Shown: positions 1-37,342 of the stretch, one piece after another
Position numbering within the stretch: position 1 is the first letter of the stretch
Layout: every line of letters starts with the position of its first letter
Assembly (NCBI GenBank): GCA_021799275.1
Contig: JAJZAT010000001.1
Span: forward strand, 225,431 to 262,772
DNA: 37,342 bases
Source: Bacillota bacterium
GTDB lineage: Bacteria; Bacillota; Sulfobacillia; JAJZYS01; JAJYTV01
Reading direction: 5' to 3'
The notes under the pieces: generated by a model
Database searches by the model: none
Seen by the model: the letters and a program-made list of their open reading frames with translations, nothing else
Told to the model about the DNA's origin: nothing
Made by a program: the position numbers and the translations under genes

Positions 1-51
1 GTCCGCTTCAAAGGCCTGCCGGCAGGAGACACCGTGCGAATCCAGTGCTCG

Positions 52-549
52 CTAGCGGACGCCTGCGTTCGTGAAGATGCGCTCGACGGTCGGCAGCTTG
101 CGCAGCAAGGCGTTCCCCATGACCAGAAAGTTGCCCGTCCTGTTCGCGGGGCTGACGGTCTCTGGCAGCGCGATGAGCATCTTCGCCTGGCGCTTGACCA
201 GTTGTCTTGGCTCCTGTCCCGCTTGCAACTGACCCTCGAACGACATCAGCTGCGTGCCAAAGCCTGTCACGTCGTCACCGCTGTAGCCCTCCTGGCTCAC
301 GACGGGAGCGGCTTCAAGGATCTGTCCAGCCGCTTGGGCGATCACGTACGCGGCCTGCCGCTGTCCGGCGGCTGAGGGATCCTGCTTGAGGACTCGCCCG
401 GCGAACTGGACCTGCCCGACGGCGGACCCCACGCCTGCCAGGGCCGCCGACAGCACATCCTCGCGATGCACCCAGAGGGCAGCCGAGAAGGCCAGCGCGG
501 CGACCAGCGCGATTCCCAGCGCGCGGCACAGCAGATGGGTCGCTTTCAC
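52..549 (-). CDS. Hypothetical membrane-anchored or secreted protein
   Basis: I do not recognise this 165-residue protein. The GTG start is preceded by AGGAGGA about 5 bases upstream, which supports the start. Residues 1-30 look like a signal anchor: a short basic head, then a hydrophobic stretch rich in Ala, Leu and Val (about residues 9-26) followed by Trp-Val-His. The rest is soluble, rich in Gln and Ala, and largely helical in character, so an extracytoplasmic helical domain is likely. It is transcribed away from the decayed nucleotidyltransferase gene next to it. No catalytic motif is visible. It is real by coding pattern and ribosome site, but its function is unknown. Confidence 0.6.
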   Translation of the reverse strand: MKATHLLCRALGIALVAALAFSAALWVHREDVLSAALAGVGSAVGQVQFAGRVLKQDPSAAGQRQAAYVIAQAAGQILEAAPVVSQEGYSGDDVTGFGTQLMSFEGQLQAGQEPRQLVKRQAKMLIALPETVSPANRTGNFLVMGNALLRKLPTVERIFTNAGVR

Positions 550-583
550 GTGCTCCTCCTGCGAGGCCGTCTACTCTACCGTT

Positions 584-957
584 CTATGCGGGCAGCGGTC
601 GACCGCTGCGGTAGATCGTCTCCGTCGCGGGCCAGAAGGACGCGAGTCCGATAGAAAGCGCCAATCCAAAACCGCGCGGCTCTGCCGCTTGAGGCTTTTC
701 TCGAGGTTCGGCCATGCGGAAGATTCTCCGCCGCCCAGGCACCACCCGCCAGTTGCTTCCGGGCCACAGGCGGATTTGCTGGTCGCGGCGCAGCATGAGC
801 ACGTCGATGTCGTCGTGGGCGCGAACCGCCCTGCCCACGGCAAATTCGAACGGTAGCCGCCGGCGATCCACGACGGTGCCCCGCAATCCGCCAGGAGACC
901 TCCGCGTGCGCGGCGCATGGCCCCCCAGTTGCGGCAGGCACCGCGGCACGATGGCAC
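584..957 (-). pseudogene. Decayed nucleotidyltransferase (aminoglycoside adenylyltransferase-like) remnant
   Basis: Two overlapping minus-strand frames each carry part of one recognisable motif. One frame has a WIAGG core, as in WxxAGGWALD of nucleotidyltransferase-fold aminoglycoside-modifying enzymes. The next frame continues with FEFAVGRAVRAHDDIDVLMLR, that is, the GR-x-TR-x-H-x-D-(I/L)-DV segment with its metal-binding Asp pair, then RDQQ. The motif order is right but needs a frameshift between the Gly-Gly and the Asp motif, and no frame is intact across it. The downstream part is short and loses similarity. I infer a frameshifted and truncated relic of a family that includes ANT(2'')-like proteins; the original substrate cannot be told. 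Confidence 0.55.
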
Positions 958-983
958 AGCGGGGCCTCCGGCACCCGCCGAGG

Positions 984-2456
984 TCAGGCGAGTCGCTGGC
1001 GCAGTTCGTGCCGCAGGAGCTTGCCCGTGGCGTTGCGCGGCAGCGCCGGTACGATCTCGAGCCGACGCGGGTGCTTCTGGCTCGAGAGGATCGGCCTCAG
1101 GTGCTCGCGCAGTTCCTCGAGGGTAAGACTCTCGCCCTGCTTGAGCACCGCCACCGCCGCCACCGTCTCACCCCAGTCCGGGTGCGGCGCGGCGACCACG
1201 GCCACGTCGGCCACGGCCGGGTGGGTAAGAATCGCCTCCTCGACCTCGCGCGGGTAGACATTGTAACCGCCAGAGAGAATGAGGTCCTTCTTGCGGTCGA
1301 GCATCCAGTAGTAGCCCTGCTCGTCACGGACGGCCATGTCGCCCGTATGGATCCAGCCATCCCTGAGCACCTCGGCCGTCGCCTCGGGATTCTTGAGGTA
1401 GCCGCGCATCGAGCTCGGGGTGCGCATCACGAGCTCTCCCGGCACGCCCGTCGCCACTTCCTCGCCCGAGTCGGCGAGCAGGCGGATCTCCGTGTTCACC
1501 GTCGGGTGCCAGCCGAGGGACCCGGCGTGCTCCTCATGGTCCTCGTCCGCGAGCGCCATGCCGTTCGGCCCGCTCTCGGTGAGTCCGTAGACGCTCATCC
1601 AGCTACCGCCGTAGGCCTTGCGCACCGCCCGCACCTGGTCCGCCGACATCGGTGCCCCGCCATAGACCCAGCGCTTCATCGCCGAGAGGTCGTGGCGCGA
1701 GGGGTCCGCCCTGAGGCCGAGCAGGTACGCGACCGGCGCGGCGAACAGGTACTGCAGGCGCTCCTTCGCCAGCACGTCGAGCATCGCCGCGGGGTCCCGC
1801 GGGTTGAAGGCGTCCAACACGACGGTGCTGCCGGTGTAGACGGAGCCGAGCAGGAAGAGGTTCAGAGGCGCCGAGTGCGTCAGGGGCATCAGCACCGCGA
1901 CCCGCTCACCGGGGCGCATGCCGAACTCGTAGGCGGCCATGGCCGCGGTTTCCACCACCGCGGCGTGGGTCATGACGACGCCTTTGGGACTTCCGGTGGT
2001 GCCTGAGGTGTAGAGAATCTCCGCATCGTCACCTGGGGCTGGCCGGTAGGCGATCTCCTTGCCTGCGAGGTCCTCCAGGTCGTCCAGGGGGTACACCGCG
2101 CAGCCAGGCCCGGGCAGGTCGCGGGTCTCCTCGCCGGCGATGACCACTCCTACCTCCGCGTGCCGCAGGATCCCCTGCACTTCCGCCGCCGTCAGACGCG
2201 CGTTGATGGGCACCACCACCGCCCCCGCGTAGATGGCCGCGAAGAAGGCGACGGGGAACTCGAGGACGTTGCCGAAGAGGATCGCCACCCTGTCCCCGGG
2301 CCGGACACCGCGCTGCGCGAGCCCGCCTGCAGCGGCGAGGCTGCGCCGCCGCAGCTCCGACCAGGTGAGGGAGGTGGCCTGCCGCGGGCTGCGCACGGCC
2401 GTCAAGTCGGGGAAGTTGCGCGCCGATCGCTCGAGAAGCTCCAGGATCGTTGCCAT
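984..2456 (-). CDS. Acyl-CoA synthetase (AMP-forming), long/medium-chain type
   Basis: A 490-residue ANL-superfamily adenylating enzyme that should activate a carboxylic acid to acyl-AMP and then to the CoA thioester in the cytoplasm. The P-loop-like motif YTSGTTGSPKG lies at about residues 150-160. The A5 motif YGLTESGPNG, the A7 region with HTGDMA and the A8/A10 region DRKKDLILSGGYNVYPREVE, ending in NATGKLLR with the catalytic Lys, all follow in order. Length is normal. Its ATG overlaps the stop of the upstream acyl-CoA dehydrogenase gene (ATGA), so the two are translationally coupled in one operon under the MerR regulator. The exact acid is unknown; the pairing suggests fatty or branched-chain acyl substrates. 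Confidence 0.9.
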   Translation of the reverse strand: MATILELLERSARNFPDLTAVRSPRQATSLTWSELRRRSLAAAGGLAQRGVRPGDRVAILFGNVLEFPVAFFAAIYAGAVVVPINARLTAAEVQGILRHAEVGVVIAGEETRDLPGPGCAVYPLDDLEDLAGKEIAYRPAPGDDAEILYTSGTTGSPKGVVMTHAAVVETAAMAAYEFGMRPGERVAVLMPLTHSAPLNLFLLGSVYTGSTVVLDAFNPRDPAAMLDVLAKERLQYLFAAPVAYLLGLRADPSRHDLSAMKRWVYGGAPMSADQVRAVRKAYGGSWMSVYGLTESGPNGMALADEDHEEHAGSLGWHPTVNTEIRLLADSGEEVATGVPGELVMRTPSSMRGYLKNPEATAEVLRDGWIHTGDMAVRDEQGYYWMLDRKKDLILSGGYNVYPREVEEAILTHPAVADVAVVAAPHPDWGETVAAVAVLKQGESLTLEELREHLRPILSSQKHPRRLEIVPALPRNATGKLLRHELRQRLA

Positions 2457-4255
2457 CAGATCCCCACCTCCACGCGAAGGTCCGGCAGGGCGACGCCCGT
2501 CAGGCGCTCCCCCGCGGTCAGCCGGTCATAGATGGGAGCGAGCCAGGCGAGATCCTCGCCCAGCCCGTGCGCAGGGGCAGGCGCCAGATGGAGGCGCGCC
2601 AGCCACCACGCGACGACGAGGTCCCGCTCGTCGCCCTCTTTGAGCCCCTCGAGAGCCTCTTCGAGCACCAGCAGGAACTCGAGGATCTCGCTGAGGAAGT
2701 CCGCGAGCCGCCGGGCATGCTCGGAGGCGGACGCGGGATGCTCCGCGATCCACGCGATGGCGCCTTCGGCCTCCCGCCAGCGCGCTTGGAGGAGATCCGC
2801 CATCTGCCTGCTCCTCGGGTCGGCGGCGGCGGCCGCCGCGACCCTCTCGACGCGCCGGGCCATCACCAGGTCCGAGCGCCAGCGTGGCGTCATCGTGCGC
2901 AGCACCTCGAGCGCCTGGATGTTGGCCGGCCCCTCCCAGACGGGCAGGACCTGCGCCTCGCGATACATGCGCGCCGTGACGTACTCCTCGACGTAGCCGT
3001 TGCCGCCCAGCACCTCGATCGCGCGGCTCGCGTTGCGCACCGCGAGTTCGCCCGTGCGGTACTTGGCCAGGGCTGTCGTCAGGCGGTGCCAGGCGATCAC
3101 GGGCGCCGCGGGATTCGCCGTGGCGGCGTCGATTGCCCCCGCCGCCTCGAAGGCGAGCGCCGTGCTGGCGCGCAGCTCGGCGAGCATCGTGACGATGGTC
3201 TGCTGCACCATCGAGTGCCGCGCCAGCGGCGCCCCGAAGGCCATGCGCCCCTCGGCATAGAGTTTCGCCTCCAGGTAGACGCGACGGTGGATGCCGGCCG
3301 AGGCGGCCGCGTTGGCGATGCGGGAGAACTCGAGCGCCTCGAGCATGTGCTTGAAGCCGTCGGGCGCTGGCGTCACGAGTTCCGCGAAGGCACCGTCGAG
3401 CTCCAGCTCGCCCGTCGCGAGGCCGGTCGTGCCAAGCTTGTCCTTGAGTCTGCGGATACGATAGGCGTTGGGGCTGCCGTTCGCGAGGCGGCGCGGCATG
3501 AGGTAGAGGCCGAGCCCGCGCGTCCCGTCCGGGGCCCCGGGCGGCCGCGCGGTGACGAGCGCGAGGTCCGCATCGGCGTTGCTGGCGAACCACTTTTCGC
3601 CGTAGAGGCGCACGAGCTGGCCCTGGCCGGGGCCGAAGGCCCGCCGCGCGGAGGCCAACTCCTCGGCCGGCACCTCCCTCGCCTCGGTCGTGGCAAGGCC
3701 CGCGTCCGATCCGCCCTGCTTCTCGGTCACGAAGGTGGCCCCGTCGGCGAACTCGCCTTCCGCGCGCACGGCGAGGAGGGGCAGGTGGCGGGCCTTCTGC
3801 TCGTCGCTGCCGTGCCGCGACAGCACGTAGGCCGTCGAGGCGGTGAGCGTGACCGGGCAGGCGAGGCCGGGGTCGGACTCGCTCAGGAGGTAGAGGAGTG
3901 CGAAGTGCACCGCGTAGGGAAGGGGGTCCTCGCCGTAGTTGCAGCCGATGGTGCCAAGACCGTAGACCTGCCGCACCGACTCCTCGTAGAGCGGGTTGTA
4001 GCGCACCTCGTTGACGACGTTGCCCTGGCGGTCGTAGGTCTCGAGCAGCGGCCGCGCCATGCGGTCCGTATACTCTGCCTGCCGGTCGATCGGACCGCCA
4101 GCGAGCTCCCCCATGCGCACGAGGAGCGGTTCCGCCCGCCGGTACGGTTCGGGGCCCAGGCTGCGGCGCAGCACCTGCTCAAGATCCTTGTCGACCAGGT
4201 AGAAGTTGAGCCCGCGGCCCTCGAGACCCCCATCATGCACGGCCATGCTTCCCAT
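2456..4255 (-). CDS. Acyl-CoA dehydrogenase family protein
   Basis: A 599-residue flavoprotein of the large acyl-CoA dehydrogenase class, about 200 residues longer than the basic fold. It has the FAD and substrate-binding middle region with TEKQGGSDAG and GEKWFASNADADLALV, and the C-terminal helical domain with AIEVLGGNGYVEEY. It also has an added C-terminal helical region after about residue 470, as in AidB/DmdC-like enzymes. It should oxidise an acyl-CoA to the 2-enoyl-CoA and pass electrons to an electron-transfer flavoprotein. Its start lies inside the end of the merR gene (23-base overlap) and its stop overlaps the ligase start. Substrate is not deducible; a role in acyl-CoA degradation is inferred. 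Confidence 0.88.
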   Translation of the reverse strand: MGSMAVHDGGLEGRGLNFYLVDKDLEQVLRRSLGPEPYRRAEPLLVRMGELAGGPIDRQAEYTDRMARPLLETYDRQGNVVNEVRYNPLYEESVRQVYGLGTIGCNYGEDPLPYAVHFALLYLLSESDPGLACPVTLTASTAYVLSRHGSDEQKARHLPLLAVRAEGEFADGATFVTEKQGGSDAGLATTEAREVPAEELASARRAFGPGQGQLVRLYGEKWFASNADADLALVTARPPGAPDGTRGLGLYLMPRRLANGSPNAYRIRRLKDKLGTTGLATGELELDGAFAELVTPAPDGFKHMLEALEFSRIANAAASAGIHRRVYLEAKLYAEGRMAFGAPLARHSMVQQTIVTMLAELRASTALAFEAAGAIDAATANPAAPVIAWHRLTTALAKYRTGELAVRNASRAIEVLGGNGYVEEYVTARMYREAQVLPVWEGPANIQALEVLRTMTPRWRSDLVMARRVERVAAAAAADPRSRQMADLLQARWREAEGAIAWIAEHPASASEHARRLADFLSEILEFLLVLEEALEGLKEGDERDLVVAWWLARLHLAPAPAHGLGEDLAWLAPIYDRLTAGERLTGVALPDLRVEVGI

Positions 4256-4685
4256 CTCCCTTGGCTCTCTCGTCGCCTGCCTTGGTGCCCCGGGCCTCCT
4301 GCAGCCGGCGCGTCAGCAGGTGCTGCCACGTCTCGAGCTCCTTCAGGGCCTCCTCCGCCTCGCGGCGGCGCTCCTCCAGCTCCGCGATCTTCTGCCGGCC
4401 GTAGGCGAGCGTGCGCTCGAGCTGCGCCACCTCTCCGCCCTCCTGGTCGTAGAGATCGAGCATCTCCCGCACCTCCCCGAGGCTGAAGCCGAGCCGCCTG
4501 CCCCGCAAGGCCAGTCGCAGGCGCACGCGGTCGCCCTCGTTGAAGATGCGCGCCTGCCCCCGCCGCTCGGGGCGAAGGATGCCGCAGCTCTCGTAGTAGC
4601 GGACCGTGCGCGGCGTCACGTCGAACTCCTTGCACAGGTCCCCGATCCGGTAGCGGTGTCCCTCCGCGGGTGACGTTGCGGTCAC
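4233..4685 (-). CDS. MerR-family regulator of the acyl-CoA operon
   Basis: 150 residues: an N-terminal winged HTH of MerR type (YRIGDLCKEFDVTPRTVRYYESCGIL, about residues 11-37), the second-wing region around RIFNEGDRVRLRLALRGRRLGFSLGE, then a long coiled coil (about residues 85-135) for dimerisation. No cysteine pattern for metal sensing is present. The start is GTG with AAGGAG nine bases upstream. First gene of the operon, so probably autoregulated through the palindrome just upstream. Sequence type and neighbours resemble LiuR-like MerR regulators of branched-chain or fatty-acid degradation; that specific assignment is inference. Confidence 0.87.
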   Translation of the reverse strand: MTATSPAEGHRYRIGDLCKEFDVTPRTVRYYESCGILRPERRGQARIFNEGDRVRLRLALRGRRLGFSLGEVREMLDLYDQEGGEVAQLERTLAYGRQKIAELEERRREAEEALKELETWQHLLTRRLQEARGTKAGDERAKGDGKHGRA

Positions 4686-4714
4686 CTCCCAGTTCTCCTT
4701 GGCGCCAACATATA

Positions 4715-4734
4715 TGACGTTTACGTAAGCGTCA
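4715..4734. promoter_or_regulatory. Palindromic operator for the MerR regulator
   Basis: TGACGTTTACGTAAGCGTCA is an almost perfect 20-bp palindrome with one mismatched pair, placed about 30 bp upstream of the merR GTG. MerR dimers bind such long dyads inside promoters. It resembles the TGACGT-ACGTCA-type sites reported for LiuR-family regulators; binding by this protein is inferred. Confidence 0.7.
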
Positions 4735-4854
4735 ATCGTTGCTCATGGCCAGGCGACCCTCGCGTCCGGACCAGCGGCCTGGCACCAACGGACGCTGTCG
4801 CCGTACGTGCCGCGACGTACCTTCAGGTCAGTGCAGGTCCCGGGGAGGTCGCAC

Positions 4855-6102
4855 ATGGCCACCTATGTCGCGCAGGAGCGCCGCAACTACGTAGGGCTCG
4901 CCTGGCACGGCACGTTTCTCGCCGCCGCGACGGCGCTCGGGCAGCCGACGACGATCCTGCCGGCGTACGTCGCCCTGCTCGGCGGATCGCCGATCGTCGT
5001 GGGCGCCATGCTTTCCGTGCTGCTCGCGGGCAGCGTCGTGCCGGAGCTGCTCTTCGCGCATATCGTCGAGGGCAGCCCGCGCAAGCGCCCCTACCTCTTG
5101 CTGGCCGTCTTCAGCCGCGCCGGGGCCTGGCTCGTCCTGGGCGCCCTGACATGGCTCCTGTCCGGCGGGCGCGGCCTCTGGCCGCTCGTCGTCCTGTTCC
5201 TCCTGCTCGGTCTCTTCGCCGTCGGCGGCAGCCTCGGCAGCGTTGCCTACACCGACATCTTCGGGCGCAGCATCCGCCCCGGACTGCGTGGCCGCTTCTA
5301 CGCGAGCCGCCAGTTCCTCGGCAGCCTCGCCGCCCTCGCCGTGACCTATCTCGCGGGCCTCTGGCTGTCCGGCGCGCGGGGCGGCACGATCTCCGGCTTC
5401 GCCCTGCTGTTCCTCGGGGCGGGCCTCCTGATGCTATTGGCGGGCATCGGCTTCATGCTGGTGCGCGAGACGCCCGTGCCGCGGCAGAAGCAGCCGCCGC
5501 TCGGCGAATACCTCAGGCGCATCCCGGACCTCTGGCGCCAGGACCCCTCCTTGCGCACCCTGGTCTGGATCGAGAACATCGCCTCCCTCCACCTCATGCT
5601 GCTGCCGTTCTACGTGCTTCTGGCCGAGACGCGGCTGCACGTCTCGGTCGGGACGGTCGCGGTCTACACGATGGCGCAGATCATCGGCGGAGCCCTCTCG
5701 AACGCGATCTGGGGCTACGTCGGCGACAAGTTGGGCAACGCGGCCGTGCTGCGCGTCTGCCTCGGGCTCGGGGCCCTGATGCCGCTCCTCGCCCTCGCCC
5801 TCGCCGCCTACTGGCCCGGGGCCTACGTCGTCATCTTCCTGGTGCTCGGTGCGGCCATCGCAAGCCGCAACCTCGCCTTCAACAACGTGCTGGTGGACCT
5901 CTCGCCGGTGGCGCTGCGCGCCACCTACACAGGCATCGTCGGCACCCTCACGGCACCGAGCCTCCTGCTGCCCATGCTCGGCGGCTCGCTGATCGCGCTT
6001 CTTGGCTACACGAACGTCTTCTGGATCGTGGCTGCCGGCCTTGGCGTCGCCGCCGTCACCCTCGGCCGCACGCCGCAGCTCGGCGTACCGCCGAGAGCCT
6101 GA
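4855..6102 (+). CDS. Major facilitator superfamily transporter
   Basis: A 415-residue polytopic membrane protein if started at ATG 4855, which has GGGGAGG six bases upstream. An upstream in-frame start at 4807 lacks a ribosome site. About twelve hydrophobic segments alternate with short basic loops, for example RGRFYASRQF between helices 4 and 5. Two six-helix halves are separated by a charged loop near residues 205-235. The family moves small molecules or drugs by H+ coupling. Substrate cannot be told. It diverges from the merR operon across about 170 bp that contain the operator, so co-regulation is possible. Confidence 0.82.
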   Translation: MATYVAQERRNYVGLAWHGTFLAAATALGQPTTILPAYVALLGGSPIVVGAMLSVLLAGSVVPELLFAHIVEGSPRKRPYLLLAVFSRAGAWLVLGALTWLLSGGRGLWPLVVLFLLLGLFAVGGSLGSVAYTDIFGRSIRPGLRGRFYASRQFLGSLAALAVTYLAGLWLSGARGGTISGFALLFLGAGLLMLLAGIGFMLVRETPVPRQKQPPLGEYLRRIPDLWRQDPSLRTLVWIENIASLHLMLLPFYVLLAETRLHVSVGTVAVYTMAQIIGGALSNAIWGYVGDKLGNAAVLRVCLGLGALMPLLALALAAYWPGAYVVIFLVLGAAIASRNLAFNNVLVDLSPVALRATYTGIVGTLTAPSLLLPMLGGSLIALLGYTNVFWIVAAGLGVAAVTLGRTPQLGVPPRA

Positions 6103-6178
6103 GACGCGAAAATCCGGCGCCGCCGGGGCCTTCTCCCCAGCGCAACGCCGGACAACGTGCGGTTGCCGCGACCCGCGG

Positions 6179-6955
6179 CTACGTGGAGGACTCCTCTTCC
6201 TTGCGCGCCGCCGCGGCGATCGTCTGCGCGTGGCGCACCAGCTGCGCATTGTCGTTGCAGCGCTCGCCCGAAGGCAGGAGCAAGGTATCCTCCATGCCGA
6301 TGCGCGTCAGGTAGCCGCGGGAGATGGCCAATTGCAGCAAGGGCCAAGCGGTGGCGTCATGCCCGTGCACGAGGCGCGGCACGGACGGCGCCGCCTCGTC
6401 GAGCACCGCGAGGATCGCCTCCGCGGTGCGCAGCGCCGCCTCCGGTTCCTCCTCGCGCGGTCCCACCACCATGACGCGGCACTGCGCCCCAAGGGGGCTG
6501 CGCAGCATGCGCCGCGCGTCCGCGACGGTGGCGAGCACGGCCTGCACGGCGACGCCCTGCAACACCAGCAAGGACGCGGTCTCGTCGGCGTCGTGCTCGT
6601 ACCAGTTCACGGTGGCGAAGTCCGGCCGGTCCTCCCAACTGGCGATCGCCCTGAGGCGCCGCGTCAGGTTCTCCTCGATCGACTCCGCCGTCGACACCCC
6701 AACCTGCATGCCGGGCGCCGCCGCGCGCACCGCGCGCACCGCCGCGCCGACGTGGCGCGCCTGCAGGGATTCCGCGCCTCGCTCGTCGCGGGGGTGGACA
6801 TGCGCCGCAAAGGCGCCCGCCTCGCGGCACGAGAGGGCGGAACGGGCGATCTCCGGCGGGTGGATCGGCAGCGCACGGTGCTCACCGGCGCGCCTCGGTC
6901 CGTTCAGGCAGGCCTGAAGCCAGTTGCGCGACGTGTCAGCGGCCATGGCGGTCAC
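6179..6955 (-). CDS. BKACE / DUF849 beta-keto acid cleavage enzyme family protein
   Basis: 258 residues, a little short for the family (about 270-310). It keeps the metal-site motif HVHPRDERG with His52 and His54, the mid-domain segment RPDFATVNWYEHD, and the signature end RIGMEDTLLLPSGERCNDNAQLVRHA. These enzymes are Zn-dependent TIM barrels that condense a beta-keto acid with acetyl-CoA and cleave it to a CoA ester and acetoacetate-type products, as in 3-keto-5-aminohexanoate cleavage enzyme. Start is GTG 6955 or ATG 6946; neither has a strong ribosome site. It converges with the MFS gene. Substrate is unknown; nearby acyl-CoA genes fit a CoA-thioester role. Confidence 0.8.
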   Translation of the reverse strand: MTAMAADTSRNWLQACLNGPRRAGEHRALPIHPPEIARSALSCREAGAFAAHVHPRDERGAESLQARHVGAAVRAVRAAAPGMQVGVSTAESIEENLTRRLRAIASWEDRPDFATVNWYEHDADETASLLVLQGVAVQAVLATVADARRMLRSPLGAQCRVMVVGPREEEPEAALRTAEAILAVLDEAAPSVPRLVHGHDATAWPLLQLAISRGYLTRIGMEDTLLLPSGERCNDNAQLVRHAQTIAAAARKEEESST

Positions 6956-7055
6956 ATCCCGGATCGGTCAGGCGGTGCGGCGCAACGGGCCCGCAAGAGC
7001 TGGTGCATAGCGGCAAGTGGTGGTCCCCCCCATAAGGCTGCGCCTTGGTGCGGCG

Positions 7056-7679
7056 CTACGGTTGGCGCGTGGCCACGTCCCGCGCCGGCAGGTAGATGGC
7101 GCTCGCGAGCGTCGTCAGGATCCGGCTCAGAGAGATGCGCTCGTCCTCGCCGTCGGGCTCATGGGTCGGCAGCGTCAGGAACTCCCCTTCGCCGAACCCG
7201 TGACGGTCGAAGTGCACGATGCCTCGGGCGTCCCCCAGCTGGATCGAGCACATGATCTCCTGCGCTCCCGGATCCTCGCCCTCCAGCACCGCGGCGCCCG
7301 CCACGTGCGCGATGTCGAGGTCCTGCAGGGACCCTGGCCAGCCGAACTGGAGCGAGATGGCGGCGATCCTCGCCTCGAGCCGGTAGGGCTCGGGCCGGAA
7401 CACGACACAGGCGAAGTCGCTGGTGCGCTCGAGAACCCACGGGTCGTCGGGAAACAAGGCGCGCTCCATGCGCTCGAGACCGCGCGCGATCTTCGAGAGC
7501 TCGTCGATCTGCTCGCGTATGCGGTCGACGGTGCCCTTCGGCCTCCCGCGGCCCGGCCGCGCGCTCTCCCGCACCCCCAGGACATCCTGGGCCTCGTGCA
7601 GCAGGGTGCGGGCCGCCGCGGGATGGTAGGCCCAGAGCAGCAACTGCGCCCTGTCGAGCAGCGCAATGAGGTCTGCCAT
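7056..7679 (-). CDS. Hypothetical protein coupled to upstream unknown gene
   Basis: 207 residues, not recognised. The ATG at 7679 overlaps the stop of the upstream gene (ATGA), so the two are translated together. The N-terminal half is helical and charged (LLDRAQLLLWAYHPAAARTLLHEAQ, then a basic RPGRGRPKG patch, then REQIDELSKIARGLERMERAL). The C-terminal half has alternating beta-like segments (FACVVFRPEPYRLEARIAAI, GIVHFDRHGFGEGEFLTL). No membrane segment or cysteine motif. Context gives only the partner gene, so the function probably depends on that protein. Confidence 0.6.
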   Translation of the reverse strand: MADLIALLDRAQLLLWAYHPAAARTLLHEAQDVLGVRESARPGRGRPKGTVDRIREQIDELSKIARGLERMERALFPDDPWVLERTSDFACVVFRPEPYRLEARIAAISLQFGWPGSLQDLDIAHVAGAAVLEGEDPGAQEIMCSIQLGDARGIVHFDRHGFGEGEFLTLPTHEPDGEDERISLSRILTTLASAIYLPARDVATRQP

Positions 7680-8362
7680 CAGTTTGGGCCTCCCGTTGCC
7701 ATGTCGTAGACCACGTCTGGCACGAAGAGGTAGAAGCGGATGGCGCTTGGCTGGTCGCCACCGGAACCGAGGTTCACCCGCGCGACGACTCCGTAGCGCA
7801 GCCGGTCGCTGAGGCCGGAGCGCAGGCACTCCCGCCAGTAAGCCTTGAGCGGCGCCTCGGCACTGCGCGGATACTTCTGGTCGAAGCCGATGCGCGCCCG
7901 CACCTCGATCGGCAGGGCCGGCGGCAACGACGGCACCTGCAGGTCAAAGAGCCGCCACAGCGCCCTAGGCGCTTCGCTGACGTAGTCCGGCGTGCGCCCC
8001 TGTCGGGCGTGCAGGCGCACGAATCCCGGGGCGTCTTCCGGCGGCAGCGCCGCACAAAGCGCAGGCAGGGCCATCGCCTCGCCGATGTGGCCCGTCACGG
8101 CCGGCGACGCGACCTTCTGGCGCCGCTCGTTGTACTGGGCGACCTTGCCCGGGCCGCGCGACGTCGATCTGAGCGACCAGAGCGGCCGCCGCCTGGCACC
8201 CGTGTAGGCGGCGTAATGCGCCCCGGTCGCGAGCACCAGCGACTCGCCGTAGATCTTCCCGTAGGCCTCGATCTGCCAGAGCGAGACGCTGCAGTTCCGC
8301 TTGCCGCGCAGGACCACGCGGTTGCCGTCCGTAAGCAGGAAGGAGCAGTCGAATTCCGGCAT
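7679..8362 (-). CDS. Hypothetical protein, possible divergent PD-(D/E)xK nuclease fold
   Basis: 227 residues, no family recognised. An N-terminal beta-rich part (CSFLLTDGNRVVLRGKRNCSVSLWQIEAYG) is followed by GHIGEAMALPAL, TPDY and IEVRAR. In spacing these recall a helix Glu, a PD and an E-x-K/R of PD-(D/E)xK nucleases, but the Lys is replaced by Arg and the distance between PD and ExR is long. This is a weak resemblance only. The gene starts the two-gene unit and diverges from the MarR regulator. It could equally be a novel binding protein. Confidence 0.55.
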   Translation of the reverse strand: MPEFDCSFLLTDGNRVVLRGKRNCSVSLWQIEAYGKIYGESLVLATGAHYAAYTGARRRPLWSLRSTSRGPGKVAQYNERRQKVASPAVTGHIGEAMALPALCAALPPEDAPGFVRLHARQGRTPDYVSEAPRALWRLFDLQVPSLPPALPIEVRARIGFDQKYPRSAEAPLKAYWRECLRSGLSDRLRYGVVARVNLGSGGDQPSAIRFYLFVPDVVYDMATGGPN

Positions 8363-8501
8363 GACGATGGCTCCCTGTTCAGGACCGGATCAGCAGGCCT
8401 TTGAGCAGTTTGCCAAGCGCACCCCCGAGTCCTTCATGGAACGGCAGCGTTCGACGCCAGGCGACGCCAGGCGGGGGACGCGGCGACGCCGACAGTCCCG
8501 T

Positions 8502-8535
8502 TTGTTCACACACCGTGCTAGTCTAATACCGTGTG
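8502..8535 (+). promoter_or_regulatory. Candidate promoter and operator of the marR gene
   Basis: TTGTTC at 8502-8507 and TAATAC at 8524-8529 are separated by 16 bases and would start transcription about 10 bases before the ATG. CACAC at 8507-8511 and GTGTG at 8531-8535 form a loose inverted repeat over the -10 box, where a MarR dimer could sit. Weak evidence. Confidence 0.35.
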
Positions 8536-8545
8536 GTGATGTGAG

Positions 8546-8989
8546 ATGGCGGTGGCATCCGACCCGATCCGGGATCTTCGGCGCATCACGAGCGCCTTCA
8601 TGGCCATGCAGCGCAGGGCCTTCACGGCGCAGGGGCCGAGCGCGGACACCCGCGCCCTGATCCTGACGGAACTCCTGCCCGCGGCGGGCCTCTCGATCAG
8701 CGACATCGCGAGCCGCATCGGCTCGGACCGCCCGTGGGTGAGCCAGGTGGTCGAGCAGTTGCGCAAGGAGGGGCTCCTTGAGCGGACCCAGGACCCCGAC
8801 GACCGCCGCCGCGTACAGGTCCGGCTGACGCCGCAGGGACGGCGGCTCGCGGCGGATCTGCGCACCGCCCTGACTGCGGAGATCGAGCGCCTCTTCGCCG
8901 GCATCCCGGCGCCGCAGCGCCCGGCGGCGCACGCCTTCCTGCGCCTCCTGGCCGAAGCCTTCGACCGCACGAGGGCGCAGGAGGCCTGA
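8546..8989 (+). CDS. MarR-family transcriptional regulator
   Basis: 147 residues with the MarR winged HTH: the recognition region ISDIASRIGSDRPWVSQVVEQLRKEGLLER and the wing DPDDRRRVQVRLTPQGRRLAADLR (about residues 50-110), flanked by N- and C-terminal helices for dimerisation. No redox cysteine is present. Family members usually repress their own and adjacent genes and release DNA on binding a phenolic or lipophilic ligand. The divergent two-gene unknown unit (7056-8362) is the natural target. The ribosome site is poor and the predicted leader is very short. Ligand unknown. Confidence 0.82.
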   Translation: MAVASDPIRDLRRITSAFMAMQRRAFTAQGPSADTRALILTELLPAAGLSISDIASRIGSDRPWVSQVVEQLRKEGLLERTQDPDDRRRVQVRLTPQGRRLAADLRTALTAEIERLFAGIPAPQRPAAHAFLRLLAEAFDRTRAQEA

Positions 8990-8990
8990 G

Positions 8991-10130
8991 TCAGCGCTCG
9001 GAGCGCGAGCGCGCGACGATCAGCACGTCCGCGTCGTGCGTCTCGCGCAGGATGCGGTCGATCACCGAACCGTGCATCATCTCTTGCAGGCGCGTGCGCC
9101 GCGTCTCGCCGAGGATGATCTGGGTCGCCTCCACCTCGTTCGCGATCTCGACGAGGCGCTTCGCCACGTCCGCGTCCTCCGCGCGGATCACCTGGGCGCC
9201 CAGTTCCGCCGCCAGGCGCAGGTTGAGATCGAGCACCTGCGCCTCCTTCAGGGTCGGCGTGTGGCCGGGCTTTTGCACCGTCGCCACCAGGAGGTCTCCT
9301 TTGAGACGCTCGGACATCCGATATCCCCGACGGATCAACGCCTGACCGAGCGGCGTCGACGTGACGCAGACGAGCACGCGGTCCTTGGTCGGCCAGGGCT
9401 CCGTGATGTTGTGGGCACGCCGGTACTCCCCGAGATCCTCGTCGGTCCGGTCGGCCACCGTGCGCAGCACGAGTTCGCGCAAGGCCGTCAGGTTGCCCAG
9501 GCGGAAGAACCTCTCCAGAGCCTGCTGCGTCTGCCTCGGCGGGTAGACCTTGCCCTGCTTCAGGCGATCGATGAGGGCTTCGGGAGCGAGGTCGATCAGG
9601 CGCAGTTCGGTCGCGTCGGCAACGACCTGGTCCGGCACCGTCTCGCGCACACGCACGCCCGTGACCTGCGCCACCACGTCGTTGAGGCTCTGCAGGTGCT
9701 GCACGTTCAAAGTGGAGTGGACGTTGATGCCGGCCTTCAGGATGTCCTGCACGTCCTGCCAGCGCTTTTGGTTGCGCATGCCCGGGGCGTTCTGGTGCGC
9801 CAGCTCGTCGATCAGCACCACGTCGGGTGCCCGACGGATGACCGCGTCGACATCGAGTTCCCGGCGCACGATCGAGCCCTGCGGCACCTCGAGCGGCCCG
9901 AGGACCTCGATGCCCTCGAGTTGCGCCTCCGTCTCCGGCCGGTCATGGGTCTCGATGATGCCTGCGACGACATCGATGCCCTGGCTTTGCATCTCGCGCG
10001 CCTCGCCGAGCATGGCGAAGGTCTTGCCGACGCCGGCCGCAGCGCCGATGAAGATCTTGTGCCGCGCCCGGCGCAGGCGTTCGATCTGCGCCAGCACCTC
10101 CTCCGAGGTGCGCCGCCGGTAGTCGCTCAT
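8991..10130 (-). CDS. kdpD: Truncated KdpD: sensor domain plus USP domain, no histidine kinase
   Basis: 379 residues instead of about 900. Residues 20-230 are the KdpD sensor domain with Walker A GAAAGVGKT (29-37), the VLIDELAH Walker B-like motif near 105-115 and HSTLNVQHLQSLND. A universal-stress-protein domain follows from about residue 250 to 372 (RVLVCVTSTPLG, and IILGETRRTRLQEMMHGSVIDRIL). The four membrane helices and the histidine kinase are absent, and there is no kdpE here. Such kinase-less KdpD proteins are known in several Bacillota and cyanobacteria; the USP domain of staphylococcal KdpD binds c-di-AMP. It overlaps kdpC by ATGA and ends the kdp operon. It may sense nucleotide and act on the pump or on translation of partners; that part is inference. 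Confidence 0.9.
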   Translation of the reverse strand: MSDYRRRTSEEVLAQIERLRRARHKIFIGAAAGVGKTFAMLGEAREMQSQGIDVVAGIIETHDRPETEAQLEGIEVLGPLEVPQGSIVRRELDVDAVIRRAPDVVLIDELAHQNAPGMRNQKRWQDVQDILKAGINVHSTLNVQHLQSLNDVVAQVTGVRVRETVPDQVVADATELRLIDLAPEALIDRLKQGKVYPPRQTQQALERFFRLGNLTALRELVLRTVADRTDEDLGEYRRAHNITEPWPTKDRVLVCVTSTPLGQALIRRGYRMSERLKGDLLVATVQKPGHTPTLKEAQVLDLNLRLAAELGAQVIRAEDADVAKRLVEIANEVEATQIILGETRRTRLQEMMHGSVIDRILRETHDADVLIVARSRSER

Positions 10131-10714
10131 CGTCTCTCGATCTGGCGCAAGGCCAGGTTCAGTTCGAGGACGTTGACGCGCCAGGGCCCGTAGAGGCCCA
10201 GGAGCGGCCCTTCCGCCTCCTTGGCCACGAGCCGCCGCAAGGTCGCCTCAGGGATGCCGGTCTGCCGGCTGACGGCCGGCACCTGCATGAGGGCCGCCTG
10301 CAAGGTGATCTCGGGATCGAGGCCGGACGCCGAGCTCTCGACTAGGTTGCCGGGCATGGGACCCGATACCTGCCCGCGCTGCGCGGCGATGTTGCCCTTG
10401 ATCTCCGCGAGCAGGGCAGGGTTCGTGGGGCCGAGGTTCGAGCCCGAGGAGTTGTCGGCGTTGTAGGGGTCCGGCTTGCCCGTGACCGCGTTCACCGTGG
10501 CGGACGGACGGCCGTGGAAGTAGCCGGGTCCGGAGAAGTTCTGGCCGATCAGGCTCGAGCCGATGATCCGCCCGTGCCGCACGATCAGGGAGCCCTGTGC
10601 CTGGCTTGGGAAGATGACCTGCCCGATGCCGACCAGAACGAGCGAGTAGGCGAGACCCAGAATCACGAACAGCGTCACGGCAAGTCGGACATTGCGCCAG
10701 ATGCTCAGGGTCAT
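10127..10714 (-). CDS. kdpC: Potassium-transporting ATPase subunit C
   Basis: 195 residues with one N-terminal membrane helix (LAVTLFVILGLAYSLVLVGIGQVIF, about 11-35) and a periplasmic-side domain. That domain carries the family motifs GSSLIGQNFSGPGYFHGRPSAT, SSGSNLGPTNPAL, ASGLDPEITLQAALMQVPAVSRQTG and GPWRVNVLELNLAL. KdpC stabilises the KdpFABC K+ pump and may aid ATP binding. It is 18 bp downstream of kdpB and overlaps kdpD, in the normal operon order. Confidence 0.95.
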   Translation of the reverse strand: MTLSIWRNVRLAVTLFVILGLAYSLVLVGIGQVIFPSQAQGSLIVRHGRIIGSSLIGQNFSGPGYFHGRPSATVNAVTGKPDPYNADNSSGSNLGPTNPALLAEIKGNIAAQRGQVSGPMPGNLVESSASGLDPEITLQAALMQVPAVSRQTGIPEATLRRLVAKEAEGPLLGLYGPWRVNVLELNLALRQIERR

Positions 10715-10732
10715 GGTGACTGCCTCCTTTCC

Positions 10733-12778
10733 TCAGATCCGTGCGAGGCCCACGGCCGTCAACGCGAGGTCGATGAGCTTGATGCCGATGAACGGCAGCA
10801 CGACGCCGCCGAGGCCGTAGACCAGGATGTTGCGCTGGAGCATCCGGGTGGCGCCCATCGGCCGGTAGCGCACGCCTCTGAGGGCGAGCGGGATCAGCGC
10901 CGGGATGATCAGGGCATTGAAGATCAGCGCCGAGAGAATCGCGCTCTGGGGCGACGTCAGGTGCATGACGTTCAATGCCCCCAGGGCCGGCACCGCCGTC
11001 ACGAACATCGCCGGGATGATCGCGAAGTACTTGGCCACGTCGTTCGCGATGGAGAAGGTGGTGATGGCACCGCGCGTGATAAGGAGCTGCTTGCCGATCG
11101 AGACGACCTCGATGAGTTTGGTCGGGTCGGAGTCGAGGTCGACCATGTTGCCGGCCTCCTTGGCGGCGCTGGTGCCCGAATTCATCGCGAGGCCCACGTC
11201 GGCCTGCGCCAGGGCGGGCGCGTCGTTGGTGCCGTCACCGGTCATGGCGACCAGCCTGCCCTCGGCCTGCTCCTCGCGGATGCGACGCATCTTGTCCTCG
11301 GGCTTGGCCTCGGCGATGAAGTCGTCGACGCCGGCCTCGCGCGCGATGGTGGCGGCCGTGAGGGGATTGTCGCCCGTGACCATGATGGTGTGGATGCCCA
11401 TGCGGCGCAGCGCGGCGAAGCGATCCTGCATGCCCGGCTTGATGATGTCCTTGAGGTGGATGACGCCGAGCACCTTGCCATCCTCGATCACGCCGAGCGG
11501 CGTGCCGCCCGAACGCGCGATCCGCTCCGTGACGGCGCCCAGTTCCGGCGGAATGGGCGTGCCGGCCTTTTCGGCCATGCGGCGGATCACGTCGACCGCG
11601 CCCTTCGAGATCTCGCGGCCGCTTCCGAGCACCACGCCGGACCGCCGGGTCTCGGCCGAGAAGACGATCGGATTCGCGCCCTCGAGCTCCCCGGGGGCCA
11701 CCTTCTGGCCTTCCCGCTCGGCGAGCACGACGATGGACTTGCCCTCCGGCGTCTCGTCGTGCTCGGAAGCCAGCAGCGCGGCATGGACCATGTCCTCGTC
11801 GGAGACCTGGGGCATCGCCAGGAAAGCGTCCGCCATGCGGTTGCCGAGCGTGATCGTCCCCGTCTTGTCGAGAATGAGCGTGTCGACGTCGCCCGCCGCT
11901 TCCACGGCCCTGCCCGACTTCGCGATGATGTTGAAGCGGATGACGCGGTCCATGCCGGCGATGCCGATGGCCGAAAGGAGCGCTCCGATCGTGGTCGGGA
12001 TGAGGCAGACGAGGAGCGCGATCAAGGTGGCCACGGAAAGGCTCGCGTGCAGATAGCCGGCCATCGGCGGCAACGTGTCGATGACGATGAGGAAGATCAG
12101 TGTCAGGGCGGCGAGCAGCACCGTGAGCGCCAGTTCGTTCGGCGACTTCTGCCGTTCCGCCCCCTCGACGAGGGCGATCATGCGGTCGAGGAACGACTTG
12201 CCTGGCTCCTGCTCGACCCGAATCTCGATCCAGTCCGAGAGCACGCGCGTGCCGCCCGTGACCGACGAGAAGTCCCCGCCGGCCTCGCGGATCACCGGCG
12301 CGGACTCGCCGGTGATGGCGGACTCGTCGATCGAGGCGACGCCCCGGACGATCTCCCCATCGGCCGGAATCAGCTCGCCCGTCTCGACGCGCGCGAAGTC
12401 GCCCTTCTGCAGTTGCGACGCCGGCACATCGCCGAGCCTCGCGCCACGCTCGTCGACGCGGTGCGCGAGCGTCTCCGTCCTGGTGCGCCGGAGGCTCTCC
12501 GCCTGCGCCCGGCCGCGCCCTTCGGCCAAGGCTTCGGCGAAGTTGGCGAAGAGGAGCGTCAGGATGAGGATCACCGTCACGAGCACGTCGTAGCCTCTGG
12601 CGCCCGCAGCCGCATGGCCGAAGATGCCGGGAGCGATGCTCATGATCAGCGTCACAAAGGTGCCGATCTCCACGACGAACATCACGGGGTTCCTGTACTG
12701 CACCCTCGGGTCCAGCTTGCGGAAGCTCTCGATGAGGGCCCGGCGGAAGACGCCCTGATAGGAGATGCCACGTACCAT
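10733..12778 (-). CDS. kdpB: Potassium-transporting P-type ATPase subunit B
   Basis: 681 residues, the normal length. P-type ATPase motifs are in order: the TGES loop ([17 protein letters not shown]), the phosphorylation motif [11 protein letters not shown], the nucleotide-binding domain with [10 protein letters not shown] and KGAVDVI, and the hinge [25 protein letters not shown]. Membrane helices match KdpB. It drives high-affinity K+ uptake through KdpA by ATP hydrolysis. Its ATG lies two bases from the kdpA stop. Highly confident. Confidence 0.97.
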
Positions 12779-12780
12779 GA

Positions 12781-14478
12781 TCAGAACACCTTTCCGGCCA
12801 ACATGGCCAACTGTTCCGCGATCGGTCCAAGCGCCAGCACCGGGAAGAACGTCAGGGCCCCGACGATCAGGACGATGCCGAGGTAGATCCAGCCGAACGT
12901 CCAGGTGTCGGTGCGCAGGGTGCCGGTCGACGCCGGGACCGTCTTCTTGGACAGCAGCGATCCCGCGATGTAGAGCATCAGCAGCATGGAGATGTAGCGG
13001 CCGAGCAGCATCACGATCCCCGTGCTGATCGCGTAGAACGGCGAGGCGGCGCCGAGTCCCGCGAAGGCGCTGCCGTTGTTGGCCGCGGGCGACGCAAACG
13101 CGTAGACGACCTCCGAGAGGCCGTGGTAGGCCGGATTGAAGATCCCCGCCCGGCCCGCCGCTGTCGCAAGCGCGAGCGCGGTCGCACCGAGAACGATGAA
13201 CGGATGCACGAGCATCGCCGCCGTAGCGGCCATCACCTCACGCACCTCGATCTTCTTGCCGAAGAGCTCGGGCGTCCGCCCGACCATCAGGCCGGTGACG
13301 AAGACGCTGATCACGACGAACATCAGGATGTTGAGAAGACCCGCGCCGGCGCCGCCGAACACCGTGTTGAGCATCATCTGGAAGAGTGCCACGAAGCCGC
13401 CGAGCGGCATCAGGCTGTCGTGCATGGTGTTGACGGCCCCGGTCGTGAAGGCCGTCGTGAGCGTTGCGAACAGCGTGCTGCCGCTGATGCCGAACCGGGT
13501 CTCCTTGCCCTCCCAGTTCGGGCCGGTCACGCCGAGCAGTCGGTGCACGATCGGGTTTCCGGCGGCCTCGGAACTGTAGGCGATCAAGAGCAGCACCACA
13601 AAGAGCGTCATGGTGACGCCATAGATGATCCAGGCCTGGCGCCGGTTCTTGATGTAGTGGCCAAAGGTGAAGACGAGGGCCATCGGCAGGAGCGCCATCA
13701 GGAACTCCTCGATCAGGTTCGTGAGCGGCCCGGGGTTCTCGAACGGATGGGCAGAGTTCACGTTGAAGATGCCGCCGCCGTTCGTGCCGAGCTGCTTGAT
13801 CGCCTCGAAGCCGGCGACCGGTGCGCGGGCGATCACCTGTGTGGCACCGGTGATGGAGTGCGCGATCGCGGGACCCGACAGGCTGTCGGGAACGCCCAGG
13901 GCGATCAGCACGATGGCGGCGACGAAGGTGATCGGCAGGAAGATGCGCGTCAGGGCCCGCACGAGATCGCGGTAGTAGTTGCCGAGGTCCTGCCGACCCG
14001 CCACGAAACCGCGGACGAACGCGATCGCCACGACGATGCCCGCGGCCGGCGTCGTGAACTGCAGGAACTCGAGCGCGAACTCGCTCAGATCGCTCAGCGT
14101 CTGCTCGGGCGAGTAGACCTGCCAGTTGGTGTTGGTGATGAAGCTCGCGACCGTGTTGAAGACCGTGGTAGGGGCGACGGGACCGAGGTGGGCGGGGTTC
14201 AGCGGCAGATCCTGCTGGAACATCAGGATGAGGTAGACGAGCACCGCCATGACGAGGTTCGACAGCAGGAAGGCTACGGCGTACGCGCGCCAGTCCATGC
14301 CCTGCTCGGGGTCGATCCCGGCCAGCCGGAAGATCCCGTGCTCGAGCTTGCCCATGACCCTGTCGAGGAACGTGGGCTGTCCTTCGAAGACGCGGTACAG
14401 GTAGCGGCCCACGGGTACGGCCGCGAGGGTCAGGACCAGGAGAAAGAGCGCATCGCCCAGGAGCCCTTGAAACGTCAC
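12781..14478 (-). CDS. kdpA: Potassium-transporting ATPase subunit A (K+ channel-like)
   Basis: 565 residues, GTG start with AAGGAGG about ten bases upstream. Ten hydrophobic segments and four selectivity-filter-like repeats are visible, such as [48 protein letters not shown] and [13 protein letters not shown], matching the KdpA pore. KdpA selects and translocates K+ in the KdpFABC complex. It sits between kdpF and kdpB. Confidence 0.96.
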
Positions 14479-14493
14479 CGCTCTTGTCCCTCC

Positions 14494-14580
14494 TTAGAAC
14501 CTCTCCGGGTGAAGCATCGCGAAGAGGAGATAGCCCATCACCACGACAGACGCGAGGAGCAGCACCAGAGAGGCGATCAC
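14494..14580 (-). CDS. kdpF: KdpF small subunit
   Basis: A 28-residue protein: start-IASLVLLLASVVVMGYLL, then FAMLHPERF. One membrane helix is followed by the conserved ending Y-L-x-x-A-x-L-x-P-E-x-F of KdpF. The GTG start is preceded by GGAGGTG at proper spacing. KdpF is a lipid-like stabilising subunit of the KdpFABC complex. The start overlaps the stop of the preceding tiny ORF (GTGA), so the two are coupled, and kdpA begins 16 bases after its stop. Confidence 0.88.
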   Translation of the reverse strand: MIASLVLLLASVVVMGYLLFAMLHPERF

Positions 14581-14666
14581 TGCTGCACACCTCCGCGCCG
14601 GGCGACCACCCAGAGCAGGATCGCGAAGAACAGCACAATGCCAAGAAGGCCGATCAGGTTGGCCAT
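14577..14666 (-). CDS. Tiny single-helix membrane ORF coupled to kdpF
   Basis: 29 residues (MANLIGLLGIVLFFAILLWV, then VARRGGVQQ): one hydrophobic helix and a basic tail, so it should insert with the C-terminus inside. The ATG at 14666 has GGAGG eight bases upstream; an earlier in-frame ATG at 14681 lacks a good site. Its TGA overlaps the kdpF GTG. Could be an extra small subunit of the Kdp pump or simply a leader that couples translation. Not recognised as a known family. Confidence 0.5.
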   Translation of the reverse strand: MANLIGLLGIVLFFAILLWVVARRGGVQQ

Positions 14667-14710
14667 GAACCACGCCTCCATCCGCTCGCTAGTCTCTCTG
14701 AATCGCCCGC

Positions 14711-14755
14711 AAAGCAAAAGCCGACGCCAGGGTGCCTAAGCGCCCCGGCGTCGGC
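14711..14755 (-). terminator. Intrinsic terminator between DUF2294 gene and kdp genes
   Basis: On the minus strand GCCGACGCC pairs with GGCGTCGGC (nine pairs, arms 14747-14755 and 14720-14728), followed by TTTTGCTTT. It lies after the DUF2294 stop and before the tiny ORF and kdpF, with only about 45 bp for a kdp promoter. Either kdp is expressed by read-through or this is an attenuator inside one operon. Confidence 0.7.
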
Positions 14756-14795
14756 CTACTCTCCGGCTGACCGCCGCACTGCGGCTGTCCTCCGG

Positions 14796-15209
14796 CTAAT
14801 CGCTCCTGCGCCGAAGATCCCTTTCAAGATTACGGTCGAGGACGTAGATCTCGATCCGCTCCCCCGTCCGCGTCGAGATGTCGGAGTGGCTCGAGACCAC
14901 CTGGCATCCCGTCTCCTGGGCCACGATATCCTGCAAGTCCGCGCTGCTGCCCTCACGCAGGACGACGCGCATCTCCTTGATGAGCTTGCGTCCTTCGGGC
15001 TGCTGCGCCAGGTGTTGTTCCACCTTGGACAGGCTGCCCTTGAAGCGGACGATGACCATGTCCTCCAGGATGTAGGTCCTGGCCTCGGTAGGACCGTGTC
15101 CGGTGAGACCCGCCTGGTAGTGGATCATGGCGCCTGTGATGGCGCTCTCGATCTGCCCCTTGCGGCCTCCCTGCAGTCCTCCCGGATCTATGCCCACGCC
15201 GCAACACAT
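14796..15209 (-). CDS. DUF2294 domain protein under c-di-AMP riboswitch
   Basis: About 137 residues from ATG 15209, or 133 from GTG 15197; the start is uncertain because the AGGGGGG site fits the GTG better. The body matches the DUF2294 pattern: ITGAMIHYQAGLTGHGPTEART, ILEDMVIVRFKGSLSKVEQHLA, EGRKLIKEMRVVLRE, TGCQVVSSHSDISTRTGERIEIYVLD. No membrane segment. The family has no established function in my knowledge. Its position between a c-di-AMP riboswitch and the kdp genes suggests a role in K+ or osmotic homeostasis, by association only. Confidence 0.8.
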   Translation of the reverse strand: MCCGVGIDPGGLQGGRKGQIESAITGAMIHYQAGLTGHGPTEARTYILEDMVIVRFKGSLSKVEQHLAQQPEGRKLIKEMRVVLREGSSADLQDIVAQETGCQVVSSHSDISTRTGERIEIYVLDRNLERDLRRRSD

Positions 15210-15217
15210 CCCCCCTG

Positions 15218-15335
15218 GTGCCTGCGAGGTTAGCTGACGGGCTCGGTGGGAGATTCCCGGCCGCCTAGGCGGCTTCGCCCCAGGACCTTCGGTTCCCCCG
15301 CCCCGGGGACACCCCGGGTTCGGCAGACTACGACT
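15218..15335 (-). ncRNA. c-di-AMP (ydaO/yuaA-type) riboswitch
   Basis: The minus-strand leader contains the consensus blocks of the ydaO class in order: GCCGAACCCGGGG, CGGGGGAACC, TGGGGCGAAGCC, GGGAATCTCCCACCGAGCC and CGTCAGCTAACCTCGCAGGC. The aptamer ends about 10 bases before the DUF2294 start region. This class binds c-di-AMP and usually turns off genes for K+ uptake and cell-wall enzymes when c-di-AMP is high. No clear terminator lies between aptamer and start codon, so control may act on ribosome access. It would couple K+ import (kdp) to c-di-AMP if transcription reads through the downstream hairpin. Confidence 0.9.
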
Positions 15336-15338
15336 GCC

Positions 15339-15367
15339 ACTATAGAAGTGTGCGGTTGCCACGTAAA
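15339..15367 (-). promoter_or_regulatory. Promoter of the c-di-AMP riboswitch transcript
   Basis: TTTACG (15362-15367) and TATAGT (15339-15344), read on the minus strand, are 17 bases apart. Transcription would start near 15332, right at the 5' side of the aptamer, which supports both calls. Confidence 0.65.
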
Positions 15368-15585
15368 GGATTTTCTAGCTTGACCTCACGCTGTCTTGCC
15401 GCATCGCGAACCGAAACCGGCGCAAAATCGCATCGAATCGCCGCCGATCGCGGGCGGACGAGTCCGGATGGGCCATTTCGCCGCACTCGCGTACGCCGCG
15501 GCGCCGCAGTTCATAGGTTGGCGGATGGACGCCGCCGGGTCGGATGGAGCGAGCGTCCAAACCCCAGGAAAGCGAGGGCTACCGC

Positions 15586-16278
15586 GTGATTCTTGAATCG
15601 GGCCGCATCGCCGAGATGGCCACCCTGTGGGAAGAGCTCGAGCCGCGGGAGATCGTTGCCGCCGCGCTCGACCTCTTCGGCGACCGCATCACGATCGCGT
15701 CCAGCTTCGGCCTGGAGGACGTCGCACTGATCCACATGGCCACGAGCGTCGCCAAGGGTCCAATCGACGTCTTCTGCCTCGACACCGAAGTGCTCTTTCC
15801 AGAGACGTACGCACTGATGAACCGCTTCAGCGAAAGCTACGCGATCCGCCTGCGCCGCGTCGTGCCGGAGTTCAGCCTGGCGCAGCAGATCGAGCGCTAT
15901 GGCGAAGAACTCTGGGCGCGCGACCCGGACCAGTGCTGCAAGCTGCGCAAGGTGGAACCGCTCGGGCGCGCGCTCCAGGGCTACGACGCCTGGGTGACGG
16001 GCCTCAGGCGCGCGCAGGGTCCGACACGGCAGAACGCCAAGGCGGTCGAGCCCGACGCCCGCCACGGCCTCACCAAGGTGAACCCGCTGGTGCGCTGGAG
16101 CGACGAGCAGCTCTGGGCTTACGTGCGCGCCGAGGAGGTGCCCTATAACCCCTTGCACGAGCGCGGCTACCCGAGCATCGGCTGCATCCACTGCACCCGC
16201 GCGGTCTCGCCGGGCGAGGATCCCCGCGCCGGCCGCTGGGCGGGATTCGCGAAGACCGAGTGCGGGCTGCACCTGTGA
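15586..16278 (+). CDS. cysH: Phosphoadenylyl/adenylyl-sulfate reductase, 4Fe-4S type
   Basis: 230 residues from GTG 15586, which has GCGAGGG seven bases before; an in-frame ATG at 15544 has no ribosome site. The PP-loop ATP-pyrophosphatase-like core has SSFGLEDVALIHM and CLDTEVLFPETY. Cys pairs at 117-118 (DQCCKLRK) and 200/203 (GCIHC) are those that bind a 4Fe-4S cluster in assimilatory APS reductases, and KTECGLH at the C-terminus carries the catalytic Cys226. It reduces APS or PAPS to sulfite using thioredoxin. The cluster Cys and the missing APS kinase nearby favour APS as substrate. It overlaps sat by GTGA. Confidence 0.94.
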   Translation: MILESGRIAEMATLWEELEPREIVAAALDLFGDRITIASSFGLEDVALIHMATSVAKGPIDVFCLDTEVLFPETYALMNRFSESYAIRLRRVVPEFSLAQQIERYGEELWARDPDQCCKLRKVEPLGRALQGYDAWVTGLRRAQGPTRQNAKAVEPDARHGLTKVNPLVRWSDEQLWAYVRAEEVPYNPLHERGYPSIGCIHCTRAVSPGEDPRAGRWAGFAKTECGLHL

Positions 16279-17357
16279 GTACCGTCGCCACCACGGTGGA
16301 GTCCGGCGCCACCGCCCTGCGGCTCGATCCCGTCCAGGCCGCGGACGCCATGCTGCTCGCCGCGGGCGCCTACTGGCCGCTCGACGGCTTCATGGGCGAG
16401 CGGGACTACCGCGGCGTTCTCCGGGACCTCAGGCTCGACGGCGGCCAGCTCTTTCCGCTCCCCATCGTGCTCGCGGTTCCCGACGACCTCCAGGCCGGCC
16501 CCGGCGATGCCCTGACCTTGCTCACACCGCACGGCGGCGAGCTGCTGATGGAGGTGCACGAGCGCTTCCGCCGCAAGCGCCAGTGGGAGGCGTACGCCGT
16601 CTACCGCACGGCCGACGCGAGCCATCCAGGCGTCGCGCGCCTGATGCGCGAAGGGGACGACTGCCTGGCCGGCCCCGTCCGCGTCCTGCAATATGGCCAG
16701 CCGACCTATCCCGAGCCCTGGACTCCCGCCGACACCCGGCGTCTCATCACCGAGCGTGGCTGGCGCAAGGTGGTCGCCTTCCAGACGCGCAACCCGCTGC
16801 ACCGGGCTCACGAGCACCTGCTGCGCCTGGCGCTCGAATCGGTGGACGGCCTCCTGCTGCATCCGCTCGTCGGCCCGACGAAGGGCGACGACGTGCCGGC
16901 CGTCACGCGCATGGACTGCTACCGCGTCACCCTGACGGCATTCTTCCCGCACGTGCGCGTCCTGCTCGGGGTCTTCCCCGCGGCGATGCGCTACGCCGGG
17001 CCTCGCGAGGCCCTCTTTCACGCGCTGGTGCGGCACAACTACGGCGCGAGCCACTTCGTCGTCGGTCGCGACGCCGCCGGCATCGGCGACGTCTACGACC
17101 CGGACGAGGCGCGCGAGATGGTCGAGCGCTACGCCGAGGAGATCGGCATCGTGCCGGTCGGATTCCCGCCGGTCGGCTACTGCCCGCGCTGCGACGGCTT
17201 CGTCTCGAGCCGCACCTGCCCGCATCGCACCCAGTGGCTCGAGCTCTCGGGCACGGCCCTGCGCACCATGCTCCAGCGGGGCGAGAACCCGCCCAAGGAG
17301 CTCGTCCGGCCGGAGATCGCGGCCATCCTGCGACGATACTACCGTTCGGAGGGCTGA
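16275..17357 (+). CDS. sat: Sulfate adenylyltransferase (ATP sulfurylase)
   Basis: About 360 residues. The GTG at 16275 overlaps the cysH stop. Motifs: QTRNPLHRAHE (about 170-180) with the HxxH nucleotide site, HPLVGPTKGDD, RMDCYR, MRYAGPREALFHALVRHNYG, FVVGRDAAG and the ending SGTALRTMLQRGENPP. It makes APS and pyrophosphate from sulfate and ATP, feeding CysH. A four-Cys patch (YCPRC and RTCPH) near the C-terminus may bind zinc, as seen in some bacterial sulfurylases. The two genes form a minimal assimilatory sulfate pathway. Confidence 0.95.
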   Translation: MSTVATTVESGATALRLDPVQAADAMLLAAGAYWPLDGFMGERDYRGVLRDLRLDGGQLFPLPIVLAVPDDLQAGPGDALTLLTPHGGELLMEVHERFRRKRQWEAYAVYRTADASHPGVARLMREGDDCLAGPVRVLQYGQPTYPEPWTPADTRRLITERGWRKVVAFQTRNPLHRAHEHLLRLALESVDGLLLHPLVGPTKGDDVPAVTRMDCYRVTLTAFFPHVRVLLGVFPAAMRYAGPREALFHALVRHNYGASHFVVGRDAAGIGDVYDPDEAREMVERYAEEIGIVPVGFPPVGYCPRCDGFVSSRTCPHRTQWLELSGTALRTMLQRGENPPKELVRPEIAAILRRYYRSEG

Positions 17358-17423
17358 CTCGGGCGAAGCGATGTGCTTAGCTGGGATGGGATCCGCCTCG
17401 CCCCAGTGAAGGAGCGTCGACCG

Positions 17424-18584
17424 GTGCCGCCTAGGAACTTGCGCTGGTTCTCGCCCCTCGCCCTCCTGACCCGCGCCTTCGGCCAGATCGTGATCATCAG
17501 TTACGTCCCTCTGAGCCTCGCGCGCTCCGGCAGCCACTTCTATCTCGGCTTCGGGCTCATTTACGCCCTGCCGTTCGTGATGCAGCTCATCTTCGCACCG
17601 CTCTGGGGCCATCTCCTCGACCGCAGAGGCAATGTGGCGGCCGTCGCCGCCGTGGGCTACTCGGGCTACGCCCTGATGGAGCTCGGCACGGCCTTCGCGC
17701 CGGGCATCCCGGCCATCCTTGTCGCGCTGGCGGCAGGCGGCGTCTTCGGCGCCGCCCTGTCGCCCGCAGCCAAGTGGCACAGCCTGCGCCTGCCCGACGG
17801 CGCCACGCACCTGTCGCGGGCCCTGCAGGGCGAAGCCGGAGGCTGGCTCGCGGGAGCCATCGTGCCCGCCGCCCTCTCCTACCTCGGCGTCGGGCTCTTC
17901 CATCAGCTCGCGTTCATCGGGGTCGCGACGTTGCTGCTGGCCGCGCTGAGTCTCGGCAGCGCCGCGCGGCTGCAAGCCGTCGCGGGGCCTCCCGCCCGTC
18001 CGCAGGACGGCGGCCCCGCCATCCTGCGCAGCGCCTGGTTGCCGCTCTTCGGCGTGCTTTTGCAGTTTCTCTCGGGCGAAGTCTTCTTTTCGTTCTACGG
18101 GGTCTACCTGACGACGTACCTCAAGGGCCCGCTCTGGCTCTACAGCCTGACCCTCGCGGGCACGACCGCCATCGGCCTCTGGCTCTACACGCCCGCGCTG
18201 CGCCTCTCGCGCCGGCTCGGCTCCGAGCGCGTGCTGCTCGCCACATCGCTCTGGTATCTCCTGAGCTACCTCGCGCTCTACCTTGCGCCGAGTGCCCCGC
18301 TCGCCGCGATCGTCTTCACCGTGCCGGCCTTCAGCTTCCTGCGCGTCGCGGCCAGCCTCGCGTTCGCGCAGGCCGCGCCGAACCGGAGCGGCACCGCGAT
18401 GGGCGCCTTCGACGCGGCGGAAGGACTCGCATGCTCGCTCGGCGGGCCGATCTCCGGAGCGTTCGTCGGCGCCCTCGGCCTCGTGGCGCTGCCCGTCCTG
18501 CCGCTCGCCGTCTCCGTGCTCTCGCCGTGGCCCCTGCTCCTGGCGAGACGACGGCAGGCGGCCGAGGCCACCACGGCGGACTGA
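17424..18584 (+). CDS. Major facilitator superfamily transporter
   Basis: 386 residues from GTG 17424, chosen because AAGGAG lies nine bases upstream; an in-frame GTG at 17373 has none. Twelve hydrophobic segments are visible, with the loop GHLLDRRGN between helices 2 and 3 (reduced MFS motif A) and a basic loop after helix 6. It follows sat by 66 bases in the same direction, so sulfate export or import is conceivable, but the sequence does not look like SulP or CysT families. Substrate unknown. Confidence 0.8.
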   Translation: MPPRNLRWFSPLALLTRAFGQIVIISYVPLSLARSGSHFYLGFGLIYALPFVMQLIFAPLWGHLLDRRGNVAAVAAVGYSGYALMELGTAFAPGIPAILVALAAGGVFGAALSPAAKWHSLRLPDGATHLSRALQGEAGGWLAGAIVPAALSYLGVGLFHQLAFIGVATLLLAALSLGSAARLQAVAGPPARPQDGGPAILRSAWLPLFGVLLQFLSGEVFFSFYGVYLTTYLKGPLWLYSLTLAGTTAIGLWLYTPALRLSRRLGSERVLLATSLWYLLSYLALYLAPSAPLAAIVFTVPAFSFLRVAASLAFAQAAPNRSGTAMGAFDAAEGLACSLGGPISGAFVGALGLVALPVLPLAVSVLSPWPLLLARRRQAAEATTAD

Positions 18585-18588
18585 CGCC

Positions 18589-18621
18589 GGAAGCCGGTCC
18601 ACGCGAGGTGGCCCGGCTTCC
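18589..18621. terminator. Hairpin between convergent MFS and HAD genes
   Basis: GGAAGCCGG (18589-18597) pairs with CCGGCTTCC (18613-18621) and the stem continues inward with CCAC/GTGG. It starts five bases after the MFS stop and 25 bases before the HAD stop. There is no strong T-run, so it may act on both strands as a weak or factor-assisted terminator. Confidence 0.55.
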
Positions 18622-18646
18622 TTCCGGTGCTCCGATGGTCCCCGGC

Positions 18647-19330
18647 TCAGGCCGTCTCGTCGACCGACGGCTCGGCTCCGGCCAGCCGTTCGAGCTCGGC
18701 CAGGGAGAGGCCCGCGAGGCTCCGATGGAGCCGCATGCCCTCGGGAAAGGCCATGCGGGCGGTGACAGGGTTCGGCACCACGAGGCACGGCAGGCCCGCC
18801 GCGACCGCCGCCATCGCCCCGTTCGGCGAATCCTCGATCGCCACGGCCTCGCTCGCCTGGACGCCGAGCTGGCGCAGGGCCAGAAGGAAGCAAGCGGGAT
18901 CGGGCTTGCCGCGGCCGGTCTCGTCGAAGCTTGCGATGACCGGAAAATCCGCCAGCAGGCCGAGCCGCGTCAGGTGCCGCACGACCCACGCCCTGGGCGA
19001 GCTCGAGGCGATGGCGAGCAGGACCCCCTCGGCCCTCGCCTGCCGCACAAGGTCCACGACGCCGTCGCGTGCCGCCATGACCCCGACGATCAGGTCGTCG
19101 CGGCGGCGGCGCTCGGCGCGGATCTCCTCGCGCGGCAGGGGCTGCCCGACGCGCTCCTCAAGGTAGGCGAGAACGTCGAAGGTGTGGCCGGCCGTGCCGA
19201 CGATCAGGGACCACTGCTCCAGCGGAAGCTCCTCGCCGTAACGGCCGTAGACCTCCTGCCATGTCTCATACTCGGCGCTCTCGGTGTCGATGATCGTACC
19301 GTCGAAGTCGAAGACAAGCGCTTTGATCAC
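18647..19330 (-). CDS. HAD-superfamily phosphatase in the thiamine operon
   Basis: 227 residues, GTG start overlapping the upstream MauE-like stop. HAD subfamily IA: nucleophile motif DFDGTIIDTE (about 8-17) with Asp8 and Asp10, motif II SSSPR, motif III Lys in GRGKPDP, and motif IV IEDSPNGAMAA. The cap domain is helical, as in beta-phosphoglucomutase or phosphoglycolate phosphatase-like enzymes. It is the last gene of a TPP-riboswitch operon, so dephosphorylation of a thiamine intermediate, such as thiamine phosphate, is an attractive inference. Substrate not shown by sequence. Confidence 0.85.
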   Translation of the reverse strand: MIKALVFDFDGTIIDTESAEYETWQEVYGRYGEELPLEQWSLIVGTAGHTFDVLAYLEERVGQPLPREEIRAERRRRDDLIVGVMAARDGVVDLVRQARAEGVLLAIASSSPRAWVVRHLTRLGLLADFPVIASFDETGRGKPDPACFLLALRQLGVQASEAVAIEDSPNGAMAAVAAGLPCLVVPNPVTARMAFPEGMRLHRSLAGLSLAELERLAGAEPSVDETA

Positions 19331-19776
19331 GGCTGGCCCACCTGCGCCGCGCCCAGACGCCGGCGTCGCCAGGGCAGGGCCAGAGCGAGACTCAGCAGCA
19401 CGAAAAGCCCGTCGCGCACGAAGTCCAGGGGACCGATGCCGTTCTGCACCCCGCCGAAGCAGCCGCAGCCGTACTTGCCGAACCCGTTCGTCTTCTCGTA
19501 GATGAGGAAACCGAGCAGGATGGCGTAGATGACCAGGTTGAGGACGGCCACCGGCCGCAGGAACCTGCAGGCGAGGCCCGCGGCAAAGCAGATTGCGAAC
19601 AGCAGCGCCTCACCCGCCGGCACGCTCCAGAGCGGAAACCAGACGGGGAGATGCAGGGCGGACGCCTCGAGGGAGAAGAGCTGCCCGGCCCTCAGCTTGC
19701 TCACGACGGCAAGCAGCCAGATGGCTCCGAGCACCAGAACGCCGAGGCGACGCCAGAGATACTCGCTCTGGGACAA
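19327..19776 (-). CDS. MauE/DoxX-like membrane protein
   Basis: 149 residues; TTG start with GAGGAGG eight bases upstream. Four hydrophobic helices are visible (about 10-26, 47-66, 72-93, 117-135). Between helices 3 and 4 lies KYGCGCFGG, a Cys-x-Cys pair typical of MauE/DoxX-like proteins that take part in thiol redox or electron transfer at the membrane. It overlaps the HAD gene by ATGA-type coupling (GTGA). In this TPP-controlled operon it could also be a precursor transporter component, but no known thiamine transporter family matches. Confidence 0.72.
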   Translation of the reverse strand: MSQSEYLWRRLGVLVLGAIWLLAVVSKLRAGQLFSLEASALHLPVWFPLWSVPAGEALLFAICFAAGLACRFLRPVAVLNLVIYAILLGFLIYEKTNGFGKYGCGCFGGVQNGIGPLDFVRDGLFVLLSLALALPWRRRRLGAAQVGQP

Positions 19777-19794
19777 TCCGGGGACCTCCTCGTC

Positions 19795-20457
19795 TCAGTG
19801 GTCGTAGGCCTGCTGCCAAAACATGAACTCGTGCCGGACGCCTTGGCGGAAGATCGCCCGGAGTTCCTCGCGCCGCGCAGGTACGGATCGCAGCGCCTCC
19901 GCCGCCAGGGCCTGGAGCTCCAGCACCGCGGCGCCATAGACATCGCCGGCGTAGGTCTCGATCCACGCCTCGTACGCGGGCACGGGCGACCTGCCTCGCG
20001 CCGCGAGAGCGAGCCCGACCTCGCGGTAGATCCAGTAGCAGGGCAGGACGGAGATCACGCCGGCCGCGAAGTCGCCGTGGGCGGTGTGGTGCAACAGGAA
20101 ATCGACATAGGCCTCGGTCGCGTCGCCGCGCGGCGCGGATCGCAGGTCTTGCGCGTCGCCGCCTAGCGCCGCGGTGAGGTCCTGGTGCAGCGCCGCCTCC
20201 ACCTCGAAGACGGTGCCGACGTGCCGCCAGATCGTGCGCAGGGCGCCTGCGTCCGGTGCCTTCGCGGCGAGATGCAGCAGGGCCCTGGCGAAATCCTCCA
20301 GGTAACGGTAGTCCTGCTGGAGGAAGTAGCGGAACTTCGCCTCATCCAGCGTACCGTCTTGCAGCCCCGTAAGGAAGGGGTGGTCCTGGATGCGGCGCCA
20401 GAGGTCGTCGATCACCGTCCAGAGTTCCCGCAGTTCCACAGCCTGCTGGTGCGGCAA
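19795..20457 (-). CDS. tenA: TenA-family thiaminase II / aminopyrimidine hydrolase
   Basis: 220 residues, TTG start with AGGAGGG at proper distance inside the end of thiD. Helical TenA fold with HPFLTGLQDGTLDEAKFRYFLQQDYRYLEDF near the N-terminus. The catalytic Cys140 lies in VISVLPCYWIYREVG, followed by YAGDVYGAAV and EFMFWQQAY at the end. TenA hydrolyses aminopyrimidine thiamine breakdown products to HMP for salvage. It is directly downstream of thiD, which phosphorylates HMP, so the pathway fits. Confidence 0.9.
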   Translation of the reverse strand: MPHQQAVELRELWTVIDDLWRRIQDHPFLTGLQDGTLDEAKFRYFLQQDYRYLEDFARALLHLAAKAPDAGALRTIWRHVGTVFEVEAALHQDLTAALGGDAQDLRSAPRGDATEAYVDFLLHHTAHGDFAAGVISVLPCYWIYREVGLALAARGRSPVPAYEAWIETYAGDVYGAAVLELQALAAEALRSVPARREELRAIFRQGVRHEFMFWQQAYDH

Positions 20458-20460
20458 CGT

Positions 20461-21267
20461 TCATCCCTCCTGCCACGGGGGCTGGCCGGCGTGGTGGTCG
20501 AGCGGCCCGTGGCCGCCGCCGAGTCCCGGCGCCAGGCGTATGGCCGTCTGGACGTAGGCGATGCCCCGCGCCACCGCGGCCGGCAGTTCGAGACCCTGGC
20601 CGAGTCCTGTCGCGATCGCGGCGGACAGGGTGCAGCCGGTCCCGTGGGTATGCCTTGTGTCGATGCGCCGCGCGCGGAAGCGGTAGAACCGGCTGCCGTC
20701 GTAGAGAAGGTCCTCAAGCTCGACGCCATCGCCATGGCCGCCCTTGATCAGCGCGGCTCCCGCCCCCATCTCGACGAGTTCCTGCGCCGCCCACTCGCGC
20801 TCCTTCGGGCTCTTCACCTCGTACCCGACCAGCGCCGCCGCCTCGGGAAGGTTCGGCGTCACAAGCGTCGCCATCGGCAGGATGAGGCCCTTCAGGGCCT
20901 GCTCCGCCTCCGGCGCCAGCAGCCGGTCGCCGCCCTTGGCGCGCATCACGGGGTCCACCACGAGCCGCAGACCCGGCATCGCCGCAAGTCCGGCGGCGGC
21001 CGCCTCCACGGCCGCCGTGCCGCCGAGCATGCCGCACTTGGCCGCGTCGATGCCGATGTCCTCGCGGCAGGAGCGGATCTGCGCCTCGATCGCCTCGGGC
21101 GGCAGCGGCCAGATGCCCTGCACACCGAGCGTGTTCTGGGCGGTCACCGACGTGACGGCCGCCATGGCGTAGCCGCCAAGGCGCTCGATCGTCTTGATGT
21201 CCGCTTCGATGCCCGCGCCGCCGCCGCTGTCGGAACCGGCGACGGTGAGGATCCGTGCCGGCTTCAC
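20461..21267 (-). CDS. thiD: Hydroxymethylpyrimidine (phosphate) kinase
   Basis: 268 residues of the ribokinase fold. Start GTG overlaps the upstream stop. Motifs: LTVAGSDSGGGAGIEADIKT at the N-terminus (HMP site), GMLGG, VVDPVMRAKGG, TPNLPEAAAL, KGGH and the anion-hole motif DTRHTHGTGCTLSAAIA with Cys as in ThiD. It phosphorylates HMP and HMP-P to HMP-PP for thiamine synthesis. The C-terminal tail after AIRLAPGLGGGHGPLDH is normal. Very confident. Confidence 0.95.
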   Translation of the reverse strand: MKPARILTVAGSDSGGGAGIEADIKTIERLGGYAMAAVTSVTAQNTLGVQGIWPLPPEAIEAQIRSCREDIGIDAAKCGMLGGTAAVEAAAAGLAAMPGLRLVVDPVMRAKGGDRLLAPEAEQALKGLILPMATLVTPNLPEAAALVGYEVKSPKEREWAAQELVEMGAGAALIKGGHGDGVELEDLLYDGSRFYRFRARRIDTRHTHGTGCTLSAAIATGLGQGLELPAAVARGIAYVQTAIRLAPGLGGGHGPLDHHAGQPPWQEG

Positions 21268-22322
21268 AGCCCCTGCTCGAGCGCCTTGCCGTACGCGGCC
21301 CAGAAGGGATCGACGCCGGGGTGCCTCAGCTCCTCGTCGCCGCTGTCCGTCGTGCGGACCATGCCGCGCTCCTCGGGCAGGATCTCGCCGATCGCCTGCG
21401 CCTCGATGCCCTCCGCAGCGAGCGCCCGCACCACGCCGTCCAGGTGCTCGGGACGCGCCGTGAGGAGCAACGTGCCCTCGGAGATCGCCGCGAGCGGGTC
21501 GATGCCGAGATAGCGGCAGAGCGCCGCCGTTTCCTCGCGCACGGGCACCGCCCGCGTGTCGAGCCGCACGCCGACACGCGACGCCTGCGCGATCTCAAAG
21601 ACGCCGCCGAGCACGCCGCACTCCGTCGCGTCATGCATCGCGGTGACCCCGCGTTCGCGCACACCGTAGCCGGCGGCGGCCATCGCGTCGCGCACGACGC
21701 TCATCTGGTAGAAGAGGTCCTGCGCCTTCTGCGCGAGTTCCCCGCCGATGCGCTGCGCGAGCTGATCGGGGAACGTGACGCCGAAGAGCCCTGTCGCCTC
21801 GATCGCCGCTCCCTTGGTGCACAGAACGACGTCGCCCGGTCTCGCCATCTCCGGCGTGACATACTTGTCCTCGTCTCCGACGGCGATCACCGTCGCCCCA
21901 CCGACCATCGGGTAGGCGCAGCCCTCGTAGCGCGCGGTGTGCCCCGAGATCACCGCCATGCCGAGTTCCTCCGACGTCCGGTGCATGCCGTCCCAGAGCT
22001 CCGTGAGCTCGCTCTCCGTAATCTCGAGCGGCAGGTTGAGGTCGATCGCCATATAGGCGGGCGGCAGTCCCGAGGTGGCGACGTCGGAGGCGAGGATGTG
22101 GATTGCGAACCAGGCCGCCCGCTTCATGCCGTATTGCGGCACGACGAAGACAGGATCGCAGGTGGTGGCCATGACCCGTCCCGGCGCGGTGCGCACCACG
22201 GCGATGTCCACGCCGGAGCGCGGGCCCACGAGCACCTCGGAGCGGCCGGAACCGAGACGAGGGTAGATGAGGTCCTGGAAGATCTCGGGGGATATCTTGC
22301 CTACGGCCGGAAGCTCGGGCAT
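21264..22322 (-). CDS. AIR synthase/HypE-like protein in the thiamine operon
   Basis: 352 residues from ATG 22322, which has AGGAGG eight bases upstream; an ATG at 22328 is too close to it. PurM/HypE/ThiL superfamily: N-terminal ATP-binding half with GPRSGVDIAVV and ILASDVATSGLPP, glycine-rich middle MVGGATVIAVGD, and C-terminal half with MHDATECGVLGGVFEIAQAS and SEGTLLLTARPEH. The C-terminal PRxC tail needed by HypE is absent, so it is not a hydrogenase maturation protein. ThiL belongs to the same superfamily, and this is the first gene after a TPP riboswitch. A thiamine-phosphate kinase or related salvage role is plausible but not shown. Confidence 0.8.
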   Translation of the reverse strand: MPELPAVGKISPEIFQDLIYPRLGSGRSEVLVGPRSGVDIAVVRTAPGRVMATTCDPVFVVPQYGMKRAAWFAIHILASDVATSGLPPAYMAIDLNLPLEITESELTELWDGMHRTSEELGMAVISGHTARYEGCAYPMVGGATVIAVGDEDKYVTPEMARPGDVVLCTKGAAIEATGLFGVTFPDQLAQRIGGELAQKAQDLFYQMSVVRDAMAAAGYGVRERGVTAMHDATECGVLGGVFEIAQASRVGVRLDTRAVPVREETAALCRYLGIDPLAAISEGTLLLTARPEHLDGVVRALAAEGIEAQAIGEILPEERGMVRTTDSGDEELRHPGVDPFWAAYGKALEQGL

Positions 22323-22345
22323 GTGCATTCCCTCCTGGACAACGT

Positions 22346-22374
22346 AGAAACCGCCACCCAGGCAGGGTGGCGGT
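22346..22374 (-). terminator. Riboswitch-controlled terminator
   Basis: ACCGCCACCC pairs with GGGTGGCGGT (22350-22359 with 22365-22374) and TTTC follows on the minus strand. It stands between the TPP aptamer and the first gene, the usual expression platform for transcriptional OFF control by TPP. Confidence 0.8.
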
Positions 22375-22387
22375 CCGACGTGCGGTC

Positions 22388-22471
22388 GCTTCCCTACGCT
22401 GGTATCACCCAGTTCAGGTTCGAAGGGTCGGCAGCCACGCTGCCTCTCAGCCTCGTCGAGGCTCCCCTAGC
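22388..22471 (-). ncRNA. TPP riboswitch (THI element)
   Basis: The minus strand shows the conserved THI blocks in order: GCTAGGGGAGCC, GGCTGAGAGG, ACCCTTCGAACCTGAACTGG and GTGATACCAGCGTAGGGAAGC. Binding of thiamine pyrophosphate would favour the downstream terminator and shut off the operon AIRS-like, thiD, tenA, MauE-like, HAD. A possible -10 box TAGCAT lies just upstream. Confidence 0.97.
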
Positions 22472-22527
22472 GGTCCTGCGTCCATGCTAGCACCGATGGT
22501 GGAACGTTGCGAGTCTTTCCGTCGTCG

Positions 22528-22866
22528 TCAGTAACCGACCACCTGGTAGCCTTCGTCGGTCAGCTGGACGAGCACGTCGCCCGCGCCTTGCAGATCGACG
22601 CCATACGCCCTGAGGCGATCGCTGGCACCGAGCTGCTGCGCGTTGAACTGGCACGCGAGGATCGGCACGCCCGCGCCCTTGAGCGATTCGAGCGCCTCGC
22701 GCAGCTCTCCCTTCGCCTCATCGAGCAACTGCACGCCAGGTCCGAAGAAAATAACCTTCGTCTCCGCCCTGCCGCCGCTCTTGAGGCGTGCGGCGATGCG
22801 CACGCCGGCGAGCGCCTTGCCCTCCTGTCCGGGGCCCGCGGTGATCCAGCTCGCGATCTTCGCCAT
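22528..22866 (-). CDS. DsrE-family sulfur/peroxiredoxin-like small protein
   Basis: 112 residues from ATG 22866, which has AGGAGG eight bases upstream. The alpha/beta pattern is that of DsrE/DsrF-like proteins: KIASWITAGP at strand 1, KVIFFGPGVQLL, LKGAGVPILACQFNAQQLG with one Cys, and a C-terminal VLVQLTDEGYQVVGY. The Cys after strand 4 is where DsrE-like proteins place a persulfide-carrying cysteine. It follows the HtrA gene by 29 bases and is probably under the YodB-like regulator, so a sulfur or thiol-stress role is likely. Confidence 0.8.
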   Translation of the reverse strand: MAKIASWITAGPGQEGKALAGVRIAARLKSGGRAETKVIFFGPGVQLLDEAKGELREALESLKGAGVPILACQFNAQQLGASDRLRAYGVDLQGAGDVLVQLTDEGYQVVGY

Positions 22867-22895
22867 ATCGGACACCTCCTGATTCGGTTTGGTAC

Positions 22896-23822
22896 CTAGC
22901 GGGTGTAGACGGGCGGCAGCTCCCGCACCCGGACCTGACGCGCCACCGGGTTGCCGTGGCGCACGATCCTGAGCTCCAGAGCCTGCCCCACGGGCGTTGC
23001 GCGCACCACGCGCCGCAGCGCCGCGAGCGACGGCGTCGGGGTGCCGCCGGCCGCCGTGATCACGTCGAACGGGATCAGCCCCGCGGCCTCCGCCGGGCCG
23101 CTCTCCTCGACCGTGACCACCACCACGCCGCGCTGCTCAGGCAGATCGAGCATGGCCGCGATCTCCGGCGACACGACTTCTGTCGCGCCGCGGATACCGA
23201 TCCAGGGATGCTGGGCCCGGCCGAGCTGCCGGAACTGCCCCAAGGCCAGCTCGACCTGCCAGGCCGGGATGGCGAAGCCGAGGTTCTGACCGGCGGCGAC
23301 GATCATCGTCGGAATGCCGACGAGCCGCCCTTCGAGGTCCGCGAGCGCGCCGCCCGAGTTGCCGGGGTTGATCGCCGCGTCGGTCTGCACGAGCCCGTCG
23401 AGCGGCCCGACCATGCGCTCCACCGCGGATACGACGCCGAGCGTCACGGTCCAGTCGAAGCCGAAGGGATTGCCCACCGCGAGAACCAGCTCTCCCGGGC
23501 GCAGCTCCTCTCCCGACGCGAAGGCCAGATCCCGCTGCACCGGCGGGCGCGTACGCACGAGCGCCAGGTCGTAGAGCTGATCGTACGCCACCACCTCGCC
23601 GCCGCGCGTCACACCGTCGTGGAATGTGACTGCCACCTCGTCGCGCTCATGCACGACGTGCGCGTTCGTCACGACCTCCCCGCGCGCGGCGTCGACGAGC
23701 ACGCCGGAGCCCATGCCGACGCCGCCCGCGCCCTCCGCCTCGACCCGCACCACCGCCGGCCCGACCTTGGCGGCGGCCTCCTGGATCTCCCGCGACACCT
23801 GAAGCCCGATGTGCTCGTTCAT
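22896..23822 (-). CDS. HtrA/DegP-like trypsin-fold serine protease with PDZ domain
   Basis: 308 residues. The catalytic triad is visible as His55 (VTNAHVV), Asp85 (YDLALVR) and Ser156 (NPGNSGGAL). A single PDZ domain follows from about residue 205 (WIGIRGATE, then GVVVVTVEESGPAEAAGLIPFDVI). There is no signal peptide or membrane anchor, unlike most HtrA proteins, so this one should act in the cytoplasm. ATG has AAGGGGA upstream. It is the first gene of a two-gene unit with dsrE and diverges from the HxlR regulator. Confidence 0.9.
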   Translation of the reverse strand: MNEHIGLQVSREIQEAAAKVGPAVVRVEAEGAGGVGMGSGVLVDAARGEVVTNAHVVHERDEVAVTFHDGVTRGGEVVAYDQLYDLALVRTRPPVQRDLAFASGEELRPGELVLAVGNPFGFDWTVTLGVVSAVERMVGPLDGLVQTDAAINPGNSGGALADLEGRLVGIPTMIVAAGQNLGFAIPAWQVELALGQFRQLGRAQHPWIGIRGATEVVSPEIAAMLDLPEQRGVVVVTVEESGPAEAAGLIPFDVITAAGGTPTPSLAALRRVVRATPVGQALELRIVRHGNPVARQVRVRELPPVYTR

Positions 23823-23863
23823 GTTGTTCCCCTTCCCATGCAGCGGCCCCGCGGCCGATCACG

Positions 23864-23910
23864 CTTACCTTGCGTAAGTACCTGATGGGAACGGTAGGTA
23901 ATGTACTTAC
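23864..23910. promoter_or_regulatory. Operator region between htrA-like and yodB-like genes
   Basis: GTAAGTAC (23874-23881) and GTACTTAC (23903-23910) form a perfect 8-bp inverted repeat, and CTTAC/GTAAG at 23864-23878 a second one. The minus-strand promoter TTGACA (23915-23920) to TACCGT and the plus-strand extended -10 TGCTACAAT (ending 23935) flank or overlap them. A HxlR-type dimer is likely to bind here and control both directions. Confidence 0.65.
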
Positions 23911-23958
23911 TTTTGTCAAGTGCATGTGCTACAATCCGACGCGGGAGGCGACAGGGAC

Positions 23959-24300
23959 ATGGGTTACGATCGGATGTGCCCGCGCTACCAGCAAGCCGCG
24001 CTCCTGCTCGGCAAGAAGTGGAGCGGTCTCATCCTGCGCGTGCTCATGGGTGGGCCACGTCGCTTCCACGAGTTCCGCGAGCAGGTGCCGGACCTTTCGG
24101 AACGCCTGCTTTCGGAACGCCTGCGGGAATTCGAGGAGCAGGGTCTCGTGCGGCGCGAGGTGCAGGCCTGCAGGCCGGTCCTCATTCTGTACGAGCTTAC
24201 GGACAAGGGACGGGAACTTGAGGCTGTCGTGCAGTCCATTCAAGCCTGGGCGGACAAGTGGATGCCGGCCGAGGCCTCGTTCGCTTCGGTCGAACGCTGA
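23959..24300 (+). CDS. HxlR-family regulator, YodB/CatR-like
   Basis: 113 residues from ATG 23959, with GGGAGG about ten bases upstream. The sequence closely follows B. subtilis YodB as I remember it: MCPRYQQAALLLGKKWSG, LILRVLMGGPRRFHEF, LSERLLSERLREFEEQGLV, YELTDKGRELEAVVQSIQAWAD. Cys7 matches the redox-sensing Cys6 of YodB and Cys7 of CatR. A second Cys lies in QACRPV. These regulators release DNA when quinones, diamide or aldehydes modify the cysteine. It should control itself and the divergent htrA-dsrE genes. The exact inducer is not known. Confidence 0.87.
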   Translation: MGYDRMCPRYQQAALLLGKKWSGLILRVLMGGPRRFHEFREQVPDLSERLLSERLREFEEQGLVRREVQACRPVLILYELTDKGRELEAVVQSIQAWADKWMPAEASFASVER

Positions 24301-24304
24301 ATGT

Positions 24305-24334
24305 TTGCGCCGCGCTCCGGCGCGATGCTACAAT
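24305..24334 (+). promoter_or_regulatory. Promoter of tRNA-Arg
   Basis: TTGCGC (24305-24310) and TACAAT (24329-24334) are 18 bases apart, with TG one base before the -10 (extended -10). Transcription would start just before the mature tRNA at 24348. Confidence 0.6.
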
Positions 24335-24347
24335 ACGACTGCGTTGC

Positions 24348-24423
24348 GCGCCCGTAGCTCAGTGGATAGAGCGCTTGCCTCCGGAGCAAGAGGCCGCAGG
24401 TTCGAATCCTGCCGGGCGCGCCA
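24348..24423 (+). tRNA. tRNA-Arg (anticodon CCG)
   Basis: A complete 76-nt cloverleaf. Acceptor GCGCCCG pairs with CGGGCGC. The anticodon stem CTTGC/GCAAG holds the loop CTCCGGA with anticodon CCG. The T arm contains GGTTCGAATCC. CCA is encoded at 24421-24423. The integrase gene lies 94 bp downstream, so its 3' end is the likely attachment site of the element. Confidence 0.97.
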
Positions 24424-24460
24424 AGTTTGAAACCCCGAAACTCGCTCTGGGGGCGACTTT

Positions 24461-24500
24461 CAGAAACCGAGGCACTCTCGAAAGAGTGCCTCGGTTTCTG
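24461..24500. terminator. Strong bidirectional terminator after tRNA-Arg
   Basis: CAGAAACCGAGGCACTCT and its exact complement (18 bp each) enclose a 4-base loop, with T-rich sequence on both outer sides. It ends the tRNA transcript on the plus strand and the integrase transcript on the minus strand. Confidence 0.85.
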
Positions 24501-24517
24501 CTCTTGCTAACGCTTTG

Positions 24518-25744
24518 CTAACGCTTTTTCTTGCTGCCCGTTTTGCGGTTTCCAGTTCGCGTCCCGCTGATCACTGCGTCCAGCCTGTTTGCTGCTTCCC
24601 GTTGCAGGTTCGGAAGGACGTGGCTGTACGTGTCCATGGTCATGTCGATGCGGCTGTGGCCGAGACGTTCTTGGACGATCTTCGGATGGACACCCTCGGC
24701 CAACATAAGCGTCGCCATCGTGTGGCGCATGTCGTGTGGCCTGAAGTGCTGTAGACCGGCCTGTTTGAGTACTCGCGCGTAGTCGCGGTTGCGGATGTGG
24801 CTGTCGGTTTGCGGAGTGCCTTTACTGGTCGGGAAAACGAGGTCGTAGTCAGTCCATGCTGGACCGGCGACCAGGCGCTCGGCAAGTTGGCGGCGCCGGT
24901 GCTCACGCAAGGCATTCAAAGCCATCTCGCTTAGAGCCAGCGACCGACTGCCGGAACGAGTCTTGGTGGGAGCCAGCCGTTCCTGTACTGTTCGCCCTGA
25001 TCGCAGCAAGGTGTGGCGTACTGACAGCATCCCGTCATCGAGATTTATGTCGACCCAACGTAAGCCAAGTAGCTCCCCAAGGCGAAGCCCCGCTGTGATA
25101 GCCAAAACATAAAGTGCGTAGTAGCGGCTTGTTTCTGCGGCTGCGAGAAACGCTTGTACCTCTTCAGGCGTCATGGGAACGATCTCGTGGCGTTCCTGCT
25201 TCGGCGGATGTGCCTTCGACGCTGGATTCGACGTCAGCACGCCCATCTCCACCGCTTCTTTGAAAGCCGAGTGCAAAATCGTGTGGCAGATCGCCACGGT
25301 GCGTGGAGACAGGGTTCCCTTGCCGTCCTTGCGAGGTTTGTTCAGCAGATGGCGATACAGCCTGACCAAATCCTGCGGGCCAACAGTAGACAGCCTCTTG
25401 TAACCAATCTCTGGCGCAATGTGTTCGTGTATAAGAATACGGCGTTGCTTCACCGTATTTGCACGCAACCGAGGTTCACATGAATCCGTAAGCCACTGGT
25501 CAAGGTATTCGCCCATCGTCTGTCGACCAGCTTGTGCGGCACCATTGCTTTGGTACTCGGTCAACTTCTGTGCAAGTATCTTCTCCGCTTCACGCTTACT
25601 CGTTTGTCCCGTGGAGATCCACTGCACCTTAGTTGTGGCCTTGCGTCTGCCTTCGCTTTCGGAGTTCTTCTTACTCCGATAAGGCACTGTGGTATGAATG
25701 ACCACATACCAGATCTTGCCCCTCAGACGCAAATGCCCCTGCAC
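24518..25744 (-). CDS. int: Tyrosine-type site-specific integrase
   Basis: 408 residues from GTG 25744, which has AGGAGG seven bases upstream; the open frame extends further without a better site. N-terminal AP2-like arm-binding region (about 1-60), SAM-like core-binding domain (about 75-170, TMGEYLDQWL and LSPRTVAICHTILHSAFKEA), then the catalytic domain with Arg221 (GLRLGELLGLRW), His337 and Arg340 (PHDMRHT), His363 (LGHSRI) and the nucleophile Tyr373 (DTYSH). All catalytic residues are present, so it looks active. It integrates the element at the neighbouring tRNA-Arg. Confidence 0.95.
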   Translation of the reverse strand: MQGHLRLRGKIWYVVIHTTVPYRSKKNSESEGRRKATTKVQWISTGQTSKREAEKILAQKLTEYQSNGAAQAGRQTMGEYLDQWLTDSCEPRLRANTVKQRRILIHEHIAPEIGYKRLSTVGPQDLVRLYRHLLNKPRKDGKGTLSPRTVAICHTILHSAFKEAVEMGVLTSNPASKAHPPKQERHEIVPMTPEEVQAFLAAAETSRYYALYVLAITAGLRLGELLGLRWVDINLDDGMLSVRHTLLRSGRTVQERLAPTKTRSGSRSLALSEMALNALREHRRRQLAERLVAGPAWTDYDLVFPTSKGTPQTDSHIRNRDYARVLKQAGLQHFRPHDMRHTMATLMLAEGVHPKIVQERLGHSRIDMTMDTYSHVLPNLQREAANRLDAVISGTRTGNRKTGSKKKR

Positions 25745-25812
25745 TCGGACTCCTCCTCTGGTTGGAGTGGTTCGTCCAGAGCCTCCCCGCTCCTGCAGCC
25801 AGACCCTTAGCT

Positions 25813-26040
25813 CTAAGTTTCCTTCCTGGCCTGGCGGAGGACCCACTCTTCAAGGACCGAGACCGGAATGCGGAAATTACGACCGACCTTGTATGCGGGA
25901 AGCTGCTTTGAGTGCAGTAGCTCATAGATCGTCCCCTTCCCGATACCCAGGCGCTTGGCTGCCTCGAGGGGAGAGCACGTCAGAGATGCGCCCACAGGTT
26001 GTCCCCCCTCTTCCGCCAGAGACTCAACTGATCGTGACAT
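25813..26040 (-). CDS. xis: Excisionase-like helix-turn-helix protein
   Basis: 75 residues with the MerR-like excisionase domain: SPLEAAKRLGIGKGTIYELLHSKQLPAYKVGRNFRIPVSVLEEWV (about residues 23-67). This is the usual DNA-binding excise domain, a winged HTH ending in a Trp. AAGGGGG precedes the ATG by about nine bases. Located just upstream of int on the same strand, as a directionality factor would be. It could instead be a small transcription factor. Confidence 0.82.
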   Translation of the reverse strand: MSRSVESLAEEGGQPVGASLTCSPLEAAKRLGIGKGTIYELLHSKQLPAYKVGRNFRIPVSVLEEWVLRQARKET

Positions 26041-26085
26041 GCTTGCGCGCCCCCTTCAGACCCGTTTAGTTACTCGCCCAGTCAG

Positions 26086-26580
26086 TCAGCCGACCTGGCG
26101 CTCGGCCTCGAGCGCAGCCTTGATGTGCTTGCATGGCCTCGACGCCCCGTAGGTGAACGCCGGACAGGAGCAGACCCCGAGCAGAGGCCACACTTTGTAG
26201 TCGCGTGTACCATGCGCGACGTAGTGCCCCGGCTCGATCATCTCAATGCCGGCGACCGCAAACTCCGCCGGCGGCGGGAGCACCGATTCCGCAAGGGCGA
26301 GCGCCTCAGCGTCTTCGACTTGCCGAAGTAGCGCCTTGCCGTAGCGCAGTGGGGCCTCGGGCCAGACCGCGACCCCCGGCCCGCTCGCCCTGTGAGCTAA
26401 ACTGACGCGCAGGAGCGCGGACATACCCCGATCGACGGCCTGCCGGAGCGTCAGGTCGCCGATTCGCTCAGCAGAACGCCAGACGAGGATTCCGGAAGGG
26501 GTTCGTAGCCAGCCCCCGAAAGCGGCCGAGCCGCCGCGGGCGCTTGCCGCGACGGCTCCGGTCCAGGTGCGGTTAGGCAT
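26086..26580 (-). CDS. SWIM zinc-finger protein
   Basis: 164 residues from ATG 26580 with AAGGAAG upstream; a much longer open frame upstream has no coding character because it overlaps other genes. The C-terminus has the SWIM motif C-x-C-x(n)-C-x-H: VCSCPAFTYGASRPCKHIKAAL (about residues 135-157), which binds zinc and usually DNA or protein. The N-terminal part is not recognised. Its start overlaps the end of the zinc-ribbon gene. Probably an element-specific DNA-processing or regulatory factor. Confidence 0.75.
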   Translation of the reverse strand: MPNRTWTGAVAASARGGSAAFGGWLRTPSGILVWRSAERIGDLTLRQAVDRGMSALLRVSLAHRASGPGVAVWPEAPLRYGKALLRQVEDAEALALAESVLPPPAEFAVAGIEMIEPGHYVAHGTRDYKVWPLLGVCSCPAFTYGASRPCKHIKAALEAERQVG

Positions 26581-26923
26581 CTCGCGTACTTCCTTGACCC
26601 AGTTCGTCTGAAGGCCCGTTTGGAGGCTCTTGATCGTCCTCCAGGAACTGTTGCATCGCACGAACCATCTTGTGTTTCCTCTCGGGCGTGGACGGCCGAT
26701 GAAGGAATTGGACCCCTTCCGGCCACGATTCTTCGCCTTTACTGGCCCTGGCGGTCGTCTGCGGGGCTGACCCTGTAGCAGCGTCGGTCGTGGCCGCGGC
26801 TTCATGTTCCTTCGGGACGCGCTGCTGTGCTTGAGGAAGCGGTCGACCGCAGTTCCAGCAAAAACTTGCCTCCTGGCGTCGAGCCGCTTCCCCGCAGTGC
26901 TCGGACCGCTCACGGTCTCCCAC
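26573..26923 (-). CDS. Zinc-ribbon protein of unknown function
   Basis: 116 residues. GTG start with GGGGGAGGG six bases upstream. Near the N-terminus are Cys-Gly, and then FCWNCGRPLPQ, which looks like a short zinc ribbon (C-x(n)-C-x2-C). The rest is polar and low in structure, with KHKMVRAMQQFLEDD as a likely helix. It overlaps the SWIM gene start. No function assigned. Confidence 0.6.
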   Translation of the reverse strand: MGDRERSEHCGEAARRQEASFCWNCGRPLPQAQQRVPKEHEAAATTDAATGSAPQTTARASKGEESWPEGVQFLHRPSTPERKHKMVRAMQQFLEDDQEPPNGPSDELGQGSTRDA

Positions 26924-26979
26924 CGCAATCCCTCCCCCGCTCGCAGTCCGTAGCCCGGCGTCACTCGGAATGTCCCGTC

Positions 26980-27024
26980 CCTCGTGTCGCCCAGGAAGAG
27001 GAGAAGAACCTGGGCGACACGAGG
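26980..27024. repeat. Perfect 16-bp inverted repeat with purine loop
   Basis: CCTCGTGTCGCCCAGG (26980-26995) and CCTGGGCGACACGAGG (27009-27024) are exact complements around a 13-base loop of only A and G. There is no T-run, so it is not a standard terminator. It lies in the 136-bp gap between the zinc-ribbon and ATPase genes and may be a processing, binding or replication site. Confidence 0.7.
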
Positions 27025-27059
27025 CGCGGGGGAGGCGAACCTCCCGTCCGCTCTGTTGG

Positions 27060-28076
27060 TCAGCTTGCCGCCTGCTGTTGCGCGTTCGCCTGCCGGCGCT
27101 CGAGCTCGAGGATCACCCGGTTGGCTTCGTCGGTGGTCATTTCCGCCGGCGAGCTGTACGACGTCCCCAGGATCGTGTTGGCCTCCTTGGCCAGGCCGTT
27201 CAGGTCCAACTGCAGGTTCTGGGCGAGATCCCACATGGCGCGGCGCTGGTCGTTCGTGATCGTGCCGCTCGCCGTAGTCTGCGCCGCCGCCGGAGCGGGC
27301 GTGCTCGGCTTGGGCGCTGAGCCCGACGGTGCGCTCGGCTGAGGCGTGGGAGCGGCGGGCTTTCCTACCGGGGCTGGCTCCTCGCCGTCCGAGAGCCACG
27401 CCATGATCGCGTCCGCCACGTCCTTGCTGGGCTTCGCGATGACGCGATCGGCGAGCGCCTCGCAGCGGGACTTGGTGATGACCATGTTGTGGTCGAGGTC
27501 CATCTCGCCCACTACGTCGAACTCGTATTCAGCGCCCTCACGGGTGATCGCGGCCATGCCGACCTTCTTGACTTCCTTCCGCCCGCCACTCTCCGTCTGG
27601 ATGTAGTCCATCTTCGAGCGGAAGGTCGCGATGATGTGCATGTTGGACTGGTGGATAGCCTCGATGAACTCCGTGTGCATCGGCGTGACGTCGGCCCAGG
27701 CGACGTAGGAGTTGCCCTTGTACTTCTTGCTGGCCTGGTCGACCAGCTCGAGGCAGCCGTCCTTGCCGTTCCACTCGTGCGATGCCGAGTCGATCACGAG
27801 GACGTCGAAGCCCTGCGCTTCGGCAGCCCTGATCGCCTGGACGTAGTTGTTGGGATGGAAGCTCGTGAGCTGGAGCGTCTTGAACTTGAACTTGTCGGCA
27901 TACTTGCTGGCCGAGCCGTGCTCGCTGTCGATCACGGCGATCTTCTTGCCCATCAGGGATGCGAGCAGCAGCGCCGTGAAGGTCTTGCCGGCACCCGCCG
28001 GCCCCGTGATCCCGATGCGGCCCTTGGCCTGCGACTTCTTGGCGTCCTCGAACACGAACGGAGCACTCATTCCCAT
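27060..28076 (-). CDS. Phage-type RecA-fold ATPase (AAA_24/Sak4-like)
   Basis: 338 residues from ATG 28076, with AAGGAG eleven bases upstream. Walker A GPAGAGKT (25-32) and Walker B DVLVIDSASHEW (from 91), then SYVAWADVTPMHTEFIEAIHQSNMHIIATFRSK with a sensor-like region. The ATPase core ends near residue 235, and an Ala/Pro-rich linker leads to a helical C-terminal part that could bind a partner. Such ATPases occur in phages beside exonuclease and SSB genes and some (Sak4) act as single-strand annealing recombinases. Here it is next to a Cas4-like nuclease and SSB, which supports a recombination role. Confidence 0.82.
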   Translation of the reverse strand: MGMSAPFVFEDAKKSQAKGRIGITGPAGAGKTFTALLLASLMGKKIAVIDSEHGSASKYADKFKFKTLQLTSFHPNNYVQAIRAAEAQGFDVLVIDSASHEWNGKDGCLELVDQASKKYKGNSYVAWADVTPMHTEFIEAIHQSNMHIIATFRSKMDYIQTESGGRKEVKKVGMAAITREGAEYEFDVVGEMDLDHNMVITKSRCEALADRVIAKPSKDVADAIMAWLSDGEEPAPVGKPAAPTPQPSAPSGSAPKPSTPAPAAAQTTASGTITNDQRRAMWDLAQNLQLDLNGLAKEANTILGTSYSSPAEMTTDEANRVILELERRQANAQQQAAS

Positions 28077-28107
28077 CGTCCAACCATCTCCTTCACTAAT
28101 ACGGGCG

Positions 28108-29154
28108 TCAGCCCGCCTTGGACTTCTTCGGGGCTGTGAGGTCCTTCGGTGTCCAGCGGTCATACCCGGCGCCGATCCTGCGGAACGGCGCGATGGCTTC
28201 CTGGGTAATGACCCCGGCTTCGAGTATGGCGTCGCCGTCGTAGGTGATGCGGCCTGGGATGCGGGACCGTCCAAGAAGCACCTCGCCCGCGACAAGGGCG
28301 CTCGCCTGTGCGCCATCGAGTACCGAGCCGAAGCCGCCCTCGAGCACGTCCTCCCTCACCTTGATGATCGCCACCTGGCCTTCGAGCGCCTGACGGCGCT
28401 GGCGCAGCTTGAGATACTCCTGCGCGTCCGCCGCGAGCTGCGGGGCCTTGGCGATGACCTTCTTCTTCTGCACCTCGGTCTGTGCGCCGCCCCAGCAGTT
28501 CTGCCAGAACGGGCAGCGCCCGGTCGCCCAGGCGCAGGGGAACGAGAAGGCTGTGTAGTCGGCCGGGATCGGCAGCGGCTCCTGCGTCATCTCGATTGCG
28601 CCCTGGATCTCGACGAGATTGGCGATCAGGCTCAGTGCTCGGCGCTCGTTGTACTCGACCGGGAAGGACTTGATCTCGCCCGTCTCCTTGACGCGGTAGG
28701 CGATCTCGGCGGTGGCGCCATGGGCGCGTCCCCAGAAGTGCAGGTACATCGTCACCTGGTCGACGTGGTGCTCCATCGGCAGCCGCTTGAGCGACTTCTC
28801 GGTGGTGCTCTTCGATTCGACGAGATGCTTCAGCGGTGCGACCCAGATGTCGATGTGGCCGGTGCCGTAGGCAGTGCGTACCGCGACCTGGCGCTTCACC
28901 TGGCGCGGGAACTGCTCTGCCCAGAGGTGATAGATGGTCTCCTCGTGCTCGTCACCGGACTCGAAGATCGAGAGCGAGCGCTCATCGGGCTCATCACCCT
29001 CATAGCCGAGTGCTCGCAGCGTCTGCTTGCGACCGCACAGACCGACCTCACTGAGCCGGATCTCGCGCGGGTCGAACTTCTCCTCCTGTGCCCGCTCCGC
29101 GAGTCGTGTTGAGTAGAGCGCCGCGGTGGAACCGGGCGCTGTTGTGACCGCCAA
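28108..29154 (-). CDS. Cas4/RecB-family nuclease with 4Fe-4S cysteines
   Basis: 348 residues from TTG 29154, which has AGGAGG seven bases upstream; a GTG at 29178 would sit in the terminator tail. PD-(D/E)xK motifs: Asp102 in GTGHIDIW, Glu113 and Lys115 in VESKS, then the Gln133-x3-Tyr137 motif in VDQVTMY. Cys40 (GLCGRKQ) and Cys207, Cys214, Cys220 (PCAWATGRCPFWQNC) match the four-Cys iron-sulfur cluster of Cas4 and AddB-like nucleases. A 5'-3' or ssDNA exonuclease role in element recombination is likely. No cas genes or CRISPR array are nearby. Confidence 0.85.
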   Translation of the reverse strand: MAVTTAPGSTAALYSTRLAERAQEEKFDPREIRLSEVGLCGRKQTLRALGYEGDEPDERSLSIFESGDEHEETIYHLWAEQFPRQVKRQVAVRTAYGTGHIDIWVAPLKHLVESKSTTEKSLKRLPMEHHVDQVTMYLHFWGRAHGATAEIAYRVKETGEIKSFPVEYNERRALSLIANLVEIQGAIEMTQEPLPIPADYTAFSFPCAWATGRCPFWQNCWGGAQTEVQKKKVIAKAPQLAADAQEYLKLRQRRQALEGQVAIIKVREDVLEGGFGSVLDGAQASALVAGEVLLGRSRIPGRITYDGDAILEAGVITQEAIAPFRRIGAGYDRWTPKDLTAPKKSKAG

Positions 29155-29180
29155 GGGGTATCCTCCTCTCTGAGACACGA

Positions 29181-29204
29181 AAAGGGCGCCCGAAGGCGCC
29201 CTTT
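29181..29204. terminator. Bidirectional hairpin terminator
   Basis: AAAGGGCGCC and GGCGCCCTTT are exact complements around the loop CGAA, with TTTTCG on the minus strand after the stem. It separates the SSB/79-residue genes from the nuclease gene, yet transcription must pass it unless another promoter exists. Confidence 0.75.
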
Positions 29205-29217
29205 CAGGTTGTCGGCG

Positions 29218-29457
29218 TCAGACGTCCTTCCTGTCCCGCTCGATGGCGTCGAGATGGGTTAGCAGGATCCGCGCCTCGTCGCGAGTCATGCCTGCCCAAC
29301 TCGTGGATGGGAAGAGCACTGCAAGCAGGTCGATCACGAACCGTTCGTGTTCCTGCAGGTGTAGCCGTAGGTAGTGCTCGACGATGCGAGTGGCCTGCTC
29401 AGCGGAGGGAGGGTCCAGACTCTCAGCGCCTGGTGGTGGGGCGACGTGGAGCGCCAC
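29218..29457 (-). CDS. Hypothetical small phage-type protein
   Basis: 79 residues, GTG start with GGAGG nine bases upstream. Mostly helical: SAEQATRIVEHYLRLHLQEHERFVIDLLAVL, then WAGMTRDEARILLTHLDAIERDRKDV. No motif recognised. It lies between ssb and the hairpin in the early operon. Confidence 0.6.
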   Translation of the reverse strand: MALHVAPPPGAESLDPPSAEQATRIVEHYLRLHLQEHERFVIDLLAVLFPSTSWAGMTRDEARILLTHLDAIERDRKDV

Positions 29458-29492
29458 GATGGATCACCTCCCCCGTAGGGCATCGCCCTAGA

Positions 29493-29885
29493 TCAGAACG
29501 GCACCGGCTCATCCGCGGTGGTCTCCGTCTCCTGGGGCTCCTCGGTCCCCGCGCCATCGGGCTGACCCTTGGCCGAGTCGAGAAAGCGCACCTGGTCGGC
29601 GACGACCTCGTAGACCTTGTGCCGCACGCCGTCCTTCTCGTAGGAGCGCGTCTGCAGCCGGCCGTCGATCGCGACGAGGCGGCCCTTCTTGAGGTACTGG
29701 GCGACCGTCTCGGCCTGCTTGCGCCAGGCCACGACGTCGATGAAGTCGGCCTCGCGCTCGCCCTGTGCGTTCGTGAAGTTGCGGTTCACGGCCAGGCCGA
29801 GCCTCGTGGTGGCGACGCCGTTCGGCGTGTAGCGGAGCTCAGGATCCCTGGTAAGTCTACCCACGAGGACCACGCGATTGAGCAC
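29493..29885 (-). CDS. ssb: Single-stranded DNA-binding protein
   Basis: 130 residues from GTG 29885, which overlaps the stop of the HNH gene and has AAGGAAGGG upstream. OB-fold of the SSB type: [72 protein letters not shown], then an acidic tail ending DEPVPF, the usual partner-binding tip. Binds ssDNA during element replication and recombination. Confidence 0.94.
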
Positions 29886-30607
29886 TAGACAACCCTTCCT
29901 TCCTTGAATCGGCGATACGTCTCTCTGAGACCGAGCTCGTCGAGCTTGTTGTAGAAGGTCCTCCTCGTTATGCCTAACCGAAGGCACATCGCTTGGACGG
30001 TCAGACCTTCCTGGATGAGGGCCACCATCTCCGCAGCCTTGACTGCCTTATAGCTGGGATGAGAGGCGTGTCCATGAACAGCGGAGTACGCTTTCCGGGC
30101 CCTACTGATCTTGACCCTCGATTCTTGGGAGTACGTGCGACGCCGGTTGTGCTCTGAGGAGTGTCGACCGAACTCCATGAGTTCCAGGTTCTCAATCCGG
30201 TTGTCGTTCTTGACGCCGTTGATGTGGTGGACCACTTCGTTTGCCTGCAAGTGTCGGCCCAGATGCGCCTCCATCACGAGCCGGTGCTCAGCTACGTAGC
30301 CATCCTTACCAGCGCAGGGGTGATCCGGTGCTCGGATGTAGACGTATCCTCGATCGGTAACCCGACGGCCCTTCGAGGGCCTGCTTCGCATCGCGTGGGA
30401 GCGAACGGCCCACTTGACGTCAGACGGTTTGCGAATGTCGCACCGCGTTGCCCGATGTTGGATGCTGGAAACGCTCCGGCCTAAGACCGACGCCATCTCT
30501 TGGTACGTCATCCCGGCGGCTTGGAGAGCGCGGAAGAGCGCCGTCTCTTCCTCTGTCCAGTTCTTCCGTCGACGCTTCTGCCGAGCGTGATCTTTCGCCG
30601 TCGTCAC
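29885..30607 (-). CDS. HNH endonuclease with flanking DNA-binding domains
   Basis: 240 residues from GTG 30607, which has GAGGGGAGG upstream. The N-terminus (about 12-55) is a SANT/Myb-like helix bundle: [38 protein letters not shown]. The central HNH motif is [40 protein letters not shown], with the paired His and Asn of HNH_3 homing-type nucleases. The C-terminus has a resolvase-like [30 protein letters not shown]. No RuvC or PLMP segment, so it is not IscB. A structured RNA lies directly upstream on the same strand. Probably a free-standing homing-type endonuclease. Confidence 0.85.
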
Positions 30608-30632
30608 CCCTCCCCTCGCCGACCCCAGTTGA

Positions 30633-30848
30633 AAAACGCAACTCGAGTAGCGCTTTGCAACGCGAGCTGCGCTAACGAGAAGCGCAAGCCACGCGCCCCC
30701 TCCCAAGGCAAGGTCGGCGAAGCCGCCGAAGGGAAACCTTGCCGAGGGATGAGAGCGCGTGGCAATGCTTTGGTTTGCTCTCACCTACTCGCGCGCCATC
30801 CGCGCTTACCTCTCCTCACCCACGGCCTCGGAGAGAGCAACCAAACCT
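30633..30848 (-). ncRNA. Structured RNA element, copy A
   Basis: Between the nusA-like stop and the HNH start on the minus strand. Near the 5' side GGTTTGGTTGCTCTC can pair with GAGAGCAAACCAAAGC with one bulge. Then a nested set: GCCACGCGC/GCGCGTGGC (30755-30763 with 30688-30696), GGCAAGGT/ACCTTGCC (30736-30743 with 30707-30714), and a CGGC/GCCG hairpin inside. It ends with TACTCGAGTTGCGTTTT (30633-30649). The same nested order and the same 17-nt tail occur in copy B. Class unknown; resemblance to HEARO-type RNA placed before an HNH gene is only positional. Confidence 0.65.
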
Positions 30849-31722
30849 AGCTCGCTGCGCGTTGCGTTGCCCGTACGTCGATCTTCTGCCCGGTAAGCAG
30901 AGCGGCGAGTTTCGCGTTGTCGCCGTGCTTGCCGATGGCGCGGGTCAGGTCGGACGGTGCGACGTAGACGTGTGCGGTGCCGTTGTGCATCTTGACGTCG
31001 GCGATTTGCACTGGTGCGAACGCAGCCGCGATCTGCCGCGACATCTTGTGGTGGTAGAGGATCACGTCGACCCCTTCACCGCCGAGGGCGTTGCGCACCG
31101 CGGCGATCCGGGATGCGTGCTGTCCGAGGCAGGCCCCTACCGCGTTGACGCTGCCGTCGTTTGACCGTACAGCGACCTTGCTCCGAAGGCCGGGCAACCG
31201 GCCAATCTGTACGATCTCCACGCTCCCGTCAGCGACTTCCGGGATCTCGCGCTGCATCACGTAGCGAAGGATCTCTTCGCTTGTCTGGTTCAGCTTTCGG
31301 CCTCCCTCTGAGAGGACCAGGACCTGATCGCCTGGCGTGACATGCAGGGCGCTCCGCAGCCGCTGCGGGATGACGCCGTAGAGGGTGCCGTCAAGGCTTT
31401 CGACGACGATGAACTCCCTCTCCACGTTCGCGACGCGGACATTGTGAACGCCAGCCGGCCACTGCATTGCGCGCTTCCTTGCGGTCTTACGCATGAAGAC
31501 GTCGACCTCGTTCACGAGTTCAGACCAGTAGGTCTTCGCCGGAGTGCGGTCGCCGGCGGCGGTGACGAAGACGATCTCCTGCCCGCGGCGAGTCACGCGG
31601 CACTTGTGCCGACTGGCGATCTTTTTCGCGGCACGCAGTAGCGCATCCAGAGTCTCTTCAGGGTTAAGGCCGTAGCGTTCTCCGAGCTTGTCCAGCACGG
31701 GCACTTGCTTGTCGATCATCAC
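30847..31722 (-). CDS. NusA homologue encoded on the mobile element
   Basis: 291 residues, shorter than host NusA (about 350-490). N-terminal helical domain (1-60: LDKLGERYGLNPEETLDALLRAAKK), an S1-like beta domain (about 95-140: VVESLDGTLYGVIPQRLR, then GDQVLVLSE), then two KH domains. KH1 has IPEVADGSVEIVQIGRLPGLRSKVAV and VGACLGQHASRIAAV (about 160-210), where the loop is GQHA instead of GPKG. KH2 has RAIGKHGDNAKLAALLTGQKIDV (about 261-283) intact. The match is continuous and in order, so homology is firm. NusA modulates RNA polymerase pausing, termination and antitermination. A second gene with NusG similarity is one base upstream. Confidence 0.9.
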   Translation of the reverse strand: MMIDKQVPVLDKLGERYGLNPEETLDALLRAAKKIASRHKCRVTRRGQEIVFVTAAGDRTPAKTYWSELVNEVDVFMRKTARKRAMQWPAGVHNVRVANVEREFIVVESLDGTLYGVIPQRLRSALHVTPGDQVLVLSEGGRKLNQTSEEILRYVMQREIPEVADGSVEIVQIGRLPGLRSKVAVRSNDGSVNAVGACLGQHASRIAAVRNALGGEGVDVILYHHKMSRQIAAAFAPVQIADVKMHNGTAHVYVAPSDLTRAIGKHGDNAKLAALLTGQKIDVRATQRAAS

Positions 31723-31723
31723 G

Positions 31724-32242
31724 TCACGCTCCCTTTCGGGCTTCGGTTTTTTCGGACCATCCCAGGATCTGTTCCCGCTCGTCTGCGGGAAGGGGGCCTC
31801 CGAGCAGGCTGCAGTTGCTTCCCGGAAGGGCCTGCACGAGGTTGGCGGTCTCCTCGTCGGTCATCTTGTGGTCCAGGGCGATCACGAGGTAGCCGGGAAG
31901 GGCCGGCTCGCCGCCGATCGTCGGCCAGAGCACTCTCGCTTCCTGGCAGCGCGTCAGCACCTTGCGCGCGACGTCCTCAGCCTCAGCGGTGCGAAGGTCG
32001 ACGACGTAGAGGTGCGTAGGGGTGATCTCGCTACGCTCAGGGATCGGAGGCGGCACCGCCTTGACGGGCTTCACTCCACTGGAACCAGAGCGCTTACTCC
32101 CCTTCCCCTCGGTGAGACGCATCTTGGGGTAAGGGTTGTGCTTGCGCTGGTGTCCGCCGTAGAGCCTGTCCGTGTTGGCGTCGAGTTGGGCCGCCAGAGC
32201 TGCGGGATCCATGATGCTGACGTTGGTCATCCGCCATGCCAT
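31724..32242 (-). CDS. NusG N-terminal-domain (NGN) paralogue without KOW
   Basis: 172 residues. The N-terminal 75 residues are basic and poorly ordered. Residues about 77-160 follow the NGN fold of NusG: LYVVDLRTAEAEDVARKVL (strand 1, helix 1), VLWPT, LPGYLVIALDHKMTDE, LVQALPGSNCSLLGG and PLPADEREQIL. This is the same order as YVV, VLVPT, FPGYVLV, MTDE, V-x-x-x-PG, FLGG and P-I-x-x-E-E in NusG. No KOW domain follows. AGGAGG lies about ten bases before the ATG. Specialised NusG paralogues such as RfaH and LoaP act as antiterminators on selected long operons, so this is a candidate element-specific elongation factor. Assigned from motif order only. Confidence 0.7.
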   Translation of the reverse strand: MAWRMTNVSIMDPAALAAQLDANTDRLYGGHQRKHNPYPKMRLTEGKGSKRSGSSGVKPVKAVPPPIPERSEITPTHLYVVDLRTAEAEDVARKVLTRCQEARVLWPTIGGEPALPGYLVIALDHKMTDEETANLVQALPGSNCSLLGGPLPADEREQILGWSEKTEARKGA

Positions 32243-32275
32243 CCCTCAACCGCCTCCTCTTGGCCTGAACAGAAG

Positions 32276-32317
32276 CAAGAAAAACTTAGGCCTGGGGACC
32301 GTCCTACGCCCCAGGCC
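32276..32317 (-). terminator. Intrinsic terminator at the end of the long leader
   Basis: GGCCTGGGG and CCCCAGGCC (32289-32297 with 32309-32317) form a nine-pair stem followed on the minus strand by TAAGTTTTTCTTG. It stands only about 35 bases before the NusG-like ATG, leaving no room for a separate promoter. Confidence 0.85.
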
Positions 32318-32924
32318 ACCCCGCGTGTCCGAAGACACCGAGGACCACAAATGCCGCTTTAGCGGCTAGTAAGCGTTCTAAGTTCCCCTACTAGCGGTTT
32401 CGCGTTCAACCGGGATCGCAGCAGGTTGCAGGTCGGATTCGGCTGGAACCGCCTCTTCCGTGGTGACGTGACACCCCGCAGTCCACTTGAAGTGGCTCCG
32501 CTTAGTCCGCCTTTACCCGCTACCCGTCCCGCGTTGCCGCATTCAGGGTTGTCAACGCTTGCGCGTTGCCCTCCAAACACGTTGTTATGGTTGAGCCGCC
32601 CGGAGGTCTGCGGACTCAACTTTGGTGAGTGTTGACTGGCCCACGATTTCTCACCTTGGGGATCGTGGGACCATAGAGCCTGCCTTGCGATAACGGCTGC
32701 CAGGGATTTTCTCTGCCCCGGCCAAGCTCACCTCAGCCTGCTCTACGGTTTATCTCGGTGCTCCGGCAACAGTTGCTCAGCTTCGTTTCCGTCCGTCCCC
32801 ACTCACGTCCTGGCTTTGGGTGCCCTCTGCCATTGGCTTGCGGTTTCTCGCAGATCTCCACCTTCGCGATGCTGTTGCCTTCGCTTAGCGGCCACCGAGG
32901 TGGCCGGGGGCTCTGTGCCCCTTG
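32318..32924 (-). ncRNA. Long hairpin-rich non-coding leader RNA
   Basis: About 610 bases with no convincing ORF, with a near-consensus promoter at one end and a terminator at the other. Stems seen include GGCCACC/GGTGGCC (32890-32905), CCCACGAT/ATCGTGGG (32640-32669), GTTGAGCCGC/GCGGACTCAAC (32590-32620), CAACGC/GCGTTG (32553-32568), CGGTT/AACCG (32395-32412), CTAGTA/TACTAG (32366-32394), GCCGCT/AGCGGC (32353-32366) and a UUCG hairpin near the end. The gaps are rich in A and G on the minus strand, as in folded RNAs. Size and phage-like setting resemble the ROOL, GOLLD or OLE ornate RNAs, but no match to a named class could be made. Confidence 0.7.
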
Positions 32925-32929
32925 TTGTG

Positions 32930-32958
32930 ATCATAGTGCGTATTTTGTTCCCTGTCAA
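32930..32958 (-). promoter_or_regulatory. Near-consensus sigma-70 promoter of the leader RNA
   Basis: TTGACA (32953-32958) and TATGAT (32930-32935), read on the minus strand, are exactly 17 bases apart. This is the best promoter seen in the window and should start transcription near 32923. Confidence 0.88.
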
Positions 32959-33010
32959 CTTTTTCACGCATCAGATGCTTTTTCGTCTTCATCATGCGCT
33001 TCTCAGCACT

Positions 33011-33026
33011 AGTATTTTTTCATACT
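33011..33026. promoter_or_regulatory. Candidate operator for the XRE repressor
   Basis: AGTAT and ATACT flank six bases (AGTATTTTTTCATACT), and outer GCAC/GTGC halves extend the dyad. It lies just before the repressor ATG and about 55 bp upstream of the divergent leader promoter -35, a fitting place for a lysogeny-type switch. Confidence 0.45.
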
Positions 33027-33047
33027 GTCTTGTGCGATATTAGGTGC

Positions 33048-33392
33048 ATGACCAGGGACAAGGAACCGCCAGCGATCTGGCGGGAGATTGGCAGTCGCGT
33101 TCGACATTTTCGTCGCAGCCAGGGCAAGCCTGTCGACTGGCTGGCTGAAGCTGTTGGTCTTCAGAGAGTTCAGATTGTACGGATCGAGGCCGGGTTGGTG
33201 GGAACCACTCTCGAGAGGTTAGATCGGATTGCGAATGCTTTGGGGGTGCAGATGAGCGATCTCATGCCGCCGCCGGACGTAGCCGAGAAGAGCGATTTGG
33301 AAGTAGGCTTCCGCGGGCGGGGGTTATCGGAGCAAGAGATCAAGCGGGTTCTCGAGTTCATCGAACTTGTCGAGAAGGCCCGACCCGAGTAG
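33048..33392 (+). CDS. XRE-family (Cro/CI-like) transcriptional repressor
   Basis: 114 residues from ATG 33048. HTH of XRE type at about 12-70: IGSRVRHFRRSQGKPVDWLAEAVGLQRVQIVRIEAGLVGTTLERLDRIANALGVQMSDLM. The C-terminal helical tail (SEQEIKRVLEFIELVEKARPE) may dimerise. It is divergent from the long-leader operon and followed by an ImmA/IrrE-type gene, the standard pair in which the protease inactivates the repressor. The gene is less GC-rich than the chromosome. Confidence 0.85.
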   Translation: MTRDKEPPAIWREIGSRVRHFRRSQGKPVDWLAEAVGLQRVQIVRIEAGLVGTTLERLDRIANALGVQMSDLMPPPDVAEKSDLEVGFRGRGLSEQEIKRVLEFIELVEKARPE

Positions 33393-33438
33393 GCCAAGTG
33401 GCCTTGTCCGATAGGCGCCGGATGGTACAAAGGGAAGG

Positions 33439-33467
33439 TTGCCAAATGGATGTCCTTGTTATCTAAT
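33439..33467 (+). promoter_or_regulatory. Promoter for the ImmA/IrrE-like gene
   Basis: TTGCCA (33439-33444) and TCTAAT (33462-33467) are 17 bases apart, each one base from consensus. It would drive the protease gene independently of the XRE gene. Confidence 0.6.
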
Positions 33468-33511
33468 TGGGACTATCCGACAGCACCTGTCGAATTTTGG
33501 TGAAAACCCCA

Positions 33512-33521
33512 GGGGGGGGGG
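33512..33521 (+). repeat. Ten-G homopolymer at the protease ribosome site
   Basis: A run of ten G, preceded by CCCCA, lies eight bases before the ATG at 33529 and must act as, or next to, the ribosome-binding site. Such tracts are slippage-prone and could vary translation. Confidence 0.75.
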
Positions 33522-33528
33522 ATCTGTT

Positions 33529-34134
33529 ATGTCCCTAGATCGGGCCATGCTGCGTCGCGAATCCTACGACACTGCCCAGCAGTTTCTGAGCGTCAGTGAT
33601 CCATCGTTGGCACGTTTTCCGAGGCCAACCAAAGCACTTGCTTTTTACTGGGGTTTCAGGGTAGTGGAGCTTCCGAGGTCCGTTGCGCATTTGGATCACG
33701 GGATGATCATCGGACATCGGATCATCGTGGCTCGGGAGCGTCGCTTCTGGGAGCGGCAGTTGACCATTGCTCACGAGCTTGGTCATTTCGCTCTGAAGGC
33801 ATTTAACGACCAGCAGGAGGAAGAATGTTCTGCGTTCGGGTCGGCGCTACTCGTTCCATTCGAAGACCTTGATGATTCCCTGCGCTTTTTTCTTGGATCT
33901 GGGCCGTACAGCATCGGTGCCCTCGCTTGGAGCGAGGCTGAGACCGGGGTTGTCAGCAGACTTGTTCATCATTACGCCGTAGGATACAAGGCGTTGATCT
34001 GGGCGATTGGAGACTATGGCCTTCTTCAAGGTGTTCCTGAGTGGCATGGCGGGGACTCTATTGACTCGTTGATGGTGGAGTACCGGAGTGCTTGGGAACA
34101 GGCCCGAAAGCGCTTCGAGACTTCTGCCGACTAA
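33529..34134 (+). CDS. ImmA/IrrE-type metalloendopeptidase
   Basis: 201 residues from ATG 33529. Zinc protease motif HELGH in QLTIAHELGHFALKAF (about residues 77-92), followed by EEECSAFGSALLVPFEDL with the third metal ligand Glu, as in ImmA and IrrE. The rest is helical. In phages and ICEs, ImmA cleaves the neighbouring ImmR-type repressor to start the early genes. An open frame extends upstream to 33439 but contains the promoter and the G-run, so the later start is preferred. Confidence 0.88.
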   Translation: MSLDRAMLRRESYDTAQQFLSVSDPSLARFPRPTKALAFYWGFRVVELPRSVAHLDHGMIIGHRIIVARERRFWERQLTIAHELGHFALKAFNDQQEEECSAFGSALLVPFEDLDDSLRFFLGSGPYSIGALAWSEAETGVVSRLVHHYAVGYKALIWAIGDYGLLQGVPEWHGGDSIDSLMVEYRSAWEQARKRFETSAD

Positions 34135-34146
34135 CAACACCTTCGA

Positions 34147-34253
34147 GCCACTCCCGCGACCCGAAGGCAAGGGCGGCCGTCAGGCCGAGCGCAGCGTCCC
34201 TTGCCGCAAGGGGAGCGGGTGTGGCAGCGGAAACGGTACTCGAGTTGCGTTTT
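34147..34253 (+). ncRNA. Structured RNA element, copy B
   Basis: Begins 12 bases after the protease stop. Nested stems: GCCAC/GTGGC (34147-34151 with 34221-34225), CCCGC/GCGGG (34153-34157 with 34215-34219), GGCAAGGG/CCCTTGCC (34166-34173 with 34198-34205), and CGGCC/GGCCG around GTCA (34174-34187). It ends with TACTCGAGTTGCGTTTT (34237-34253), identical to copy A. The last pair of the GGCAAGG stem is G-C here and T-A in copy A, a compensatory change. No HNH gene follows this copy. Confidence 0.62.
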
Positions 34254-34282
34254 GAGGTCTGCCCGTTGCGGTCCTAAATTTC

Positions 34283-34396
34283 ATGGAGGCCAGTCATTAT
34301 GAAGGAGACGCCCAGCACGCGGTTGAGCGTTTGTCGAATCCACGGGCGCGACGAGTCGCAAGCATTGACGATCTGGTCGAGAAGGAACGGCAGTGA
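34283..34396 (+). CDS. Possible 37-residue ORF near the element's right end
   Basis: ATG 34283 begins a short frame ending IDDLVEKERQ. A second tiny frame starting at the overlapping GTG 34393 ends KNWWRSWF at 34443. A third frame from ATG 34299 (GGAGG nine bases upstream) gives 34 residues. None is recognised. They may be the tail of a gene cut by integration or simply noise. The 320-base interval 34140-34460 otherwise holds only copy B. Confidence 0.25.
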   Translation: MEASHYEGDAQHAVERLSNPRARRVASIDDLVEKERQ

Positions 34397-34461
34397 CGGG
34401 TAAGGTGACCTTCGAGAAGAACTGGTGGCGTAGCTGGTTCTAACATGCCGGTATCCCCTGG

Positions 34462-35646
34462 TCAGCCGCGTGACATCTCCCCCTGGAACAGGCGTAAGGC
34501 GGCAACGGCCGCCACAAGAGCGCCCAGGGCGAACAGGCCGAACGCAGTGGTGAGACGGAGTCGAAGAAGCGCTCCCAGGATGAGGCTGCCAAGGCCGAAA
34601 CCGGTAAACAGCGTGAACACATTGAAACCCATGGCCAGCCCGCGCCTCGGGCCGAGGTCCGTAACGATAGCGGCCAGGGCCGGCTGGACTAGGTCATACC
34701 CTAGCGACAGCGTCGCGACTGACAACGCGGCGACGAGAAGCGGTGGTCGCGCCGCCAATCCCATGACCGAGAGAGCGGCCACGCAAAGTCCCACCGGGAT
34801 CATGTATCCACGTCCCCAACGATCGGCCAACCGACCGATGGACGGTCCGAAGGCGAAGCCGGGGACGCCGTAGCCGAGCAACGCCAAGCCGATGCCGACA
34901 TTGTGCAGGCTGTACTCGCCGGCGAAATACACTCCCAGCCAGGTATAGATCCCGGAGTGCAACACCGCGTTCAGCAAGACGTACAGGTACGTACGGCGCG
35001 CGCGCGGCAAGTGCAGGAGCGCGAAGTAGGCATGCACGGGGCCGCGACCGATCGGCCGCGAAGGAGGCTCAGCCTCACGCCGAAGCACGAGCGGGACCCC
35101 CGTGATCGCCGCCAGGGCTGCCACGCCCAAGAAGAGCCCGCGCCAGCCTACGAAGGGCTCCAAGAGCACCCCAGCTGTGGAGCCGACGGCCATGCCGCCT
35201 GCCATGGCACCAAATAGCCAGCCTAAGGCCCGGCCGCGCTCCTCGTACGGGAAGAGATCGCCCGCGAGCGCCAAGGCGACGGGGACCACTCCAGCCGCCC
35301 CGAGCCCGGTAGCAATTCGTATACCGATGAATGCGGCAACTGTGGGAGCCCACGCTGTCGCCGCTGTCAGAACGACGAACGCACCGAGCGACGTCAGTAG
35401 GACCGGCCAACGGCCAATCCGGTCCGACAGCGGACCGTAGACAAGTGTCGCCGCACCGTAAGGGATCAGATACGCTGGCACGCTCAACGCGATCGTCTGC
35501 GCCGACACGGCAAACAGAGATGCGAGACGGGGAATCAGCGGAGCAACCATGAAAGCCTGGGCGAAGATGAGGAACGTGACGGCGGCGAACAAACGTAGCA
35601 GCAACTCCCGACGCTCGCTGCGACCTCGGCCAGCAGCCCGGTGCAT
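34462..35646 (-). CDS. Major facilitator superfamily transporter
   Basis: 394 residues from ATG 35646, which has AGGAG eight bases upstream; an ATG at 35652 is too close. Twelve hydrophobic segments, MFS motif A GPLSDRIGRWPVLL between helices 2 and 3 and its repeat GRLADRWGRGYMI between helices 8 and 9. The pattern LAGDLFPYEERGRALGWLFGAMAGG is typical of drug or metabolite exporters of the DHA1-like kind. Substrate unknown. The 190 bases upstream (35653-35840) hold no gene I can support. Confidence 0.84.
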   Translation of the reverse strand: MHRAAGRGRSERRELLLRLFAAVTFLIFAQAFMVAPLIPRLASLFAVSAQTIALSVPAYLIPYGAATLVYGPLSDRIGRWPVLLTSLGAFVVLTAATAWAPTVAAFIGIRIATGLGAAGVVPVALALAGDLFPYEERGRALGWLFGAMAGGMAVGSTAGVLLEPFVGWRGLFLGVAALAAITGVPLVLRREAEPPSRPIGRGPVHAYFALLHLPRARRTYLYVLLNAVLHSGIYTWLGVYFAGEYSLHNVGIGLALLGYGVPGFAFGPSIGRLADRWGRGYMIPVGLCVAALSVMGLAARPPLLVAALSVATLSLGYDLVQPALAAIVTDLGPRRGLAMGFNVFTLFTGFGLGSLILGALLRLRLTTAFGLFALGALVAAVAALRLFQGEMSRG

Positions 35647-35840
35647 GTACATCTCTCCTGATGGGCACCCATGTCAAGGTCCGGCCAGCTTCTTGGGGCG
35701 GTGCGCAAGTGGCGTCTAGTATTACGCCGCGTGTAGCAGTCATGGGCCAGCGTGGCGGAGTGTGGGTTTCGGGCCGGTGCCGGGCCCTTTCGGGATACTT
35801 GTCGATTCTGCTGCTTTCATCAGTAGTGCAATGCTTGATG

Positions 35841-36281
35841 CTACCGATTGGGTCTACCGTGATTTCGGGCCGACCCCATGCGAGAGTTGTAAAACAAATA
35901 CGCCCACCCCCCGAATCCCGCCAGCGTGAGCACGATCATCACCGTGACGCGCGATTGCCCGTACATGGCCCAATACACCACCGCCCCGATGAGGAGCGCG
36001 GGCAACATCAGAATTTGGTGCCGTAACCCCAAGGCCAGGACAATCAGCCCGACCGACGCTCCAAGCATTTCTGGACCCCATCGCACCAACCCAACCAAAA
36101 TCCCTGGAGTGGAATGGGGTGTAGTGGGCATTCCGGCCATCGACATCTCGGACAGGGAACCTGCGGTGACCGCGCCGAATGCGCCGGCCACCGCTGACGT
36201 CATGGACAGGAGACACACCACCCCGCCGATCGCCCCGAAGATCGCGGCGGCCCTCGCAAGGCGCCGTACGCGTGTCGCCAT
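35841..36281 (-). CDS. Small polytopic membrane protein beside the metal ATPase
   Basis: 146 residues from ATG 36281, with AAGGAGG nine bases upstream; it starts just after the ATPase stop, so the two are one unit. Four hydrophobic helices: AAAIFGAIGGVVCLLSMTSAVAGAFGAV, then SLSEMSMAGMPTTPHS (Met-rich), ILVGLVRWGPEMLGASVGLIVLALGL, ILMLPALLIGAVVYWAMYG and VTVMIVLTLAGFGGWAYLFY. The Met- and His-containing loop between helices 1 and 2 could bind copper. Not assigned to a named family. Confidence 0.68.
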   Translation of the reverse strand: MATRVRRLARAAAIFGAIGGVVCLLSMTSAVAGAFGAVTAGSLSEMSMAGMPTTPHSTPGILVGLVRWGPEMLGASVGLIVLALGLRHQILMLPALLIGAVVYWAMYGQSRVTVMIVLTLAGFGGWAYLFYNSRMGSARNHGRPNR

Positions 36282-36282
36282 C

Positions 36283-37342
36283 CTAGACGGCCTCCTTCCG
36301 TTGTGCGGGCGCGTCGGCAATCATGGGGCTCACGAGGGTGTGGCCTAAGACCGCCGCCAATGAGATCGCCATCGCCCCCATGGCCCAAATGGGTTGCAGC
36401 CGGCCGGTAAGGGCCACCAGGATCCCCGCGCCGTTGACGCTCATCGCGAGCAGCACATTGCGCACGGTCATGGCGTAACTGGTGCGGGCGAGCATGTACG
36501 CCTGCCACACGGTGGTAGGACAGTTCCCGGGAACGACGACGTCCGCGGACTCCAAGGCAATATCGGTGCCCGAACCCAGGGCGATGCCGACATTCGCTTG
36601 CATGAGGGCGGGCGCATCATTGATGCCATCCCCTACAAAGGCGACCCGATGGCCGTCTTTCTGGAGTCGACGGACTAGGGCCCGCTTCTCCTCCGGCAGC
36701 AATCCCGCGTGCACGACGGCGATCCCCACGTCGTTGGCGATGGCCTCAGCGGCCTGGGGGTGGTCCCCCGTCGCCAGAATCATCGTGAGATCCCGCTGTT
36801 GAAACGATGCGACAGTGCCGTGTGCGCCAGGTCTGACGCGATCAGCAATGGCCAGGGCCCCGATGAGGCGACCTTTGACCGCCACGTACACCACCGTACG
36901 TCCGACTCGTTGGTGACCCATCGCCCAGGTCTGTCCGTCGGCGAGGCCAATAATCCCTTGCTCCGTCATCAGGCGCGCATTCCCCATCACCACAGACATC
37001 CCATTGAGGGTGGCCGCGATGCCACGCCCGGGCAAGGCCGTCAATGCTTCTGCTGGTGTCACCCGAAGGTGCTCCTCCTGGGCACGGGTGCGGATGGCGT
37101 TCGCCATCGGGTGCTCGGAAGCCCATTCCGCCGCTGCCGCGATCTGCAGCACCGCCTGAGGGTCGCCTTCGGCGGCCCAGACGGCCGTAATGTGGGGTTG
37201 GCCTTCCGTCAGTGTCCCGGTTTTATCCCACACGATGGTGTCCACGTTGCGAAATACCTGAAAGGCTTCTCCCGACCGCATCACGATGCCGTGTTCGGCC
37301 GCCAGGCCACTGGCTCGCACAATAGCCAGCGGCGTGGCCATC
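36283..37342 (-). CDS. Heavy-metal (copper-type) P-type ATPase, C-terminal part
   Basis: Partial gene: the N-terminal half lies beyond the window end. The visible part starts at ATPLAIVRASGLAAEHGI, next to the expected CPC metal motif outside the window. The phosphorylation motif DKTGTLTEGQP, the P1B nucleotide-site SEHPMANAI, GRGIAATLNG, GDHPQAAEAIANDVGI and the hinge VGDGINDAPALMQANVGIALGSGTDIA follow. Two C-terminal helices end it, with the Asn and Met of the P1B copper group (NVLLAMSVNGAGI). It pumps Cu+ or a similar metal across the membrane. Followed by the small membrane protein. Confidence 0.92.
   Translation of the reverse strand, partial: MATPLAIVRASGLAAEHGIVMRSGEAFQVFRNVDTIVWDKTGTLTEGQPHITAVWAAEGDPQAVLQIAAAAEWASEHPMANAIRTRAQEEHLRVTPAEALTALPGRGIAATLNGMSVVMGNARLMTEQGIIGLADGQTWAMGHQRVGRTVVYVAVKGRLIGALAIADRVRPGAHGTVASFQQRDLTMILATGDHPQAAEAIANDVGIAVVHAGLLPEEKRALVRRLQKDGHRVAFVGDGINDAPALMQANVGIALGSGTDIALESADVVVPGNCPTTVWQAYMLARTSYAMTVRNVLLAMSVNGAGILVALTGRLQPIWAMGAMAISLAAVLGHTLVSPMIADAPAQRKEAV

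Follow-up and report, generated by a model that had tools for sequence, protein, structure and literature searches.

Specialised NusG paralogues are already known. In Bacillus, the NusG paralogue LoaP recognises a UNCG hairpin and acts as an antagonist of NusA (PMC12691694). In conjugative plasmids of the pLS20 type, the conAn system associates an RNA and a protein, the conAn2 RNA being responsible for antitermination and the ConAn1 protein giving processivity (PMC8955417). An antitermination RNA, canT, is also carried by the integrative element Tn916, within a 452-bp fragment (PMC11658703).

The locus described here is best explained as the place where the main early operon of an integrative element linked to tRNA-Arg begins. 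It opens with a long leader RNA followed by genes for relatives of NusG and NusA. On our best reading, which goes by analogy, this module is logically closest to conAn, with LoaP-, canT- and put-like parts. As in conAn, RNA and protein are the first things encoded in the main operon of a mobile element, terminators lie inside this operon, and loading would be promoter-specific. However, two proteins are involved here, relatives of NusG and NusA, and the RNA closes with a terminator-like hairpin ahead of their genes; the comparison is one of layout, not of ConAn1 sequence. With LoaP, the locus shares the NusG family and the occurrence in Bacillota, and the window's leader has a C-UUCG-G hairpin, comparable to the UNCG hairpin of LoaP targets, next to a terminator-like hairpin; the NusA mimic could likewise antagonise NusA. 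In contrast to LoaP, the NusG relative is devoid of KOW domain and carries a 70-residue N-terminal extension, a NusA relative is encoded alongside, the leader is long, and the UNCG loop is not conserved in a sibling element. Like canT, HK022 put and the Bacillus EAR, the leader is a structured cis RNA near the head of a terminator-bearing operon, but those RNAs are described without an element-encoded protein, and no sequence relation of the leader to Rfam families was found. Finally, the early leftward operon of lambda (N, nutL, xis, int) has the same plan, with a repressed early promoter, antitermination factor(s) first, then recombination genes, and xis and int last. In lambda, however, N is a small peptide, whereas relatives of host Nus proteins and a far larger RNA are found here.

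What appears to be new is the dedicated NusA relative and the NusG-NusA pair tied to a long leader RNA; the function would be of a known kind, processive antitermination. The initial annotation had held the pair to be undescribed as a module, and a full-text literature search for mobile NusG-NusA pairs, phage or mobile NusA paralogues and phage NusG, with most subscription papers outside its scope, returned nothing relevant.

Organisation of the early operon

The window, that is, the whole stretch of 37,342 nucleotides analysed, comprises the final 37 kb of contig G000:C28, which measures 263 kb and belongs to a 3.1-Mb genome. The features of the locus are as follows.

24348-24423: tRNA-Arg, adjoining the integrase gene
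24518-25846, minus strand: tyrosine integrase, on the tRNA-Arg side
25813-26040, minus strand: excisionase-like gene (with the integrase gene, 24518-26040)
27060-28316, minus strand: AAA protein (Sak4-like, phrog_1366), recombination module
28108-29178, minus strand: Cas4/RecE-like exonuclease, recombination module
29183-29202, minus strand: intrinsic-terminator-like hairpin within the operon, AGGGCGCC-UUCG-GGCGCCCU-UUU
29493-29987, minus strand: single-strand DNA-binding protein (SSB), recombination module
29885-30784, minus strand: HNH endonuclease with helix-turn-helix (HTH) domains
30847-31722, minus strand: NusA relative, 291 aa
31724-32242, minus strand: NGN-only NusG relative, 172 aa
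32277-32923, minus strand: non-coding leader RNA including its terminal hairpin (from folding, codon-position GC and the same place in the sibling)
32280-32317, minus strand: terminator-like hairpin, 9-bp stem, -21.8 kcal/mol, followed by UAAGUUUUU
32319-32343, minus strand: C-UUCG-G tetraloop hairpin, directly 5' of the terminator-like hairpin
32470-32512, minus strand: leader motif common to the sibling, AGGCGGACUARGCGG, a spacer and GCGGGGUGUC
32930-32958, minus strand: sigma-70-type promoter TTGACA-17-TATGAT, 11 of 12 consensus bases
32968-32978: perfect palindrome GCATC-A-GATGC, just upstream of the -35 box
33011-33026: inverted repeat AGTAT-TTTTTC-ATACT
33048-33392, plus strand: Xre-type HTH repressor, divergent from the leader promoter
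33439-34134, plus strand: IrrE/ImmA-like metalloprotease

Starting from tRNA-Arg, the order is int, xis-like gene, Sak4-like AAA, Cas4/RecE-like, SSB, HNH, NusA-like, NGN, leader and the divergent HTH/IrrE pair. A single strand carries everything from the leader promoter through int, an arrangement resembling a lambda-type early operon. The leader promoter is the sole promoter-like site found by a promoter scan within 11.3 kb, and transcription probably starts near 32923. Judged from their sequences, the palindrome is a candidate operator for the divergent HTH repressor and the inverted repeat a candidate second operator.

Several observations concern the surroundings and boundaries of the element. 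Between tRNA-Arg and int, a bidirectional terminator-like hairpin of 12 pairs has T-runs on both sides (24467-24495). On another contig of the genome (G000:C61, locus L035), positions 3595-3740 are a 96% copy of the 3' part of tRNA-Arg and of the int-side sequence; a related attachment junction is therefore present elsewhere in the genome. This copy adjoins ArsB-, ArsC- and MerR-like genes and corresponds to another attachment junction or to tandem elements. The sequence AACGCAACTCGAGTAGCG lies upstream of the HNH gene both in the window (30620-30660) and in the sibling element (L195:1250-1290), and the reverse complement of its core occurs again at 34240-34260, towards the right end of the element in the window; it may mark element ends or be a target of the HNH protein. 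Also common to both elements is CCCTTGCCGCAAGRGGAGCGGGYGTGGCA (window 34195-34235; L195:4640-4680), which is probably close to the right boundary, and no att site matching the right end was seen up to the end of the window's contig. Elsewhere in the window, two riboswitches lie on the minus strand, one of the ydaO (c-di-AMP) type close to Kdp-like genes for potassium transport (Rfam RF00379, 15204-15335) and one for TPP (RF00059, 22374-22478).

The leader RNA and its terminal hairpin

Between the promoter and the NGN start, about 640 nt are devoid of any plausible gene. Codon-position GC of the open reading frames in the leader is flat (0.60/0.59/0.61, vs. 0.69/0.42/0.80 in the adjoining genes), which rules out a hidden protein gene, and the 86-aa frame found there has no ribosome-binding site. 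The leader strand folds better than its dinucleotide shuffles (z -4.4, none of 20 shuffles as good), the excess being mostly in 32641-32760 and 32281-32400. When compared with the 4227 covariance models of Rfam 15, the leader gave no match at the gathering score and none relevant up to E 10, chance snoRNA matches excepted; a known large RNA class is ruled out by this absence. No boxA-like sequence was found in the leader. An exact 16-mer of its GAAC-loop hairpin in a viral contig (L192) was taken as chance, with no further similarity around it.

The terminal hairpin is strong and is not a textbook terminator, its U5 run starting 4 nt past the stem (UAAG-UUUUU), and because of this displacement a standard terminator scan omits it. 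Eight of the nine bases past the stem are A or U, which would make for a weak hybrid. The NGN start follows about 35 bases past the U-run, behind AGGAGG. The initial annotation had placed here a near-consensus promoter, about 610 bases of gene-free structured RNA, a strong intrinsic terminator, an NGN gene within 35 bases of it and, further along, a hairpin at 29181-29204. All of these are borne out, the gene-free RNA at its slightly greater length and the internal hairpin as a good intrinsic-terminator hairpin, except that the leader terminator keeps its strength as a hairpin and loses its standard form through the offset U-run.

The NusG and NusA relatives

Searches of Pfam, PHROG and NCBIfam returned no match for the 172-aa protein, which does not reach the PF02357 cut-off either; a search of its own genome with PF02357 recovered the housekeeping NusG alone. 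A profile comparison with NusG, as the initial annotation had suggested, was carried out with hhalign. Against an alignment of NusG from the same order, the protein scored 26.0, the best of 60 shuffles reaching 18.1, and 28.8 (best shuffle 19.4) once the sibling was added. The top 12 PDB matches of its model in Foldseek were all NusG, RfaH or Spt5; the model is a single-sequence AlphaFold prediction of poor quality (pLDDT 46.5), with the order strand-helix-strand-strand-helix-helix. These two lines of evidence support a NusG relative with an NGN domain, as first proposed. The protein stops about 12 residues past the last NGN helix, so that the C-terminal KOW domain is absent, likewise in the sibling. 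Both proteins share the N-terminal motif DPxxL...G..RK.NP.P..R.

The NusA-like gene starts one base past the NGN stop, as gene coordinates confirm, and the two genes are translationally coupled. The 291-aa product had been described as a NusA homologue with S1 and two KH domains. The tandem KH1-KH2 of NusA is indeed present (PF13184, 1e-17; TIGR01953, 1e-42 over residues 144-286), the pair spanning residues 144-289, with about 42% identity to host-type NusA. The S1 domain was not confirmed. Residues 1-145 scored 16.8 against NusA profiles, below shuffles reaching 21.9, and AlphaFold pLDDT is under 50 for residues 49-147; neither sequence nor model thus supports the N-terminal (polymerase-binding) and S1 domains of NusA. 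The acidic repeats are absent too. The TIGR01953 equivalog cut-off (253 bits) is missed by the window protein (146 bits) as by that of the sibling (31 bits). In the window protein, the GxxG of KH1 is replaced by GQHA and GKHG is kept in KH2; since the KH1 motif is lost here and the KH2 motif is altered in the sibling, simple KH RNA binding is disfavoured.

Other short KH1-KH2 proteins were seen in this phylum. Two such NusA-like proteins or fragments lie outside nusA in G011, a genome of the same order (L033:7602-8111 and L034, about 6600-7070), in pilus-assembly (CpaE/CpaF-like) and VirD4-like clusters, with no NGN recognised alongside. In this order, operons for surface structures or transfer perhaps make recurrent use of NusA KH pairs. 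Extra KH_5 matches in eight other genomes of the phylum were set aside, nearly all being under the cut-off, as were KH-query matches in phage records, which look like ordinary host NusA.

Truncated Nus relatives could also act in the opposite direction, the KOW-less NGN protein and the shortened NusA strengthening the leader terminator and thereby exerting negative feedback on the operon. NusA boosts the dfn intrinsic terminator and Bacillus NusG boosts pauses (PMC12691694), and the offset U-run of the leader hairpin could need a helper. Still, RfaH and LoaP, the characterised specialised NusG paralogues that work with a signal in leader RNA or in DNA, favour readthrough, and such feedback would shut off the remaining operon; we regard termination or pausing enhancement as improbable.

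The sibling element and a possible private antitermination module

A search for the same pair in other elements, also suggested at the outset, yielded one case with the layout kept. Among 154 genomes of the class, the NGN search gave one convincing relative (E 2.9e-9), of the same family, on contig C90 of G007 (locus L195). There, IrrE and HTH genes lie on one strand and, on the other, leader, hairpin, NGN, NusA-like, HNH and SSB. The conserved gene order indicates a genuine module whose parts are inherited together. Identities between the two elements are 24% for NGN (E 2e-12), 18% for the NusA-like protein, 40% for HTH, 63% for HNH and 66% for SSB; the AAA protein of another locus, L096, is 74% identical to the Sak4-like AAA of the window, and L096 and L195 appear to come from one genome (G007), the nusA match having the same contig number and coordinates. 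The RNA, NGN and NusA-like protein evolve much faster than the adjoining genes.

The sibling leader is up to 980 nt long. Its promoter-like sequence, TTGTCG-17-CATTAT (8 of 12 consensus bases), was found by eye, under the scan threshold. The counterpart of the UNCG hairpin has a different loop. The terminal hairpin is followed by AAAGUUUU, about 30-40 nt 5' of the NGN start, and the tail pattern (U/A)AAGUUUU is common to both elements. In each, a terminator-like hairpin stands 30-45 nt ahead of a strong ribosome-binding site. The NusA relative (277 aa) overlaps the NGN stop (TGATG) and matches TIGR01953 at 1.1e-7, with model positions 96-338 aligned. The two leaders are not alignable overall, demonstrable conservation being limited to one 25-nt motif. 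The spacer before GCGGGGUGUC measures 18-19 nt in the window, where the extra bases can form a small hairpin (CCACUU-CAAGUGG), and is missing in the sibling. Three gap-tolerant scorings found 0-2 of 200-300 shuffled pairs as good as the motif; under a fourth, the counts rose to 25 of 300 and 24 of 200. No common fold is predicted around it, the local folds of the two leaders being different.

No third member of the module was found in viral contigs or in 398 genomes of the phylum, for a total of two, and viral contigs, genome contigs and phage and plasmid records yielded no close relative of NGN, the NusA-like protein or the RNA. None of 95 loci with a Sak4-like protein carries a relative of NusA, NGN or the RNA; the module is therefore no standard companion of that type of replication genes. 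One phage contig, L060 (IMGVR_UViG_3300031749_000453), has a Sak4-like AAA 62% identical to that of the window, without NusA, NGN or leader relative.

Like GOLLD or ROOL, the leader might be a large non-coding RNA that stands on its own; the NGN and NusA-like genes would then simply lie downstream and be expressed by readthrough or from a weak promoter of their own, their products possibly being binding partners of the RNA. Its own promoter and hairpin end, its length, its folding excess and its same place in the sibling agree with this. Nevertheless, the lack of a relevant Rfam match up to E 10, the very low primary sequence conservation between the leaders and the attenuator-like position of the hairpin in both elements make it unlikely. 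It also seems rather doubtful that both proteins work in trans on host transcription, taking over globally from NusG and NusA to the benefit of the element, the leader being an autoregulatory attenuator that limits their dose. Such a role would suit mimics of host factors encoded immediately 3' of a terminator-like hairpin in both elements, but an attenuator needs no 600-800 nt, and RNA and proteins have diverged jointly and fast, which suggests that their specificities are matched.

By comparison, we judge the chances to be about even that the element possesses its own processive antitermination module, made up of the leader RNA, NGN and the NusA relative, which allows readthrough to the recombination genes, xis and int. 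This reading is favoured by the types of protein, by the conservation of the layout and of the leader motif in the sibling, by the terminator-like hairpin that immediately precedes the protein genes of either element, by the presence of one or more good intrinsic-terminator hairpins later in the operon (29202-29183, with a UUCG loop), by the C-UUCG-G hairpin right before the leader terminator, reminiscent of LoaP targets (PMC12691694), and by the precedents of conAn, canT and LoaP. It is disfavoured by the missing UNCG loop in the sibling, by the lack of boxA and by the restriction to two members. Antitermination is a reasonable inference drawn by analogy with known paralogues and from operon layout, and the roles given to each part below are conditional. 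The divergent HTH repressor would keep the leader promoter off until the IrrE-like protease removes it. The released promoter would then produce the long structured RNA and, by default, much transcription would stop at the leader hairpin, then at internal hairpins such as that at 29202-29183. The NGN protein may sit on the polymerase at the NusG site, but lacks the KOW domain by which Rho or the ribosome would be recruited. The NusA relative may replace host NusA at the RNA exit, its KH pair touching the leader; displacement of host NusA would be another route to the LoaP-like antagonism of NusA. Together with the nascent RNA, the two proteins would form an element-specific complex reading through into the recombination genes, xis and int. 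As the genes for both proteins lie 3' of the leader hairpin, either leaky readthrough would start a positive feedback, or an initial cis effect of the RNA would be carried further by the proteins.

That this private Nus pair, a NusG NGN and NusA KH domains, forms with one large fast-evolving RNA a complex specific for the element's transcript is a serious possibility, which we place somewhat short of even. The rapid joint change of the RNA and both factors is what one would expect of a matched recognition set. If this is true, the locus offers a small reconstitutable system (one RNA, two proteins and the host polymerase) to probe terminator bypass by RNA and Nus factors, and it would show the extent to which a mobile element can replace host elongation factors.
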